Below are positions 1-64,000 of a stretch of DNA of 64,000 nt, piece after piece. This DNA comes from Parietichytrium sp. I65-24A. Its lineage: Eukaryota > Sar > Bigyra > Thraustochytrida > Thraustochytriidae. The translations under genes and the position numbers were made by a program. A model generated the notes under the pieces. That model saw only the letters and a program-made list of their open reading frames with translations, was not told where the DNA came from and did not search any database. The number at the start of each line of letters is the position of its first letter. Position 1 is the stretch's first letter. The stretch covers positions 67,797 to 131,796 of the forward strand of contig BLSF01000048.1 in assembly GCA_012862575.1 (NCBI GenBank), in the 5' to 3' direction.

Positions 1-1182
1 TGGCGAGCCCATGGCGTGTGGGATGTCGTGGTGTACAAATCTGAAGATGGTTCGGAGCGATTCGAGCCGCGGCTTCTGCAGCCGAATTACTTTCGTCGCT
101 TTCCAAAGTCCCCGGACGATGTGCAATTTTTTAGAGACTACTTGAGGCCATTTATGGTTCTATACATCAGCCGTATTCGTGCTTTGATGCCGCGGGCTAT
201 ACTCTTCGCTGAAGGCGATGGGTTCGGGGAACGAGAATTTGTGTGGGACCATCGAGACCCTCCCGGGGTAGTCAATGCATCACATTGGTACGGTAAGTAA
301 CGACATGCAGGACCGGCAGCCCGTCTTCTCTTTATTTGGAGCAGCCTTTGTCAATTCTGTCACTGACTTTTTGTTTTGCTTTTTGCAACGACACACTCTT
401 TCCTTCACTATATAGACGGCTACACGTTATTCACAGCGAACTTTAGCCCAAAGTTCTCCGTCGATGTGAGCACCAAACTCCCTGTCTTTGGGCGAACAAG
501 AATTGGTGCGATGCACACTCGAGACCTGAAAGGAATTTCAGAGCTCCCTCGGGCTCTTGACGGCTCCAAGATTGAGATTCCAACCCTTATTGGTGAATTT
601 GGGATCCCGTTCAACATGAACAACAAGTACGGATTTCGAACGGGGGACTTTAGAATGCATTCCCAGGCGATGACTCTGTACTATGAGGTAATGGATGCCT
701 TGCAGCTACACTCGACTCAGTGGAACTACTGTGCTGACAACAGTAACGAATGGGGCGACAACTGGAACTTGGAAGACCTTTCCCTCTTCTCACGGGACCA
801 GCAAAAACTCCCGTACACCGTGGACCTCAACAGCGGCGGACGTGGCATCACCGGTTTTTCAAGGCCATACGCTCCATTTGTGTGCGGCGTTCCTCTTGTG
901 ACCAACTTCAACCGGCGCACCCAGCGCTTCGAGCACGCATACGAACCAAACTCTCGAAACTTTGACGTTGGCAATTTTCAGCACTCCACAGAAATTTTCG
1001 TTCCTGATGTGCAGTACCTCTCTCCGATGAGCGCCTCTGTTGTTCAATTCGACATAATTGTTGAAGGCGGGAGGTACTTGAAAGAGCAGTACGCGGGATT
1101 TCATGTGATTTATATCTGGGCGGACCCAGCCACCTTTACACATCGGAAAGCGGTGCATGTGATTATTCAGAAGGCCAACTAA
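1..1182 (+). CDS. Glycoside hydrolase family 5, endoglycoceramidase/sterylglucosidase-like (3' part)
   Basis: The frame is open from base 1, so the gene starts upstream. Exons are 1-292 and 416-1182, with intron 293-415 (donor GTAAGT, acceptor TATATAG). The split codon gives Asp in HWYDGYTLF. 352 residues are visible. The IGEFG motif (after IPTL) carries the expected catalytic nucleophile Glu. A Trp/Asn-rich stretch follows (STQWNYCADNSNEWGDNW), then a C-terminal beta-rich region with EIFVPDVQYLSP. These match the C-terminal half of the barrel plus the beta-sandwich domain of GH5 enzymes that act on glucosylceramide or sterylglucosides. The acid/base Glu would lie off the window. Substrate is inferred from family resemblance only; another GH5 beta-glucosidase is possible. 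No membrane anchor is seen at the C-terminus. Confidence 0.85.
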
Positions 1183-1448
1183 TGGAATCGCTAACAGTAA
1201 TGTATCCCCAAATCCCCCTAACCTTTAGATAGATGTTAATAGAACAACCACTAGTACTTCAACTCCTGTTCCGTCATCGATGTGTTTCGCGAGCATGATG
1301 TTGTGCACAATGAACTTCCGTTCTGCGAGCAGCTGAATCTGTACGCTGTAAGCTCTGGCTATGGTGGGTTGAGTGGGCGCAAGCGGGCCTTCTCTCTGGC
1401 CTCTCTCGACCCCTTTTCTCCGGGGAGTACGAGCAAGTAAAGTACAAG

Positions 1449-2606
1449 ATGTTGGCGTCCAGAGGCGCAGGATTGCTCAGCCTTCCGGACTCTATTTGGG
1501 GCGCGATCTGGTCTTTCCTGGACTGGCGCGACGTGGAGAGCCTCAGCGTGGTGTCCCGCTACCTAAGTTTGGATTACATCGGCCCGTACATTACCCATAT
1601 ACATCGCGGGCCTGACGCAAGGGCACCGTTCCGCCACGGCGATGGGCGCCTCCAGCATCTGCTCTCGAAATGCTCGCTGCTGAGCCACTTTCATGTTGAC
1701 TGCTGCGAAGGCCTTTGTGAGGACGAAATACGACAAGCTTTGGACACGCTTGAGCGGCTGCAATGCCTGTATTTAGGCGGCTTGGCAGTCTTGTCAGAGG
1801 ATTCCTTGGAACCTTTGACCAAAGTATCTTCGTCTTTGCAGGAAGTTGCTTTGTCCGGATGCATTTTGATTCCTTCTGGGGCGATTTCCCAGCTCATTGG
1901 GCAAACATTCTGTGGGATTCAACGTTTAACCCTTGAAGGCTTCAGAGAATTTGCGGACGAGCATTTCACCCTTTTAATTGACAAGTGTGCAAGACTCGAA
2001 TATCTCAAGTTGAAAGGATGCAACCAACTGGAATGCCTTACATTAGGTAATCCTTGCACTTCCCTTAAAGCTCTGGTACTCGAGATGTGCAAAGCTCTTG
2101 GTTCGGTGTCTTTCGAGTCACTCCGCGATATTTGTCTACCTAGTCTCGTTCACTTGGACGTTTCTTTGGTTTCTTTTGAGGAGCCCGGGCTTGCAAGTTT
2201 ATTCCATCAAGCTCCCAAACTTCAGTACGTTTCGGTCAGTGGCTGTCAAAACCTTACTCACCTCAGTTTAAGCAGGTTGGAAGAGCTTGAAGAGCTGTGT
2301 TTGAGCTGCCTCAAAAGAATAGAATCAGTCACGGTATCTCATGCCCCGAGTTTGAGAAGCATTCAGATGTGGGGTTGCACTCAACTCGAGTACTTTCTGT
2401 CCGAGCGTTGTAATTCCCTTCGAGAGCTAGACTTGTCTATGCACGGTTGTCTGCGCAATGTGGTCTTACACGATATGCAATCTCTAGAACTGCTCAACCT
2501 TTACGGGTGCCCTGAGATTCGGCAGGATGGCGATGATGTCCAAGTCACCGACTGCAATCCTGATATGTCCATACAATATCAGCCTGCATTCTCTGCTATC
2601 TTATGA
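1449..2606 (+). CDS. F-box / leucine-rich-repeat protein
   Basis: Single exon, 385 residues, from the first ATG. Residues 9-48 fit an F-box: LSLPDSIWGAIWSFLDWRDV followed by SLSVVSRYL. The rest is a run of cysteine-containing LRRs of the RNI/AMN1 type (L..L.L.GC..L patterns, for example LEYLKLKGCNQLECL and LELLNLYGCPEI). F-box/LRR proteins bind Skp1 through the F-box and hold substrates on the LRR arc for SCF ubiquitin ligases, so a ubiquitin-ligase adaptor role is likely. The target is unknown. It is convergent with the LRR gene at 2878-4432, whose stop lies about 270 bases downstream. Confidence 0.85.
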   Translation: MLASRGAGLLSLPDSIWGAIWSFLDWRDVESLSVVSRYLSLDYIGPYITHIHRGPDARAPFRHGDGRLQHLLSKCSLLSHFHVDCCEGLCEDEIRQALDTLERLQCLYLGGLAVLSEDSLEPLTKVSSSLQEVALSGCILIPSGAISQLIGQTFCGIQRLTLEGFREFADEHFTLLIDKCARLEYLKLKGCNQLECLTLGNPCTSLKALVLEMCKALGSVSFESLRDICLPSLVHLDVSLVSFEEPGLASLFHQAPKLQYVSVSGCQNLTHLSLSRLEELEELCLSCLKRIESVTVSHAPSLRSIQMWGCTQLEYFLSERCNSLRELDLSMHGCLRNVVLHDMQSLELLNLYGCPEIRQDGDDVQVTDCNPDMSIQYQPAFSAIL

Positions 2607-2877
2607 ATACCCCGCAAGGTTTTAGCGCAGATGTATAGTGTAAAAGGACATCCAAATTCAACAAGAAGCGCCACCACGCAGCTATTCGAGAAGGACTGGG
2701 ATTAGTGAAAGTTTCGGTTCAATTAGTGGAAATTATCTGTCGTCCGAAGCATGTCCTTGTCTCCACACTCGAGAGAGTACCGCTACGTCGACATACAGCT
2801 CTCAGTCAGGTACAAGGTCAATTGATTGAGAAACAGCACCCTCTCGACCAAGCAAAAGAAATTAGAAAAGGTTGGTG

Positions 2878-4432
2878 TCATATGTGTAAGAACGTGCAAC
2901 CCTCTCCGAGCCACGCAGCGACTTCATTCCGAACCCGGTTGTTGGAGAGCACCAAGGTCTCGAGCGTATGATGCGCGGTCCCTGCACGTACCAATGACTG
3001 CGCGCCAGCCTGACCAATTTTGTTGAATCCAAGTTTCAAGACTTGAAGTTTAGAGCCGGGGAGCGAGAGCATTAGCGTTGTCAGATGCTTTGCACCTTCG
3101 TCGCCGATTTGGTTGCTGCTTAGATCCAAGAGTGAGAGCATGAACAATTTATGAGGAGCAACTGATACAAGGTGAGAGACGATGATGCTTAAAGCACTGT
3201 CTCCGATACAGTTTCCTGGTAGGGCGAGTATCGTTAGTCTAGTGTGCTTGCCAAGAGATAGGGATCTGAGCAGTCTTACTGCGCCTTGGTGTCTAATATA
3301 ATTATTTGCCAGGTTAATTTTGTTCAGACGAGGCACCGCACCCGCCGCGAGGACTTTTGACAAACACCGAACACCATCTTCACCAATATTAGGGCCCATG
3401 AGGGTCTCCGTTGACGATGAGTAAAAATGTGGAAATTGCTTCTCGGCCCCGTGTCCAGCGCGCTCTTGTTTCAAAAACTCAACAAGCGGCCAGATATTAT
3501 AGGCTTGCAAGAGAGAGTCCTGCGCGAAACATTCTTGTTAGTGAGCTATGTTGGAGCCATGATCAAACGCATTCAAAAAACAAACCTACCCGCTCATCAA
3601 GCTCTGGGCTATACCTTACGAATAATGTGCCCAGCGGTCGGTTTACTGGCTTTTCCCGAACGTCGCAAGAGATTGTGCCTGAAGAAATCAACAGCTTGCG
3701 CACTGTCTCGGTCAGATCCAAGTCAGCTCTTTGCTGTTCCTTTCGAGCAGCTTCGCTTTCCAGCTGAATTCTGACTCGCTCCTCCTCTTCCATGGCCTTT
3801 CTCGCTCGCTCGAGCTCTGCCAGTCTATTTCGTTCGGCCTCACCTTTTTGCAGGGCCTTGTCGAGTTGTTCACGCTCGTAAATTTTCACCTTGGCCATTC
3901 CAACAGCGACCTTTTGCCTCGTCGGTCCGTCCTCCTCGGCTAATTTGGCTTCGTGGTCCTTGATGTACTCCCTGAACCTATCCTGAAAATCGGTTGACTT
4001 TGCAGCCTTGACGTTTGCCTCAATGATAGCCTTTTTCTTCGCGCGAGCAGCCTTTCTCTCCGCTTCAATGGCTTCGCTCTGCAGCCTTTTCCTGCGCTCT
4101 TCTTGCCAAACCAGGCTAGGATACTCTGCTCGGAATTTCTCTTCATCTTTCTGTCGCCTCTCCTCGTATTCCTCCAACGCGATTTCCTGTGGGAACCCCT
4201 TGGAGTCAGCATACACCCTCAATTTCCACCAAAGCTTCTTCCTAAGTGGCTTCATTTTGAGTTGCTCCTTTGCGTGTTCCATCAGCGCGCGGCCCCTGCT
4301 CACGCGCTCATTCTCTGCCTCAAATACGGACGCCCCAGTCAGACTTCGTCTTAGGTTGGACACCGAGAAACGCTTTCCCTGGCTCCGCAGAGCGTCATTC
4401 CTCCGCTCGCGCTTGATGCCGGCTACCCGCAT
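2878..4432 (-). CDS. Coiled-coil plus leucine-rich-repeat protein (RI-like)
   Basis: Two exons, 4432-3590 and 3519-2878, joined in phase 0 across a 70-base intron (donor GTAGGT, acceptor GCGCAG); 494 residues. ATG 4432 is the first Met after an in-frame TAG. Residues about 80-255 form a long, highly charged helix rich in E, K, R and A (likely coiled coil), preceded by KKLWWKLRVYADSKGFPQE. The second exon encodes about five ribonuclease-inhibitor-type LRRs (NKINLANNYIRHQGA, LDLSSNQIGDEGA, LKLGFNKIGQAGA, LVLSNN). No enzymatic motif. Helix-plus-LRR proteins of this kind are common among cytoskeletal and ciliary scaffold proteins, but function here is unknown. Divergent from the IQ/ankyrin gene at 5513. 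Confidence 0.8.
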
Positions 4433-4559
4433 GCTTGCTGCCTCCTCTCTCTATGTCACGACCTCCCTCAGGAACTCTTCTCTGCAAGACGACGAGATCC
4501 GTGGCCGACCTGCAGAGCGCCCTCAGAGCGGTGCCATGCGCACTTGGTGCAGAGCGCAG

Positions 4560-4615
4560 AGCTCAGGGCTCAAGGCTCAGGGCTCAGGGCTCAGGGCTCG
4601 GGGCTCAGTGTCTGT
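4560..4615. repeat. GGCTCAGG-type short tandem repeat
   Basis: Several imperfect copies of a 7-8 base unit (GGCTCAGG, GGCTCAAGG, GGCTCGGG) in tandem. Intergenic. Confidence 0.8.
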
Positions 4616-5216
4616 CCTCGAGTACCCCCGGTCGCTACTACCAGTCCTACCAGTCCACCCTTTGCTCCTGCGCTCGAGACTGGCTTGTCTGGCTTGTCTG
4701 CCTTGTGGATTGTGAGACTGAAACGAGAGTGGCCTTCAAGTTACGCAACACGACACGTGCACGTGCTAGCATTTGATGTACAAGCGATCCAGACCGTGGC
4801 GCGAGGGAACTGGTGAGAATTTAGTCGCTTATACAGGCGTTCGTCAGTTGAAAAGGTTACTACATTTTAGCAGAGACATTCCTCTCGCACCCTGCCGTCC
4901 ACGTCCTACAGCAGGCTAACGACCAGACCTAGAAAAGTTTTACAATTTAACAAGTCTGATAGTAGTGGGCAACATGGGGAAAAGGCTACCACGCTTCGAG
5001 TTTCCAACCGGATCACGAACAAGGAGCTGTTCTTGCATCAATCCGTTTGTTCCCGTTTTGGCTCGGACTCGAACGCGGACTCGAACGCGGACTTGATTGT
5101 CTCGGTTGCGTTTTAATCAAGACCGGCCCACTTCCAGCCAGCCACTCTCGCATACTCTCGCATAATACCAGCCACTCTCGGCCACTCCAGACTGCGCTTA
5201 ACGCCGCGGCGCCAAC

Positions 5217-5279
5217 GACAAAAACGACAACAAGACACAACAACGACAACAACGACAACAACAACAACAACAACAACAG
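5217..5279. repeat. CAA trinucleotide microsatellite
   Basis: Mixed ACAACG and ACA units becoming a pure CAA run. It gives an Asn-rich frame on one strand and a Val-rich frame on the other; neither is judged a gene. Confidence 0.85.
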
Positions 5280-5512
5280 CGCCAAAGAGCGTGTCAGTGC
5301 AATTCGTTTCGCTAGAAAAGGAGTGACCAGGAGCAAAGGCGACCCACAAGAGATCTCCAAGGGGAGGGAGCGGTTTGCGGATGCCTTGGCCTTTTGCGCG
5401 TATCGAGTAGACTCTGGATTGGTTGCCAGCTCTGGGACTACTTTTTCTCATCATCCGTCCTGGCAGGTAAAGAAGAGGGCACAAAGTGCTGGCCATAGGC
5501 GCGCGCAATACG

Positions 5513-8500
5513 ATGAACGCTTGGATAGAGGAACAGGTCTTTCGCGAACAAGACAAAGTTATTGCTCGAAAACTTGACCCTGATGCGGGGAGGCTTTTGT
5601 AAGTTTGGAACGCGCTTTGTAAAGGTAAGAGCTGATGAACCCCCAGGCTGGTGCTAACCAATTGATGTCTCTTGCCCCAGTTACTTCAACACGCGACGGA
5701 GCACGCACAGCGACATCATATCTGTCGTAACAACAGTAGAGAAATGCACGGATGACAGCTGGAACGCCCTTTTGCACGGTAGCAGGGAGGAGAGCAAAGG
5801 GGGCGAGAAGCCACACTCAATCTTAGCAAAGTCACCACTAGCCCAGTCTCTGAGCCCCAAACGGCGAAAACAAAAGCTGGGAAGGCCGAACCTGAAGCAA
5901 AATGTAGCGCTAAAGTTCGAGGAGGCCCAGTTTCTTTCCAAACTAGGGCTTAGAAGGCAGCATCGCGAAGAGGTGGAGGATGAAGCCGCTCGAAGAATTC
6001 AGAGAGTCGCGCGAGGATGGTTGATGAGGAGGTGGCTCAAAAGAAATTCTGGCAAGCTTCGGTTACAGCAGAAAATGAAGAGTAAGTGGTGCTGGAGTTG
6101 TATGTTTTCATGGCATAAGTTTCTTGTCTAACGTTTTCCCGCGTCCGGCTTTCTCAGTGAGCTATAAGATGATTTCGAGACAGGTGAGGCTGAAATTGGA
6201 GTTTGCAGAGAATGCCAAGCGAACTGAGGACCTCAGAGAGCGCGCAAGTATATCACTTCAATCGATATGCAGGATGTATTTAGCGAAAAAGGCGTCGAGG
6301 AAAGAGCGCTTTGTCAGAAATGTCGAAACTTTGAGCGAGTCTGCAACAAAAATCAATACTTTTGTGCGAAGCTGCTTGAGCACAAAATTTTTCGAGGGAC
6401 TAAAACAAAGAAGGGAGACAGAGCGCGTTCTTCGTGCAGCGACCTGCATTCAATCCTTATTTAGGATGTGGCACAAAGGAAAACGCATCGCGATCATGGA
6501 AAGAGCCCGCCTGAAACGTTCAGGTGCGGAGTGTATTCAGCGCTTTTGGAGGGTAAGCATGGCGCGGTGGGTACTTGAGGAGGAATCGGCTCGCAGGATT
6601 GCCAACTTGAGAGCTAGAGCGGCCATTTCTATCCAAGCCATGGTTCGCGGTGTTTTGGCACGATCCCGATTCGACCACATACACTCGGAGCGCGACAATC
6701 TCTTACGCGAAGCAGCTGCTCTTTCCATTCAACGTGTGTTTCGGGGCTGGCTTTTTGGCCGTGCTAGAGTTCAGTACATTCGAATGTGTGCGGAGAGAAT
6801 CACGAAGATGTGGAATGCGGTCCATGTACAAAGGGTAACACGGGGACATTTGAGCAGGAAAAGGGTGGCTACTATTAGACGCGAGAGACTGACTGACATA
6901 TTCTACCAAACGAGAATCGGGAATCGGCAGCAAGTCGAAGACCTTAATGCTTTGGTGCCGTGCATTGATTTGGAAGATATTAACGGGGATACTGTTTTAA
7001 CGTTAGCCTGCCGTCATGGGCACAAGAAAATTGTGAAGAAGTGTCTCAAGTGGAATCTTGATCTCAACCACAAAAACGATTCAGGGTTATCTGGGGCGAC
7101 TTTGGCAACTCAAAACGGGCATGGAGAAATTGCCGAATATCTTATTTGCAAGGATGCCGAGTTGTCCAAATTCGGGCGTACCATCCTTCACGATGCGTGC
7201 TACATGGGACTAGAAGGTGTGGTCCTTGCTTTGCTGAGCCGAGATTTCGATGCCAACACTCCTGATACCAGCGACCAGAATCGCACTCCGCTGCACAAGG
7301 CAGTGATGAATATCTGCAACGTCGAGATTATCAACATTCTTGTGGATGCTGGCCGAGCGCGGATCGATGCTCAAGATGACGAAGGATTGGCTCCTCTTCA
7401 CATCGCTGCAGAAAAGGGACTTTCGGAGGCGGTCAAGGCCCTGCTCAAAGCAGGCGCAAATGTCGCTCTACAGGACTCCCGAGGAAGAACTCCTTGGCGT
7501 ATTGCAGTGATGCAAGGAAACGATGATTGTGCAGACCTACTCAAAGATGGTTGGCAGTCATTGGCAGATGACACTTCGGATGATTCAGTCGACGAGTCTG
7601 AGCTGAAACGATTCCTGCAAATTCCAGAGAGCTTGATTGCAATGGTGATAGAGAAAGGCGACAAAGTGTTTCTTAAAGCCAAAGCGGCTATTCAAAGAGG
7701 ATTCTCAACAACGTTTCAGGACTCAAATGGAACCAGCCTGTTGATGGCTGCTAGTGAGTCCTCTGCTGTGGAACTTATGAAGCTGTGTATAGAATCAAGC
7801 TATTTGCAAGACAAGGACGGGCAGACGGCGATGCACTATGCTGCAACCCAAGAGGGTGCGATTGACATACTTTTGAAGGGCGTGTCGGAGCCGGTAGACT
7901 TTTTGTTGAAAGCCGACAAGAATGGTGTCTCACCGCTCCACCTCATCGCGGGATCTGGCCTAGTGTCGGAGGCGGCGTTCCGACTTTTGAAACGATCGAA
8001 AGGCATCCATATTAACGATTTGGTAGACAACGCAGGAAACACTCCTTTGCATTATGCTGCCTTTCAAGCCCACGAGGCGGTGGTTGCTGCTCTACTGGAC
8101 ATTGGGGCTTCTTCCTCAGCTCAAAATTTGGAGGGTAACACTCCTCTCCACCACATGGCGACGAACTTTGAAATAGACGGGATATGCGCGGTCACTTGCA
8201 AATTATTGAGTCAGGCATTTCGAGTCGAGAACAAGCAGCTCCAATTGCCGATTCATCTGGCGGCAAAGAGTGGATGCTTGCAACTTTCTACAATCCTCAG
8301 CGTAGATTATTCCGACGGAGTACTTGCGGTGGACGTCGATAGATATACGCCGCTGCATATGGCAGTGCAGAATGACCACGTTCGTGTTCTACGGATGTTG
8401 TTGGATCGCTCGGCGGCCACATGCTCTGCTGATATGAAAATAAGCTTACTGGAACTGTGCGCAAGGCGAAATGGGGCCGAGTCTTGCAAAGCTATCCTTG

Positions 8501-9087
8501 ACGTCGTTGAAGTTGGCGAGGGCAGTCTGCAGTCTGCCCTGACAATCGCAATAGAGCACGGTAATGAAGGTATCGTAAAGTGTATTTTGGACGCACAGCC
8601 GAGCTCGCTTGTAAGCGAAGAGCAATTTGCTCTCGCAATCGACAAAGGGTTTGACAAGGTCTTAGAGGCTCTTCTTCAATTCTGGGAGCACGAACATGCC
8701 ATGCCTTTCTCAATTGACCGTCAAAAGCTCGCCATGGACTGTGTGAGTGTGAGCAAAGCTGACAATGCAAAACTACTCGCAATTCTCTGTGGGGACGTGT
8801 CGAGCTCTGGGTTGTGCCGACTCGCATATGTCGCAGCTTCGAATGGCAAATTGGGTTGTTTCAAACACCTTGTGGGTCGCGATTCCAGGGCGATGGAGTT
8901 TGTGAATGAGGAGGACCACGGGCGTCGCCCGCTACATGTTGCAGCAGCCAACGGGCAAGCAGGTATGGTGAGCTGGCTGCTAGAGAATGGGGCAGATCAA
9001 CAAGCCGAGGACGAGGATGGTGCAAATGCTCTAGTGCTGGCACAAGAAGAGATAGTGGACCTCTTTCTTGACGCTGAAGAAGGATGA
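5513..9087 (+). CDS. IQ-motif and ankyrin-repeat protein
   Basis: Three exons: 5513-5598, 5681-6081 and 6158-9087 (introns 82 and 76 bases, both GTAAGT...CAG), giving 1,138 residues. The first exon starts at ATG 5513 (MNAWIEEQVF). Residues about 130-395 hold seven IQ or IQ-like motifs, for example RRIQRVARGWLMRRW, ISIQAMVRGVLARSR and LSIQRVFRGWLFGRA; these bind calmodulin or similar EF-hand proteins. From about residue 420 to the end come roughly fifteen ankyrin repeats (TPLHKAVMN, APLHIAAEKG, TPLHYAAFQ, RPLHVAAANG). No kinase or channel domain is present, so it looks like a calcium-responsive scaffold. It might be ciliary or cortical; that is inference. The stop is 311 bases from that of the convergent LRR gene. 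Confidence 0.88.
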
Positions 9088-9398
9088 GGAAATTGAGGAG
9101 GTGATACAAGAGAGGCTTCCTCGCTTGATATGCATTCCGAAAAATCGAAAAATCCCATTTCCTTGTTCTGTAACCGTCAGCTTGCGCTTGCTGTTGGGCA
9201 TTTCTATTCGATTGATAATTTAAAAAGATTTATCACTCCATAATCATGAAAATACGATCCAGAATGTAAGTACACGGGCTCCGTTACAAATGATTTCCCA
9301 AACGACGCTACCTTTCCCTGGCTTCGGGCTTTCACGTTTGCAGCGCGGCGCGAAGGAGCTTCTCGTCAAGAGAAAAACAATTGGCCCGTCCTTGCAGG
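9088..9398. other. Convergent 3' intergenic region
   Basis: 311 bases between two converging stops. A-rich near 9220-9260, otherwise nothing recognisable. Confidence 0.5.
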
Positions 9399-12300
9399 TT
9401 ATGTAAAATCGACACCTCTAATGTCTTTGATGTCTTCCACAACAGCAAGTGGAATCGGGTTTCCACCCAAGTAGAACACCTCTCCGGTCACACTGAAAAC
9501 CTTTAGTGCATCTCCGAGTCCAGACGAGATGATAGACTGATCAAAGCAATTAAACTGCATCCATACCCTCTGCAGATTTCCAAACCCTTGACCAAATATT
9601 CTCATTGCGCCTTCACAGGTGAAAAGATTCCAGCCTAGCTTTAGCTCCTCCAGTATCGGGGAGCCTGCAAGCACTTTTGCGAGTGCCACCTCGAGCTCTA
9701 CCGACCCTTGACCGGTGCTTCCAAGAGAATTATGACTCAAGTTGAGATACTTGAGAGTGTGAATCTGCTCAAGAGCCACGCATATCTGTGTCGTGCAAGA
9801 GTTGTTCAGCTCGGTCTGGCTAAGGTTCAAGGAGCACAGTTTCGAGAACGCAAAAGCCTTTGGTCTGCTATCTAGGGCATTTTTAAGTGAACATGCAAAT
9901 TGCGCTCCAAGCTTGTTCCTCGACAGGTCCAAATTCTCGAGGCCACATGTACTTGGGAGGCTAGAGATAAGGTCGGCACACATTGCGTCATCAAGGCAAT
10001 TTTCGCGCAGAGAAAGCAGACGCAGAGGTCCCAGGAGATCTTTCAAGCCCTGCAAAAGACCGTCCACCCCTGCTTTGCCGGTGTGAAAGTGCGAAAAATC
10101 AATCTCTATTGCGTTGTCCGCTGAGGCTGCAGCAGTTGGAATCGGTAATGGAGGAAGACGGTCGCAGGAGACCGTTTTGGGGCTCGATTTGTCATAGAAG
10201 CGTTTCGCGAGAAGAGAGTTCTTCCTCCGTGGGAACACAGTACTAGTGGGGGACCTCGTAGTAAGTTTACTTGCTTGATGAATGCCCCCAGTGCTTGATT
10301 CAAGGCTAGGGACGCTTTTTGCGTGGCTCAAAATAGCCCCACCAGGGACTGGAGTATTGTTTGTGAAGATGTTGCCCCACTCCCAATCTTCGTCCCATTC
10401 CCAGGTACGATAATCCCATTCCACTTTTTCTTTGATCTTCCTCTCGTTTTCGAGTTTGAGCCACAAACTCGCCAATCCCCTGCGCGAGCGATTTTTTAAG
10501 TACGAAAGATCTGATGCCTTGCGGGTCGCGTTCATAGTGAGCAACGACTCCCAAGCCTCTCCCTTGTAGTCGCTGGGCATCTCTACAATATTGAGCTTTT
10601 CGCAGACATTCCTAACAAGCCTGTAAAAAAGCTTTGTCTCTGCATCCGAGCATGCCCGAGAGTCGGCGGCACGTACGATATGTCTTCGCCTATCCTCTTC
10701 GAGAGCTACTATCTTCTCCTCTCTCTCTGTTGCGAGGCGTAAACCCGTCAAAATCTTGGCTCGCTCCGCCAACCACGATCCAATGAGAAAGTGCAGGAAT
10801 GAGTCAAGGGTTACAACCGAGTTTGATGCTTGGCCATCCTTGCCGGCAGTTCCCCCAACTGCTCGAGCGTTGCTATTCTTTTTTGGCTGGTTGCGCGAAA
10901 GCTTTTGCAAGCTCGTGAGAAAGGAGCTTTTGGTCTCGACAGACCAAGGCCGACTCACCGATTTGCTGTCGCATAAGGAATCATATGCTTTCAGGTTCCA
11001 TGCGGTTGAATCGCGAAATAGAATTTCGTGAACCCTTTGTGCCCGCTCTGAACTTATACATCCACATCCGTCTCCAAGGCCAAATACGTCCCTAAATTCT
11101 GCAGGGCTATCGAATGAGGCAATCGCAGCATCGAAAAATACTGTCGAGGCCAGTGAAGTGTGATTTTCAGGACTGAATACCCCAACAAGCTTTGCGAACG
11201 TGGACACTCGCTCGCCCTGGTTTGCGAATTGCCTGAGGGCTCCCGCAATCTCAGCAATATGCTGGTCCGTCATTTTCTTCACTCCGTACTGTTTAAATGT
11301 AAATTCGTACACAAAATTGGACAACGGATCAACCGCCTTTCTATCTCTGCACTTTCTCAGCCAGCAGTCAAAAATTTCGTTCATCTCGATATACAGTGAT
11401 CGAAGACTGAGCTTACGCTGATGTGCACCTTCCGATTGCGCTTGAACAATCGCTTTCTGAAACCCGTCCGGGGGCTCCTTGTAGTACGGAATGTCGAAAC
11501 CAGCTTTGGCGACAGGAAATCGCGAAAATGTATCATCGATGTCATCCGTCCGAATGTCGAGCATACCCCCTGACCAAGCGAGCAGGAACTTGCTTTCGTC
11601 GTCCTCATCGCAATCTTTGGTATCGTCCAAATTTACCGAGCCCGTCGCTTGCTCCAAATGGTCAGGGCTACGCCACCTTCCAACTCCAGAGTCTTCCTGA
11701 ACAATTGAATCCATATCTCTCTCGGACTTCGCCACAATGCTTCTTCCTGACTTGTCTTCTACGTCTTCGCGGTCTGACAAAGACTTTGCGGGCGCTCGAC
11801 TCTGCTTCTTTTGCTGAATTGGCTCCACGAGGTCAAACGCCTCGTCGCAAATCTTTTTGAACCTGAAATAGCTTTCGCGCCCCGGAAGTAGTGGTGCGCT
11901 CTTTCGCATGCAAGATATCAACATTAGTTAATGTGCACAAATGTTTCGGCGTGATGCACGTATATATGCAAACTTACGTCACAGATTAGGCAAAATATCT
12001 CTTTTTCAGGGTCTTCAAAGTCTAAACTGCGGCCCGGCGAACCGCCTCCACCAAGCGACTTTGCACGACCAGTGCTCTCTGACTGACAGATGACATCCCC
12101 GATTGGCCGGATCATGGTTTTCGCATGCGGTCGAGTTCGCTTAGCTCTTCCCCTCTTCTTCTGACTGTCAGCACTCTGTTTTGACTTCTTGTCACGTGAA
12201 ATCTCCTCTTCATCTGCGCTTCCCAAAACTTTGCGATAAAACGTCTCTCCTTCATCGTCAAACAAAACAGCAATTGTCTCTTTGCTCCGCGCACACTGTT

Positions 12301-12742
12301 TACATAGTCGGCATCCGCTTTGGCAGTACTCGACGATGAGCGCGTCAAGCCGCCTTTGCAATTGATCCATATCGACGAGTCCGGCGGACGAATCATTGTT
12401 TTCTTCGGGATCAGAAGTTCTTTCTCCTCCGTCAACACTGCTGTCCTCGTCGTGTTGATTTCCTTCAACATAGGGATGGACAACGACCAGCCTTTCGCAA
12501 ACGCTGCAGCTTGCAGATAGAGTTGAGGGTTTGCTGGCACGACAGCGAGATGGGGATTCAATGTCAATGCCATCGCTGGCGCAGGAGGCGTTGCTCCTTT
12601 CTACTCTAGAGTCGTCTTGTGCATCGTCCTTTTTTAACTGACTCAAGCTCGTCTCAGAAGACGCGTCTGCCCCCAGCGCTGAGGAGAAGGTGCTTGTAAG
12701 GGGAGGAATCTGCTGACTATTCTCGCCTTCAACAGTCCCCAT
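9399..12742 (-). CDS. Large LRR protein with cysteine clusters
   Basis: Exons 12742-11978 and 11900-9399, intron of 77 bases (donor GTAAGT, TAACTAA branch site, acceptor CGAAAG), 1,088 residues. The acceptor is the weakest part of the model. The N-terminal 255 residues are Ser/Asp/Glu-rich with three Cys clusters (CSVCE, CQSGCRLCKQC, FCLICD) that could bind zinc. The middle is predicted helical and holds an unrecognised conserved-looking block (QHIAEIAGALRQFANQGE). The last 250 residues are RI-type LRRs (LLSLRENCLDDA, LDLSRNKLGAQFA, LNLSHNSLG, LKLGWNLFTCEGA). The frame stays open upstream of ATG 12742 for about 35 codons with no ATG, so an extra 5' exon is possible. Function unknown. Confidence 0.75.
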
Positions 12743-13961
12743 CTCGGCCAAAGAGCGCACAGCCTTGATGAGATGCCGGATTGTGGGATGCCATGCGACT
12801 TCCAGAGTAAATCGTTTTATTTCGCGAACGACCGCGAGTTTGACGAGTCACGTGACAGCGGCTGTGGTGGGTTGTTGCGCCGCAACTCAGGCTTGATACC
12901 GTGACCGTGACCGTGACCGTGACACCTAACACCCAAACGGACATGTTAGGTGGTACAGTACTATACTAGTACACACGACATGGTCTTCGCTCCAACTTGA
13001 CGAATCCAGGAAGGATGGTTCTGTTGGTTTGCGTTTGGTTCCTCGTGTGAAGCACAAATCGAAATTACATTGAGAATGGCGTCCATGAACTTATTTCTGC
13101 CGCTTGTTGTTTGACTCACCGAAACACTGGCTATCTTAAAGCATCTCAATGATCAGATCTTGAAGCTTTTGTACCTCGCCATGCAAATGCTCTCTTTGCA
13201 GTCAATCAACCTTTGAAAATGTAATTATTGGCGAGTCGCAAAGTTCTATAATTATTGGCTCAGGTTCCATATTATTGAATTATTGGTGACCAAATACTGT
13301 TGGCAGCAAAATCTGAATCCTGTTTGCGCACGAGTTCTTATTTGTCAGTGCTCACAAGTGAGTCTTTGAGGGTGGTTTATTTGAGTATGTTTCACCATGA
13401 GCTGTCAGGCGATAGTTGGACTCTCGATTCACGGTCAAACACATGGCCCTGTTGAATACATCGAGTTCTCTGCAACAGTTTTCATGGTAGACAGAATCAG
13501 ACCTTATAGTCACATCTAAACAATCCGTTAAGCCGGCCACTTGGACTCGGACAATCTCGGACCCCATTATTACTAGCTAGCTAGTAGAGACTTGTTGTCA
13601 CAGGTCAAACCCTACCAATCAGCTAGTCGAGGTTGAGCTCATTCGAAGTGAGTTGAGCTGAGCCAGAAATTCGAAACGGTCATCTCTCGACTCTCCCCAA
13701 GAGAAGGGAAGCAAGTGGTTTGGTCAGAAAGAGTTCTGGCGCGCGTGGCCACCGCGTTGAGCCGACGAACTTAGCCCATGCCTTTTTCGAGCGCTCCTCT
13801 TCCTTCACCCGTTTTTTTGGCCGCGCCGTGCTGGCTAGTTTGCGATCCCTGTCGACCGCGGCGCTCACTTACCTCAGTAGTTCTCGACTCGGAGCGTGCG
13901 GAGCAAGAGTTGGCGGTGTATATTGGCGCAGAAGCTAGGGCGTTTTGAAGCGCACTCAAAG
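12743..13961. other. Divergent intergenic region, no gene
   Basis: 1.2 kb between the 5' ends of the LRR gene and the TMEM216-like gene. Contains a GTGACC tandem repeat (12900-12922), an ATAATTATTGG repeat pair (13225-13290) and a GCTAGCTAGTAG stretch near 13575. No supported coding frame. Confidence 0.6.
12898..12923. repeat. GTGACC hexamer tandem repeat
   Basis: Four tandem GTGACC units just upstream of the minus-strand LRR gene. Confidence 0.85.
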
Positions 13962-14603
13962 ATGGGCGAAAAGGTCCTGTCGTCTCTGCCTTTGCAGATC
14001 TTACTCTATTTCAACGGGGCCTTCGCAGTTTTGTTCTTCATCATCGAGCTCGCTGTTTTTATCTATAAAGGTGAGTTTTCCCAGTGGAAGAGTTTATGCG
14101 GGTGGGGCTCGTCGCTGTTAAAAACTTTGTGCTTACGCTGTTTGAGGGTTTGCAGGAAACTCATTTTTATATGCGAACGGGGTGTTCACCGTCGAGATCG
14201 TTTTCTTAGTCCTGTACCTTCTGCTTGAGAAAGTGAGACTCTTCCAAGGTAAGTTTCGTAGTCATAATTGAGAAGGTGTCGTGAGCAGCCTTGCAATATG
14301 CCCCGTACGGCAGAGGATCTTGCTTTTCACGGAAGGTGACGTGTAACGCTGCTTCGAGGGCCGCTAACTTTTTCCGACTGTGCAGCCTCAAAAGGGAACA
14401 AGATTGAGCAAATTGGGCCGCTCGCATGGTCCTTGCTTCTGTCCATCGGAGTTACAGTCATCCACATCTTTTACTTTCAGCTCCAGACATACGTCTTGAA
14501 GATTGATCGGATATTGAATGGAGCTGGCCTTGTGTTCGTCGCTGTGGAGGGCCTTCTCACGGTTCTCACTTCGTTAACGTTCTATCGAGACTCCAAATTT
14601 TAA
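13962..14603 (+). CDS. TMEM216/TMEM80-family ciliary transition-zone membrane protein
   Basis: Three small exons read by hand: 13962-14070, 14156-14248 and 14386-14603; donors GTGAGT and GTAAGT, acceptors TTGCAG and TGTGCAG, with a CTAAC branch site in intron 2. The 139-residue product has four hydrophobic segments. Family signatures are SLPLQILLYFNGAFA at the start, LYLLLEKVRLFQASKGNKIE across the exon 2/3 join, IGPLAW, and LQTYVLKIDRILNGAGLVF. Human TMEM216 is of similar length (about 145 residues). Family members sit in the MKS/tectonic module of the ciliary transition zone and gate ciliary membrane traffic. TMEM80 or TMEM17 are the alternatives within the superfamily. It implies that this organism builds cilia or flagella. 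Confidence 0.87.
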
Positions 14604-15325
14604 GTGGACTGGCTGCAACCCAACTTAGCCCAATCGATTTCGTGCGAAATGAAGTACTCAGATGTGTACATAGCTCCTTCCAGCGTGCTATAAAAGGAGT
14701 GATAGTTTTGTCCGGAGGCAGAAGAGCCACTCACTTGTTAAAACGGGCCCCCACTTTACTGGTGAGACAGATGCCTGAGGCCGCTGTGCAGGACATGAGT
14801 ATGAGTTGTGAATAAGTTCAACTATTCAATTATATAAGAGATACCAAAAAAACAAAAAGAAGTCACTTAATGACAGCCAAATTATTTGGCGAGAGAACCT
14901 GCTCCGTGCGCCTGCAAAAATATGCCCTGCTGGAGAGTTCCTCCTTTTCTCTGCGTGTTCTGTTTGTTGACTTGAGATATTTTCAAGATCAAACCAATCA
15001 AGAGCGATGACAAAGACGAGATAATGGTGACGTGAAAGTGAAGAAATGTATAGAACACCTTAGCGCCGTGTCTTTACAGTTAATTAGAGCTTAGCACCAA
15101 ATCGTTAACCATTGTTAGCAGCAGGTAAGATTTTCTCTGTTCTATTCTGTCTTCTTGTAGTGTTCACTGTTCAGAAAAGAGGAGACACATTGTCATTCTT
15201 TCTACCTTCCCTTTCTTCTCCTCCTCTTCTACTTCCTCTTCCTTTCGTCCGACGCGCGAGGAAAGCCCGGCTGCGCTCGGTTTCGATGCGCACCGGTCAA
15301 GCAGAGGAAACAGCTTTGTGGAGCT
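14604..15325. other. Intergenic region upstream of the SPRY-CHAT gene
   Basis: About 720 bases holding the 3' flank of the TMEM216-like gene and the promoter of the next gene. A TATAAAAG word at about 14691 is a possible TATA box, though it is some 630 bases from the downstream ATG. A pyrimidine-rich stretch at 15195-15245 lies just before the start. Confidence 0.5.
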
Positions 15326-18300
15326 ATGGCAGACGGCGCACTAGCTAGTCCGAATGGCTGGGAGAAGTCTTCCTTTGTGAAAGGCACGGAGGCTTTGGTC
15401 ATTTCAGTGCACTGTGCACGTGATTCGGTTTGCATTGCCGCCAATAGTGGGTTTGCTGCAAATGGCAGCGATCGAGAGCCATGGCAAACTCATTATTTCG
15501 AAATCAAAGTTCAACACCTGGACGGGAACATGGTGATAGGGCTGGCTTTCTTCCCTGACAATGATAGTTACCCCGGCTGGAAGCACGGGTCATTCGGATT
15601 TCACAGCTCGGGCGAATTCACTTGCGGTTCAATCGCGCGCTCAGAGATTGTGGGGAATTCTGCATGCGTTAGGCCTTTTCAAGCCGAGGATACCGTTGGT
15701 TGCGGCTGGGTTCCGTACCAGAGACTGCTCTTTTTCACTTTGAATGGTCAACTTGTTAGAACTACTGTGAAAGTGAGCGTTGATGACTACCCCCTTGGCG
15801 TGGATGAGATCTATCCAGTGGTTGGCTTCCAGGCAGAGTCAAGTGCGATCGTTCTTGGAAATTTTGGCATTGGTACTCAATTTGTTTGGGAGGATGCAAC
15901 CCCAGATCAGCTTCGCCGAGGCTCTCTTAAGGACACTCCGATCTTCTCCGTCTTGTCGGCCAATGACGACGAGAGAGAGCTCTCAGCGCCTGTCAATGCC
16001 CCCGATTCCTTCACCACGTCGCAAGCGGGTCTAGCTTCGGACACATCCCAAGGCTATGTACATGTCACGACTAGCGAGAGCTCCAAGCACACAGAAGGAG
16101 AGCGCGAAGTGAATCATTCGTCCTCGACATCAGCCGGCGTAAAAAATTCCCAGAAAGGAGTTATAGCGAACAATTTATTTGCCTCAACAGTATCGATGCT
16201 GATGCGCACAGCGCGAAGCAGAAGGCGGATGGGCGCAAAGCATTACATGCACCCGAATTCGAGTAGCACATTTACGAATAGTCCTTCGTCAACACACGAT
16301 CCCTTTGCTCGTGGCGCATCTTATTTTGGTGTTCCAGCATTAGGTTCAGATATAACTTCCGCGCTTTACGAGCGACTCATAGGCTCTGACGACATTGACG
16401 ATGAGGAGAGCAAGGACGCGAATGTCGTCAAGCTGTCAGAAAAGTTGGGGACCATGGACCGTGAGCTGGCGGAGATTAAATCTCTGATCTCTGGGAACCC
16501 CGATGAAGCTCGAAGGCGCGCGACTCTTCTGGAAGCCCAGCATCAAAAGCTGAGACAAGAGTGGATAAACATGATCGTTAGTGAGACATCCGAGTCTACG
16601 TTGGCCAATCTGCTTGAATTAATAGGTCGGCTGTTTGATATTATTGCTCGCACACAAGAAATCGTGTCTGCTATCCCTTCGCCGGCTGAAGTGGACGACT
16701 TTGGCAATAGAATAGGTGGCTCTGACGACCCGAGTCCGAGAATATCTGATGAGGAGACGGAGGGAAGGCCCCTCGGTGACGAGGACGTGCACTCCGAAGG
16801 TGCCGCAGAGAAAGAGGGTTCAAAGAGCGAGTCCCAAGTATATGCGGAAGAAAGCTTGGATGACCAATCGGAGGCAATTGAAGCTGGGGAACACGGATTC
16901 GCTGGTGAGGACTCTGCAAAAACAAGACCAAAGCCAACGCACTACGGCGTGTCTCAGGGCGCGGCAGATACAATTCGAGACTTGCTATTCTACCTGCGTT
17001 CTGGGAATGAGACAATACAGTCCAACGCGGCATACAGTTTATTTTTCCTTGTCCTCGAGGATCAGAACGATCCTGTCAGAAATCACAGCTATATCGACGC
17101 CTTACAAGGGGGAGCAATTAGCACGCTGGCTTTTGTTTTAGAAAAGCACCGTGCTGGCGAAAATGCAAGACTTCGATACGGAGTGTGTATGGCGATGGTA
17201 GCAATAGCTTCAGGCGCCTGGGTGGATGTTTCGTCTGCTCATGTGGCCGGTATCGACGCGAAAACCTCTAACACTACCAGTGACGTTCAAGAGCAAAAGC
17301 GATACGCCATGGACAAGTCCATTGCTGCGAATTTGTTTCTTTCCGAGTTGCCCAGCGTCCTGATGGCATGCGAAGTACTCTTACGAGAAAGTTGTTTCTG
17401 CTGCCAAGGCGCCCTCCCCCTTCGGACAGAATCGTTCTCGGGATGCTCGATGATCATTCGAGAGGTAACGCTGGCTATTGCGAATTTATGCCTCATCTTC
17501 CATGCACATGCACAAGACTCAACGCAAAATCGTGGTTCTGGAACGGCCTCGATTGCAGAGCTTTCTAATATCAGCGCCTCTCGCGACCCGCTCATGCAAG
17601 GAAAGCAGGTGGCTTGGGCGTCCGATATGGTGACACGCGCAGTGCCACTGCTTGTAGAAATTTGTTGTACAATAATGAACTCGCAGAGCAGCATCAAGGA
17701 CAGCAGCGACGAGATTTGCTTCACAGAGTCCTGTCGAATGGCTTCTTTCACCTTGGCTCTACTCTCTCAGTATCCATCCACGCACCAGAGCATGGTTGAT
17801 CACGAAGTGCTGCCTTTGCTCGTTCAATTCATGTCTCAGAAAGATCCCGAGCTCAACTTGCATTCGCTATCTACTCTATACTGGCTCACTAGCACGGCGG
17901 TCCCTCAAATTGACACTGCAACTGTGCACAGTTTCGGGAATCACTCAAAGTCGACATTATCTCGCCACCTCAAGCACTTGGGAAAGGACTATTTGGAGAA
18001 GTATGTCCTTGTTGGATTCATAGTGGCCCATCTAATACAGCTCAAGATGTTCAATTTCTTGCTGCAGTTGGCAAGTCAAGACGCGCCATTACCATTGAAT
18101 CTCCGTTGCGTTCTTACAGCGTGTTTTGCGTCGCTGTCGGCGCTTGGGCCTTGCGAAAGCAAGTTTTGCCATCGAAAAAGCTGCCTTGCCATCTTAAGTT
18201 TAGCAAGCAAGATCGTGACTGAGCTACCAGATGAAAATGGAGCGATTTACTCCGATGAAGGACACCGGTTCAGTGAAGAGGAGGCCACGGACGTGGAACG

Positions 18301-21300
18301 CTTGGTGGCACAATCACGCAACTTTGACCTGCGGAGCGTGGGTACGGGTGAAGTTGATCTTCATAAAAGTTTTTCGGCGAAGCAGCATCGCGTCTCCAAT
18401 TCATGGCCTACAGCGCCTTCGAAGGATGGGCGCGTCGGGCGTGTTGCGAAAGAATTTAGCTTCAGCAACAATATCATCACGGACTCTGGCACAACACTGT
18501 CGGCAGCTCGAGGAGAGATTCGCCGCACGGTGTCTTCAAGCTCGAGGCGGAAGGTAGATCTCGACAGAGTTAGAGGAGCTTCGTGTGACTCGCTCCCCGA
18601 CAAGGTGCTGGAACTGCGTTATCTCTCCTTGATGCTCAATAATCTCTTCGAAAGGGATTTCATTCTCACGGTGCTCCGGGAGAATCTTGATCAATACTGG
18701 TCTATCATTGCTCGCCTTTGTGGGTCTCAAGACTCGTTTGTTGCATTGTATGCCCTACGAACTGCTTCCCGTCTCTCGGAGAAATTCCCCCAAGTTTGCG
18801 AGGCGCTAGAGAACTGCAAAATATCGACTTGCATCCTAGAAACGCTCGTTGCTCATTCAGACGAAGAGAGGCACGGTGGTTCCCGAAGTGAAGTCCAAAA
18901 CGAGATTCTCATTCACGCCTGGGTTCTTCTCGGGAACCTTTCGAACTCTAGCTGGGTGTCTCGGGTGAGCGTTATTGAGAGTGACGCTATCAGGTACTCG
19001 GTGGACACCTTGTTTGGAATGTACCAGCTCGATTCGGCGGACAACGCAGAGCGGAGTACCTCATCCACTAGTCTTACAGCATTGTCAAAGCTGAACGGAG
19101 ATGAGGAGTCTCGGAAGATTGTAGTGCGGGAGCCTGAAGGAATGGAGATTGAACTCACTCGCCAAGCCGTGCGCGTGCTTGGAGGATTGGCCGAAGGTGT
19201 TGCCCAGATCCGACTGAAAAATTTATTCTCTGCGGACGAAAGGAGTGAGGAGTCCCCGAATGAAGAAAGGACCGAACCGCTACTTCCCATTCGAAATGAA
19301 GACGATCTCGCGCGATGGCAAGTTGTCTCGAGGCTTTTTCTGGAGCAATCGGACCAACTCCTTTTGATTACAATTATTTTGCTTGGCTCTCCGGCGCCTG
19401 CTGTCCAGTGCGAGGCATGCCGTGCCCTCGCTTTCATCACTTGTTGCCCGTTCTCAAGTACTTTGAATTTCGAGGTCGCGCGGTTAGTGTTGCGATACCT
19501 CGTTCAGCTCGCCGAAGGCGGGCACAGCGACAGACAGCTTCAGCGGCATGCGGAAGAGGTTTTGGTAGGACTCGGATTTCGGGAAGGCTGTAATGACATT
19601 CAAAGATGCGAGAGGGATGCAACAGAGCTATTCAACTGGCATATCATGCTGCAGTCTCTTGAACAACAACGTGCCATACACTGTGCCATTTTTGCGGCGA
19701 CGTGGTTCTCGTGGAACCCCTTGCTCCCGGCGCATGAATCGTGCGCAAATTTCTTGGAGCTGGCAAGGTCTTCGGACGTGCTGGAGACCTTGTTCATGGC
19801 TGAAATGCTCTGCGGCGGATTGCAAACTGCAAACAACCCCCCCGAACTGCTCTATGGCGCGGCGTTCCCGGACAAGGTGCAAATGTCCTTTTCCGACCGA
19901 AACCCTCCCAGTGGCAGCTTCGCAGATTCAAGCTCCTTCGAAAACCAGCCATTGCTGCGGAAGCACAACTCCCTGGTCGACTTGCGCTGGCTTCGGAGAA
20001 TGATTGGATGTGGTATCCGTGCAATCGTTGCATACGATTCTGACGACGAGGATAGCATTCGGGTGTACCAACCTGAGCTTGAGAACCCCGGTCCTCAGGA
20101 GAGGAAAGAGGACGCGCGGAACCCGTACTTGCCTCGAATTAACAGCGAGAGCAGTGAGTGGCGCTCATCTTTGCTTGCGTACCTTCAATCCACGCTGTCG
20201 ATATCTCGAGACTTTGCATCTGGATCTTGCTCCTGGGATGTCAAAGCAAAGGACCCCATACACCAGGTTGCAAGCGATCCTAGGCCAGGTACCCGAGGAT
20301 ATGCTGGTAGCCTCCCAAGGGCGTTCGTGGAGGTGATGCAGAGCCAATACCCATCCGAAGTCCAAAGACGAGCTATTTTGATGCCGCGATTTAACCTGTC
20401 GGAAGCTGAGAATTTTAAAATTCAACACTTTGTGCCGAAGGTTCCACTGGTGATTGAGGTGGCGAATGCCAAAGATTTGACGGCGATTTGCAGCCACATG
20501 ATTCAGTGCATAATTTCGAAGCGATACTCCGAATTTGCACCACGGGCGCTTTGGTTTGAGCGCGCAGATGAGAAGAGTGGTCCCCAACTTCGCCGAGCAC
20601 CCGGTCTCCGCAGATATCAATACCAGATGCCAGCTGCAGATGATTGGCATTTGAAAGTCGACAACGTAGATATTGTCGAGGAACCAGAGCAGTTTCAGTT
20701 CAACCTGAAACACTGCCTACTGCGATTTCCGTCCATCACATCTGTATGCATAAAGATGGACTCCCATAGTAGAGCCTCACAGTCAATGTATTTGAGCGCC
20801 TCCAAACGCGCGGGATCGGGTGGGAATTCATCGCGCAGGTCGAAAACCCACCTAGGCTCCGTGTTTGAATCTCTTCCAAACAGCGTGACGTGGTGCACAT
20901 TTGACGGATCCCTTGGTGTCTCGGATCTTGAGGCGATTACTAATGTGGTGTCCATGGGAAAGATGACCTTGCAAGGTTTGGCGATTCGAAATTGTGGGTT
21001 CAGCGGACCTCAGATGGACAAATTTTTCATGGCTTTGCAGCCTCTAGAGTCCTTCGGGGATACTTTGCGCAACAATGTCAGGTTTGGGGCAACACCAAGC
21101 AAATCGAGGCACCATCTGCGCTTCTTGGACCTGGCCGGCAATCGGCTTGGAGATCAAGGTTGTGCTCGGGTAATTTCTGTCATCGCAGACAGCAATTCGT
21201 ACGGCACTCTTGAAAGCCTCGGAATTTCTGGCAACGACATTGGGCCAGATGCAACCCACACGCTGCACGCTCTACAAGGACAAGGAGCGAAAAGGCTTGG

Positions 21301-23660
21301 TCTGCTATCAGCGAATACTAATATCCAAGAGCTGTTTCTTGAAAACAATGGAATTGGGGAACGCGCCGCGGCTGCAATTCTCCAACATTTGGTTAAATCG
21401 TTATGCTCTCTCAGGTTTCTCAGTCTTCGCTCAAATGGAATTCAGGGCCCGCAAGTTGAAAATGCGCTGTTGGAGGTGCTCGTGACACCATCGAATCTCG
21501 TAGAGCTGGATTTGGGGGACAATCATCTTTCGTCGAGTTGCGGGGATCGCATTGCCGCATTAGCACATCTGCAATTGCTTTTTCTGGTGTTGGAAGGGAA
21601 TCGCGACATTTCTCCCGCAGTGCAATTGCGCGTGGAAGGGCTACTCTGTTTTCGAAGAAAGGAGTGGACCACAGAGCGCGTGTGCAAGGGAGAGGTGTTT
21701 TCAGTCTCCCAGGCAGTTGTCGATCCCGGGCCTCGAGATGAAGACTATCCTGGTGGTAGTTTGCTGGGCCCAGCCCCTCTACTTGCTGGCTCCGGGTCAG
21801 ACTCCGAGTTTGAAGGCGTTTACCCAAAGCGCCCGAGCACATGGCTTGGCGCCGCAAAGACGCTGACTGGATTGCAAAGCAGCAGCAAGCTTCATGCACC
21901 GATGTCACCCGAGGAGGATACTACGTTGTCTCAACTTTCGTCGGGTCGTAAGGACCCCTCGGAGGGCGGCGAAGTCCCCAGTAGCAACAGTTTGGCCAGA
22001 CTTGAGGCCCGGCCACGGCTTTCTGTGCTTTTCTCAATCCCTCTGGTAAGCGTCGATATGAACAAGCTCTCGCCGCTGGACAGTATTGCATATGAAAATG
22101 AGATGAAAATGATCAATGGGATATTTCAAGAGGTTTCGTCTGGGGTCGACCTATCATTTGGTTTCGCCACGGAAACGCGTCTATCTATGGAGATGAGTTT
22201 CCATTGCAGCGCAATACACTATTCCGGGTAAGTTGGCGCGAAAAATATGCAGGGATCGCATTTAGAACGGAAGGCTAACTTTCAACATCGTCTGAACGCT
22301 CAACAAATCTACATGACAACAACACAAAAAATCACGCAGGCACGGCAGTGTTGACAAGTTGCTATTTGAGCACGAAGAGAAAATTGGTGCTGGCCGAGAT
22401 ATTCACATAGAGACGCTCCGTCAGATCGCGCGTATCGGCTCTGAGGACGGCAAGTCCGGAGTCAAGTTTGTTTTCGTTTCGGCCTGTCACTCCGAAGCGG
22501 CGGGTCGTGTCTTCGTCGGAGCCGGGGTTCCACATGTTGTCTGCGTAAGAGTGGATGCAAGGGTATTGGACACGGTGGTGTATATGTTCACGCAGCGATT
22601 TTATCGCTCACTTGCGCTGGGAGAGACTGTCCAAGCCTCTTTCGACTCGGCTCGCAGGGACGTGAACAGGGAGAATTTTGCGATGATTGAGAAGACCCCA
22701 GGGAACCAGTTTCTCCTCCTTCCTGAAGAGGCCAACCATGATGTTCCAGTGTTTCCTCGGCCACAACATATCCTGCCTCGTCCAGCAAATGCTCCCCGAT
22801 TGTCGCCTAACGGGCTCTCGGAAATGAAACACGCTGCCGAGGAGCGCAATAAGCTCTGGCGTTACTGCTTTGTGCCGCACAATGGGCAGTTTTTCGTGGG
22901 ACGGAAGCTTGAGACATACCACGTGCTGCAGCTTGTCCACAGACACAAAGTTGTCTCCATCACCGGGCCGCCGGGCATCGGGAAGACTTTTGTTTCTATC
23001 ACTGCCTGCAACTACATGCTAGAAAGAAAATCTTTTCAAGATGGAGTAGTGTTTTTGCGTCTGAATGATGTGTCAACTTTGTCAGGATTGTTGGACCTCT
23101 TCGGCAAGATGACTATGGAAAGGCGGCATGACAGGCAGATTCTTCAGCTTGATTCGAGCCCCGAGTTCCAGAAAGGAGATTCCGAGGAGCCTCGCATCGA
23201 AAAGCTCTGTGACGTGATCAGGTATCGAAAATTCTTGCTCGTCTTGGACCACTGCGATCAACTCATACAGTCAGAGCCGCGTTTACGTCATTTTCTCGGA
23301 AGGCTTCTTGACGAGGTCGAGCACATCAGACTGTTATTGACGTGTACGGAACCGCCGCGCGAGATCCCTGGGTACTCTGCCCAGGAGCGGCGCCTTCGGC
23401 CCTTGCCATCCGTCGATGCCGTGGAACTATTCCTCCGTGTGTGCAAGCATGCAAGAGTCAAACAGATTCGTTTGCGCCCTGTTGACAGCGAGTATGGAAT
23501 GCTAAACGCTCTTGCAGAAGACGATCTTTTCACGAAAGAATTGAGAGGTTTCCCGAGTCGGGTGTGGACAAAGGCTTGCGGCATGACGCCTGTTGAGCTC
23601 GATGGCCTTCTCAATCGATGCAGTCGGTCTATTTCCCAAAGACAAGAGGAATCCGGTTGA
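15326..23660 (+). CDS. SPRY / ARM-like / LRR / CHAT / NB-ARC multidomain protein
   Basis: Two exons, 15326-22227 and 22340-23660 (112-base intron, GTAAGT...CACGCAG), 2,740 residues. Residues 22-190 form a SPRY domain (YFEIKVQHLDGNMVIGLAFF, PGWKHGSFGFH, VGCGW). About 367-420 is a charged coiled coil. About 540-1530 is helical with ARM/HEAT character (AADTIRDLLFYLRSGNETIQ). About 1850-2110 is RI-type LRR (LRFLDLAGNRLGDQGCA). About 2230-2450 is a CHAT domain with both catalytic residues: His2302 in IHYSGHG and Cys2350 in VSACHSE. About 2490-2700 is an NB-ARC-like NTPase with Walker A GPPGIGKT (2510-2517), Walker B LLVLDH and a GLPL-like GFP; no winged helix or TPR follows. CHAT domains are caspase/separase-fold proteases, so an NLR-like sensor with a protease effector is inferred. 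The join rests on the restored SGHG motif. Confidence 0.85.
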
Positions 23661-26600
23661 TGGATATAACGTTGACACACTCTTGTTGTACTTGGGACTA
23701 TTCTTCCGTTTTCCATGATTAGGCTGTTGCTTTACATTTTTGATGTTTGTTTTTTCTTTCACGAATCAATCAATTGATTTTTACAGTTAATTATAAAAAC
23801 ACCCGAACCGCTCTCTCAAAGTCTCTCAAATGACATCCTCATCATGATCATGATCATGGTGCGCGGGCTTCGGGGCGGTTAGCGCGTGCCGAGTAGGTCG
23901 GTGCGGTTCGCAAACGAGAACTCCCGTCATTTCACAGAGCCATGTCGCTTGGGCAGATGTCCAAATTTCCTGACATCTACTGTACTCATCTTCCGTACGA
24001 CATTCGGTAAGTTGAAACCTTCTACCACACCAGTACTCGACCAATCACTATGTTGGCCCTTGGCGTCGCATATAAGAGTATCATTTGAAACGCTCTCAAG
24101 CTCATAGGATGCGCGCCATTGCAAGATACTGAAACATTTGCAACAAAGTTCAGATTCAGCAAAACTTCCCATGAGAATTCCGTCCAAGAACACGTCTTAG
24201 GGAAGGTGTAATACGTTCTCATGTATTTCTGTAGACCAATAGACGAATTAAATCTAGGGCTTAATGCCGCCTAATCGAAGGTATGACCCCAAGGCGTGAG
24301 AACTTTCGAAGGTTACTCGACTATGTAGCGATTCGTATTTGCACCAGAGGTACTCGGACTCACGGACCACCCGGACTCCTGGGACCTTCCACTTATTTCC
24401 AGTTCTTGAGCACTAACCTACTCTAAAAGTTTTTTGAGGGTGTGGTGTGCTACCTTGTGATAACTAAATTTAGAATTTAGATAGTAGAGGCTACAGCATC
24501 GGTAGTCAGCCTCGCACATTCGAAGGCCAGGAGCTTACCGTGTACATAGTGTGCTGGTAGCTTGGTTCGACAAGGTACGACCTTGGGTGGAACAAATGCT
24601 TCGTTAGGAGTAAGAGTGTAGCGGTGTTTTGAGTCAGAGGATCCTAGAGGATTGCGTGACATCAAATAGGTGACAATAATGGCCTGTCCTCACCTTTCAA
24701 GCATGAGAACTTTTGCAGAGAGGAGATTCCGAAGGCAAATAGTTATAGCGTGTCGATGCCAACGTCCTAGGATTGCAACAAATACAGAAATGCGTTTTCA
24801 CAATTTTTCGAAGCAGTTATCGGGCTTGGTAAAGAATGTTAAAGGCGGAGATAGAGCTTATCCTTAGGTGACTCCATAGCAGAGGAAAAGAGTTACCCCT
24901 AGTATTGTCCGCTGGTTGCTTTTCACCGCCGAAATTCCCATCAGATGCAGCATAACATCGATACCGGTACCGGTAAGCTACTGCCAGCGAGTACCAGCAT
25001 TACAGCAACGCATCTTGTTTGAAAGTAATTTTCAGAATTCAGAACACGACAGAGAGTCTTGTAAAAGTCGAGCAGAGTCTTGTATTCCGCTGATGTCTCT
25101 CTCGTCAATCATCGTCAACCAGGAATGGTAGGTTCCGATATTAGTACTCACAGTACCAACCTAAGAGCTTTTGTGGCCAGAGTAGCACTAGTAGCACGTG
25201 AAAATACATGAAAGCTACTGTTGGTCGCAGTGAGAAGATTGGTTGGCATGCTATTAGTGCGGACTCCTTTTTTTGGTGCAATGAAACGAAAGCCTTTGGA
25301 AGCGGCCACTCTTCTGAAATCCTGAAGTTATTTTGAACGCCGAATTCTGAATTAAAGCGCCAGTCACACTAACTTATGTCATCCTCCCGTTTTTAAACAT
25401 TTTCCAAAGAAAGGGGAATGAGGCGTTCTCTCCCAAGACCTATTCCCTCTCTACTGGGACAAGGTGGGAGCTTTGAGGATTTTCAGGGTCGACCATTTGA
25501 GAACACTTGACGCGTCCTCCTTTCACACGGAGTCATTTGCTACAGGCAATTGATAGCCACTAGTATCACAAACAAACCAACTAATTAAATCCATAGTATT
25601 AAAGTTAAGACAGGGATAGCTGGGGGTATCGGACTGTGCGTGGAGTTTGCACAGAATTGTGTGGGAAGGAGGAAACCGAAGGCTATTGCAAAGACTACCA
25701 GCCCAGTATCGGTTGGCCCTGTTGCGTGCCGGCGAAGTAGTGGGAAAAAGAAGGAGATTCCATTGTCGTACGACAGGAGAAGGAAGGAGAGCTTGCCACG
25801 GCGCGTAAGACCACCCAGTAGGCGAGTGAGGAGAAGGAGGAGAAAGAGAAAGGGGAAGAGAGGAGACATGGAAATTGATAAAGGGAGAGAGAGGGGAGAG
25901 AGAGAGAGAGAGAGTTGGAAAGGTACTGACATGAGGCATGGGAGTATGGAGGGCTATACAGACATCTAAGGACCTTACGGTACAGTATTACGCCGGTGCC
26001 TAAAGGGTTCTGTAGCGCTACTTTGCCAAACGCTGAATATGCCTAATAGACCTAATAGGCCTAACAGTGCTTGGTCTGCTTGGCTTCTTTCTCCCGCGAT
26101 CCCCGGCAGGGACTTTGTCACTTGCTCCGTGTCTCAACGCGCCTTCCAATTCAACCACCTCCAGCTGATCGGTGCTCCCGCGGTTTGGCGCATTTCGCCT
26201 GCACCCTCTACGCACGCACCAATTGTACCGGTCCCTGGTTGCGCTCGCTTAGCTCGGTTTGACTGCCTCAGGCGCCTCAGGTACTCCAGACGGCTTCAAG
26301 AGTTGTGTGTTCACTCTCCTGTCCCTTCCTCGGCAAACCTATCTCTGCGTCAGTCAGACAGTCAGACAGTCCGCTCTCTTGCAGTCAGTCCTTCGTGCGA
26401 CTGGCACCATCCCGACTCGCTTCTCTCATTGCGTGGCGTTTGTTTGTGAACCCGTTCTACCCTCCGGGGCAGTCACGCTACCAGCGACCTCTGAAGCGGC
26501 TCAGATTCTCTTTTGCTTTGCACCGAAGGGCGGCTGCCTTCGTCGTAGTAGTCTTTTGGTGCGGTCTACAACACTTCCCACTTCCTCGTTACGCGCTCGA

Positions 26601-26715
26601 GGTGCTGCGAGCGTTCCATCGCCTGCTGGAGACCTACTGCCAGACAACGTGACCGCGACTTTTCTTATCGGCGTCGGGGAAGGTCATCTCATCGCAGCAC
26701 TTCCTGCTTGGCACC
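23661..26715. other. 3 kb gene-free region
   Basis: No frame here shows recognisable protein sequence or plausible exon chains. It holds a CATGAT repeat (23838-23860), TTCAGAA heptamer pairs (25031-25044, 25342-25354), a purine-rich tract with a GA run (25830-25915) and a GC-richer, CT-rich 26040-26700 that is probably the promoter and leader of the RGS gene. Confidence 0.55.
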
Positions 26716-27312
26716 ATGCTACGCCCAGCAAAGCCTTCATTTCGCTTCTCCAGGCGGGCGAGCTCACAGACGCAGAAGGTACGGAGGCGTCAGCAGAGCA
26801 ACAGCACAGCAAGCTCCGAAGACTTGACCTTGAGCAAAGTGGAGCTGGACCTAATCAAAATCGTTGCGGATAAGTCTCTGCTGAGTAGCTTCGTGAGCTT
26901 TCTTCAGATCCAGCACTGTGCCGAGAATTTGATGTTTTGGTTGAACGCAGAAGCCTTCAGCAGCGTGATGGACGAGAGCAAGTCGTCTCGTCTTGGGGTC
27001 AGCATGAATGAATCAGAGGTGCGCGTTCAAGCCAGACAGATTTTTGATAGATACTTAGAGAACAATGCCCCTCGATGGGTTTGCGTCGACCCGGGCGCAG
27101 TTCATACCATTCGCCAGGTCCTCAACGGCGACGACAAAGGGCCACTTCCAAGAAACCTCTTTGCTGAAGCCCAGATGCAAGCAAGGCAAACCCTGGAAAG
27201 GGATGCACTGCCTCGGTTTGTGAAGTGCGTCCTCGACAACACTCTTCCCACCGTCAGTGTGGAGCCACGTGTACGAAGCATGATTCAGAGCCATCAAAGC
27301 TGCCACTGTTGA
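26716..27312 (+). CDS. RGS-domain protein (regulator of G-protein signalling)
   Basis: Single exon, 198 residues, ATG in a good context (CACCATG). After a basic, Ser/Arg/Gln-rich N-terminus of about 50 residues, residues about 52-175 form an RGS domain. LLSSFVSFLQIQHCAENLMF with WLNAEAF is the typical first half, and ARQIFDRYLENNAP and the later RFVKCVLDN region match the later helices. RGS domains speed GTP hydrolysis by G-alpha subunits. No second domain, lipidation site or membrane segment is obvious. It implies heterotrimeric G-protein signalling in this organism. Convergent with the oxidase gene at 27565. Confidence 0.85.
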   Translation: MLRPAKPSFRFSRRASSQTQKVRRRQQSNSTASSEDLTLSKVELDLIKIVADKSLLSSFVSFLQIQHCAENLMFWLNAEAFSSVMDESKSSRLGVSMNESEVRVQARQIFDRYLENNAPRWVCVDPGAVHTIRQVLNGDDKGPLPRNLFAEAQMQARQTLERDALPRFVKCVLDNTLPTVSVEPRVRSMIQSHQSCHC

Positions 27313-27564
27313 TTTGGCCCCAAGCAAGGCTGGCAGTGTGCCTCGCATCGGGGGGGGGAGAACACGATCCGCCCTTCCGATGCAAAATGTTTACAAAATC
27401 GTGAATGTAATTGACTGACTAAAACCAACATTGTATAATATAAATTTGGAGGAGAAAAAAACGTGTTCACATTTGTTCACATGAATGAATGTTATGAATG
27501 AATGAAGAAATACATCCTATGACTACTAGCAAGGAGTACAGTAGAAATCTAGTTGCCACGGTTT

Positions 27565-30500
27565 CTACGAGGCGTCGCTGTCAGCAGTATCGGATGTAAC
27601 ACTTGCCATTCGGGAGTCGTCATCATGATCATCATTGTCATTGTCATCAGGCTCGGAATCTGAATCTGAGTTCGAATCGGAATCATCGTCCTCGTCAGAG
27701 GAGGTTGCGTCGCTAGAGTCGGACCTCTTGCCTCGTCGCTTCGTCTTGCGGCAGAGATCGGCAAGCGACTGGTAACTTATCGAGAGGATGCCTGCAATGC
27801 TGAGCATCCAGAGCACTACGGTTTTCTTTTCCTCGAGAACGCTCTCGTCTGTCTCGGCAAAATTCAGTAATCGAAGCACAAAGTAGTCCTCTTCGAGCAA
27901 ATCGGGATCGCTGTATCCTGAAGCAAGAATCTTGTCATCCTTCGCGAAGAAACGGGTGGCGGACCCGCCCCAGAACCTGTTTTCCGGATCCCAATGTTGT
28001 CGATACTGCAGGAACGCGATTGCGACCTGCTTTGGAAAGATTCCATGCATAACCTCTGGATTGACAAAGGGAACTGGAAGCTTCGCCTGCTGCTGGTGGT
28101 ATTCGTCCTCAAAGTCCTTTGACCTATACATCTCTCGGTACAGGTCGAGCTCCAAATCACCAAAGAACTCAACCTCTTGCTCGATCATTGCGGAGGCTGA
28201 GCGGTACATATTCAAAACGTCATTGTACTTGTCGCTGCCCTCTAAATTGTTCAGCTCATTTTGCATCAGCTCTCGCATCTGCACTGAAGGGTCGTGAATG
28301 TGTGAGGACTCCTCATAGGTGATTGGGGGGGATCCAAAGAACGATGCGAAGCGGCTTTCCGACCCTTGATGGAATTGCATCTCAAATCTCCTTTTCAGCC
28401 GCAAGAAAGCTTCGCGGACTCGCCGAGCGCGCCGGAAATTGCTCTTCAATGAGTCCATAATCAGTTCGTTGCTTCTCGCCTCTGCATTGCCTCCTCCTGG
28501 AGAGCTGTAGGTGTGGAACCCGTAAGCACTGCTAAGATGCGGAAAGACTGGATCGCTCCTGAAAGCTTCGAGCCAGCGTCTCTCCAATTCCATCAGCGCG
28601 TGCCGCCAGCCTGAAGTGTCGTCACATCTCTGCTTAGAAAGGCCACCCCGAGACTCCTCGCAACGAACATTTGCCTTAATTTCTATGTTCACAAAATCGC
28701 CGTTGTACAGCCCTTTAGGTTGCAATACCTGTTTCTTCTCCAATGTCAGGAATCGGAATTGAACTGGGGCGTCGCGGAACTGGAAGTGGGCATTCTTGAT
28801 CACCAAATCCCGCACCAAGGTACGGTAGATATCGAGGGCTTGAAACAGCTTGTTCAGAGGAAAGTAGTAGCTCAGCGAGACCGTCTTGTCCGCGCCGAGC
28901 ATCCAAAATCCATCATTCAGGCGTTCGCGAGAGTCGTTCACCGCTCTTGCGAGCTTGTCTGTCCAAGCCGAACCACCGGACGCATTTGGGTCGCCTTCTC
29001 CACTTTTGTGCATTTCCTGACTCGGACTTTTACTCGCATCCCACCACGTGGGAGTTGCGCTCTCCTTCCGAGTCGGAAGACCGAAGACTGTGCAGTGCTC
29101 AATAGCACTCGACATTTCAGCATAGTTTGCCTTTATCTGATCTTCAGTTGGATTTGGCTTTTTTCTTAGCCTACAAGACTGAGCCGGAAGCAAGTCGCCT
29201 AAGCGATAGCGATACTCGCAAAACTCAGGAAAGTTGCACGCCATCCGTTGCAGATCGAACGTGCAATCGCTATCCGAGGCAAAAGGGCTTCGCAAAGAGC
29301 CCGTTACGAAGGATAAGCCTGTTGCTTTCGGCTCCGCTGTAATGTAGCCCACCCCAACCAGCTCATCCGTCCAAGGATCGAAAAGATACTCAGCCCCAGC
29401 TGCGCCTGGCAAGAGCGAGCTAATTGCAGCGTCAAGATACCATGGGCTCCATTGATGCACCAAAGTGTTTCTGGTCCCCATGGAGAAAAATGGCCTGTAC
29501 TCCACTTCTATCTCGACACCAACCACGAGTCCAATGAGTCCCATACTGTTTCTCCACATGGCCAGGTCCATCGCTTCGGAGATCTCGATGATTCTCCCAT
29601 CCCCGAGCGCAACACGAAGGCGAGTCACATAGTTGTTTAGAAATGACTTGCCGAAACCGCCTCCTTGGACCATGCTCGTAACCATAGCCCCTGCAGTGAT
29701 TGCCCAATTCAGAGGTGTCGTAGGAAGGTGCCATTTGAGCGGCCGAATAACACTGTTTAAACGCATTAGGGTGTGACCAGCCTCGAGACGCACACGACCT
29801 TGTTCCTCAAGCCTGTGGCGCAGGCCTTCTAAATTCCCCAATGCCCAACTCGAATCCTCAGGAGCGCGATACTTGGCCAACGAAATACCGACGCTCATAT
29901 CCTCCATTGCGCTCAGACTTATGCCACTTTCGCTGTGTCCAGTGCCGACAGGACGAACCTTGCAGCCTGCGTCTCCAATTCTGCGAAGGATGTCCCGGAG
30001 ATGCGTGTCGTTTCGAGGAAACAAAATCGGTGCATTGCTTGCCAGCATGCCACTGCGCGTGGAGAACGTGAAATCTGAAATCACCCCACAATATTTAGTC
30101 TGCGCTCTCCCAGCTCCAATAGTTGCCGACCTTGGCTTCCCTTCAAAATATGACTCCAAAGCGTGGCGGGTGTCTTGTGAAACACGTAATGCACTGCATT
30201 CTGCAACATCCTCATACTGCAATGGAGCTGCGTGCGGCCTCACGCTAACACTGGGAGAGTCCCGCCCTTCGTATGAACCGGTGCCTGAGTTCATGCCGAA
30301 TGCAGAAGGGAAAGGTTGCGAAGCAACCTTGCTGGCGCTATACTCACCATCCAAGCCAACCGAATTCACTTGGTGCAGGCTGCCAGAACTTTGAGAACTC
30401 AGCTTGATGACGCAGAAAAGAATGATCAAAACTGGGAACAAGTGCCACACCCAATTTGATCCGTCAAGCACCTTTCGTTTCCAAGCCTTCTTGCCAGTCT

Positions 30501-31956
30501 CCTCATCGCTTTCTGAGGCTGAGCCCGTGTTGTGTTCCGTGCTTCTCGACTCGCTACCCGAGGACGTCGAGCTTGACGACGAAGAGGAACTACTTACGCT
30601 CTCGCTGCTGTCCACGCGAGGTCGGGAAGGCGATGTCTCCACATCCAGTTCAGCCAGTGACGAAGCTTTTGATTCCGAACCTATCCCTAAATCTGAAGAG
30701 CGGTCTCCTTGACCCGCCTTGCGGGAACAGTGTTGAAGCGGGCGTGCCGGTGGCTTTTTGTCTGCCTGTTTGTGTGTTTTTTGTGGCGCAATTGCCTTCC
30801 TTGTCTCCTTCGCAATTGGGCTGGGTGAAAGAGCTTTTCCCGCCAGCACTTTCGATGTCCTGTCCGCGCCCTTCCCAGAGAAGGCGGCGCGAGGAGAGCT
30901 TTCGAGAACTGTTTCCCTAACTTTCAGAGTGGACGCCACTTCCTCGGTTTCATCGATCTCAAGGAGGGATTGGGTTTCAGTCGTGGGCTCTTCGCCTACG
31001 TGAATCGTAAGATGCTGTGTTTTGTTCCTTTGCGCGGGGGGAGCCGACCCAGTCTTGTGCCTAGTGAGGCTCACTGAAACGTCCGAATTCATTTCGACCT
31101 TTGCTTGTGGTTTTCGGCCTTTGGTAGATTTGGTGCCTGCCGCTGTCCCCAATAAATTTGCTTTCAAGTGTGTCCGTCTATCGAGTGATAGGCTTTTACG
31201 CGAATCCTCTAGCTCTAACGTATCGAGGCGCTTGGAGCTCAGCGATCGGGAACCCCTTGAGGTTGTCGAACTTTGTTTTCGGCTGTCCTTGCTGGCAAGC
31301 TGGTTCCTTCCTGTGCCGGATCGCACACTTTTCGAGCTGCTAGTCCGCGCCCGCCTTGGTTCATCAAGACTCGACTCTCTTTCAGGTTCGCTTTCCGAGA
31401 CACCATCTTTATTCACGTGGACAAAGCCATAGTCTTCGACAGACTCCGATTCTGCGCTGTTGCTTCGCATCAGGTGCGCCTCCTTGATAAGCTCGTCAAA
31501 CGACTCTGAGCCACTGGAATAGCTGCCAGAAGACGAACTATTGCTTCCCTCACTTGTGAGATCTTTGCTTATCGAGCTTGCGTCGGACCAGCTGACTTCA
31601 TCTGCAAAGCTGTCATTTCGGGCTCTACTTCTTCCCTCAGTGGGCTTTCGACTACTCTTGTGACCACGATTTGACGTCGATACGGAGCGAGCCTTGGTTT
31701 TCTGAGAAGATTTTGATAAACTACGGAGCCCCTTATCTAGCTCCTTCCCCGCGTCAGCCCTTGATCCCCTGCGGCGACTCGAGCGCTGGCGACGTGCGGG
31801 CTCATCGTTGAAGTTCAAGTCCAGGTCGATATCAGACAGGTCATCTCCACTCTTGCCCGACTCAAATTCTTCAATAAGCTCGGCGCCATCCAGAAGAGCT
31901 TGCGTGAGCTCCAACCTGTCCAATCGCCTTTCCAGAGAGCGACCCCGCCGCTGCAT
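27565..31956 (-). CDS. Membrane-anchored FAD-linked oxidase, aldonolactone-oxidase-like, with long Ser-rich N-terminus
   Basis: Single exon, 1,463 residues from ATG 31956 (MQRRGRSLERRL); the frame stays open upstream but without an ATG. Residues 1-490 are Ser/Arg/Asp/Glu-rich and low complexity. A hydrophobic segment (WVWHLFPVLIILFCVIKL) lies near 500. From about 590 a VAO-type FAD-binding domain follows: PRNDTHLRDILRRIGDAG, then VRPVGTGHSESG, where His674 is at the position that carries covalent FAD in aldonolactone oxidases, then TPLNWAITAGAMVTSMVQGG. The C-terminal HWDPENRF motif fits the family end. A second hydrophobic segment near 1380 leads into a very acidic Asp/Ser tail. Arabinono-, gulono- or galactono-lactone oxidase (ascorbate-type chemistry) is the nearest guess; the substrate is unproven. 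Confidence 0.78.
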   Translation of the reverse strand: MQRRGRSLERRLDRLELTQALLDGAELIEEFESGKSGDDLSDIDLDLNFNDEPARRQRSSRRRGSRADAGKELDKGLRSLSKSSQKTKARSVSTSNRGHKSSRKPTEGRSRARNDSFADEVSWSDASSISKDLTSEGSNSSSSGSYSSGSESFDELIKEAHLMRSNSAESESVEDYGFVHVNKDGVSESEPERESSLDEPRRARTSSSKSVRSGTGRNQLASKDSRKQSSTTSRGSRSLSSKRLDTLELEDSRKSLSLDRRTHLKANLLGTAAGTKSTKGRKPQAKVEMNSDVSVSLTRHKTGSAPPAQRNKTQHLTIHVGEEPTTETQSLLEIDETEEVASTLKVRETVLESSPRAAFSGKGADRTSKVLAGKALSPSPIAKETRKAIAPQKTHKQADKKPPARPLQHCSRKAGQGDRSSDLGIGSESKASSLAELDVETSPSRPRVDSSESVSSSSSSSSSTSSGSESRSTEHNTGSASESDEETGKKAWKRKVLDGSNWVWHLFPVLIILFCVIKLSSQSSGSLHQVNSVGLDGEYSASKVASQPFPSAFGMNSGTGSYEGRDSPSVSVRPHAAPLQYEDVAECSALRVSQDTRHALESYFEGKPRSATIGAGRAQTKYCGVISDFTFSTRSGMLASNAPILFPRNDTHLRDILRRIGDAGCKVRPVGTGHSESGISLSAMEDMSVGISLAKYRAPEDSSWALGNLEGLRHRLEEQGRVRLEAGHTLMRLNSVIRPLKWHLPTTPLNWAITAGAMVTSMVQGGGFGKSFLNNYVTRLRVALGDGRIIEISEAMDLAMWRNSMGLIGLVVGVEIEVEYRPFFSMGTRNTLVHQWSPWYLDAAISSLLPGAAGAEYLFDPWTDELVGVGYITAEPKATGLSFVTGSLRSPFASDSDCTFDLQRMACNFPEFCEYRYRLGDLLPAQSCRLRKKPNPTEDQIKANYAEMSSAIEHCTVFGLPTRKESATPTWWDASKSPSQEMHKSGEGDPNASGGSAWTDKLARAVNDSRERLNDGFWMLGADKTVSLSYYFPLNKLFQALDIYRTLVRDLVIKNAHFQFRDAPVQFRFLTLEKKQVLQPKGLYNGDFVNIEIKANVRCEESRGGLSKQRCDDTSGWRHALMELERRWLEAFRSDPVFPHLSSAYGFHTYSSPGGGNAEARSNELIMDSLKSNFRRARRVREAFLRLKRRFEMQFHQGSESRFASFFGSPPITYEESSHIHDPSVQMRELMQNELNNLEGSDKYNDVLNMYRSASAMIEQEVEFFGDLELDLYREMYRSKDFEDEYHQQQAKLPVPFVNPEVMHGIFPKQVAIAFLQYRQHWDPENRFWGGSATRFFAKDDKILASGYSDPDLLEEDYFVLRLLNFAETDESVLEEKKTVVLWMLSIAGILSISYQSLADLCRKTKRRGKRSDSSDATSSDEDDDSDSNSDSDSEPDDNDNDDHDDDSRMASVTSDTADSDAS

Positions 31957-33644
31957 GGGTGTCCACGGCGTCGCAGATCTCGCGCCTCTAGCCGCAAGTA
32001 TACTTAAAAACAACTACAACGACGTGAAACGATTTCGCTCTTTGGTTCCAGCGCAATTATCTCGCCACGAGCAAACTTCGCATCTCAGGCCGGCCGTCGC
32101 GAAAGCTCCTGCTGCTGCGCTTTTCTTTCCTTTGCCTGCTCAGTGCGAGCCGCCCTCCACCAAAGCGCGAGACCGGAAGGCTGGCTGGCTGGCTGGGCTC
32201 TTGCCTCTCTGTGGGAAAGCGAGAAGGTGAGAAGGCGCGCAATGAAGTGCGCGGGTAGATAGATGGTTGCACAACGTCCGATTGCTCACAGCCGACGGCG
32301 AATGTGCCACTCCGTCTCTGCTTCTGCGTCTTCTGCTCCTTCTGCTGCGCGCCACTGCCCTGTATTGCCCTCTCCTGAGTGTGCGCCATGCTCCACTTCT
32401 ACGCGTTGGCCAAGGAATTGGAGTAGTGTGCCGCGACACTGCTCACATTTTCCCTTTTTTTAAAGGTCTACTTCTGTAGTTCGCTTTAGTACCTGACAGT
32501 GACGGTGATTGACTCTTACCAGTGACACTGGCTGTGCACACATCACTTGCTTGCCATGCCTATCCGTAGCGGCCGCTACTGCGCATCAATCCATCCATCC
32601 TGGTACTATGATATTGGATAGACACGGTATATGCCCTTCTGCGCTGCAATGAGACCATTAGTGCACAGGCTGGGAGAGTCACGAGAAACTGTAGTCCATA
32701 GTAGGGTGGCATGAAAGTGGTCTAGTATCCTCCGATGCATTCATACATTCGTGTACGCGTACTGACTGTGAGTACTGAGTACTGGTTCCAGCGGAGGCGA
32801 ACGACAGTGAGCAGCTGTGACCCCTGCCATAGTGGGGGTACCGGCTGTACCGGCACTCGAGTACCTCTGAGGCTAGCTTTTGGTTCGTTCACTGTCAATT
32901 TATTATGAGATCGCAGCCACGAAATGCAGCGTAAACAAACCCTATCGGAAAGTGGGGTGATGAGATCGAGAATTGAGAAGTTGGTGCAGAGGAGGTCGAC
33001 GCCCATATAAATGTTTGTTCGAAAAAATTCAAGTTCGTTTCGTTGTAAAAATTGAGGAACCATGTCCACGTGCCATCCTCAGACTGTAAGGACAAATAAG
33101 TGCGAGACATTGCGGATCCCGGTGCCAAACAAAGTACTCACCTCGGTTCACGGAGAATACCAAAGACCTCGTCTCACATTCAATCGATGAATTTCCGCGA
33201 AGCAGATGCGCTGAGAGCCCGATACCTCGCCTCGCTGTGAATTGTTGCCGATTTCGAGGACTTTCACCTCCGTTGGCAGTCAATGAACTTTGAATTTGTT
33301 GCGCTTCCTTCCGAGTTTGTGAAGTCGTTGGGACTCGCAGTCGCAACTAGTAGCGCGTGCGACGTCGTCCAAATTCCCAAGTTCGAATTGTTCGGATCGA
33401 ATTTCGTAAACTTAGATTTGCCTCAGCGCTACCGCTTCCCTCCACCAGTCCTGGTCTCACATTCGCACTGTGGTAACCACTTCTCGTCCAGCGCATCACC
33501 GTCGTCCACGCCGCACGGGTACTCTCAGCTTCACCTAGCCGCACTCAAAACAAGAGCATGGTCGCCATGTGGTGCTCGTTAGTTTTGAGAGTTTTGAGGT
33601 GGTGTCCACTGTTTTGTAGATGTTGTAGATGTTAGTCGTTATCG

Positions 33645-33725
<81 letters not shown>

Positions 33726-34212
33726 CTGCTCATGTGAAATGGGACAAGTGACGAATGATGAGGCAAGGGGGGAAAAAAACTGAGGAGCAAAATCGAACAA
33801 AACGAACTTCCAAGGATTTGAACCTTCGTACCTTCGACCCCTAGCAACCTCATCATAACTGCAAATAACGATAGGCTATCTGCATTACAGGACTCTTATC
33901 AATTCATAACGAAAGAACTAGCCGGGTAGACCCAGGTTAGCTCGGTGTAGAACATATCTTTTGGTGCCAGGTGCACTAGGATGAGCTCAGCAGCAGCAGC
34001 ACAGGTACTCAGTACTCGCGTACAGTCACGCGGGGACTCACTGACGGTCAGTAGTACTCAGTCACTGACTTGGTCACTCCTTCACTTGTATTCGTCCACC
34101 GTCGCATTGACAGTGAAGTCGGTCGACTCAGCGTCGCGGAGTGCCCTCTGATCACAGATCACAGATCACCGATCACCGGTCGCCGGACGAGGATTGTGTA
34201 GAGGAAGAAGCG
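31957..34212. other. Divergent intergenic region, no gene
   Basis: 2.25 kb between the oxidase gene (minus) and the basic nuclear-type protein gene (plus). Contains several GTAC-rich palindromic stretches (32754-32793, 32835-32870, 34005-34060), a long GTT microsatellite (33644-33716) and triple ATCACAGATC-like units at 34150-34180. No supported gene. Confidence 0.55.
33644..33716. repeat. GTT trinucleotide microsatellite
   Basis: About 24 nearly perfect tandem GTT units, flanked by decayed TGTTGTAGAT copies. Intergenic. Confidence 0.95.
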
Positions 34213-35147
34213 ATGGCGGACTCTGACGACGACCTGCCCCTCTCGGAGCTCCAAGCACGGGCGAAGAAGAACGCTCGCAAGGCCAAGGACAGTGACAGTG
34301 ACAATGAGAGGTCACTAGAAGATATGATGAACGACATCAAAAAGAAGAAGAAGAAAAGTACGCCCACAAAGGAGAAGAAGAAGCCCACCAAGAAAGCTTC
34401 CACGAGTAAGACAGCCAAAAAGAAGACCGCTGCTTCAGCAACAAAGAAGCGGGCGAGGAAGAGCAACGGATCCTCGGATTCGCGGCCGAAGAAGAAAGCT
34501 TCCAAGGCTGATACTGGAGCCGACAAGCTGACCGGTCCCGCCACTGAGAAACATGCTGTTGCCGAGCAAATTCTACGTCGGTGGCCGTATTGCCTCCCAG
34601 CTTGGCCAGCGCCGGACGTTGTGTTTTCACCGCCACCTGTGAGTTCTCCTTATCTCGATCGCTGGTTGGGGTTCGAAACAACAAAGCCAACACTGACCCA
34701 TCACCTCTTTGCACATTTTTTTTGACTGTTTTTTTTCTTCCAGGGCCACATCGCGTGCGGATTCAAAGGTCTCTTCATCGGCGCCAAGACAGAGGTGTTG
34801 GGAAACATTGTGGACAAGCGCGATAAACGCTCCGGGAGGTAAGTTAGTAGTTTTGCTCCAAGCTCATGCCTTCTGAAACGCCGTCGATATTCTCACTTTT
34901 TCAAATGACTACTTTATTGCACAGGCCCCCAATTCAATCTGTTTTGCTGAAAGCTGACACCTCCGAGCTCAAAGCGCTACTTGTTGCCGGAATAGAGAGA
35001 CAGAAAGACGACCTTCTCAAGCACCAGGAGGCTGAGGCAAGCTCTACTTTTCTTGCCACCATGCGAATGCTGGAGAAAGACCTCGCGTCGGCGAGGAAAC
35101 TCAAGGAGAAGAAGATTGAGAAACAATTCGCGTCTTACAGAGGTTGA
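34213..35147 (+). CDS. Lysine-rich nuclear-type protein with conserved Trp-Pro domain
   Basis: Three exons, 34213-34638, 34744-34838 and 34925-35147 (donors GTGAGT and GTAAGT; acceptors TTCCAG and GCACAG), 247 residues from MADSDDDLPL. The first 110 residues are acidic then strongly Lys/Ala/Thr-rich with several nuclear-localisation-like runs (KKKRARKS type). The C-terminal half is a compact domain: RRWPYCLPAWPAPDV, GLFIGAKTEVLGNIVDKRDK, then a Lys/Glu-rich helix. I have seen similar RWxYxLPxWPP patterns in uncharacterised eukaryotic proteins but cannot name a family. A chromatin or RNA-associated role is inferred from composition only. Codon phases match at both joins. Confidence 0.7.
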
Positions 35148-36052
35148 GTTGTGACAAGGCTGTTGTAAAGCACCCTGTGTCAGAGCCCACGCGCGATCTC
35201 TATTTGTTTCTTTTAGGCGCTTGATTTGCGCTCTGTGGACCTGTCAATCGTGAGACGAGTATAAATAAATTGAGACAAAAGAATCAATCTTTGCCTTTCC
35301 CAACAGCAAAAACAAATCATCGCTCGCCACTCTTGCCATTGGCAAAAACGTTGATGATCATTTATGACAACATTTCACTTAACGTGCGCCCAATTTGTGT
35401 CCAAAGTTCACTACCCCGCGTGATACTTGCAGCTGAATTTCTGTAACGATGGGAGAAATCTAAATTCTACAATAACCAAGAGTTTACCCGTACGAAGCGA
35501 GAAACAGGAGTCGCTTGCGAGTATGCTGCATGAAGCTGGTGACCCTCAAAGTTCATGTACGAAGACTCGAGTCAGCTTTTGCAGTTGTCCCACCTTCCAG
35601 CGATGGAGTGAGTGCACGGTCGTTGTGATCATTCCAGTCTGGAGTGTGGTCGAGAAGAGCTTCTAACGGTCCCAAAGGACCCTACTCAACTCCGGTGAGT
35701 ACACGGTACTGGTACCATTACAAGAACACAAGAGCATAATGAAGAGATTATGATTTTGATTCAGTGTACTAGTAGCTGATCCTCAGACCGGACTTAAGAG
35801 GGTAGTGTCAAATGTACAACTTGATGGCATCAGATGGCATCAGACGATATCAGACGCCTCCCATCGCCTCCCCCAACATTTCACATCACTTCACCTCCGT
35901 CGACTTCCCTTCCAGAAGAGAGCAGAGCAGAGCAGAGCAGAGCAGAGAGGAGAAAAAGGGTCGGCCGCCCACGCAGCGCTCTCTCAGTGGCAGGCGTTGG
36001 GAGATCATTGAGTCAGCAGAAGCCCCAGTCTTTGCAACCGTCCACGAGAAGC
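35148..36052. other. Intergenic region between tandem genes
   Basis: About 900 bases. Holds GTAC-rich words near 35695-35725, a GATGGCATCAGA repeat near 35822-35845 and an AGAGC repeat at 35920-35950. A longer upstream ATG for the flippase (35834) runs through the AGAGC repeat and was not chosen. Confidence 0.5.
35918..35950. repeat. AGAGC pentamer repeat
   Basis: Five to six tandem AGAGC units just upstream of the flippase start. Confidence 0.85.
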
Positions 36053-39000
36053 ATGAGTAGCGTTGCAGCGGAGCTCTCGGAAGTGGGTTCCCCTGGTGCG
36101 GTGGAGCTGACCGTTGATGGTGCGGCGCAAGAGAAGGGTGCCAAGAGCGGATCTGCGGAAGAAGAAGACGAACAGAGCTGGAACGATGTCACCGTGTTCT
36201 CAGGCAGCGAGAGCGAACCGGTCTCGAACGCAGTACACACGACCAAGTACACGAAGTGGACCTTTCTTCCCAAGTCGTTTGCTCTACAATTCCGTCGAGT
36301 CGGTAACATCTATTTTAGCTTCATCGTCATTATCATGCTCTTAGGCTCGTACACCAGGCTTTTTGCTTCGCCGCAAAAGCCTTGGGGCAACTTGTTCATT
36401 CTGTCTGTGATCTTTGGTCTCAACATGCTCAGCGAAGGCTTGGACGACAAGGCGAGAAGGAAGAAGGATACCGAGACGAATGCCCAAAAAGCCTCGGTAT
36501 TCTCGTCGGAAAGTAATAAATTTGAAGATCGGACCTGGAGTGATGTGAGGCAAGGCGACCTATTGAAACTTGGAAAGAATGAGATTTGCCCTGCAGACTG
36601 CCTAGTCATCACCACCAGCGAGGTCAAGTCCGAGCCCGTGTGTTACATACAGACAGCAAATGTGGACGGCGAAACGTACCTAAAAAAGCGAATGTGCAAG
36701 CCTATCTTTGTCGAGGCATGCGGCGAAGCCAACGATGCATCGATTGAATGGCTCCGGAACAGAACCTTCCGCGTAGACATTCCCCGCCCGTCGATGTCGT
36801 CTTTCAAGGCATATCTTGATCCAATGCATGGAGAATCGTTCCCAAGGGTTTCATTCAGCCAAGAAAACATTATTCTCCGCGGATCGGAGCTAAGAAATGT
36901 CAGCTGGGCTTGGGTCCTGGTTTTATACACCGGCAAAGACACAAAGACGTTGATGGCATCAGGAAAGCCTAGAATCAAGCAGTCAAAGGTCGACCAGATG
37001 GTCAACAAGGTGATTATAACCGTTCTTATCATGCTTTTCCTTCTACTCGTAATTTCGGTGCTCTGCTTTCGATATGCTTATCCGCGCGATGAAACACTTT
37101 GGTACATGATGTACTCTTCGCCTTCAGAGGGTTTCATCTTCCCACCCTGGCTAGCCCACTTGCTCAGTAAGTTCTTCTAAATCTCTGGCCTTGTCTGAAT
37201 GTCGAGGACCCATCTAACCGACCTCGACACGCAAAACCGTGTTGCTTATATTCAACTCAGCTTATCTGGTACTTTACCGGCAAATCCTTCCCATTTTGCT
37301 CTACGCTGTACAAGAAGGGCTTAATAATCTTCAAGGAAAGTACATTTCGTGGGATCAAAGAATGTACGACGAGACTACCGGAAAGGCGGCGGCTTGTAAC
37401 ACGACCTCTCTTGCACAAGAAATTGGACAAGTGAAGTGGATTTTCTCTGACAAAACTGGGACCCTGACGAGAAATGAAATGAGACTCGTTTCGTGTGCCG
37501 TGGATGGCGAGATTTATGGCAACTACACCCCGAGAGACCTCGATCAACTCGGCCAAGTCAATCTAGGTCCGTGGATGGCATCCAGACACTGCTTCTCGGA
37601 CCTCTTGGCACAACTCGCAGATCAAAATGAAGCCATGACACCGCAATCGATTAAATTGAGGCGCTTCTTGAAAACTCTAGCCCTATGCCATACCGTGCTC
37701 GTCGAATTCGAGGACGGGGAAGGGGATGACTCCTCAAACTCCACGCAATCTCTTCCACCGAAGGTTTCTGACAGCGCTGGCGGGAGCCATCGGTCCGCCC
37801 TTTCGCCCTCGCCGTCGGAGCGTAATTCTCAGTCTGCAAAGGCGCTACGCCGGACCAAGCTCTCTTCAAGGTGTCTACTAGACGAGACAGAAGGTTCGAG
37901 TCATGCGTTGGAAGCAAGTCAAGCTCAGCTTAGCTCGATTTCGGCTTGTGCCCAACTATCCGATGAGCCTCCCGTCTACAATGCGGAAAGCCCAGACGAG
38001 GAAGCGCTAGTATTTGGCGCAGCAGCAATGGGATTCAGGTTCGCATGCACCGCTGGGGACTCCGGCGTTGTAGTGGCTCTCAAGGATCCAGTGGCAAATG
38101 GCATAACAGTCCACAGGAATACCTTTAGTAGCGAGTCCATCGCTTCTAAGACGGAGAGCTCTCCTGCGTCAAAACGGGAGTCAGATTGCTCCGCCGTATC
38201 CCGTGTTGAGGTCACCAATTACAAATTTGTGCAACCTAGTTCTGGAACAGGGTTAGAGCTGTGGGAAACGATAGCTATCAACCCTTTCACAAGCGATAGG
38301 AAGAGAATGTCGGTTCTTTACCGCGAGCCCGTGTCAGAAGGAGGGCGTTTGATGCTCTTGTGCAAAGGTGCTGACAACCAAATGCTTGCTGCCGCTCGGG
38401 CCTCCAACGAGGAGCTCCAGAAACTCAAGCGTGACCTGTACACCTTTTCTGAAAACGGACTGCGGACGCTTGTGGTCGCAGAGCGACAGGTCTCGGAAGA
38501 CGAGGCTCGGGAGTGGTCAAAGTTGCATGCAGCAGCCAGCGAGCTTGCCGGTTCTGCACGGCGAGAAGAACTAGACAAGGTCGCGTGCATGATAGAAAAG
38601 GATCTCGAAGTGCTCGGCATAACTGCAGTCGAAGACAGGCTGCAAGACGGAGTTCCTCAAACAATCTCGCTTCTACGAGATGCATTAATAAATTTTTGGT
38701 TGATAACGGGGGACAAAGTCGAAACGGCAATTAATATCAGTAGATCTGCCAACCTCATCAACAATAAAAGCCGCCTAATAAAGTTGACCGCTGCGGAGCT
38801 GGGTCTTGGCGGAGAGGACGACGAGGACGCAGTGGAGCAAAGAAGCGAAAAGGAGATACAAGAGCTACTCAAGGATGTGATTCAGAATCACTTGAGCGAG
38901 CAAGGGAGCCTCGTCAAAGCAAATGAAGACGGTGTTGCACCTGAGGGGGTTGAGAGAAGGGGTTTCACAGGGCGTATGTTTGAGTGGTTTGAATCTTGCT

Positions 39001-40181
39001 GCGGGCGTGTGCTTCGAACCGAGGCTGTACATGCAGATAAGCGCTTGGCACTCGTTGTGGATGGCGAGACTTTGCATTATATCTTGGCCGAGGAGGGCGG
39101 TGGCGCGAAAGAACTTAAGAGCATGTTTCTGACTCTCTCTCGAACCTGCAGTGTTGTTATCGCTTGCCGCGCTTCTCCAGCACAAAAAGCGCAGTTGGTC
39201 AGCCTCGTGAAGGATAACGTCAAGCCAGCACCTGTCACCCTAGCCATTGGGGACGGTGCCAACGATGTTCCAATGATCGAAGTTGGACATATCGGAGTCG
39301 GTATATCCGGAAAGGAGGGAACACATGCAGTGAATGCCGCGGACTTTTCCATCTCCCAATTCAAGTTTTTGGGCCCATTGCTCCTCGTTCACGGGCGCTC
39401 CGGGTACATCCGTGTTGCAAAGGCAATCAGCATCACTTTTTACGGCAACCTGTTCTTCACATTCATCTCGTTCTATTTCAACTTTGCATGCAGCTTTAGC
39501 GGAACTCCGGTATTTTCGAATCTGCAATATGTGGTATTCCAGGCCTTCATTGCCGTACCAGTGTTTGTCATTGGTGGCCTGGACCGCGACTTTGATGATG
39601 TGTATAGCGCGCTCAAATATCCCCGATGCTATGATGTTGGCCGTTTGAATCGGATACTTAATCCGGCCTTTGTAGATGCGCAGATTCTTCGTGGGCTAAT
39701 TCACGGCGCTCTTGCGTTTTTGCTAGTGTTTTTACACGACTACGACGCAACTTTCACAGCACTCTCTGCAGCGATTTTCATTGTCGCCACCTTTGTTTTG
39801 ACGGTTCGCCAAATTCAGTCCGTATCTTCGTACAACTTTGCATTTCTCGGAGGAGTCCTTTTCAACGTTTTGGGTGTCGTAATTCTCATGGGGGTGGTTG
39901 TGGCAATTTCTGGTGCAGGCGACTTGTTCAAATTCAACCGCTTTGGGAGATATTTCTGGAATCAGCTGGTTGCTACTACTATCATCGTGATCCTTTTGGA
40001 TACTATCGCACCCATGGCTTTTAGCTTCGTTCGCATCTATACCCGAAAGGTGAAGAACAACCTGAAAGCAAACTTGACAATAAACCCGGACTTTAATCTA
40101 CGCTCAGTGGCGCGTTTGTTCGAGAAGAAATCTATGGCCCACATGACAAAGAATACGCACGCGGATAGCGCAATCGTATGA
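36053..40181 (+). CDS. P4-type ATPase, phospholipid flippase
   Basis: Two exons, 36053-37166 and 37261-40181 (94-base intron, GTAAGT...CTCAG), 1,344 residues, in the normal P4 range. The start at MSSVAAEL puts about 65 residues before the conserved TTKYTKWTFLPKSF. The actuator-domain motif is DGETYLK (near 205, usually DGETNLK). DKTGTLT has the phosphorylated Asp435. The nucleotide-domain region includes VYNAESPDEEALV. The hinge is GDGANDV (about 1036) followed by VGISGKEG. Membrane helix 4 has LPILLYAVQEG where P4 pumps usually have PISL. The C-terminal six-helix block follows. These enzymes flip phospholipids to the cytosolic leaflet in Golgi and plasma membranes, usually with a CDC50 partner that is not encoded here. 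Confidence 0.92.
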
Positions 40182-40522
40182 AGCTCTTGCGCTGCGCCTG
40201 GCTTGATCGTTTCTCGGTTTACTTTTCATAACTCCTAAACTTTCTAGTTTTACTTTTTTGACAATCAGGGAGGAGACGGAATAGGGGCATGCTTCTCTTG
40301 AGCGGCTTGACGCTCCAGAACAATGTTTCAGCAGAAAACAATTGGTGGATCAGTTTGTATCTACAACGGCAAGCCGTTGATGAAGGAAGCTTCACAAACC
40401 TGTCTCCCGAGTATCCTTCTTCTGCACCTCAATGAGTGAACATACCAAACAGAGATTTTTATTTACTGAAGAGGGGCGCAACTCAATCTCAACGATGGAT
40501 TCAGACTCTTGCAAGGAATGAG
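40182..40522. other. Convergent 3' intergenic region
   Basis: 341 bases between the converging stops of the flippase and hydrolase genes. Nothing recognisable. Confidence 0.5.
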
Positions 40523-42104
40523 CTACAAATCTTGCTGGCTTTCCTGACTCTTCTTGTACACCCTCGCGCGATGCGCAACGTTGGAACGAATGTTGTGAAA
40601 GAATAAATTGTAATCGTACGGGTGATAGTTTCCCCCAGGAAACGTAGCGAAATGCCAAGCTGGCCAGAGACCCCAGCCGTGACCGAAGCGCGACGGGGGA
40701 TTTATGAAAAGATGACCGTTCACGCACTGTGCGTCGGAAATTTGCGGAGTAGGCTCCGGCAGAGCGATTCGCGGCCGAGAAGTCGTGATTCCCTTCAGAT
40801 AGTTCCACATGGTCCAAGGATGCATGAGATCCAAGCCGCCGATGTTGAGCGACTTATCTGCATACGCCTCATCGGCATTCCAGGTCAAAGGGTTGACACA
40901 TACAGGTATGTCTCCCTCCTCCTCAGGTTCGATGTGAAGAAAAGCCTTCGGGTCGCCGCCCACGGCATACGTTCGCCATGAAATGATACATCCCACTGAG
41001 CTTTCGTTGCGACAGACCTGCACAGAGTGCTCGGCATCCACAGAGTATCGTTTGCCAAACAATGTCCACCCAGGCAGATAGGCCGCGACGAGATTTTTTT
41101 TCAAAGGCGCTTCGTGAAAGAATTCTTTGATCAACATCTCCCCTAACATACTACCCTGCGAATGGCCAGCAATGATGATTCCCTTTTTGCCGTCCCAGTA
41201 GTTTTCCAGATAGTATTTGAAAGCAGCTCTGACATCCTCGTAAGCGGTTTTCAGCGCGGTTCCTGCGAGGTGGTGTTTAAACCCATCGTCTTGAAGAAAA
41301 GCCCCGGCAGACACTTTGTAGAAATAGTTGATGTTCAGTAAATGGCAGCCAGCGATTGTGACATAGGTGGGCAAAATATACTTACTCTGGCGATATCGTG
41401 GGGCGAAGACTCGCCCAACGACATTGAAGGCGTTCGCCTGCTGCGGTCCGATGGCGTCGTCGCTAAGGTATGCCGTGACAGGGTGCAGCCTGGTCTCCGA
41501 GTTTCCAAAAGAAAAGTTCCAACAAAAGGCATGAGTATCACAATCACCAATGATTGATTGGCTTGGGGTGAACTTACGCAGGAGCATTCCATGAAGCGGA
41601 TGTGTACCAGGTTGTAGGGTGGAGGTAAAATGCGTCCACCGCTTCGCAAATGTCTAGCTCGCTGCAATTCTTGCCGGTCGGAGGAATTGCTTCTGAGGAG
41701 TCCCCGCGACCCGGAAGCATACTCCAATGCTTCGGATTGCTGTAGTCAGTGACTTTCGCCACCTCGAGCTCATTGGCCAACTCTGAAGGGGTGAGCAACC
41801 ATTTCCCGCCAACGCGCACGACCGCAGTCTCAACCTGGGGAAATCCATCGCTAAGAAAGAGCATCTTGAAATGAAGGAAAGGAGAGAGCACAGGAGTCAG
41901 GAAGGACACTAGAATAATGAAGAAAACGGGAACTTGGTCGCCACCATGGTCAATATTGTGGTGCACCACATAGTTGGCCACCAGCTCCCTCGCAGCAAAT
42001 GATGTGCACGCCACAGCCGCCGCGACCAACAGCAGCTTCCGCCCCCGTGCCCCTGCCTCTGCGGTTTTCGATCCGATCCCCTTCCCACTTCCGCTCGAAC
42101 CCAT
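40523..42104 (-). CDS. DUF3089-type alpha/beta hydrolase, membrane anchored
   Basis: Exons 42104-41578 and 41489-40523, intron of 88 bases (GTAAGT; acceptor ACCAG), 497 residues. A hydrophobic N-terminal segment (KLLLVAAAVACTSFAA) and a second one (VFFIILVSFLTPVLSPFL) suggest a type II or two-pass anchor. DUF3089 signatures are AVDAFYLHPTT, VVGRVFAPRYRQ and the nucleophile elbow IIAGHSQGSM (Ser286). HGWGLWPAWHFATFPGGNYH, near the end, may hold the catalytic His. The family resembles serine esterases or lipases, with most members known from bacteria and scattered protists; substrate unknown. The acceptor used here restores the frame; another nearby AG would not. Confidence 0.82.
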
Positions 42105-42596
42105 CCTTCCACGCGCCCTTGGTGCCGCACTTGCCTACAGGTGAGCCTGTCCCTGCGCTATTACGTGGCCGTCCTCCTCGGTCCCCGGCAAATCTTTCGC
42201 CCCTTTCGCAAGTTCCGAGATGCTAAGTCGTCGCAAAGAACACACCTGCTCAAGCTGAGTTGTTGCATCATGATGTTGTTGCACAAGAACGGACCATTGA
42301 TAGGGAATTGGAGTTGTGAGCATTGTGAGCAAGCTCGTTTCTACTCTAGTAGCTAGTCTGGCTAGCTAGCTCTGGCTGTGAGCGGAGGAGACCGCAATGA
42401 GGCAGCGGGAACATGCGAGAACTCCCCCCCTGCCGTGCCAACGAATGATATTCCGCTCGTTCACAGCCAGCGCGGGCGCTTTAAAGGCACGCACAAGGAT
42501 TGCTCTTGTCATGGTTGAATCTGCCGTCGAGCTAAGGGGGAAAAACATGACATCTTGTTATAAAGACGCGATTTATTCACAACAGTGCTAGTAGTT
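42105..42596. other. Intergenic region, no gene
   Basis: 492 bases between the 5' end of the hydrolase gene and the 3' end of the SART1-like gene, both on minus. Includes a GCTAGCTAGC palindrome near 42355-42370 and a TATAAA-like word near 42560. No coding frame. Confidence 0.5.
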
Positions 42597-44735
42597 TTAA
42601 AGTTCAAGATGTGCAGCACCTGAACGCTCCTGTGCTTTTCGAAGAGCAGCCATCGATGTGCTTTCAGAATTGCTGTTCTCGAGCTTCTTTTGGCGCTCAA
42701 GTTGTCGCAAGCGCTTCTCCTGGCGTTTCAACCCTGGCTTCTGCCCATGAAAGGCATAATTCAGCTGGCGAAAGGACTCCTTGATCGAAAGCTGACGGCC
42801 CTGCTCATCTCTGTGTTCTAAGGTGAAGTCACCCTCCCCTAAGTCCGCAATAGGTTTGGGGTCGTTTGCTCGTCCCACCACAATGGAAGACGAGCCGTGC
42901 TGGGAATTTCGAACGTTGCCCCGCGAAGCGAGCAATCGAAGCACCTGAGCAGTACTCCCATGGTTCACTTCTTCTGACTCTGCTGTATACTCGTGAGGTG
43001 GCAAAAGAGAGCTTTGCAGTGGCTTTTGAACCTGCTTGTGATCGGCGGCCACTTTTGGTTCAACTTTCACTCGCGCTTTGCTCTCCGCCACGCCCTTATT
43101 TTCAAGTTTTGACTGTATTATTGCAGAGAAGCCAGAAGATGACGAGAGAACGATCTGCTGGCGGTCGCCCTCCTGATCGTCTGGCTCATCTTTGGCCCCA
43201 GAGTGAGATGCGGAAAAGTTCTTAAAATCCATTTCTGCTACATTCACTCTTCTGGCGTTGGCAAGGCTGGCGGCGAGGTCCTCGCCATCGTCAAGGATAT
43301 CGGCTTCGATCTCTTGCGCGGAGGGCCGAGTGGCGCCTTTGCGGTGTTTACTTACTAGCGCTATGGGACGGTTGTCGTCCTCTTCGTCACCGCTATACTT
43401 GCTGTCCTTTGATCGCTTCTTCTTCTTTTCCTTTTTTTTCTCCTTCTTCTCCTTTTTGCTCTTCTTCTGCTTTTTGCTGCTTCTGATGGCTTCATTCAGA
43501 TCCATGTCGTCCATTTCCGCGTGGGTGTAATAGTCTTGCATGTGGGCAAACATCCGCGTCAGAGCCTTCTCCCCAGACTTGTGCTCCTTCAAGTGGGCGT
43601 CAATTTTGCGTGTCACTTGGGCGGCGTTCACGGGCGCTCTCTCTTCTTCATCCTCCGCATGCCCCGCCGCTCGCGAGTCGTGGGACGTCGTCTCCCGGGC
43701 ACCGCTGTCTTCCGCCGATTCCAGATCCCCGGCGGCGCTCTGAACATGGCCGACGGCGTTCAAGCTCGAGGCAGCGAGCTTCTTCTTCTTGCGGACGAGC
43801 CCCTCATCTTCCAGAACCTTGTCGTACTTTGCCAAGATCCCTTCAGCACCTGCGTTCTCGTCGGCGTCCTCGCCATTCGAGGGCGCAACCAGACTGGTGG
43901 ACTTGAAGCCTCTCTTGCGCTTCCTGTGGCCGCCGTTCCGACGCTCGGTCTCCACGCCAACCATGCGGGAGTTCTCCAGCTCGTCGTCGTCCTCCGCGAG
44001 CGCGCCGGTGTCTTCGTCTATGATCTGCGAGTCCTTGAGCGTAAGGATCACCCCGTCCTTGCGCCCCGCGGATGCGCTGGCCAGCGCGCCCGAGTCGTGC
44101 GACACGCGCATGCCGGCCAGATCCTTGCTCTGGTACGCCTTCGCGCCGTTCTGCGAACCTTCCCGCGCCGCCGCAATCTCCGCTCTCTCCGCTCTCGCCG
44201 CCTCGATCCTCGCCGCAAAGTCTAGCGCGGAGCCCTTCTCCGCAGTCCCAGTCCCAGTCCCAGTCGCAGCCGCGTCGCCCAACGTGCCTCCGCCCAGTTC
44301 TGCGCGCAGAAGGCGCTGCTTCTTCGCGCGCGCCAGTCGCTCCGCAAGGTCCCGCTGCCCCGTGTCTCCTGCTGGCTGTCTCGGCTGTTTCAGCTGTTTC
44401 GGGTGTCCTCGCTGCTCCTGGTGCGGGGTTTGCCGCAGCGGTTTGAGCCCCAGCAGCAGGCGCAGGCGGTTGGTCTCCTCCACGGAACAGGACAGCTCGC
44501 CGTTGCGGCCAGTGGTGACCTGCGCTTTGATGGGATCGCCGTTACTGATGCCGTTGACATTGACATTGTCATTGTCATTGTCATTGTCATTGCCACTGGC
44601 GGCGGTGTCCGCGGCGGGGACACGCAGCGGGCGCAGACCGAGGAGTGCGCGGACGCGGTTGGTCTCCGCGATGGAGCAGCGGACGACGCCGTCCGCGCCG
44701 TGCTCCACCTGCGCCTTGGGGAACGCATCCGCCAT
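42597..44735 (-). CDS. SART1: SART1/Snu66-type U4/U6.U5 tri-snRNP protein
   Basis: Single exon, 712 residues from ATG 44735 (MADAFPKAQ). The SART1 N-terminal signature (S-EETN-LR--LGLKPL) occurs twice, as CSIAETNRVRALLGLRPLR and CSVEETNRLRLLLGLKPLR. DGVILTLKDSQIIDEDTG is the typical internal motif. Long Lys/Glu/Arg-rich stretches follow. The end has SIKESFRQLNYAFHGQKPG and a Lys/Arg-rich helix, as in Snu66. This protein bridges U5 and U4/U6 in the tri-snRNP and is needed for spliceosome activation. An N/D repeat between the two signatures comes from a CATTGT microsatellite at about 44560-44595. Upstream codons 44736-44828 are open but lack a good ATG context. Confidence 0.9.
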   Translation of the reverse strand: MADAFPKAQVEHGADGVVRCSIAETNRVRALLGLRPLRVPAADTAASGNDNDNDNDNVNVNGISNGDPIKAQVTTGRNGELSCSVEETNRLRLLLGLKPLRQTPHQEQRGHPKQLKQPRQPAGDTGQRDLAERLARAKKQRLLRAELGGGTLGDAAATGTGTGTAEKGSALDFAARIEAARAERAEIAAAREGSQNGAKAYQSKDLAGMRVSHDSGALASASAGRKDGVILTLKDSQIIDEDTGALAEDDDELENSRMVGVETERRNGGHRKRKRGFKSTSLVAPSNGEDADENAGAEGILAKYDKVLEDEGLVRKKKKLAASSLNAVGHVQSAAGDLESAEDSGARETTSHDSRAAGHAEDEEERAPVNAAQVTRKIDAHLKEHKSGEKALTRMFAHMQDYYTHAEMDDMDLNEAIRSSKKQKKSKKEKKEKKKEKKKKRSKDSKYSGDEEDDNRPIALVSKHRKGATRPSAQEIEADILDDGEDLAASLANARRVNVAEMDFKNFSASHSGAKDEPDDQEGDRQQIVLSSSSGFSAIIQSKLENKGVAESKARVKVEPKVAADHKQVQKPLQSSLLPPHEYTAESEEVNHGSTAQVLRLLASRGNVRNSQHGSSSIVVGRANDPKPIADLGEGDFTLEHRDEQGRQLSIKESFRQLNYAFHGQKPGLKRQEKRLRQLERQKKLENSNSESTSMAALRKAQERSGAAHLEL
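44558..44596. repeat. CATTGT hexamer repeat inside the SART1-like gene
   Basis: About six CATTGT (coding strand ACAATG) units give alternating Asn-Asp, then Asn-Val, between the two N-terminal signature copies. It keeps the frame. Confidence 0.85.
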
Positions 44736-45961
44736 GACGGACGATGACGGACGAGAGACGCTTGCTCGCGACGCGCAGTGACGCGCTCTCACGGTCCTCG
44801 CCGAGGACACCCGAGCACCGACACGCACTCTCGGGTCGAGTTAGTCGTATAGAGTCCTAGTACTCGTGTAGGATTCGTGTGGACTTGGTATGAGTTGGTG
44901 TGAAAAGCGTTCCGCAGCCAACTCTCCTGATTCGATTCGTCTGTGACAGTGTTTGATTCGCATGTCAATCGTCATTGAATCAGTGAACCGAATTATAATC
45001 AAAAACGAAAGAAATACGGAAGGAGAAGAAAAGTGGCAATCTTCAAGTCCTTCATTTTGATTGAACAATCACAACTCTCGGCCAACAACACAGCCAACAC
45101 CATTTGTTCATGAGCATAACTAACCGTAAGTTATCCCACTGCGCCACTGGCATCAGAATCGAAGGCTCACTAAGATTAATACTAGGACGCCATGATCGCA
45201 AACGACATGGCGTATGGGTTCCGCAGATTCTTGTAGGCAGCTCCTATGTTATCCCGAACTTGTACCGCTGCTTAGCAACTCTGCTGAGCCCCGATAATGG
45301 TGTTGTAGTGCGTATTTAACTATATGATTCTAGCCTAGTAGACTCGGAGGGAATGAGGGAATCAACTATTCCTCCCTCAGGTAGAAGCGGTACTAATGCT
45401 CAATACTCTCCATCAACTAGTCAATAGTAGTGTATCAGATAAGTAGATCAGAATAAGCTTGGCGATAATTGACGCGAGCACAGGTGAGATTTGTGAGCTA
45501 GACTTATCAAGGTAAACCTTAGCAGTAGTGGAACCACACCCACCGCACTCACTCACTCACTCCGCACTCCCTCCGACCAATTACATTACCAATTACCAAT
45601 AACAAGAATTTTAAGAATTCAGAAACCCAGTAATAGCTAATTGTACTGAGTACCAGAGAAAGCAATCAATCAACAAGCAACGAGTAAAACTTATAGAAGG
45701 TGCGCGGTCCAACACTTCCACGACTTCCACGACTTCCAAGACATTGGCAGTATTGGCAGTGCGAAGGGAGCGAAGGGTTTGACGCTCTGACAACCTCCGA
45801 CAATCTCTGACTCGCAAGGGAGTACTCGCGGTCAAGGCAAGGGCACCCTGGGTGGCTTCAGATAGCTAGCTCTACTAGAGCTCTGGAGAGAGCACTCACT
45901 GCACTGTGGCACGGTTGGGCCAGAACGGGCGCGGGAGGAAAAGGAGTGACTGCGAACGAGA
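44736..45961. other. Divergent intergenic region, no gene
   Basis: 1.2 kb between the SART1-like gene and the carboxypeptidase gene. AT-richer middle (44940-45120), a CACTCACTCACTC run near 45545-45565, an AAGAATTCAGAAA heptamer element at 45613-45624 and CTTCCACGA repeats near 45713-45740. No supported gene. Confidence 0.55.
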
Positions 45962-47982
45962 ATGCGAGTGAGGGCGTGGTGCGCGCTGCTGGCCGCGATC
46001 GGCACTGCGTGTTCGGCGCAGGAAGAAATCGACGCTGATGAGCTGAGGGAGCTGCTGATTGGGCTCGGCGAGAAGCGCGCCGAAAGGGAGTTCGAGAACG
46101 GCGCGAGGACGTTCAAGTACCTGGATTATGACGCCATTGAGACAGAGCTGCAGCGCCTGGAGCAAGCCTACCCGGACCTCGTGGAGGTGTTCGATGCGCA
46201 GACAAAGTACGGGCTCCCTTCCCCCGGGACCTGCGGTTCGCGCCCGTGCGTTCAGTATGTCATGCGCATTACCAATGAGAAGACGCTGCCGGACCCGTAT
46301 CGCCCGGAGGTGTTCTTCAGCGGAGAGCTCCACGGCAACGAGCGCGTTGGGCCAACGACGGTGATGGAATTCGCTAGGCAACTGCTCGAGTCGTACGCGG
46401 CCTGTGACAACCCGTGGCTCAAGCGACTCGTGGATACTCGTTCCATCTATATCATGCCTTCCACCAACTCGCTCGGGTATTATGTCAACACCCGCGAAGA
46501 AGCCGGTGTGGACCCAAACCGCGACTTTCCAATCGACTCGCCTTCCACCTGTATGGAGACCATCGCAGCTCGGGCTGTGAACGAGGTTTGGCGGGAGCAC
46601 TTGTTTCAGATCGCGCTCACCTACCACGGCGGGATGCAATCTATCGCTTTCGAGTGGGGCACGGTCAGCAATCTGAGGACACCTGTGAGCCCGGACGACA
46701 ACGCCCAGCTAATGCTCGGCTCTTCGATGAGCGCATTCGCCGGAGCTGTCGTCGGTGAGGGTCGTTACCCACACGGCCGTTTGAACGACCAGGTATACCC
46801 TGTGAGAGGTAAGTTGCGAAGGCGCTTTTGGGCTTTTTTTTTGGGGGGGGGGAGTTGGGCTCGCATTGTAATGTCGAGGCTCGCGCGTTTTCTTTTTCTA
46901 ACTGATGTGAGGTGACGATCACAGGAGGCATGGAGGACTGGGGATATGCAGGCTCATGGCTTGCGTCGTCTCCTTGCAACCCGGCTCGACACAGCGGGTA
47001 CGCCGCCGAGAAGACTACGTACGGAGACAGTGTTCTGCGGGCTTTCAACATTCTTATCGAGTGCTCAAAGTACAAGATTCCGGCCGAAAGCATTCTTGGC
47101 GGTCAAAAACAGCTTTTCAGACCGGAAGGATCGGCTGATGGCCACATCCCGCGCAATATTCGCTTGGCTCTGTTGGTCACAGATCTGGTGCAGCCATATA
47201 TTCAGTGGGTCTCTATGAGCTCAGACAATCTGACGTTTGCATGGGAAGTCGGTGGCGCAATGCATGTCGACGAGACTTACTTGAAATATGAAGTTGAGAA
47301 CTCCGATGGGTCCGTCGAGTTCAAACAATCAGAGGCGTTCTCCGGGCCCACGAGATGGTCTAGTGGGGGCGCCTTCACCGGTTCAAACTTGACCATCAAT
47401 GTTAACGCTTTGAATGGAAGGGATATCGACCTCTCTGACGAGGATGAGATCCAGGACCGTGATCTCTGGCCATACATACCAGCCTTTCAGGCAACATTGG
47501 AAATACCAAGTGGGGCGAAACTTCTAAGCGTCACCGCGTATGCAATCGTCGACCAGGCTTGGAAAGAGCAGCCTCGTCAAGCAACTCCAGCCTTGTCACC
47601 CCAGTCCCACATGGTGAACGCGAGGACAAACACTGCTTGGGAACACGAAAACGGTGGCCACAAGGTGAAAGGAAAAATCTTGTGGGACTCTCCAACCATT
47701 ATTTTCGCAAACGCTGGTACATCAGGGACGAGCCCCACCAGCCAGCCAAGTGTATCAAGTAAAAGCGGTGCACCAAGCGCCTCTCCAACAACAGGAGCTC
47801 CAACTCTAAGGTGTCAGCCTGCCGATCCTTGCACGACAACAGACAGCCCTGTGTCTTCTAGTGCAAGCAAGTCTGCGCTGGTACTTTTGCCGCCTGCACT
47901 AGGTGTTGTTGTTGCATTTATGATATTTCGAACGTCAAGCCGATATGCTCGCTACCATAGGCTTGAAGATGACGGGCTTTAA
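45962..47982 (+). CDS. M14 zinc carboxypeptidase, type I membrane protein
   Basis: Exons 45962-46808 and 46925-47982 (116-base intron, GTAAGT...CACAG), 634 residues. A signal peptide (MRVRAWCALLAAIGTACSA) opens it. Zinc ligands are visible as HxxE in GELHGNERVG (His124, Glu127) and His222 in LTYHGGMQSIAF. Substrate-binding DPNRDFP is present. GGMEDWGYAGSW spans the splice join. LIECSKYKIP holds Glu328 at the likely catalytic position. So all key residues are intact. A Ser/Thr/Pro-rich stalk and a hydrophobic segment (LVLLPPALGVVVAFMIF) precede a short cytosolic tail, placing the enzyme on the cell surface or in the secretory pathway, removing C-terminal residues from peptides. Basic-residue preference, as in the CPM/CPD branch, is possible but not shown. 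Confidence 0.9.
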
Positions 47983-48483
47983 ACCGCTTCATGGGAGGTG
48001 GTGCTCTGCAACGTTCGCCGCGGCAGTTTGCTCTGTGTGCAATTAATTTAATGAGAAGCAAATATCACTTGGGCTGTGGCTGGCCGCCAAGTGATTGAAG
48101 ACTACACATTATCGTTTCCCTGGTGTGCTTTTATTATCATCCGAGAATAGGAAACAATCAATTACTTCACGATTAGAATATCTCTTTTGCCCTTCCTTCT
48201 TTCGTTCCTTTTGGTTGGGGTTGCTTGTCATCATGTTGATAGTTTCTTGGCGGTTTGTGAGCATCATCTTGATTAGATGAATGCGCATTTGCATTCTGCA
48301 CTGGCCACGAAAAAGGGTACAATCACGACGCTAGCTCGAGCGAACAGGGAAACAAGAAATGGTGAAGAAAGCACTGTTCATAAGTTGGCGAAATTTTAAC
48401 TCCAGCATCAGTCGAAAAAGCTAGCGAAAAGGTGTGAAAAGAAAAGTGTGAATGGCCGATTCGAGTAAAGAATCGTTGTGAAA
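47983..48483. other. Convergent 3' intergenic region
   Basis: 501 bases between converging stops. AT-rich; TTAATTTAATGAG near 48042 may serve 3'-end formation. No gene. Confidence 0.5.
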
Positions 48484-51060
48484 TTAAGAGCAAATGGTGA
48501 TGCCTTTGGCGACGGTACGGCAGTTCTTGTTTGGGAGCGCTGCTTGACGCTGAAGATGGATACTCTCAGCGTAATATTGGGGAAACACATCACTAAAATT
48601 GAGAGCAGTGCTGTTCGCCACGGCAACGAAGGGAGTGAACGCTGCATGCAATGCGGGATTGCTCGGCGCATTCGGCGGTATTCCCAGAGATGGTGCCAGA
48701 ATCTTCGCTACAGACAACTCTATTCGCATAGTAACCCATCGTGAATGATTTGGACAAGGGAAAAATGTTATCTCCTGACTCTTGGGGTCAAGCAAGATGC
48801 CCATATAGTCCTTCCAATCAAACAGATTCTTCTCTGCCTCCACGAGGCTAGCAGGTCCAGCGACCTTCCCCTGGGCAATGATTGAACCCTTGGTGGACAC
48901 CGCCCAGATATCCTGTGACGTTAGGGGCAAAGGGCTCAGCATCAGCCCAACAAATGCTGCCCTGCCCAGCGTCTTAATATTTGCCTGCCAAAAGTGGCGG
49001 GAGGGGCCACGGAAACCGCTATCGAATAAACCTATGTTTGGAGCCAAGCCGGCGAGGGGCTCTCTAGCGAGCCCAAAGGCGAAGTGGCACAGACCATTCC
49101 CGCTCGTGTACTCCAGCGAGTCCTGAAACGATAAACGATGGACCTGCAGCCCCTGCAGATACTCGTGCTTGGACCCCTTCTTGCAAACGTCAGGGTGGGT
49201 AGCTTCGTATTTCTTATCAAGAGAGCTCCATATCGCGTCCATCTGTCGAAATCTTCCCACGGCCCAGGTCTCTTTCAAGTTGCTACCTTCAGAGTAAGAG
49301 AATAAATTATTCAACCAATGATGCGGCGGTGAAGGATGGTTGGTCCATGGAAAAGACGTTGTCTCCACCATCTTGCTCCATGGCAAAATATTATCCAGTG
49401 GCTCGAGGACGTTTAGCCACGTGAATTGGGATGACGCGGAGTGAAGAGCGCTCTCGGATACTCCAGCAGCGGTCTCTGCGCAAACTATCCCATTAGAGAT
49501 GAGACGCTTTGACCAAGTTTGCGTGTGCGGCACCGGGGCCACTTTTCCTTCTTTTTTGACACGAAGAGATCCAGCCCCGTCCACATTCGAATATAGCGTC
49601 TTGCGTTCAGAAGTAGCGAGAGGAAGAAAGGCAAGAGGCCGGCAGGTACTGTAGTCTTCCCCGGTCGCGGACTGGTCATTTGAAGACGACGGCACGCTGT
49701 CCACTCGAACATTCACTTTAGCACCTGGCTGCAGCCACAAACCCGGAACAAGGCCGTGTTTGCTCCAGTGTACACCATGGTGGGTTGGGGCAGATATTGC
49801 GCCTTTTAGGTACACATTGACGTCGCCGACCGAGCGAATCTGGGCGTCCACATACTTGCTGGCAGCATTCGACACGAACACGGAAGGAATTTTAATCTCT
49901 AGAGCATCTTCCTCTCGATCAAATTGGTCCATGATGATGAGATCGTACTTGGCCGGGGCGTCCTGAACCTTTTTTGGTTTGGCCGGATAATTGTCCGCCA
50001 CAATTACTGCGAATGCACCAGCGTTCTGTCCATTGAGCACCTTGTCCAAGAAGTCGCACTCACCGCGGATTGCAAACAGGATATTGCCTTTAACCTGGCG
50101 AGCTACATCGCGAGGCAATGGCGAGCATGCATTTAGCGGTGACGCAACGATAAGTTTCGCTGTCAAAGCCGCCCCAAAGGGAAGATCGGGGCCGAAATTA
50201 GCTGATTCAAAATCAAACTGAACCCCGTTCAAAGTTAAAGTCTGTTTTAGGAGAACGTGGTTCCGCACTTCGGTGTACTTGCTCCCCGTAGGATCTGCGA
50301 GAAGGGGGGCAAAACCATCCAAAGACAGAATCATCCTCTTGTCGTTCTTGTTGGTAGAATAGGTCAAAGTATTCTTCTCAAGGTCTACGTCCATAATCTG
50401 TTGAAGAGAAGAGGACGGTCTCGGTTAGCGGGAACAAATCAAAATTTGGGGCTATCTGCAACTTGCCCGAGGCACGAAAGCGAGCACTGAGACTTACAAT
50501 GCTTCGGGACTGGCCCAAACCGTCCGTACTGTAAGCTCCCCAGATTGAGTCGTCATTCATCTCGGACTTTGGGTCTGAAACTCCGGCAGCAATCCACCCG
50601 CCGTCGGAGTCAACCATCCACTCCCTGTACAAAAGATCGCCTGGTCTGGAATCCAGCTTGGGCACCAAGCCCAACCGAAACCGTGAAGCATCGTCCTGCG
50701 CCTCCGCCACCACCCTGTCAGGTTATAAGGATCCACTCACAGCAGGTGAGCGAAAAGAAATGAACGCGGGAACAATCTGCATGCATGCTGCACAACTTAC
50801 CTAAACTTGTCACCAACAGCTCCAATCCGCTTGAGAGCCCAGCCTAACATGCCTGGGCTGCGAATCGCCCTGTGCGCCACCGCCGCAACCTCGCCATGCG
50901 CCAAAATCACGTCTAGCTGCGCCGGGCTCTCATGCTCCCAGTCCATTATAAACTGCGAGGAAGCTTCGTGCCAGCGCAATTCTAACGATGGGCCCAGCGC
51001 AGCCGGGCTGTGCACCAGAAGCCCAGCTAGCGCCAGCGCCAAGGCGTTTCTCGGCGCCAT
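48484..51060 (-). CDS. Secreted PA-domain protein of unknown function
   Basis: Three exons, 51060-50801, 50714-50498 and 50397-48484 (introns 86 and 100 bases; donors GTAAGT; acceptors CTGACAG and CTTCAACAG), 796 residues. MAPRNALALALAGLLVHSPA is a signal peptide. A beta-rich stretch at about 95-165 (WMVDSDGGWIAAGVSDPKSE) faintly resembles a DOMON-type fold. A PA (protease-associated) domain follows at about 230-340: GNILFAIRGECDFLDKV, AFAVIVADN, KIPSVFVS. The remaining 450 residues include many aromatic and Cys positions but match no family I recognise, and no protease or glycosidase motif is visible. It probably works in the secretory pathway or outside the cell. The exon chain is supported by phase and by the signal peptide in exon 1. 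Confidence 0.72.
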
Positions 51061-52671
51061 CTTCCTCCGCTCGCAACTCGCAGGTCGCAGGTCGCAGCTC
51101 GCAGGATAGCCTCTTGCCTAGCCCCGCGCCGCAGTATGCATGCAAAACTCGCCAACTTGGGAGCCCTCCAACCAACGCTGCTCCGCACCGCGTGGGAGTA
51201 TAGAAAGACGGCAGAGCGGGTTCTCCGCGACCGGCCAGAGGTTTTCCAGCGCGTGGGTTCTTGGGTTCCCGACCCGGTTCTTGCCCCGCAGCGCTCCTCT
51301 CCCGCCTTCGCGTTGTCCAAACGAAAGAAAGGCCGCGGTGAAAAGTTTTCCAAGATCGTCAGAATCGTCAGCCAGTGACAAAAAACACGTGGAAATGCGG
51401 AGGAAAATGTTGGGGAAAATACCATGAAAATCGCCAAGGAATTCCAACGAACCCCCTCCACTTCCTCATAGGAATCCGTAAGCGTTGTGTATGGAATATC
51501 ACTGGGTAATGAGTACTGCTAGCCAGACCAGTGTGTGAAAATTCTGTTCAGTGAAAGACTTTTCCATCTTCACGATTCGAGTGCAAGGCGCTGCTGGTCG
51601 GGAGCATGGCTCGTGCTTGTCGTGCTGCATCGTTGTGTCCAGCGCTCGCAACTTTCTGAATTTCAGACTATAGTTTCATTGCGGGGAACCCGGTTGGGAG
51701 AAGTAGAGCTCACTCAGCCTTCGCACTGCACAAGCTGCACAAGTGCTCAAGTTCAGAGGCACTTTTTCCCCTCACTCTCTGAACTTAGCTGACTGTGAAT
51801 CCTGAATTCCCACAGGGAAACCTGAAGTCTGGATTTTTATTTCCAATTAAGAATCCAGAATTCAAAGCTTTCGTACCGGTACTGAGTAGTCTCTTCGAAA
51901 GTGCTCGCAATTCAGAATTTTCAGAATTCAGATAATTTAATTTTTCGAAAATGAGAATTCAGAAGAGATGACGTGCAGTGATCCACATTCACATGTCAAT
52001 GCGAACTTACACGTACTTTCGTAGAGAAGAATTCATGCCTCACTTTAGCGGCCACTTAACAAGCACCCCATAGTGACCTTACCCGTAGCCAAATGAGGTA
52101 GGTAGGGCGGAGTAGTGTGACTCTCTAGAGTAAATTAGGGCAGTATTTGAGCGGTGAAATTCAATTGACTCTCCTCTCTCTCCTCAACAACAGGCGCTGT
52201 TACGAGGCTTAAGATAATTTTATAAAAGAGAAGGTAACGAAATGCTAGCGTCCTAGTGGTACGCACCACGAGGTTTGAGTACTACTAGTCCTACCGTATT
52301 ACTTACTGAAGTACTGGTAACATGAGCTCGGCCATTAGACAGATGACGTAGTACTCGGTACTATGCGTTACAGAAGGCGCTGACTCAGACTCACACTGTG
52401 GCACTCCGAGTGGGACTGACCACTGACTGTGTGAGGAGAGAGAGAGGCAGAGAGCAGTTGTATCGCGGTACTATGGTGAACTGCTAGTGCCTCCGCGGAC
52501 AGCTGCGAGTCCTCACCGCAAGTACCGCGAGTACCGCGAGTACAGTGGGACGCCGGCCGATTGCGTTGGACCGATTTGACAGTGCTACGGAAGAAAAGGG
52601 CAAAGGAAGCAGGGAAGCAGAGAAGAAGTAAAAGTCAGTTGTGGTGGTGAGTTTGCGGAGACCAGCCGAGG
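51061..52671. other. Divergent intergenic region, no gene
   Basis: 1.6 kb between the PA-domain gene and the lipase gene. Holds tandem AGGTCGC units (51083-51100), a cluster of TTCAGAA elements (51800-51965), GTAC-rich words (52257-52360) and a GTACCGCGA triplicate (52518-52545). No supported gene. Confidence 0.55.
51909..51965. repeat. Cluster of TTCAGAA heptamer elements
   Basis: TTCAGAATTTTCAGAATTCAG at 51911-51931 and AGAATTCAGAAG at 51954-51965, part of a family of short intergenic elements also found elsewhere in the window. Confidence 0.7.
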
Positions 52672-55600
52672 ATGTCGCTGGCCGACCCCACAGTCGGCGG
52701 CCGCGAGGAGAGGCGGTCGAATGGAAAAGGAGATGCTGGGTCGCCCGGGTCGAGCGTGCAGGAGTTGGGGGACAGTGTGTCGCTGTGGAAGAGCTGGTCG
52801 GTGAATATTGAGCGGAACCCCTCCGTGCTGGTGGAGGCGATGAGCAGCAAGTCTATAAATATTGTGCTCGGACTCACGTTTTTGGCGTTCGTGTTTGCGT
52901 TCATATATATTTTGATCGTGGTCTCCATTGCCGTGAGTCGGTGCAAAAGTGAGATAAACACAATTGGTAGCAACACGTGGCTGAAAACAATCTTCAATTC
53001 AATGTTCACGTTTGACGGATCGCTCGCAACAGCAAACGCCTTGCTGCGAGGCATGTTGGAATTCTATGGCGAGGAAAACAAGGTTGGTCCAAAACTCCCG
53101 AACCTGAATTATGGGACCTTGCCGTGGTGCGCAGGTTGCACCGCCGAGGAGCTCCAAAGCATCTATCAAAACATCACAAACGAATACCCCACTGATCTCC
53201 TCCCGTCAGGCGAGAACGTGACTGGAATCAATGTGACGATCGAATTGATAGATTTTCTTCTGGAGAACACCACGTTTGGCAATACGTCGCCGTCTTGTCT
53301 TTACGGCCTTGGTTTGGAGATGTACAGCGCTGGGAGCCTTGGGCAATATCTCGTGTCATTCGCGACTCCAGCGCTTTTGGAAGCTGTACATACATACGGC
53401 GGATTGGAGGCAATGAAGCCCTGGGCGGGGCCTGCTTTGTTGTGTTTGATGGAGGAGGCTCCCGAATCTACATGCTTAACGCCTTGTGGCGTGCCTTCCA
53501 AAATGGACATTACCGTCAACTTGACGTCTCTCGAGATCACAGACTTGCTGTCTGGAGAGGTTTTCAGCCTGTTTGATGCCGTAAGGCTCTGGAGGCGGTG
53601 CGCGCTCTACACCTTGTCTGAGTTCATGGACCAATGTTCAGTCGATGGAGAGTGGGTGAGCATGTTGCAAGAGTCAGAAGCCGCCACTAGCGAAATTTCT
53701 GTGGAAAGCAGAATATCCACGTCGACAAGAGTGCTCTTCGAATCACCGACCGCGGTGGACCCTGTTGGGAATATTCGCAGATCCGGAAATGCCAAAAGGG
53801 ACCTCGCGTTCGATCCTGATGCTGTAGATTCCGTAAACCAAAACGGCGTGGTCTTTCAGCAGTGGATTAAAAGCGACGCTTTGAATCGAACCTACTATGA
53901 GAAATTCGGGGAGTACGTGAGAAACAGCTTTCTGGCTTCAAACGACGTGTTCAGCATCTTGTCTGCCTCGTGTGCAGAGAAAACTGATACTGAGGACTAC
54001 ATTTACTCGTTGGCCTTTGAAACTTCTTCGTCTGGCATGTTTTCACCTCTAGCCGATATAGAAGACATCGAAGCGCGTATCAAGGAAGTTGGGGTGTGCT
54101 GGACAGCTTACACACTGTATTTCTACCATCACAGAGGATGCTATCAAAAGATCTTGAACACTTACATCTCCGACAAGGATATTAATGCCACGCTCAACGA
54201 AACGTCGTATGATGATGCCGCTTACGAAGTTGCAGTTGTGCTCATCTTTGAGCTTCTCGAAGGCGGGACCTTCTACAACAATATATCACTTGGAGACGAT
54301 GCTCCACAGGGGTACAGTGCCATAAGCTTTTATGAGCGCGCACTAGCTTTTGAGAACAACAAGACTGGTCGAGACTTCTTTCAGGACATTATGTTTCTAA
54401 ATCGGAGTGATCTTGGTGATTTAGGGTACCTTATCTTCCCAAGAGACATATCGGAGTTTCATGACATGTATGGGACCTGCATGGAGTCCATGGAAAACGC
54501 TCCAGCGGAGATGTCCAAACTGCTGAACTTCCTTCAAGTTATCCAAGAGTGTCAAAGCCCCGCAGTTCAGCTCTATGCTGGGTGGGCAATCCAGGCGGCA
54601 TCTGCAATATTTATGTGCAGTCTGTTGTGTCTGCACGTCTTCTGGTGTCTAGGCGGAGCCGCGAACAGGTTCACGTTGTCCGTCTTACTCTTCATCATAT
54701 CATCCATCTTCCTGATGAATTTTTACTTTTTCACGTACGATCTCGTTGAGCTCACGCCAACAGAGATTATCCATGGGATGTTTTTCAACGTCTCAACCTC
54801 AACGCAGATCTCGGAGATCACCGATTCCATTCTGCCCGCGTTTTTCAACTCCTTAGGGCTGGGCCTCTTCTTTCTGGCGCTCTGCGCAGGTTTATCCGGG
54901 ATCGAGAGCATGGAGCTGCGGGAGAGACGGGAGAGCGATCAGGTTGCGCTTCGCGGCTTCAATTCTCTCGCTGTAGCCATGAGAAAAGTGGTAGAGTCCA
55001 AAGGCAAAATGTTGTACCAAGGTCCAGTCGTAATCGTATACGTGCTGATTCGCGGAGTTTTATGTCCGCTTGTTTTCCATTGTTTCGTGGGAGTCGTTCC
55101 TTTTGTCCCGGTCATCACGGTGATTCGAATCTGTCAGTATCCCGACGTCTCCGCGTTTCCTCGCTGCAACTCCCCAGATGTGGACGATGCGCTCGGTGCG
55201 CTGCCTTTTATTGGGATCATGATATCCATCACCATCGATTTGGGCTTGTTCGCCCTGTTGGGTTTTGAGTGGAAGAGGTGCAATCGAAATGTCAGCTCCA
55301 TGCCGTTCTCTCAAGCTCGGTCGAGCCACTTGCTGCTTTCCGTCCTATCACTGAACACCCATCTCCTCTTTTATGGAGTTTTCTTCGCCGCAATCCTTTA
55401 CTGCACTTTGATGGACGTCGTGCTCGGCTACAATGGCGTTTTCGCGTTCACTTTAGATAGCGTTGGAGACGTAGAAACCTCTGTTGACAACGTGTCACTC
55501 TCTGTGACAGGCGTGCACCATTGGAGTATCGGCTTTCTTCTGATGTTCGCCGTGTACACGGTTGGCTGGGCTATAATGGTCACTCCGATGAACACGTTCG

Positions 55601-57165
55601 TGTCGCGCATAATGTTTGGCAACGCGTCAAAAGACTCGGCTCGTGTGCAGTTCGTGAGAACAGAGAGGGAATTGCTTGTCGGGCAAGCTTCTACGGTTGG
55701 ATATTCACTCCTCTTCGACCAGAGCACATTCTGCCTTGAAACTCAGTTCACGAACGCTATGGTCTCGCACACATCTTACCACGTAGGGCCAACCGAAGAT
55801 GGTTCGTCCTTCGTGCCTTCAGGTTTTCAGGTCCTTGAGTATATAACGTGTGAGGTCACGGATACACACGCCTGGGTTGTTGCTTCCCCTTCCAAGGTCT
55901 ATGTGTCCTTTCGCGGCACGACAAGCCGGAAGAACGCAAAGACAGACCTTACGTTACAACTTGTGGAACTCGCTTGGGCGAAGGACTTTGCGCAGAGCGC
56001 CGTGACCCCGAATGAAGAGCAATCATCATATAATCCTCTCGGCCGATTTTTCCGCAAGCCCAAAGCCCACGATCCGCTCCCATCATCGGCGTCGATGAGT
56101 GACAGCATGTCAAGGTCACGGAATACCCTCTCTTACGAAAATTGCAGAGACCGCGCTCTGCACATGCTCGCTCAGTATCAACTTGCGAACCGCAAAGCAA
56201 ATGTGCACAAAGGCTTTTTGACAGCGTTCCATCGCGTTCAAGATCGAATTTTACGAGCTGTCGTCAAACATTTTTCCGAAAACCCCAAAAAGGCGAGGAT
56301 CGTCGTAACAACTGGCCATAGTCTTGGAGGCGGGTTGGCCTGTGTTGCTGGCGCCTACTTGGGTAGTGCAATTCCGAAAGCTGTTGTGCAGGTCTCGACA
56401 TTTGGGGCACCGCGGCCAGGTAACTATTCGTTCAAGAGATATTTCCAGCAACGTGTGTCGAGTTGCTGGAGGTCCGTCAAACTTGGGGATCCTATCCCGA
56501 AGACTCCATTTAGAAATCCGTTTTCACGAACCTCAGGATACACTCATGTTGGCACAGAGCTCCTTTTGGACGCCACCGGAGACTTAATTATTGACCCCAC
56601 TTTGCTCGAGCATCATCTTTTGCAGCGCTGTCGCCGCGGCTCACTAGCCACCGATCACAAAGCGGTGGCATATATGAATGCGTTTTTGCTCTTTTCGATC
56701 GGTCTGATGAGAACGCAGTCGGAGGAGGAGGGCGGTGATTTATTCAAACCACAGTTGTGGCCAAATATTCAGCAGCGGGTGCAAGTCGCAATCGATAGTC
56801 AAGGGGCGGCCTTAGCAATCATCAAAGCTTACATTGAAGAACTAGCTGCGCAGGCGGTCCACGAGGAAGTCCTCGTCTCTGGAGACGCTGTGAGTGAGAA
56901 CGCTACCATCCCAGTCCAAACGGAAAACATATCCCCCGCCGATCTTCTCGGAGTTGTCATTGGGATGGAGGGCGCTTCGGGGGCTTTGAAGACTCTGGAC
57001 GAGGAAGAAGGGTTGCACTCCCATCTGGACGAGGAAACATCTGACAACGAAACCATGACACCATCGAGTGCCATAAGCCACCTAACCGAGGTCGAGTCTC
57101 ACGCGTCGTCCATTTCTTTGGAGAATGTCGACCAGGCAAAGAGGAGCCATCTCGCATTGCAGTAA
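52672..57165 (+). CDS. Polytopic membrane class-3 lipase
   Basis: Single exon, 1,497 residues. A first membrane segment lies at about 60-88. Residues about 90-625 form a large domain with many N-glycosylation sequons (NIT, NVT, NTT, NLT, NRT, NAT, NKT), so it faces the lumen or outside. Seven further hydrophobic segments at about 630-990 follow (for example IFMCSLLCLHVFWCLGG and IGFLLMFAVYTVGWAIM). From about 1010 a class-3 lipase domain reads YVSFRGTTS (oxyanion region), HKGFLTAFHRV, TTGHSLGGGLA (nucleophile Ser1217), TFGAPRPGNY, GDPIPK (Asp1273) and DHKAVAYM (His1329), so the triad is complete. Membrane helices plus a cytosolic lipase recall diacylglycerol lipases, which have four helices and no glycodomain. 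The tail is acidic. Confidence 0.87.
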   Translation: MSLADPTVGGREERRSNGKGDAGSPGSSVQELGDSVSLWKSWSVNIERNPSVLVEAMSSKSINIVLGLTFLAFVFAFIYILIVVSIAVSRCKSEINTIGSNTWLKTIFNSMFTFDGSLATANALLRGMLEFYGEENKVGPKLPNLNYGTLPWCAGCTAEELQSIYQNITNEYPTDLLPSGENVTGINVTIELIDFLLENTTFGNTSPSCLYGLGLEMYSAGSLGQYLVSFATPALLEAVHTYGGLEAMKPWAGPALLCLMEEAPESTCLTPCGVPSKMDITVNLTSLEITDLLSGEVFSLFDAVRLWRRCALYTLSEFMDQCSVDGEWVSMLQESEAATSEISVESRISTSTRVLFESPTAVDPVGNIRRSGNAKRDLAFDPDAVDSVNQNGVVFQQWIKSDALNRTYYEKFGEYVRNSFLASNDVFSILSASCAEKTDTEDYIYSLAFETSSSGMFSPLADIEDIEARIKEVGVCWTAYTLYFYHHRGCYQKILNTYISDKDINATLNETSYDDAAYEVAVVLIFELLEGGTFYNNISLGDDAPQGYSAISFYERALAFENNKTGRDFFQDIMFLNRSDLGDLGYLIFPRDISEFHDMYGTCMESMENAPAEMSKLLNFLQVIQECQSPAVQLYAGWAIQAASAIFMCSLLCLHVFWCLGGAANRFTLSVLLFIISSIFLMNFYFFTYDLVELTPTEIIHGMFFNVSTSTQISEITDSILPAFFNSLGLGLFFLALCAGLSGIESMELRERRESDQVALRGFNSLAVAMRKVVESKGKMLYQGPVVIVYVLIRGVLCPLVFHCFVGVVPFVPVITVIRICQYPDVSAFPRCNSPDVDDALGALPFIGIMISITIDLGLFALLGFEWKRCNRNVSSMPFSQARSSHLLLSVLSLNTHLLFYGVFFAAILYCTLMDVVLGYNGVFAFTLDSVGDVETSVDNVSLSVTGVHHWSIGFLLMFAVYTVGWAIMVTPMNTFVSRIMFGNASKDSARVQFVRTERELLVGQASTVGYSLLFDQSTFCLETQFTNAMVSHTSYHVGPTEDGSSFVPSGFQVLEYITCEVTDTHAWVVASPSKVYVSFRGTTSRKNAKTDLTLQLVELAWAKDFAQSAVTPNEEQSSYNPLGRFFRKPKAHDPLPSSASMSDSMSRSRNTLSYENCRDRALHMLAQYQLANRKANVHKGFLTAFHRVQDRILRAVVKHFSENPKKARIVVTTGHSLGGGLACVAGAYLGSAIPKAVVQVSTFGAPRPGNYSFKRYFQQRVSSCWRSVKLGDPIPKTPFRNPFSRTSGYTHVGTELLLDATGDLIIDPTLLEHHLLQRCRRGSLATDHKAVAYMNAFLLFSIGLMRTQSEEEGGDLFKPQLWPNIQQRVQVAIDSQGAALAIIKAYIEELAAQAVHEEVLVSGDAVSENATIPVQTENISPADLLGVVIGMEGASGALKTLDEEEGLHSHLDEETSDNETMTPSSAISHLTEVESHASSISLENVDQAKRSHLALQ

Positions 57166-57732
57166 AGTATTAAGTTGAGCGTCATTCTGCTCTTTCTTCA
57201 CTGATTGTGGAGCAGAATGGACGTCTATCTTCTCTCAGAGTATATATTGTTTCGTGTTGTAATTGCCAGGTAGAGAAGAAAGTTTGGAATCGTAGATTAC
57301 CAGGGAGGACAAGGTGCGCTCCTCCCTTCATCTCGAGAGTTGATTGGTTGTTCTATTTCCTTTGCTGATCAACTATTTTTTTTCCCGAAGAATTACAATT
57401 TTCTAAGTAATCTAACAAACAAATAAAAATAAGTACTTTTTTTGTCGCAGATTACCCAAATTTTCTGGCGCATCTTTACACCGGCGCAGCTCGTTTGTTA
57501 ACCTGCCAAGAAAGTGGACTGTTTTGCAGAAGAGTTTGTTCTTGATTGAGATAAGTAAAATAAGCGCTCTAACCCTCTATAGAATTAGAGCGATTGCAGC
57601 ACGGGCTGCTGACGACTTGATTGTATGTATACACCCCGACACAGTTTTGTATTCTAAAACCAACAGCGAACACAGGGTCAAGTAGGAATCTTGTTGCGGT
57701 GACGGGAAAAGGAGAATGCGAACACAGCTGCT
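57166..57732. other. Convergent 3' intergenic region
   Basis: 567 bases between the lipase and sulfotransferase stops. AT-rich with AACAAATAAAAATAAG near 57417, a plausible polyadenylation region. No gene. Confidence 0.5.
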
Positions 57733-59315
57733 CTAATGCATGGGAAACTGCAAAGTGGCGCAATCTCCCACTGTTGTCCACTCATCTACAGCATAGCCAA
57801 AGGTTCTAAAAGCAGACATGGCGTATGGGTTGTTCTTCACTGCGTCAGTGTATAGCTTTCTCTCGGAGAGAGGGTACTTTTGGCCAAAGTATCTATCCTG
57901 TTTGACGGTGAACAACCTGATGGACTGGTCGATGATGCTTCGGCCGCGATCATCGGCGGTCTGTATGAATTTGGCGATTCGCTCAAAACAAGATCTATGG
58001 CCCTTGACAAGATCTTCGATACGAACTACGAGAAACTGATCCTCGCGGAGGTTAGCTTTTGCCCAATGAAGAACGTCAAGATTAAGGCGGCTCCAAAGCT
58101 CCAAGCGCATCTCGTAGGTGTCTTCGCACGGCACACGCCCGCCGTAGTACCGTTTACATGTATTAAAAAACAACGTGTTGTCTCCAGCGCTAATATCCCT
58201 TCCGTCACGGATGATGTGCACGTACTTGAACTCGCCTGTCACATGCTGAATGTAAGGGAGGACAAAGGACGAGCGAGGGTGTTTGAAACCCCACAGGCCG
58301 TAAGGGTATTTTTCCTGGTTGAGCTTCTTTCCTGTGTAAAATCTGCGAATTGAAATACGAAAAGAGTTAGCATGCGCAGGAAGCACGGAAGAGAGGTAGT
58401 TGGCCGGAGTATCGCGCCACTACATCCAACTTACTGTGTATGATTCAGCATCGTCCGAAAAAGAGTAGATGTCCATTGTACACCGGTGTTCCAGGTAGCT
58501 GGTTCAACGCACGAGCGATTGTAGTTTCCGGAGCCGCACTGCTCAATAGACTTGGAGTAGAATATGTAGGATTTTATGGTGTCCTCGGCCACGTGATTCT
58601 CAACGTCACACCCGACCGTGGGGAAGCCATTGATAAAGAGCCTAGAGTCACGTGAGTCTTTCTTGACGGTGACCCCGAATTTGCCCATCCAAACGCCAAA
58701 CTGGGTCACAAGGTATGCCACGGCGCGCGTGCCACTGTCTCCGATACCCCCGAGCACGACTGGGGGTTTTACTCCTTGGTTCTCGCGCCTGAATGTGAGA
58801 AGCCCTGCCAGAGCCTCTTTGGCGCTGTCCTTCTCGCACTGATGTGCTGAGGCGCTAGATCTGTAGCTCTTCACCAAGTCATCAGAGCGAATCAGCGTGA
58901 TCTTTCTCGGCGCTGACTGTTTCGAAACTGGCTCTGTAGAACCTTTCGTCGAGACTACCACCGCCTCTGTCGGCGCAAGTGTTGCTTGGATGTGCGTCTC
59001 GCGCACGTCCTCCAGCCCCTCCTCCTCTTCCTCCTCCTCCAGCTCGGTCTGCTCCGCGGATGCGAGCCACGGCCTCCCAAAGTGTCTCGTGATGCGAGTG
59101 CCAAGTATGTCCGCATTGAGTTCCACGCCCGTGGGCCGAGGCACCTTGCTCACGAACCACTTGAACGCCAGCGCCACACAGTAAAAAGCCAGGAGCGCTC
59201 GCACGAGCCTCCAGCGCGCGCTGCGCATCTCGCGGCGCACGCCAGGGTCGCCGGCCATGCGAAGGCACATGCTTCTCGCCGCCTTGGCTTCAGACTTGCC
59301 CAGCGCCAGCGCCAT
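57733..59315 (-). CDS. Golgi-type sulfotransferase (type II membrane protein)
   Basis: Exons 59315-58435 and 58342-57733, intron of 92 bases (GTAAGT...TTCGCAG), 496 residues from MALALGKSEA; the frame is open further upstream without an ATG. A membrane anchor (LVRALLAFYCVALAFKWF) near 50, then an acidic Glu-rich stem. Residues about 189-200 (LGGIGDSGTRAV) form the 5'-phosphosulfate loop for PAPS, and about 336 (YVHIIRDGRDISAG) the 3'-phosphate motif. RLELWSRLNLDVLHWAK and FLVVRIEDL follow as in Golgi sulfotransferases. The enzyme should transfer sulfate from PAPS to a glycan or protein in the Golgi lumen; acceptor unknown. The loop has Asp-Ser-Gly where many enzymes have Arg-Ser-Gly. Confidence 0.85.
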
Positions 59316-59452
59316 GCTCAGCGCATCTCCGTCCGAGGCCGCCACTTTTCCTGACCTTTGCAACGCACGGAACGCCAACCACCGGCTGCCACTGTGGGAC
59401 ACACTCTGTCCCTCTGTCCCTCTGTCCCCTTCTCGTCGCGCACCAAGCCTGC

Positions 59453-59660
59453 GTCTCTCTCTCTGTCTTTCTGTCTTTCTGTCCTTCTGTCCTTCTGGTC
59501 TTTATCTATCTCCAGTTCTTCTTTGTCTGTGTCTGTGTCTCTTTGTCTGTGTGACGTTTGTCTGTTTGTTTGTCTGTGTGTCTCTGTCTCCGCGCACTTG
59601 CTCTCTTCCTCTTCCTCTCTCTTTCTCTCTCTCTGTCTCTCTCTTTCTTGCTTTGCTTTG
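59453..59660. repeat. Long polypyrimidine (CTGTCT/CTCTTTC) tract
   Basis: About 200 bases almost only of C and T with interspersed G, made of CTGTCTTT, TGTCTGTG and CTCTTTCT units. Frames across it are low complexity on both strands. Confidence 0.85.
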
Positions 59661-59917
59661 CTCACATGCAGAGAGATCAGCTAGGACATAGTATCTACCT
59701 CTTACTGAGCATGACTCTTAATTCGTAGCGGAGGTGGTAGCGGACGCTGGGACTTGGGGCGGGTCAAGCTATGGTTGTCTTTAGATGGGTAGTAGTGGGA
59801 GTAGAGAGGGAGAGGTACGGAGTGGAAGGAAAGGAAGAAGTTGGATGTGTGGAGCAGAGAGTATTTTTCGCTTTTCGTACTCGTTTTGTTTAGACTTTCC
59901 GTTTCTAAAGTATGGGC

Positions 59918-59919
59918 GA

Positions 59920-59951
<32 letters not shown>
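59918..59951. repeat. GAAA tetranucleotide microsatellite
   Basis: About eight tandem GAAA units. Confidence 0.9.
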
Positions 59952-60990
59952 GGAGCGACGGTTGCTGACTGTCAGTGTGATGAAGGCAGTGTGGCTTCGG
60001 TGACCGAGGAAATAAAAACTTTGGTGTTGGTTATGATTCATTCATGCCTGTTCCGAGCCTTTGAGTCGAGAGGCAGTCCAGGTGATCCGCTCTCCTCCAT
60101 CTGCTATCTGCTATCTGCTGTCCGGATTCACAACATCCACATCATCCACAGCCCAATGCCGCTTTTTGCCGAGAGATCTTCGCGGCCAAAGTCTCTCTCT
60201 TTCGTTCGTTTGGCAGAGGTTGGAATCGAAGACTTTCACCGTCGGCCCCGGCGCAAAAAGGCAAGGCAGTTGATACTTTTGTGAGACACAAGAGCAGCGG
60301 CAAAAGAAAGTAAGTCGCCCATTGCAATCATCATCACAATCCCAAAAAAAGATTGCAAGAGGAGAATGAGCTAGCTCAGCGGTCGAGCCACGTCGAATTC
60401 CTTCGCTCTTTTAGTACTACTGGGTCTACTGGGTACCGACTCTAGCCTGGCATAACGGGGGCAGCGACAAATGCCAAGTGAGCAGTGGTAAACCATAATG
60501 ACCCTGTCGATCCCTGTACCTTACAAGTCAAAAAGAGAGCTTAAGTTTACTGAGAGAATGAAGGCGGTTGGGCAGCGCAGAATACCGATGTCAGTCCCGT
60601 AGAAGTGTTTTACAGTACGGTGCTTGGACCTGAACTCTGAAACTCGCAGCAAGAACTGCGATGTGCGATGAGCCGGCTTGCCCGCTCGACTCGAATACAT
60701 CATGACGATCGTGATGATAACTACCAAGTATGTTGCTGGCAAGATCGCGTGGGCCTCGGGCCTGGCTGGCTGAAGTCTCTGGACATCTCTGGAGGCACTC
60801 TTTTGCGCACTTTGCAGTCCTTGCAGGTTCGCATGTCGAATGAGAAAAAGCGTTTTCTCTCAGGAATACTCTCTCGTCCTGTTTGGACGTGCCGATTGTT
60901 TTTCAATTAAAAAGCAGAGCAGTAAAACATGTAAATTCAGAATTAGAAAACACAGTCAGAACGTGTCAGAACACGAGCTGCTAGATTCTC

Positions 60991-61016
60991 TTCTGAATTC
61001 TGAATTCTGAATTCTG
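60991..61016. repeat. TTCTGAA heptamer array
   Basis: 3.7 perfect tandem copies of TTCTGAA, the longest array of a heptamer found as single or double copies in other intergenic regions. Confidence 0.9.
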
Positions 61017-61439
61017 ATGATGTGACAATGAGCACTCAGTACCAGTACTAGGGTGCTCAAACGTCAATACCTAGTACCGTACGATGCTAAGCGAAGGAGG
61101 CGATTTGGTGTGTCCAACATTTTTTTTCCAACAGGAATCTGGCCCGTAGTCTCTGTTAGGCGCAGAGTGCGAACCCACTATAACAATTATGGTTTCCTCT
61201 GGACGGGATAATAGTACCACCTACATGAGTCCCATAGGGCCTCTGGTGCGGGGAAATTGCCAGTTGCTAGAACTATTGATGGTTCTATTGCGAGTGTAGG
61301 TGTCGGGTACTCCCGTTAGCACTAGCATTAGAACTAAAAGTCAGTGTGGTAACTCTTCGATCTTGATTGAAATCTCAAGCTCAAAAATGTCAGAATAGTT
61401 TGACTGTGAATCACGTGCTGTGAATTTTACTTTTTTTTT

Positions 61440-61500
61440 GATGTCAATGTCAATGTCAATGACAATGTCGATGCCGATGTCGTTGTCAATGTCGATGGAG
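61440..61500. repeat. GTCAAT/GTCGAT hexamer repeat
   Basis: About nine tandem hexamers (GTCAAT, GACAAT, GTCGAT, GCCGAT variants). Intergenic. Confidence 0.85.
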
Positions 61501-63102
61501 GCAGGTGTTGTTGTGCGGAGTGGACAGCGGCCGACACAAGCGCTGAAAGTGAATGAGCGAATCGCATATTTTGCGCTATAACCTCGATGCCGAGAACTCG
61601 TGTGCAATGTTATCAGCTGTGAACGAGTGAGCCTCGCTGTCCAAAGACTGTCGCAACGGCGTACTCTGCGCAGATACAGTGCAGCACCTGGTGCTCAGCA
61701 CTGAGTAGTTTGCAATGTCTGGTCTGGGCTTTTCTTGCGATTTCGATGAGCAAATGCGAGTGCTCACGGTCACCACAGTCTTTCGCCATAGCAGGCTCAC
61801 CATTCTTCGAAATTCTGTGCAAACACGCTCAAGGAAATTGATGACCGGAGAGGCACAAACTCTCCAGGCTCGGTCACGCAATGGTACGATACTCGAGCCG
61901 TGTATGCATGAAGTTTATTGTTGCAATTAAATACTCGAGTGCAGCAAACTTTTTTGCCCAACGCGTTCTCCCTTGGTAGGAAACAACATCCTATGATTCT
62001 GAGGGGAACTGTGGAAAAGGAGAAAGATCCACTTGGCCAAATGCTGTAAGAAGATCGACACGCGGATCGGCCTGTGACTCTGCGCACCGTTGCTGCACTG
62101 TTGAGAGGTACCGAGTACCGGTACTGCAGCGGAAAGCGAGTGAAATTTTTTTGGGGGCAAAAGAGCTGCGTCTTGGACTTATATGAGCATGAGCCAGCAG
62201 GCGCTGTGTTGGAGGGGACGTACTCATCGTACACTCAAAGAGTGGTGAGGAAAAATTCGATCCAGTTGCAAGTAGTTTTGTTGTGGTGCAGCATACACAT
62301 CAGGACAGCTGGACATTTTTTGTACCACAGCCAAATATTTAGACGTGCGGATTTTACCGATACCGATAAGGAGATGCTTGGCCAGTCAAATTTCTGGACA
62401 AGCTTATCAAAGGTGTTTGTTCAAGGAAGACTTGAAGGGTGTTGAGATTGACCGTGAGCGTCACATCGCAGAGTCCCGCCAAGTTCTGCTTCTCTTTCTT
62501 GTATGTAACAATACGAGCAAGATGCTTTTTGTCAGCGACGAGTTCTTGCGACTTACGATCACAATCGATTTCGGATTTCGAACATTGGCGTTCAGGCACA
62601 ATCAAGTATCTATCGTTGTGCATCCGTCCTACGCAATATCGTCGATTAACTGTTAGATAACGTTTAGGGGGTAAATCCTTTGCAGTTAAGACCGCTTCCC
62701 AACACCCACGAGTTTCCGTGGGATGTCGAACAAAGACACGCAGAAAGCAGAGAAAGCAGAGAGCGCAAAAAATCACGTTTCCTCGATGTTCAATGATGTT
62801 CATCTGACTGTAAATTCTGAATTCTGTTCGAAAGAAACCCCGTGCGGAACACGGTGGTCACGTGGCGAGAGATCCGTTGGAGTATCACCAGACTCGGACT
62901 CCATCTATTCAAAACTTTACCATGTCCTGGTAAAACCAACTATAAAGTTGTAACTGCGTTGGTGCAAGAGACAGCGAGGACACAGCGAGGACGCCAGCAG
63001 CTTGCTCGAACGGAAGATGGAGCTTGCGTGTCGAGGCACCAGCGTTCAAAATGGGCTCTTCGTGGACCCTGGGAGATTCAGAAAGGTAAGTGTCGCCAAC
63101 GA

Positions 63103-64000
63103 GAGGATTCAGCAAGCGATGATGATGGCGATGATGGCGATGATGGCGGAGCAAGTGACACTGATGCCGAGCGAGTTGTATATTTGAAAAAAAAAATGGC
63201 GCGAAGGCAGTTGGCGAGGAAGTATATGAGTCCATGAGGTACTACGAAATGGTCGTGGAAGTAATGTACGACGAGAAGGCAAAGGCGCCAAAACACTGTC
63301 ACAGATTCCTCCTTCTTTGTGAGTCCGTGCTTTTCGTTCTCAGCTTGTCCAAAAAGGAGGCCCAGAAGAATCTGTGGGCCGGAGAAGGAGCGCATCCGCC
63401 GATTTATCTCAAAGATGTAATATCCGTACAGCAACTGAGCAAACGCTCAGAAGTCTTCGCGGTAAGTTTCCAAGGGCGAGTGAATCCATTCGAACAAAGG
63501 CAATAGGAGCTGACAAGGCCACCGTGGAGTACAGGAGGACGAGCTTAATAAGAAAGTACGGCATGTTGAAATCATCTATCAACGCGAGAACAAGGAGGGC
63601 AAGAGACAAAACGTTTCACTGGAGCTTGCGGCTTGGGAGAATGGAAGTGTTTTGAGTGACCACTTGCACGGAGCGTGGACGAGTCTCATCACACGTTATT
63701 GCCTAGATATTGATATCGCAATTCACCTTGGCGAGAGCGCCGAGGAGTCAGCCAGTGCTCTTTTTGACGTGTACCAGGACTTGGTGAAAGATATTACGCT
63801 CAATTTGCGAAAGGACCCGCCTGGGTTGATAGGGGCAGTGAAAGAACTAGCAAAGGCAGCGCTACACGATCGATCGCTCAAGCGTCTATTTTTTACATCC
63901 CCACTGTTGTCCAAGCAACTCTTGCAAGATCTGAGCAGCTGCAGGACTTTTCTGTCAAGCTCCGGAGGAACGGATATAGGACACTCGATTCTGAGAACCA
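63103..64000 (+). CDS. PH-like-domain protein, partial, with a frame break at a poly-A run
   Basis: Runs off the window at 64000; the true start was not found. An acidic stretch (EDSASDDDGDDGDD from ATGATGGCG repeats, then ASDTDAERVVYLKKK) reads to a 10-base A run at 63187-63196. The next frame continues at once as GAKAVGEEVYESMRYYEMVV and HRFLLLCESVLFVLSL. One missing A would explain this: an assembly error, a polymorphism or a real frameshift. The second exon starts at 63535 after intron 63462-63534 (GTAAGT...TACAG, phase 0) with EDELNKKVRHVEIIYQRENK. A beta-rich block followed by a helix with Trp (LHGAWTSLITRYCLDI) resembles a PH domain. Function and full length unknown. Confidence 0.5.

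What the first reader, a model, noticed from the sequence alone, without database searches (positions are those of the whole stretch)
15326..23660. NLR-like giant protein: SPRY, ARM-like, LRR, CHAT and NB-ARC in one chain
Seen: SPRY motifs at the N-terminus, a helical repeat middle, RI-type LRRs, a CHAT domain with both catalytic residues (His2302 in SGHG, Cys2350 in SACHSE), then an NTPase with Walker A GPPGIGKT and Walker B LLVLDH. Known: CHAT is a caspase/separase-fold protease; NB-ARC plus LRR is the core of plant NLR immune receptors; bacterial CHAT proteases act in defence and cell death. Here LRR comes before the NTPase, the protease sits between sensor and switch, and SPRY is at the start. 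I do not recall this order being described. Inference: a self-contained sensor, switch and executioner protein for immunity, self-recognition or cell death.
Basis: partly seen in the sequence, partly recalled or inferred. Interest (0 to 1): 0.85.

Follow-up and report, generated by a model that had tools for sequence, protein, structure and literature searches.

The report
NLR-like receptor fused to a CHAT protease
A protist gene encodes a 2,740-residue protein that joins SPRY, armadillo-like and leucine-rich repeat parts to a caspase-like protease and a nucleotide switch, a build related to fungal and bacterial cell-death receptors but with the recognition parts on the other side of the protease.

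Summary
Exons 15326-22227 and 22340-23660, joined across a 112-base GT-AG intron, give one 2,740-residue chain: SPRY, armadillo-like helices, RI-type LRRs, CHAT, P-loop NTPase. The intron cuts CHAT: joining raises its score from 21.8 to 39.7 bits (cut-off 24), and a bacterial CHAT-NB-ARC-TPR protein aligns across the junction and both domains (E 5e-36), so two separate genes is unlikely. His2302 and Cys2350 align with the same residues in two paralogues, the bacterial protein and a solved SAVED-CHAT protease. "NB-ARC" should read "STAND-like NTPase": NB-ARC only just reaches its cut-off, and the chain ends before any winged helix or C-terminal repeats.

New here: the same genome holds two more CHAT-NTPase genes with other attachments, a STAT-type SH2 and an EGF repeat with a possible membrane helix. 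I read them as one receptor-protease core with exchanged input parts.

CHAT-bearing receptors are known in fungi and bacteria, so this is a new variant of a known kind. A defence or cell-death role is inferred, not shown. The Pfam gasdermin model found nothing, and no other eukaryotic genome could be searched.

The parts
15326..22227 (+). Exon 1: SPRY, helical repeats, LRR and first part of CHAT (residues 1-2300 and two bases of codon 2301)
   Evidence: ORF; splice; codon bias
15488..15859 (+). SPRY domain, residues 55-178
   Evidence: Pfam PF00622 32.6 bits, cut-off 26.3; PDB 9qww/8bv0
16943..19765 (+). Armadillo/HEAT-like helical region, about residues 540-1480 (Arm best stretch 823-851); the outer limits are my estimate
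   Evidence: Pfam Arm 27.7 bits, cut-off 20.6; HEAT_2 below its cut-off; all-helical low-confidence model of residues 531-1000
21095..21637 (+). RI-type leucine-rich repeats, about residues 1924-2104
   Evidence: Pfam LRR models; RNase inhibitor and other LRR chains
22052..22227 (+). CHAT domain, part in exon 1 (from residue 2243)
   Evidence: Pfam CHAT on the spliced product, 39.7 bits; aligns with L049, C2 and C23
22228..22339 (+). 112-base GT-AG intron inside the CHAT domain
22340..22673 (+). CHAT domain, part in exon 2 (to residue 2412)
22341..22343 (+). Predicted catalytic His2302
22485..22487 (+). Predicted catalytic Cys2350
22893..23660 (+). STAND-like P-loop NTPase (Walker A GPPGIGKT from 22965; Walker B FLLVLDH), ends after the GxP-like motif RGFPS
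   Evidence: AAA_16 / NB-ARC; model matches ORC chains and Sr35; motif positions

Best explanation
A one-chain, NLR-like receptor protease. The N-terminal SPRY, armadillo-like and LRR regions bind a ligand or a guarded host protein; the C-terminal STAND-like NTPase binds nucleotide and drives self-association; this brings CHAT protomers together so that the His2302/Cys2350 protease cleaves a substrate and sets off defence or regulated cell death. Shown by sequence: domains, dyad, P-loop, continuity of the coding frame, kinship to a bacterial CHAT-NB-ARC-TPR protein and to two paralogues with other attachments. Inferred: ligand binding, nucleotide-driven assembly, proteolysis, and the defence or death output. 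I put about 0.75 on a regulated receptor protease of this type and about 0.4 on immunity or cell death as its purpose; the confidence below is for the whole statement.
For: The intron falls inside CHAT, and joining raises the CHAT score from 21.8 to 39.7 bits. L049 (a Ca. Aminicenantes MAG, 911 aa, CHAT-NB-ARC-TPR) aligns with residues 2230-2673 at E 5e-36, across the junction and both domains. Paralogues C2 and C23 repeat the CHAT-NTPase core (E 1e-21 and 3e-25) with an SH2 or an EGF repeat attached. His and Cys are invariant in 4 of 4 rows of A2 and aligned with 8tl0, E 1.5e-15, which a paper identifies as SAVED-CHAT. SPRY and LRR are protein-binding folds (general knowledge). In fungi a TPR-bearing CHAT protease was shown to activate a gasdermin, and NLR or NLR-like proteins with CHAT lie beside gasdermin genes (passages).
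Against: No winged helix, MHD motif or C-terminal repeats; tblastn of the rest of L049 against 23401-27600 found nothing. The second Walker B acid is His and no sensor-1 Arg is seen (LLLTCTE), so hydrolysis is doubtful (sequence reading). The NTPase part of the profile matches Clp/AAA+ chaperones about as well (E from 0.002) as NLRs, and the model matches ORC best. No gasdermin by the Pfam model, and no recognisable substrate gene among the six neighbouring ORFs scanned. The sensor part is single-copy: of two matches at E 0.01 or better, one is itself and one an LRR hit, unlike expanded NLR families. The window protein matches L049 better (126-136 bits) than its own paralogues (90-101), so a recent radiation within this genome is not shown.
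Confidence: 0.5

Rival explanations
1. A regulated protease with a housekeeping job (cytoskeleton, cilium or cell division), in the manner of metazoan TPR-CHAT (TTC28) or separase; SPRY, ARM and LRR are scaffolds for endogenous partners.
For: Single-copy sensor part. TTC28 is described as acting in cytokinesis (PMC12314368 passage). The neighbouring TMEM216-like gene suggests that the host has cilia.
Against: A STAND-like NTPase next to CHAT is the receptor arrangement, not the TTC28 one; the closest hit is a bacterial CHAT-NB-ARC-TPR protein.
Confidence: 0.3
2. Two adjacent genes (SPRY-ARM-LRR and CHAT-NTPase) mistaken for one.
For: The only cue is the low-complexity linker at residues 2105-2225 between LRR and CHAT, whose in-frame codon score (+0.059 bits per codon) is no higher than that of the intron (+0.055).
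Against: LRR and the first part of CHAT share one stop-free exon; CHAT is split by the intron and is whole only after joining.
Confidence: 0.05
3. An enzymatically silent scaffold: CHAT and NTPase kept for binding only.
For: His in place of the second Walker B acid and no sensor-1 Arg (sequence reading); NTPase without the following winged helix.
Against: The dyad is retained in the window protein, both paralogues and L049, and Walker A is intact.
Confidence: 0.15

Closest known systems
Fungal NLR-type proteins with an N-terminal CHAT effector (beside gasdermin genes)
   Same: CHAT protease N-terminal to a STAND NTPase in one receptor chain (passages of PMC10197012, PMC9815663, PMC12881547)
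   Different: Fungal NLRs carry their repeats (WD40, TPR, ANK) C-terminally; here SPRY-ARM-LRR lies N-terminal of CHAT and nothing follows the NTPase. No gasdermin found by the Pfam model
Bacterial CHAT-NB-ARC-TPR proteins (L049, Ca. Aminicenantes MAG)
   Same: Homologous CHAT-NTPase core, E 5e-36 over residues 2230-2673
   Different: The bacterial chain starts at CHAT and goes on past NB-ARC (to residue 458) to TPRs
SAVED-CHAT and TPR-CHAT (Craspase) CRISPR-linked proteases
   Same: CHAT protease; profile match to 8tl0, E 1.5e-15, dyad aligned
   Different: Switched by cyclic oligoadenylate or a guide-RNA complex (PMC11417357 passages), not by a fused NTPase
Plant NB-ARC-LRR receptors and APAF1
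   Same: STAND NTPase, with LRR in the plant case; weak profile matches to NRC4, At5g66900, Sr35 and APAF1 (E 0.003-0.04)
   Different: Reverse order, protease in the same chain, no winged helix or MHD motif, NB-ARC score at the threshold; Clp/AAA+ chaperones match the profile about as well
Metazoan TPR-CHAT (TTC28), expanded in corals
   Same: Eukaryotic CHAT behind an N-terminal repeat array (PMC12314368 passages)
   Different: TPRs instead of ARM/LRR; no NTPase mentioned for that family in the passages seen

Membership tests
CHAT protease (PF12770) | Pfam model over cut-off | tested here: met
   39.7 bits against 24 on the spliced product; exon 2 alone 21.8, below
CHAT protease (PF12770) | His/Cys catalytic dyad | tested here: met
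   invariant in 4 of 4 rows of A2; aligned with 8tl0
CHAT protease (PF12770) | complete fold in a structure model | tested here: inconclusive
   only exon 2 could be folded; in its CHAT part 9 of 11 ten-residue blocks have pLDDT 71-87; no CHAT structure is named in the 50 Foldseek rows shown
CHAT protease (PF12770) | proteolytic activity | not testable with these tools
   needs purified protein
NLR / NB-ARC STAND receptor | NB-ARC-type P-loop NTPase | tested here: inconclusive
   NB-ARC 23.5-23.9 bits at cut-off 23.5, AAA_16 30.4-30.9 under cut-off 32.6; model matches ORC chains and Sr35
NLR / NB-ARC STAND receptor | winged helix / MHD after the NTPase | tested here: not met
   chain ends at residue 2740 after the GxP-like motif; no downstream match to the rest of L049
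NLR / NB-ARC STAND receptor | C-terminal repeat sensor | tested here: not met
   LRR lies before CHAT; nothing follows the NTPase
NLR / NB-ARC STAND receptor | nucleotide-driven oligomerisation | not testable with these tools
   needs biochemistry
SPRY protein | Pfam SPRY over cut-off | tested here: met
   32.6 bits against 26.3
RI-type LRR | match to RNase inhibitor type LRRs | tested here: met
   4peq 2.5e-8, 4per 2.7e-8, 1dfj 3.6e-6
Armadillo repeat | Pfam Arm over cut-off and superhelical fold | tested here: inconclusive
   Arm 27.7 bits against 20.6; all-helical model of mean pLDDT 49; 0 of 699 Foldseek matches at E 0.001 or better, catenins among the weak ones
Gasdermin-linked CHAT system | gasdermin gene in the genome or beside the receptor | tested here: inconclusive
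   PF04598 0 matches at E 0.1 in the genome, none among six neighbouring ORFs; the model may miss distant gasdermins and the search had no true positive control

The most novel reading that the evidence does not exclude
A ciliated protist has its own NLR design: a CHAT-STAND protease core, shared with bacterial CHAT-NB-ARC-TPR proteins, whose C-terminal sensor was lost and replaced by other input parts. SPRY-ARM-LRR senses the cytosol, a STAT-type SH2 couples to phosphotyrosine, and an EGF-membrane form faces outside, so that receptor and executioner protease are one molecule in each branch.
Probability: 0.3. Interest if true: 0.75.

Novelty: new variant of a known kind. Interest (0 to 1): 0.58.

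Why it matters
It would extend the receptor-protease form of cell-death control, known in bacteria and fungi, to a further eukaryote lineage, with input parts on the other side of the switch. Three paralogues with different attachments give a ready test of whether STAND switches need a winged helix and a C-terminal sensor, and of whether phosphotyrosine or membrane input can drive a caspase-like protease directly.

Tried and rejected
Rejected: a hidden downstream exon with a winged helix or TPRs (tblastn of the L049 C-terminus against 23401-27600 gave nothing; the C2 C-terminus gave only matches at E 4 or worse). A viral origin: 39 pattern matches in viral contigs, 0 confirmed. A known defence-system model: PADLOC 0 matches for exon 1 or exon 2; L049 gave a TPR model and SAVED_CHAT at 21.6 bits. 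NCBIfam gave only matches far under cut-off for the four proteins scanned. My first guess of a discoidin-like domain in the C23 ectodomain: Pfam shows only EGF-type and EB models there.

Plasmid search: 35 records match the spliced piece, none over 80% of it; the 15 rows shown lie in the linker and NTPase half. 105 records match the L049 piece, none over 80%; the 15 shown again lie in the NTPase half.

Naming the host: not achieved. The eukaryotic SSU family search gave no usable answer twice, an exact 18S pattern had no match, and the PfaA model gave 13 matches, none over cut-off.

Exon 2 gave mean pLDDT 59, residues 531-1000 gave 49.

Bacterial relatives in the L049 genome: 12 profile matches, 6 of which (L049 itself included) run across both CHAT and NTPase positions. 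In six further ORFs from it (L062-L066, L068) a strict regex found the His motif in 1 and the Cys motif in 3, one of these outside the matched stretch, so several may be degenerate CHATs. In alignment A3 the Cys column is invariant in 7 of 7 rows but the His column is not listed as invariant (rows were cut near it). No tree was built.
Full report
The window is nuclear DNA of a eukaryote: genes have GT-AG introns, and a neighbouring three-exon gene (13962-14602) encodes a Transmemb_17/TMEM216-type protein, 90.5 bits against a cut-off of 26 (the name TMEM216 and its ciliary role are recalled). The genome held is 42.5 Mb in 172 contigs; the window is C48:67797-131796. I could not name the organism.

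The gene. ORF 15326-22231 is 2301 codons long. A donor GTAAGT at 22228 and an acceptor ending at 22339 join it to 22340-23660 and give 2,740 residues. Of 16 AG acceptors tried, two keep the frame open to 23660 and only the one at 22339 restores the motif HYSGHG. Codon bias trained on six other ORFs of the window is positive in the reading frame in 27 of 28 blocks and best in frame in 27 of 28; the final 40-codon block is the exception. The linker between LRR and CHAT scores +0.059 bits per codon, but the intron itself scores +0.055 in the frame tried, so that number alone does not show the linker to be coding; the absence of stops and the domain evidence carry the argument.

Domains. Pfam finds SPRY (55-178), Arm (best stretch 823-851) and LRR_6 over their cut-offs in exon 1; HEAT_2 is below. 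Scanned in pieces, LRR_6 reaches 42.2 bits and LRR_1 29.0. Sequence search of solved structures puts the LRRs with RNase inhibitors (2.5e-8) and, at 4.4e-4, with 5irm, which I recall as NOD2; SPRY matches 9qww and 8bv0, secreted SPRY-domain proteins. The helical middle is all-alpha in a low-confidence model (residues 531-1000, mean pLDDT 49); Foldseek gave 0 of 699 matches at E 0.001 or better, with p120 and beta-catenin among the weak ones. So 'armadillo' rests on the Pfam match.

CHAT. Exon 2 alone scores 21.8 bits, under the cut-off of 24; the spliced product scores 39.7, E 5e-10. A profile of the window protein, two paralogues and one bacterial relative matches 8tl0 at 1.5e-15, with the histidine of GHG and the cysteine of the SAC motif aligned. 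8tl0 is the SAVED-CHAT structure (PMC11417357, passages seen). Both residues are invariant in 4 of 4 rows. That these two are the catalytic pair is recalled from the CHAT literature.

NTPase. AAA_16 scores 30.4-30.9 (cut-off 32.6) and NB-ARC 23.5-23.9 (cut-off 23.5). The profile's NTPase part matches Clp/AAA+ chaperones (E from 0.002) about as well as plant NLRs and APAF1 (E 0.003-0.04). The AlphaFold model of exon 2 has mean pLDDT 59; Foldseek's best matches are origin-recognition ATPases, with the plant NLR Sr35 at rank 5. This fits the STAND class, whose kinship to ORC/Cdc6 is stated in a passage of PMC8195603. Walker A is intact; the second Walker B acid is His and no sensor-1 arginine is evident (sequence reading against motifs recalled). 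The chain ends after the GxP-like motif; no winged-helix or TPR exon was found downstream. 'NB-ARC' is therefore too precise a label.

Relatives. In the same genome, a CHAT family search and protein searches give two further CHAT-NTPase genes, C2 and C23, and a CHAT-only gene on C85, weak in the protein search (E 0.014) but 28.6 bits by Pfam (cut-off 24). C2 carries a C-terminal SH2 (22.2 bits, cut-off 21) whose best solved relatives are STATs, first STATa at 3e-8. C23 carries an EGF_2 repeat (22.7 bits, cut-off 22.1) followed by a hydrophobic stretch at residues 304-322 (mean Kyte-Doolittle 1.85). This is a possible transmembrane helix only: a second stretch of C23 scores 1.84 and the window protein's own helical region reaches 1.81. 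A separate NB-ARC-TPR gene lies on C35. In the prokaryote collection (84,980 species) a pattern scan gave 66 candidate stretches and 7 confirmed loci; one, L049 from a Ca. Aminicenantes MAG, aligns over both domains. Its 911-residue ORF is CHAT-NB-ARC-TPR and matches residues 2230-2673 at E 5e-36. The window protein matches L049 better than its own paralogues, so the three eukaryotic copies are old or were acquired separately; no tree was built.

Function. Established: anatomy, dyad, P-loop, kinship. Inferred: SPRY, ARM and LRR parts sense; the NTPase promotes assembly; CHAT cleaves. In fungi a TPR-bearing CHAT protease was shown to activate a gasdermin, and NLR or NLR-like proteins with CHAT lie in gasdermin clusters (passages of PMC12881547, PMC10197012, PMC9815663). 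Here the Pfam gasdermin model found nothing in the genome, but it may miss distant gasdermins. Six neighbouring ORFs scanned and the TMEM216-like gene give no obvious substrate; one downstream ORF has an RGS domain.

Novelty. Papers holding 'CHAT domain', 'NB-ARC' and 'SPRY' together: 0; 'CHAT domain', 'armadillo' and 'LRR' together: 0. In the rows shown by the other searches (most listed only 8-20 of many papers) no title or abstract start described this order. The library holds only open-licence papers, so this is weak evidence of absence. Within those limits it is a new variant of a known kind.

Noticed in passing
L022:7047-9749 (G000 C2): A 900-codon ORF with CHAT, NTPase and a C-terminal STAT-type SH2 domain (best solved match STATa, 3e-8): a caspase-like receptor with a phosphotyrosine-binding end.
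   Followed up: partly
L023:3683-6445 (G000 C23): A 920-codon ORF with an EGF repeat, a possible transmembrane helix, CHAT and NTPase: a possible cell-surface CHAT receptor.
   Followed up: partly
L024:3747-6314 (G000 C85): A CHAT-only ORF (28.6 bits) with a long insert between the His and Cys motifs and a low-complexity tail.
   Followed up: partly
L025:4708-7473 (G000 C35): An NB-ARC-TPR protein (NB-ARC 29.5 bits, TPR_12 57.8 bits), a conventional STAND layout in the same genome.
   Followed up: no
G001 (genome of L049): The Aminicenantes genome holds 12 profile matches to the CHAT-NTPase core, 6 (L049 included) running across both domains; several lack recognisable dyad motifs.
   Followed up: partly
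13962-14602 (+): Three-exon TMEM216-like (Transmemb_17) gene directly upstream, a sign of a ciliated host.
   Followed up: yes
9402-11924 (-): Neighbouring 841-residue ORF with C-terminal LRR-like repeats (LRR_6 19.8 bits, under its cut-off of 23.4).
   Followed up: no
G000:C66:8562-22499: A 5583-codon reading frame with repeated matches to the PfaA polyketide-synthase-type model, none over cut-off.
   Followed up: no
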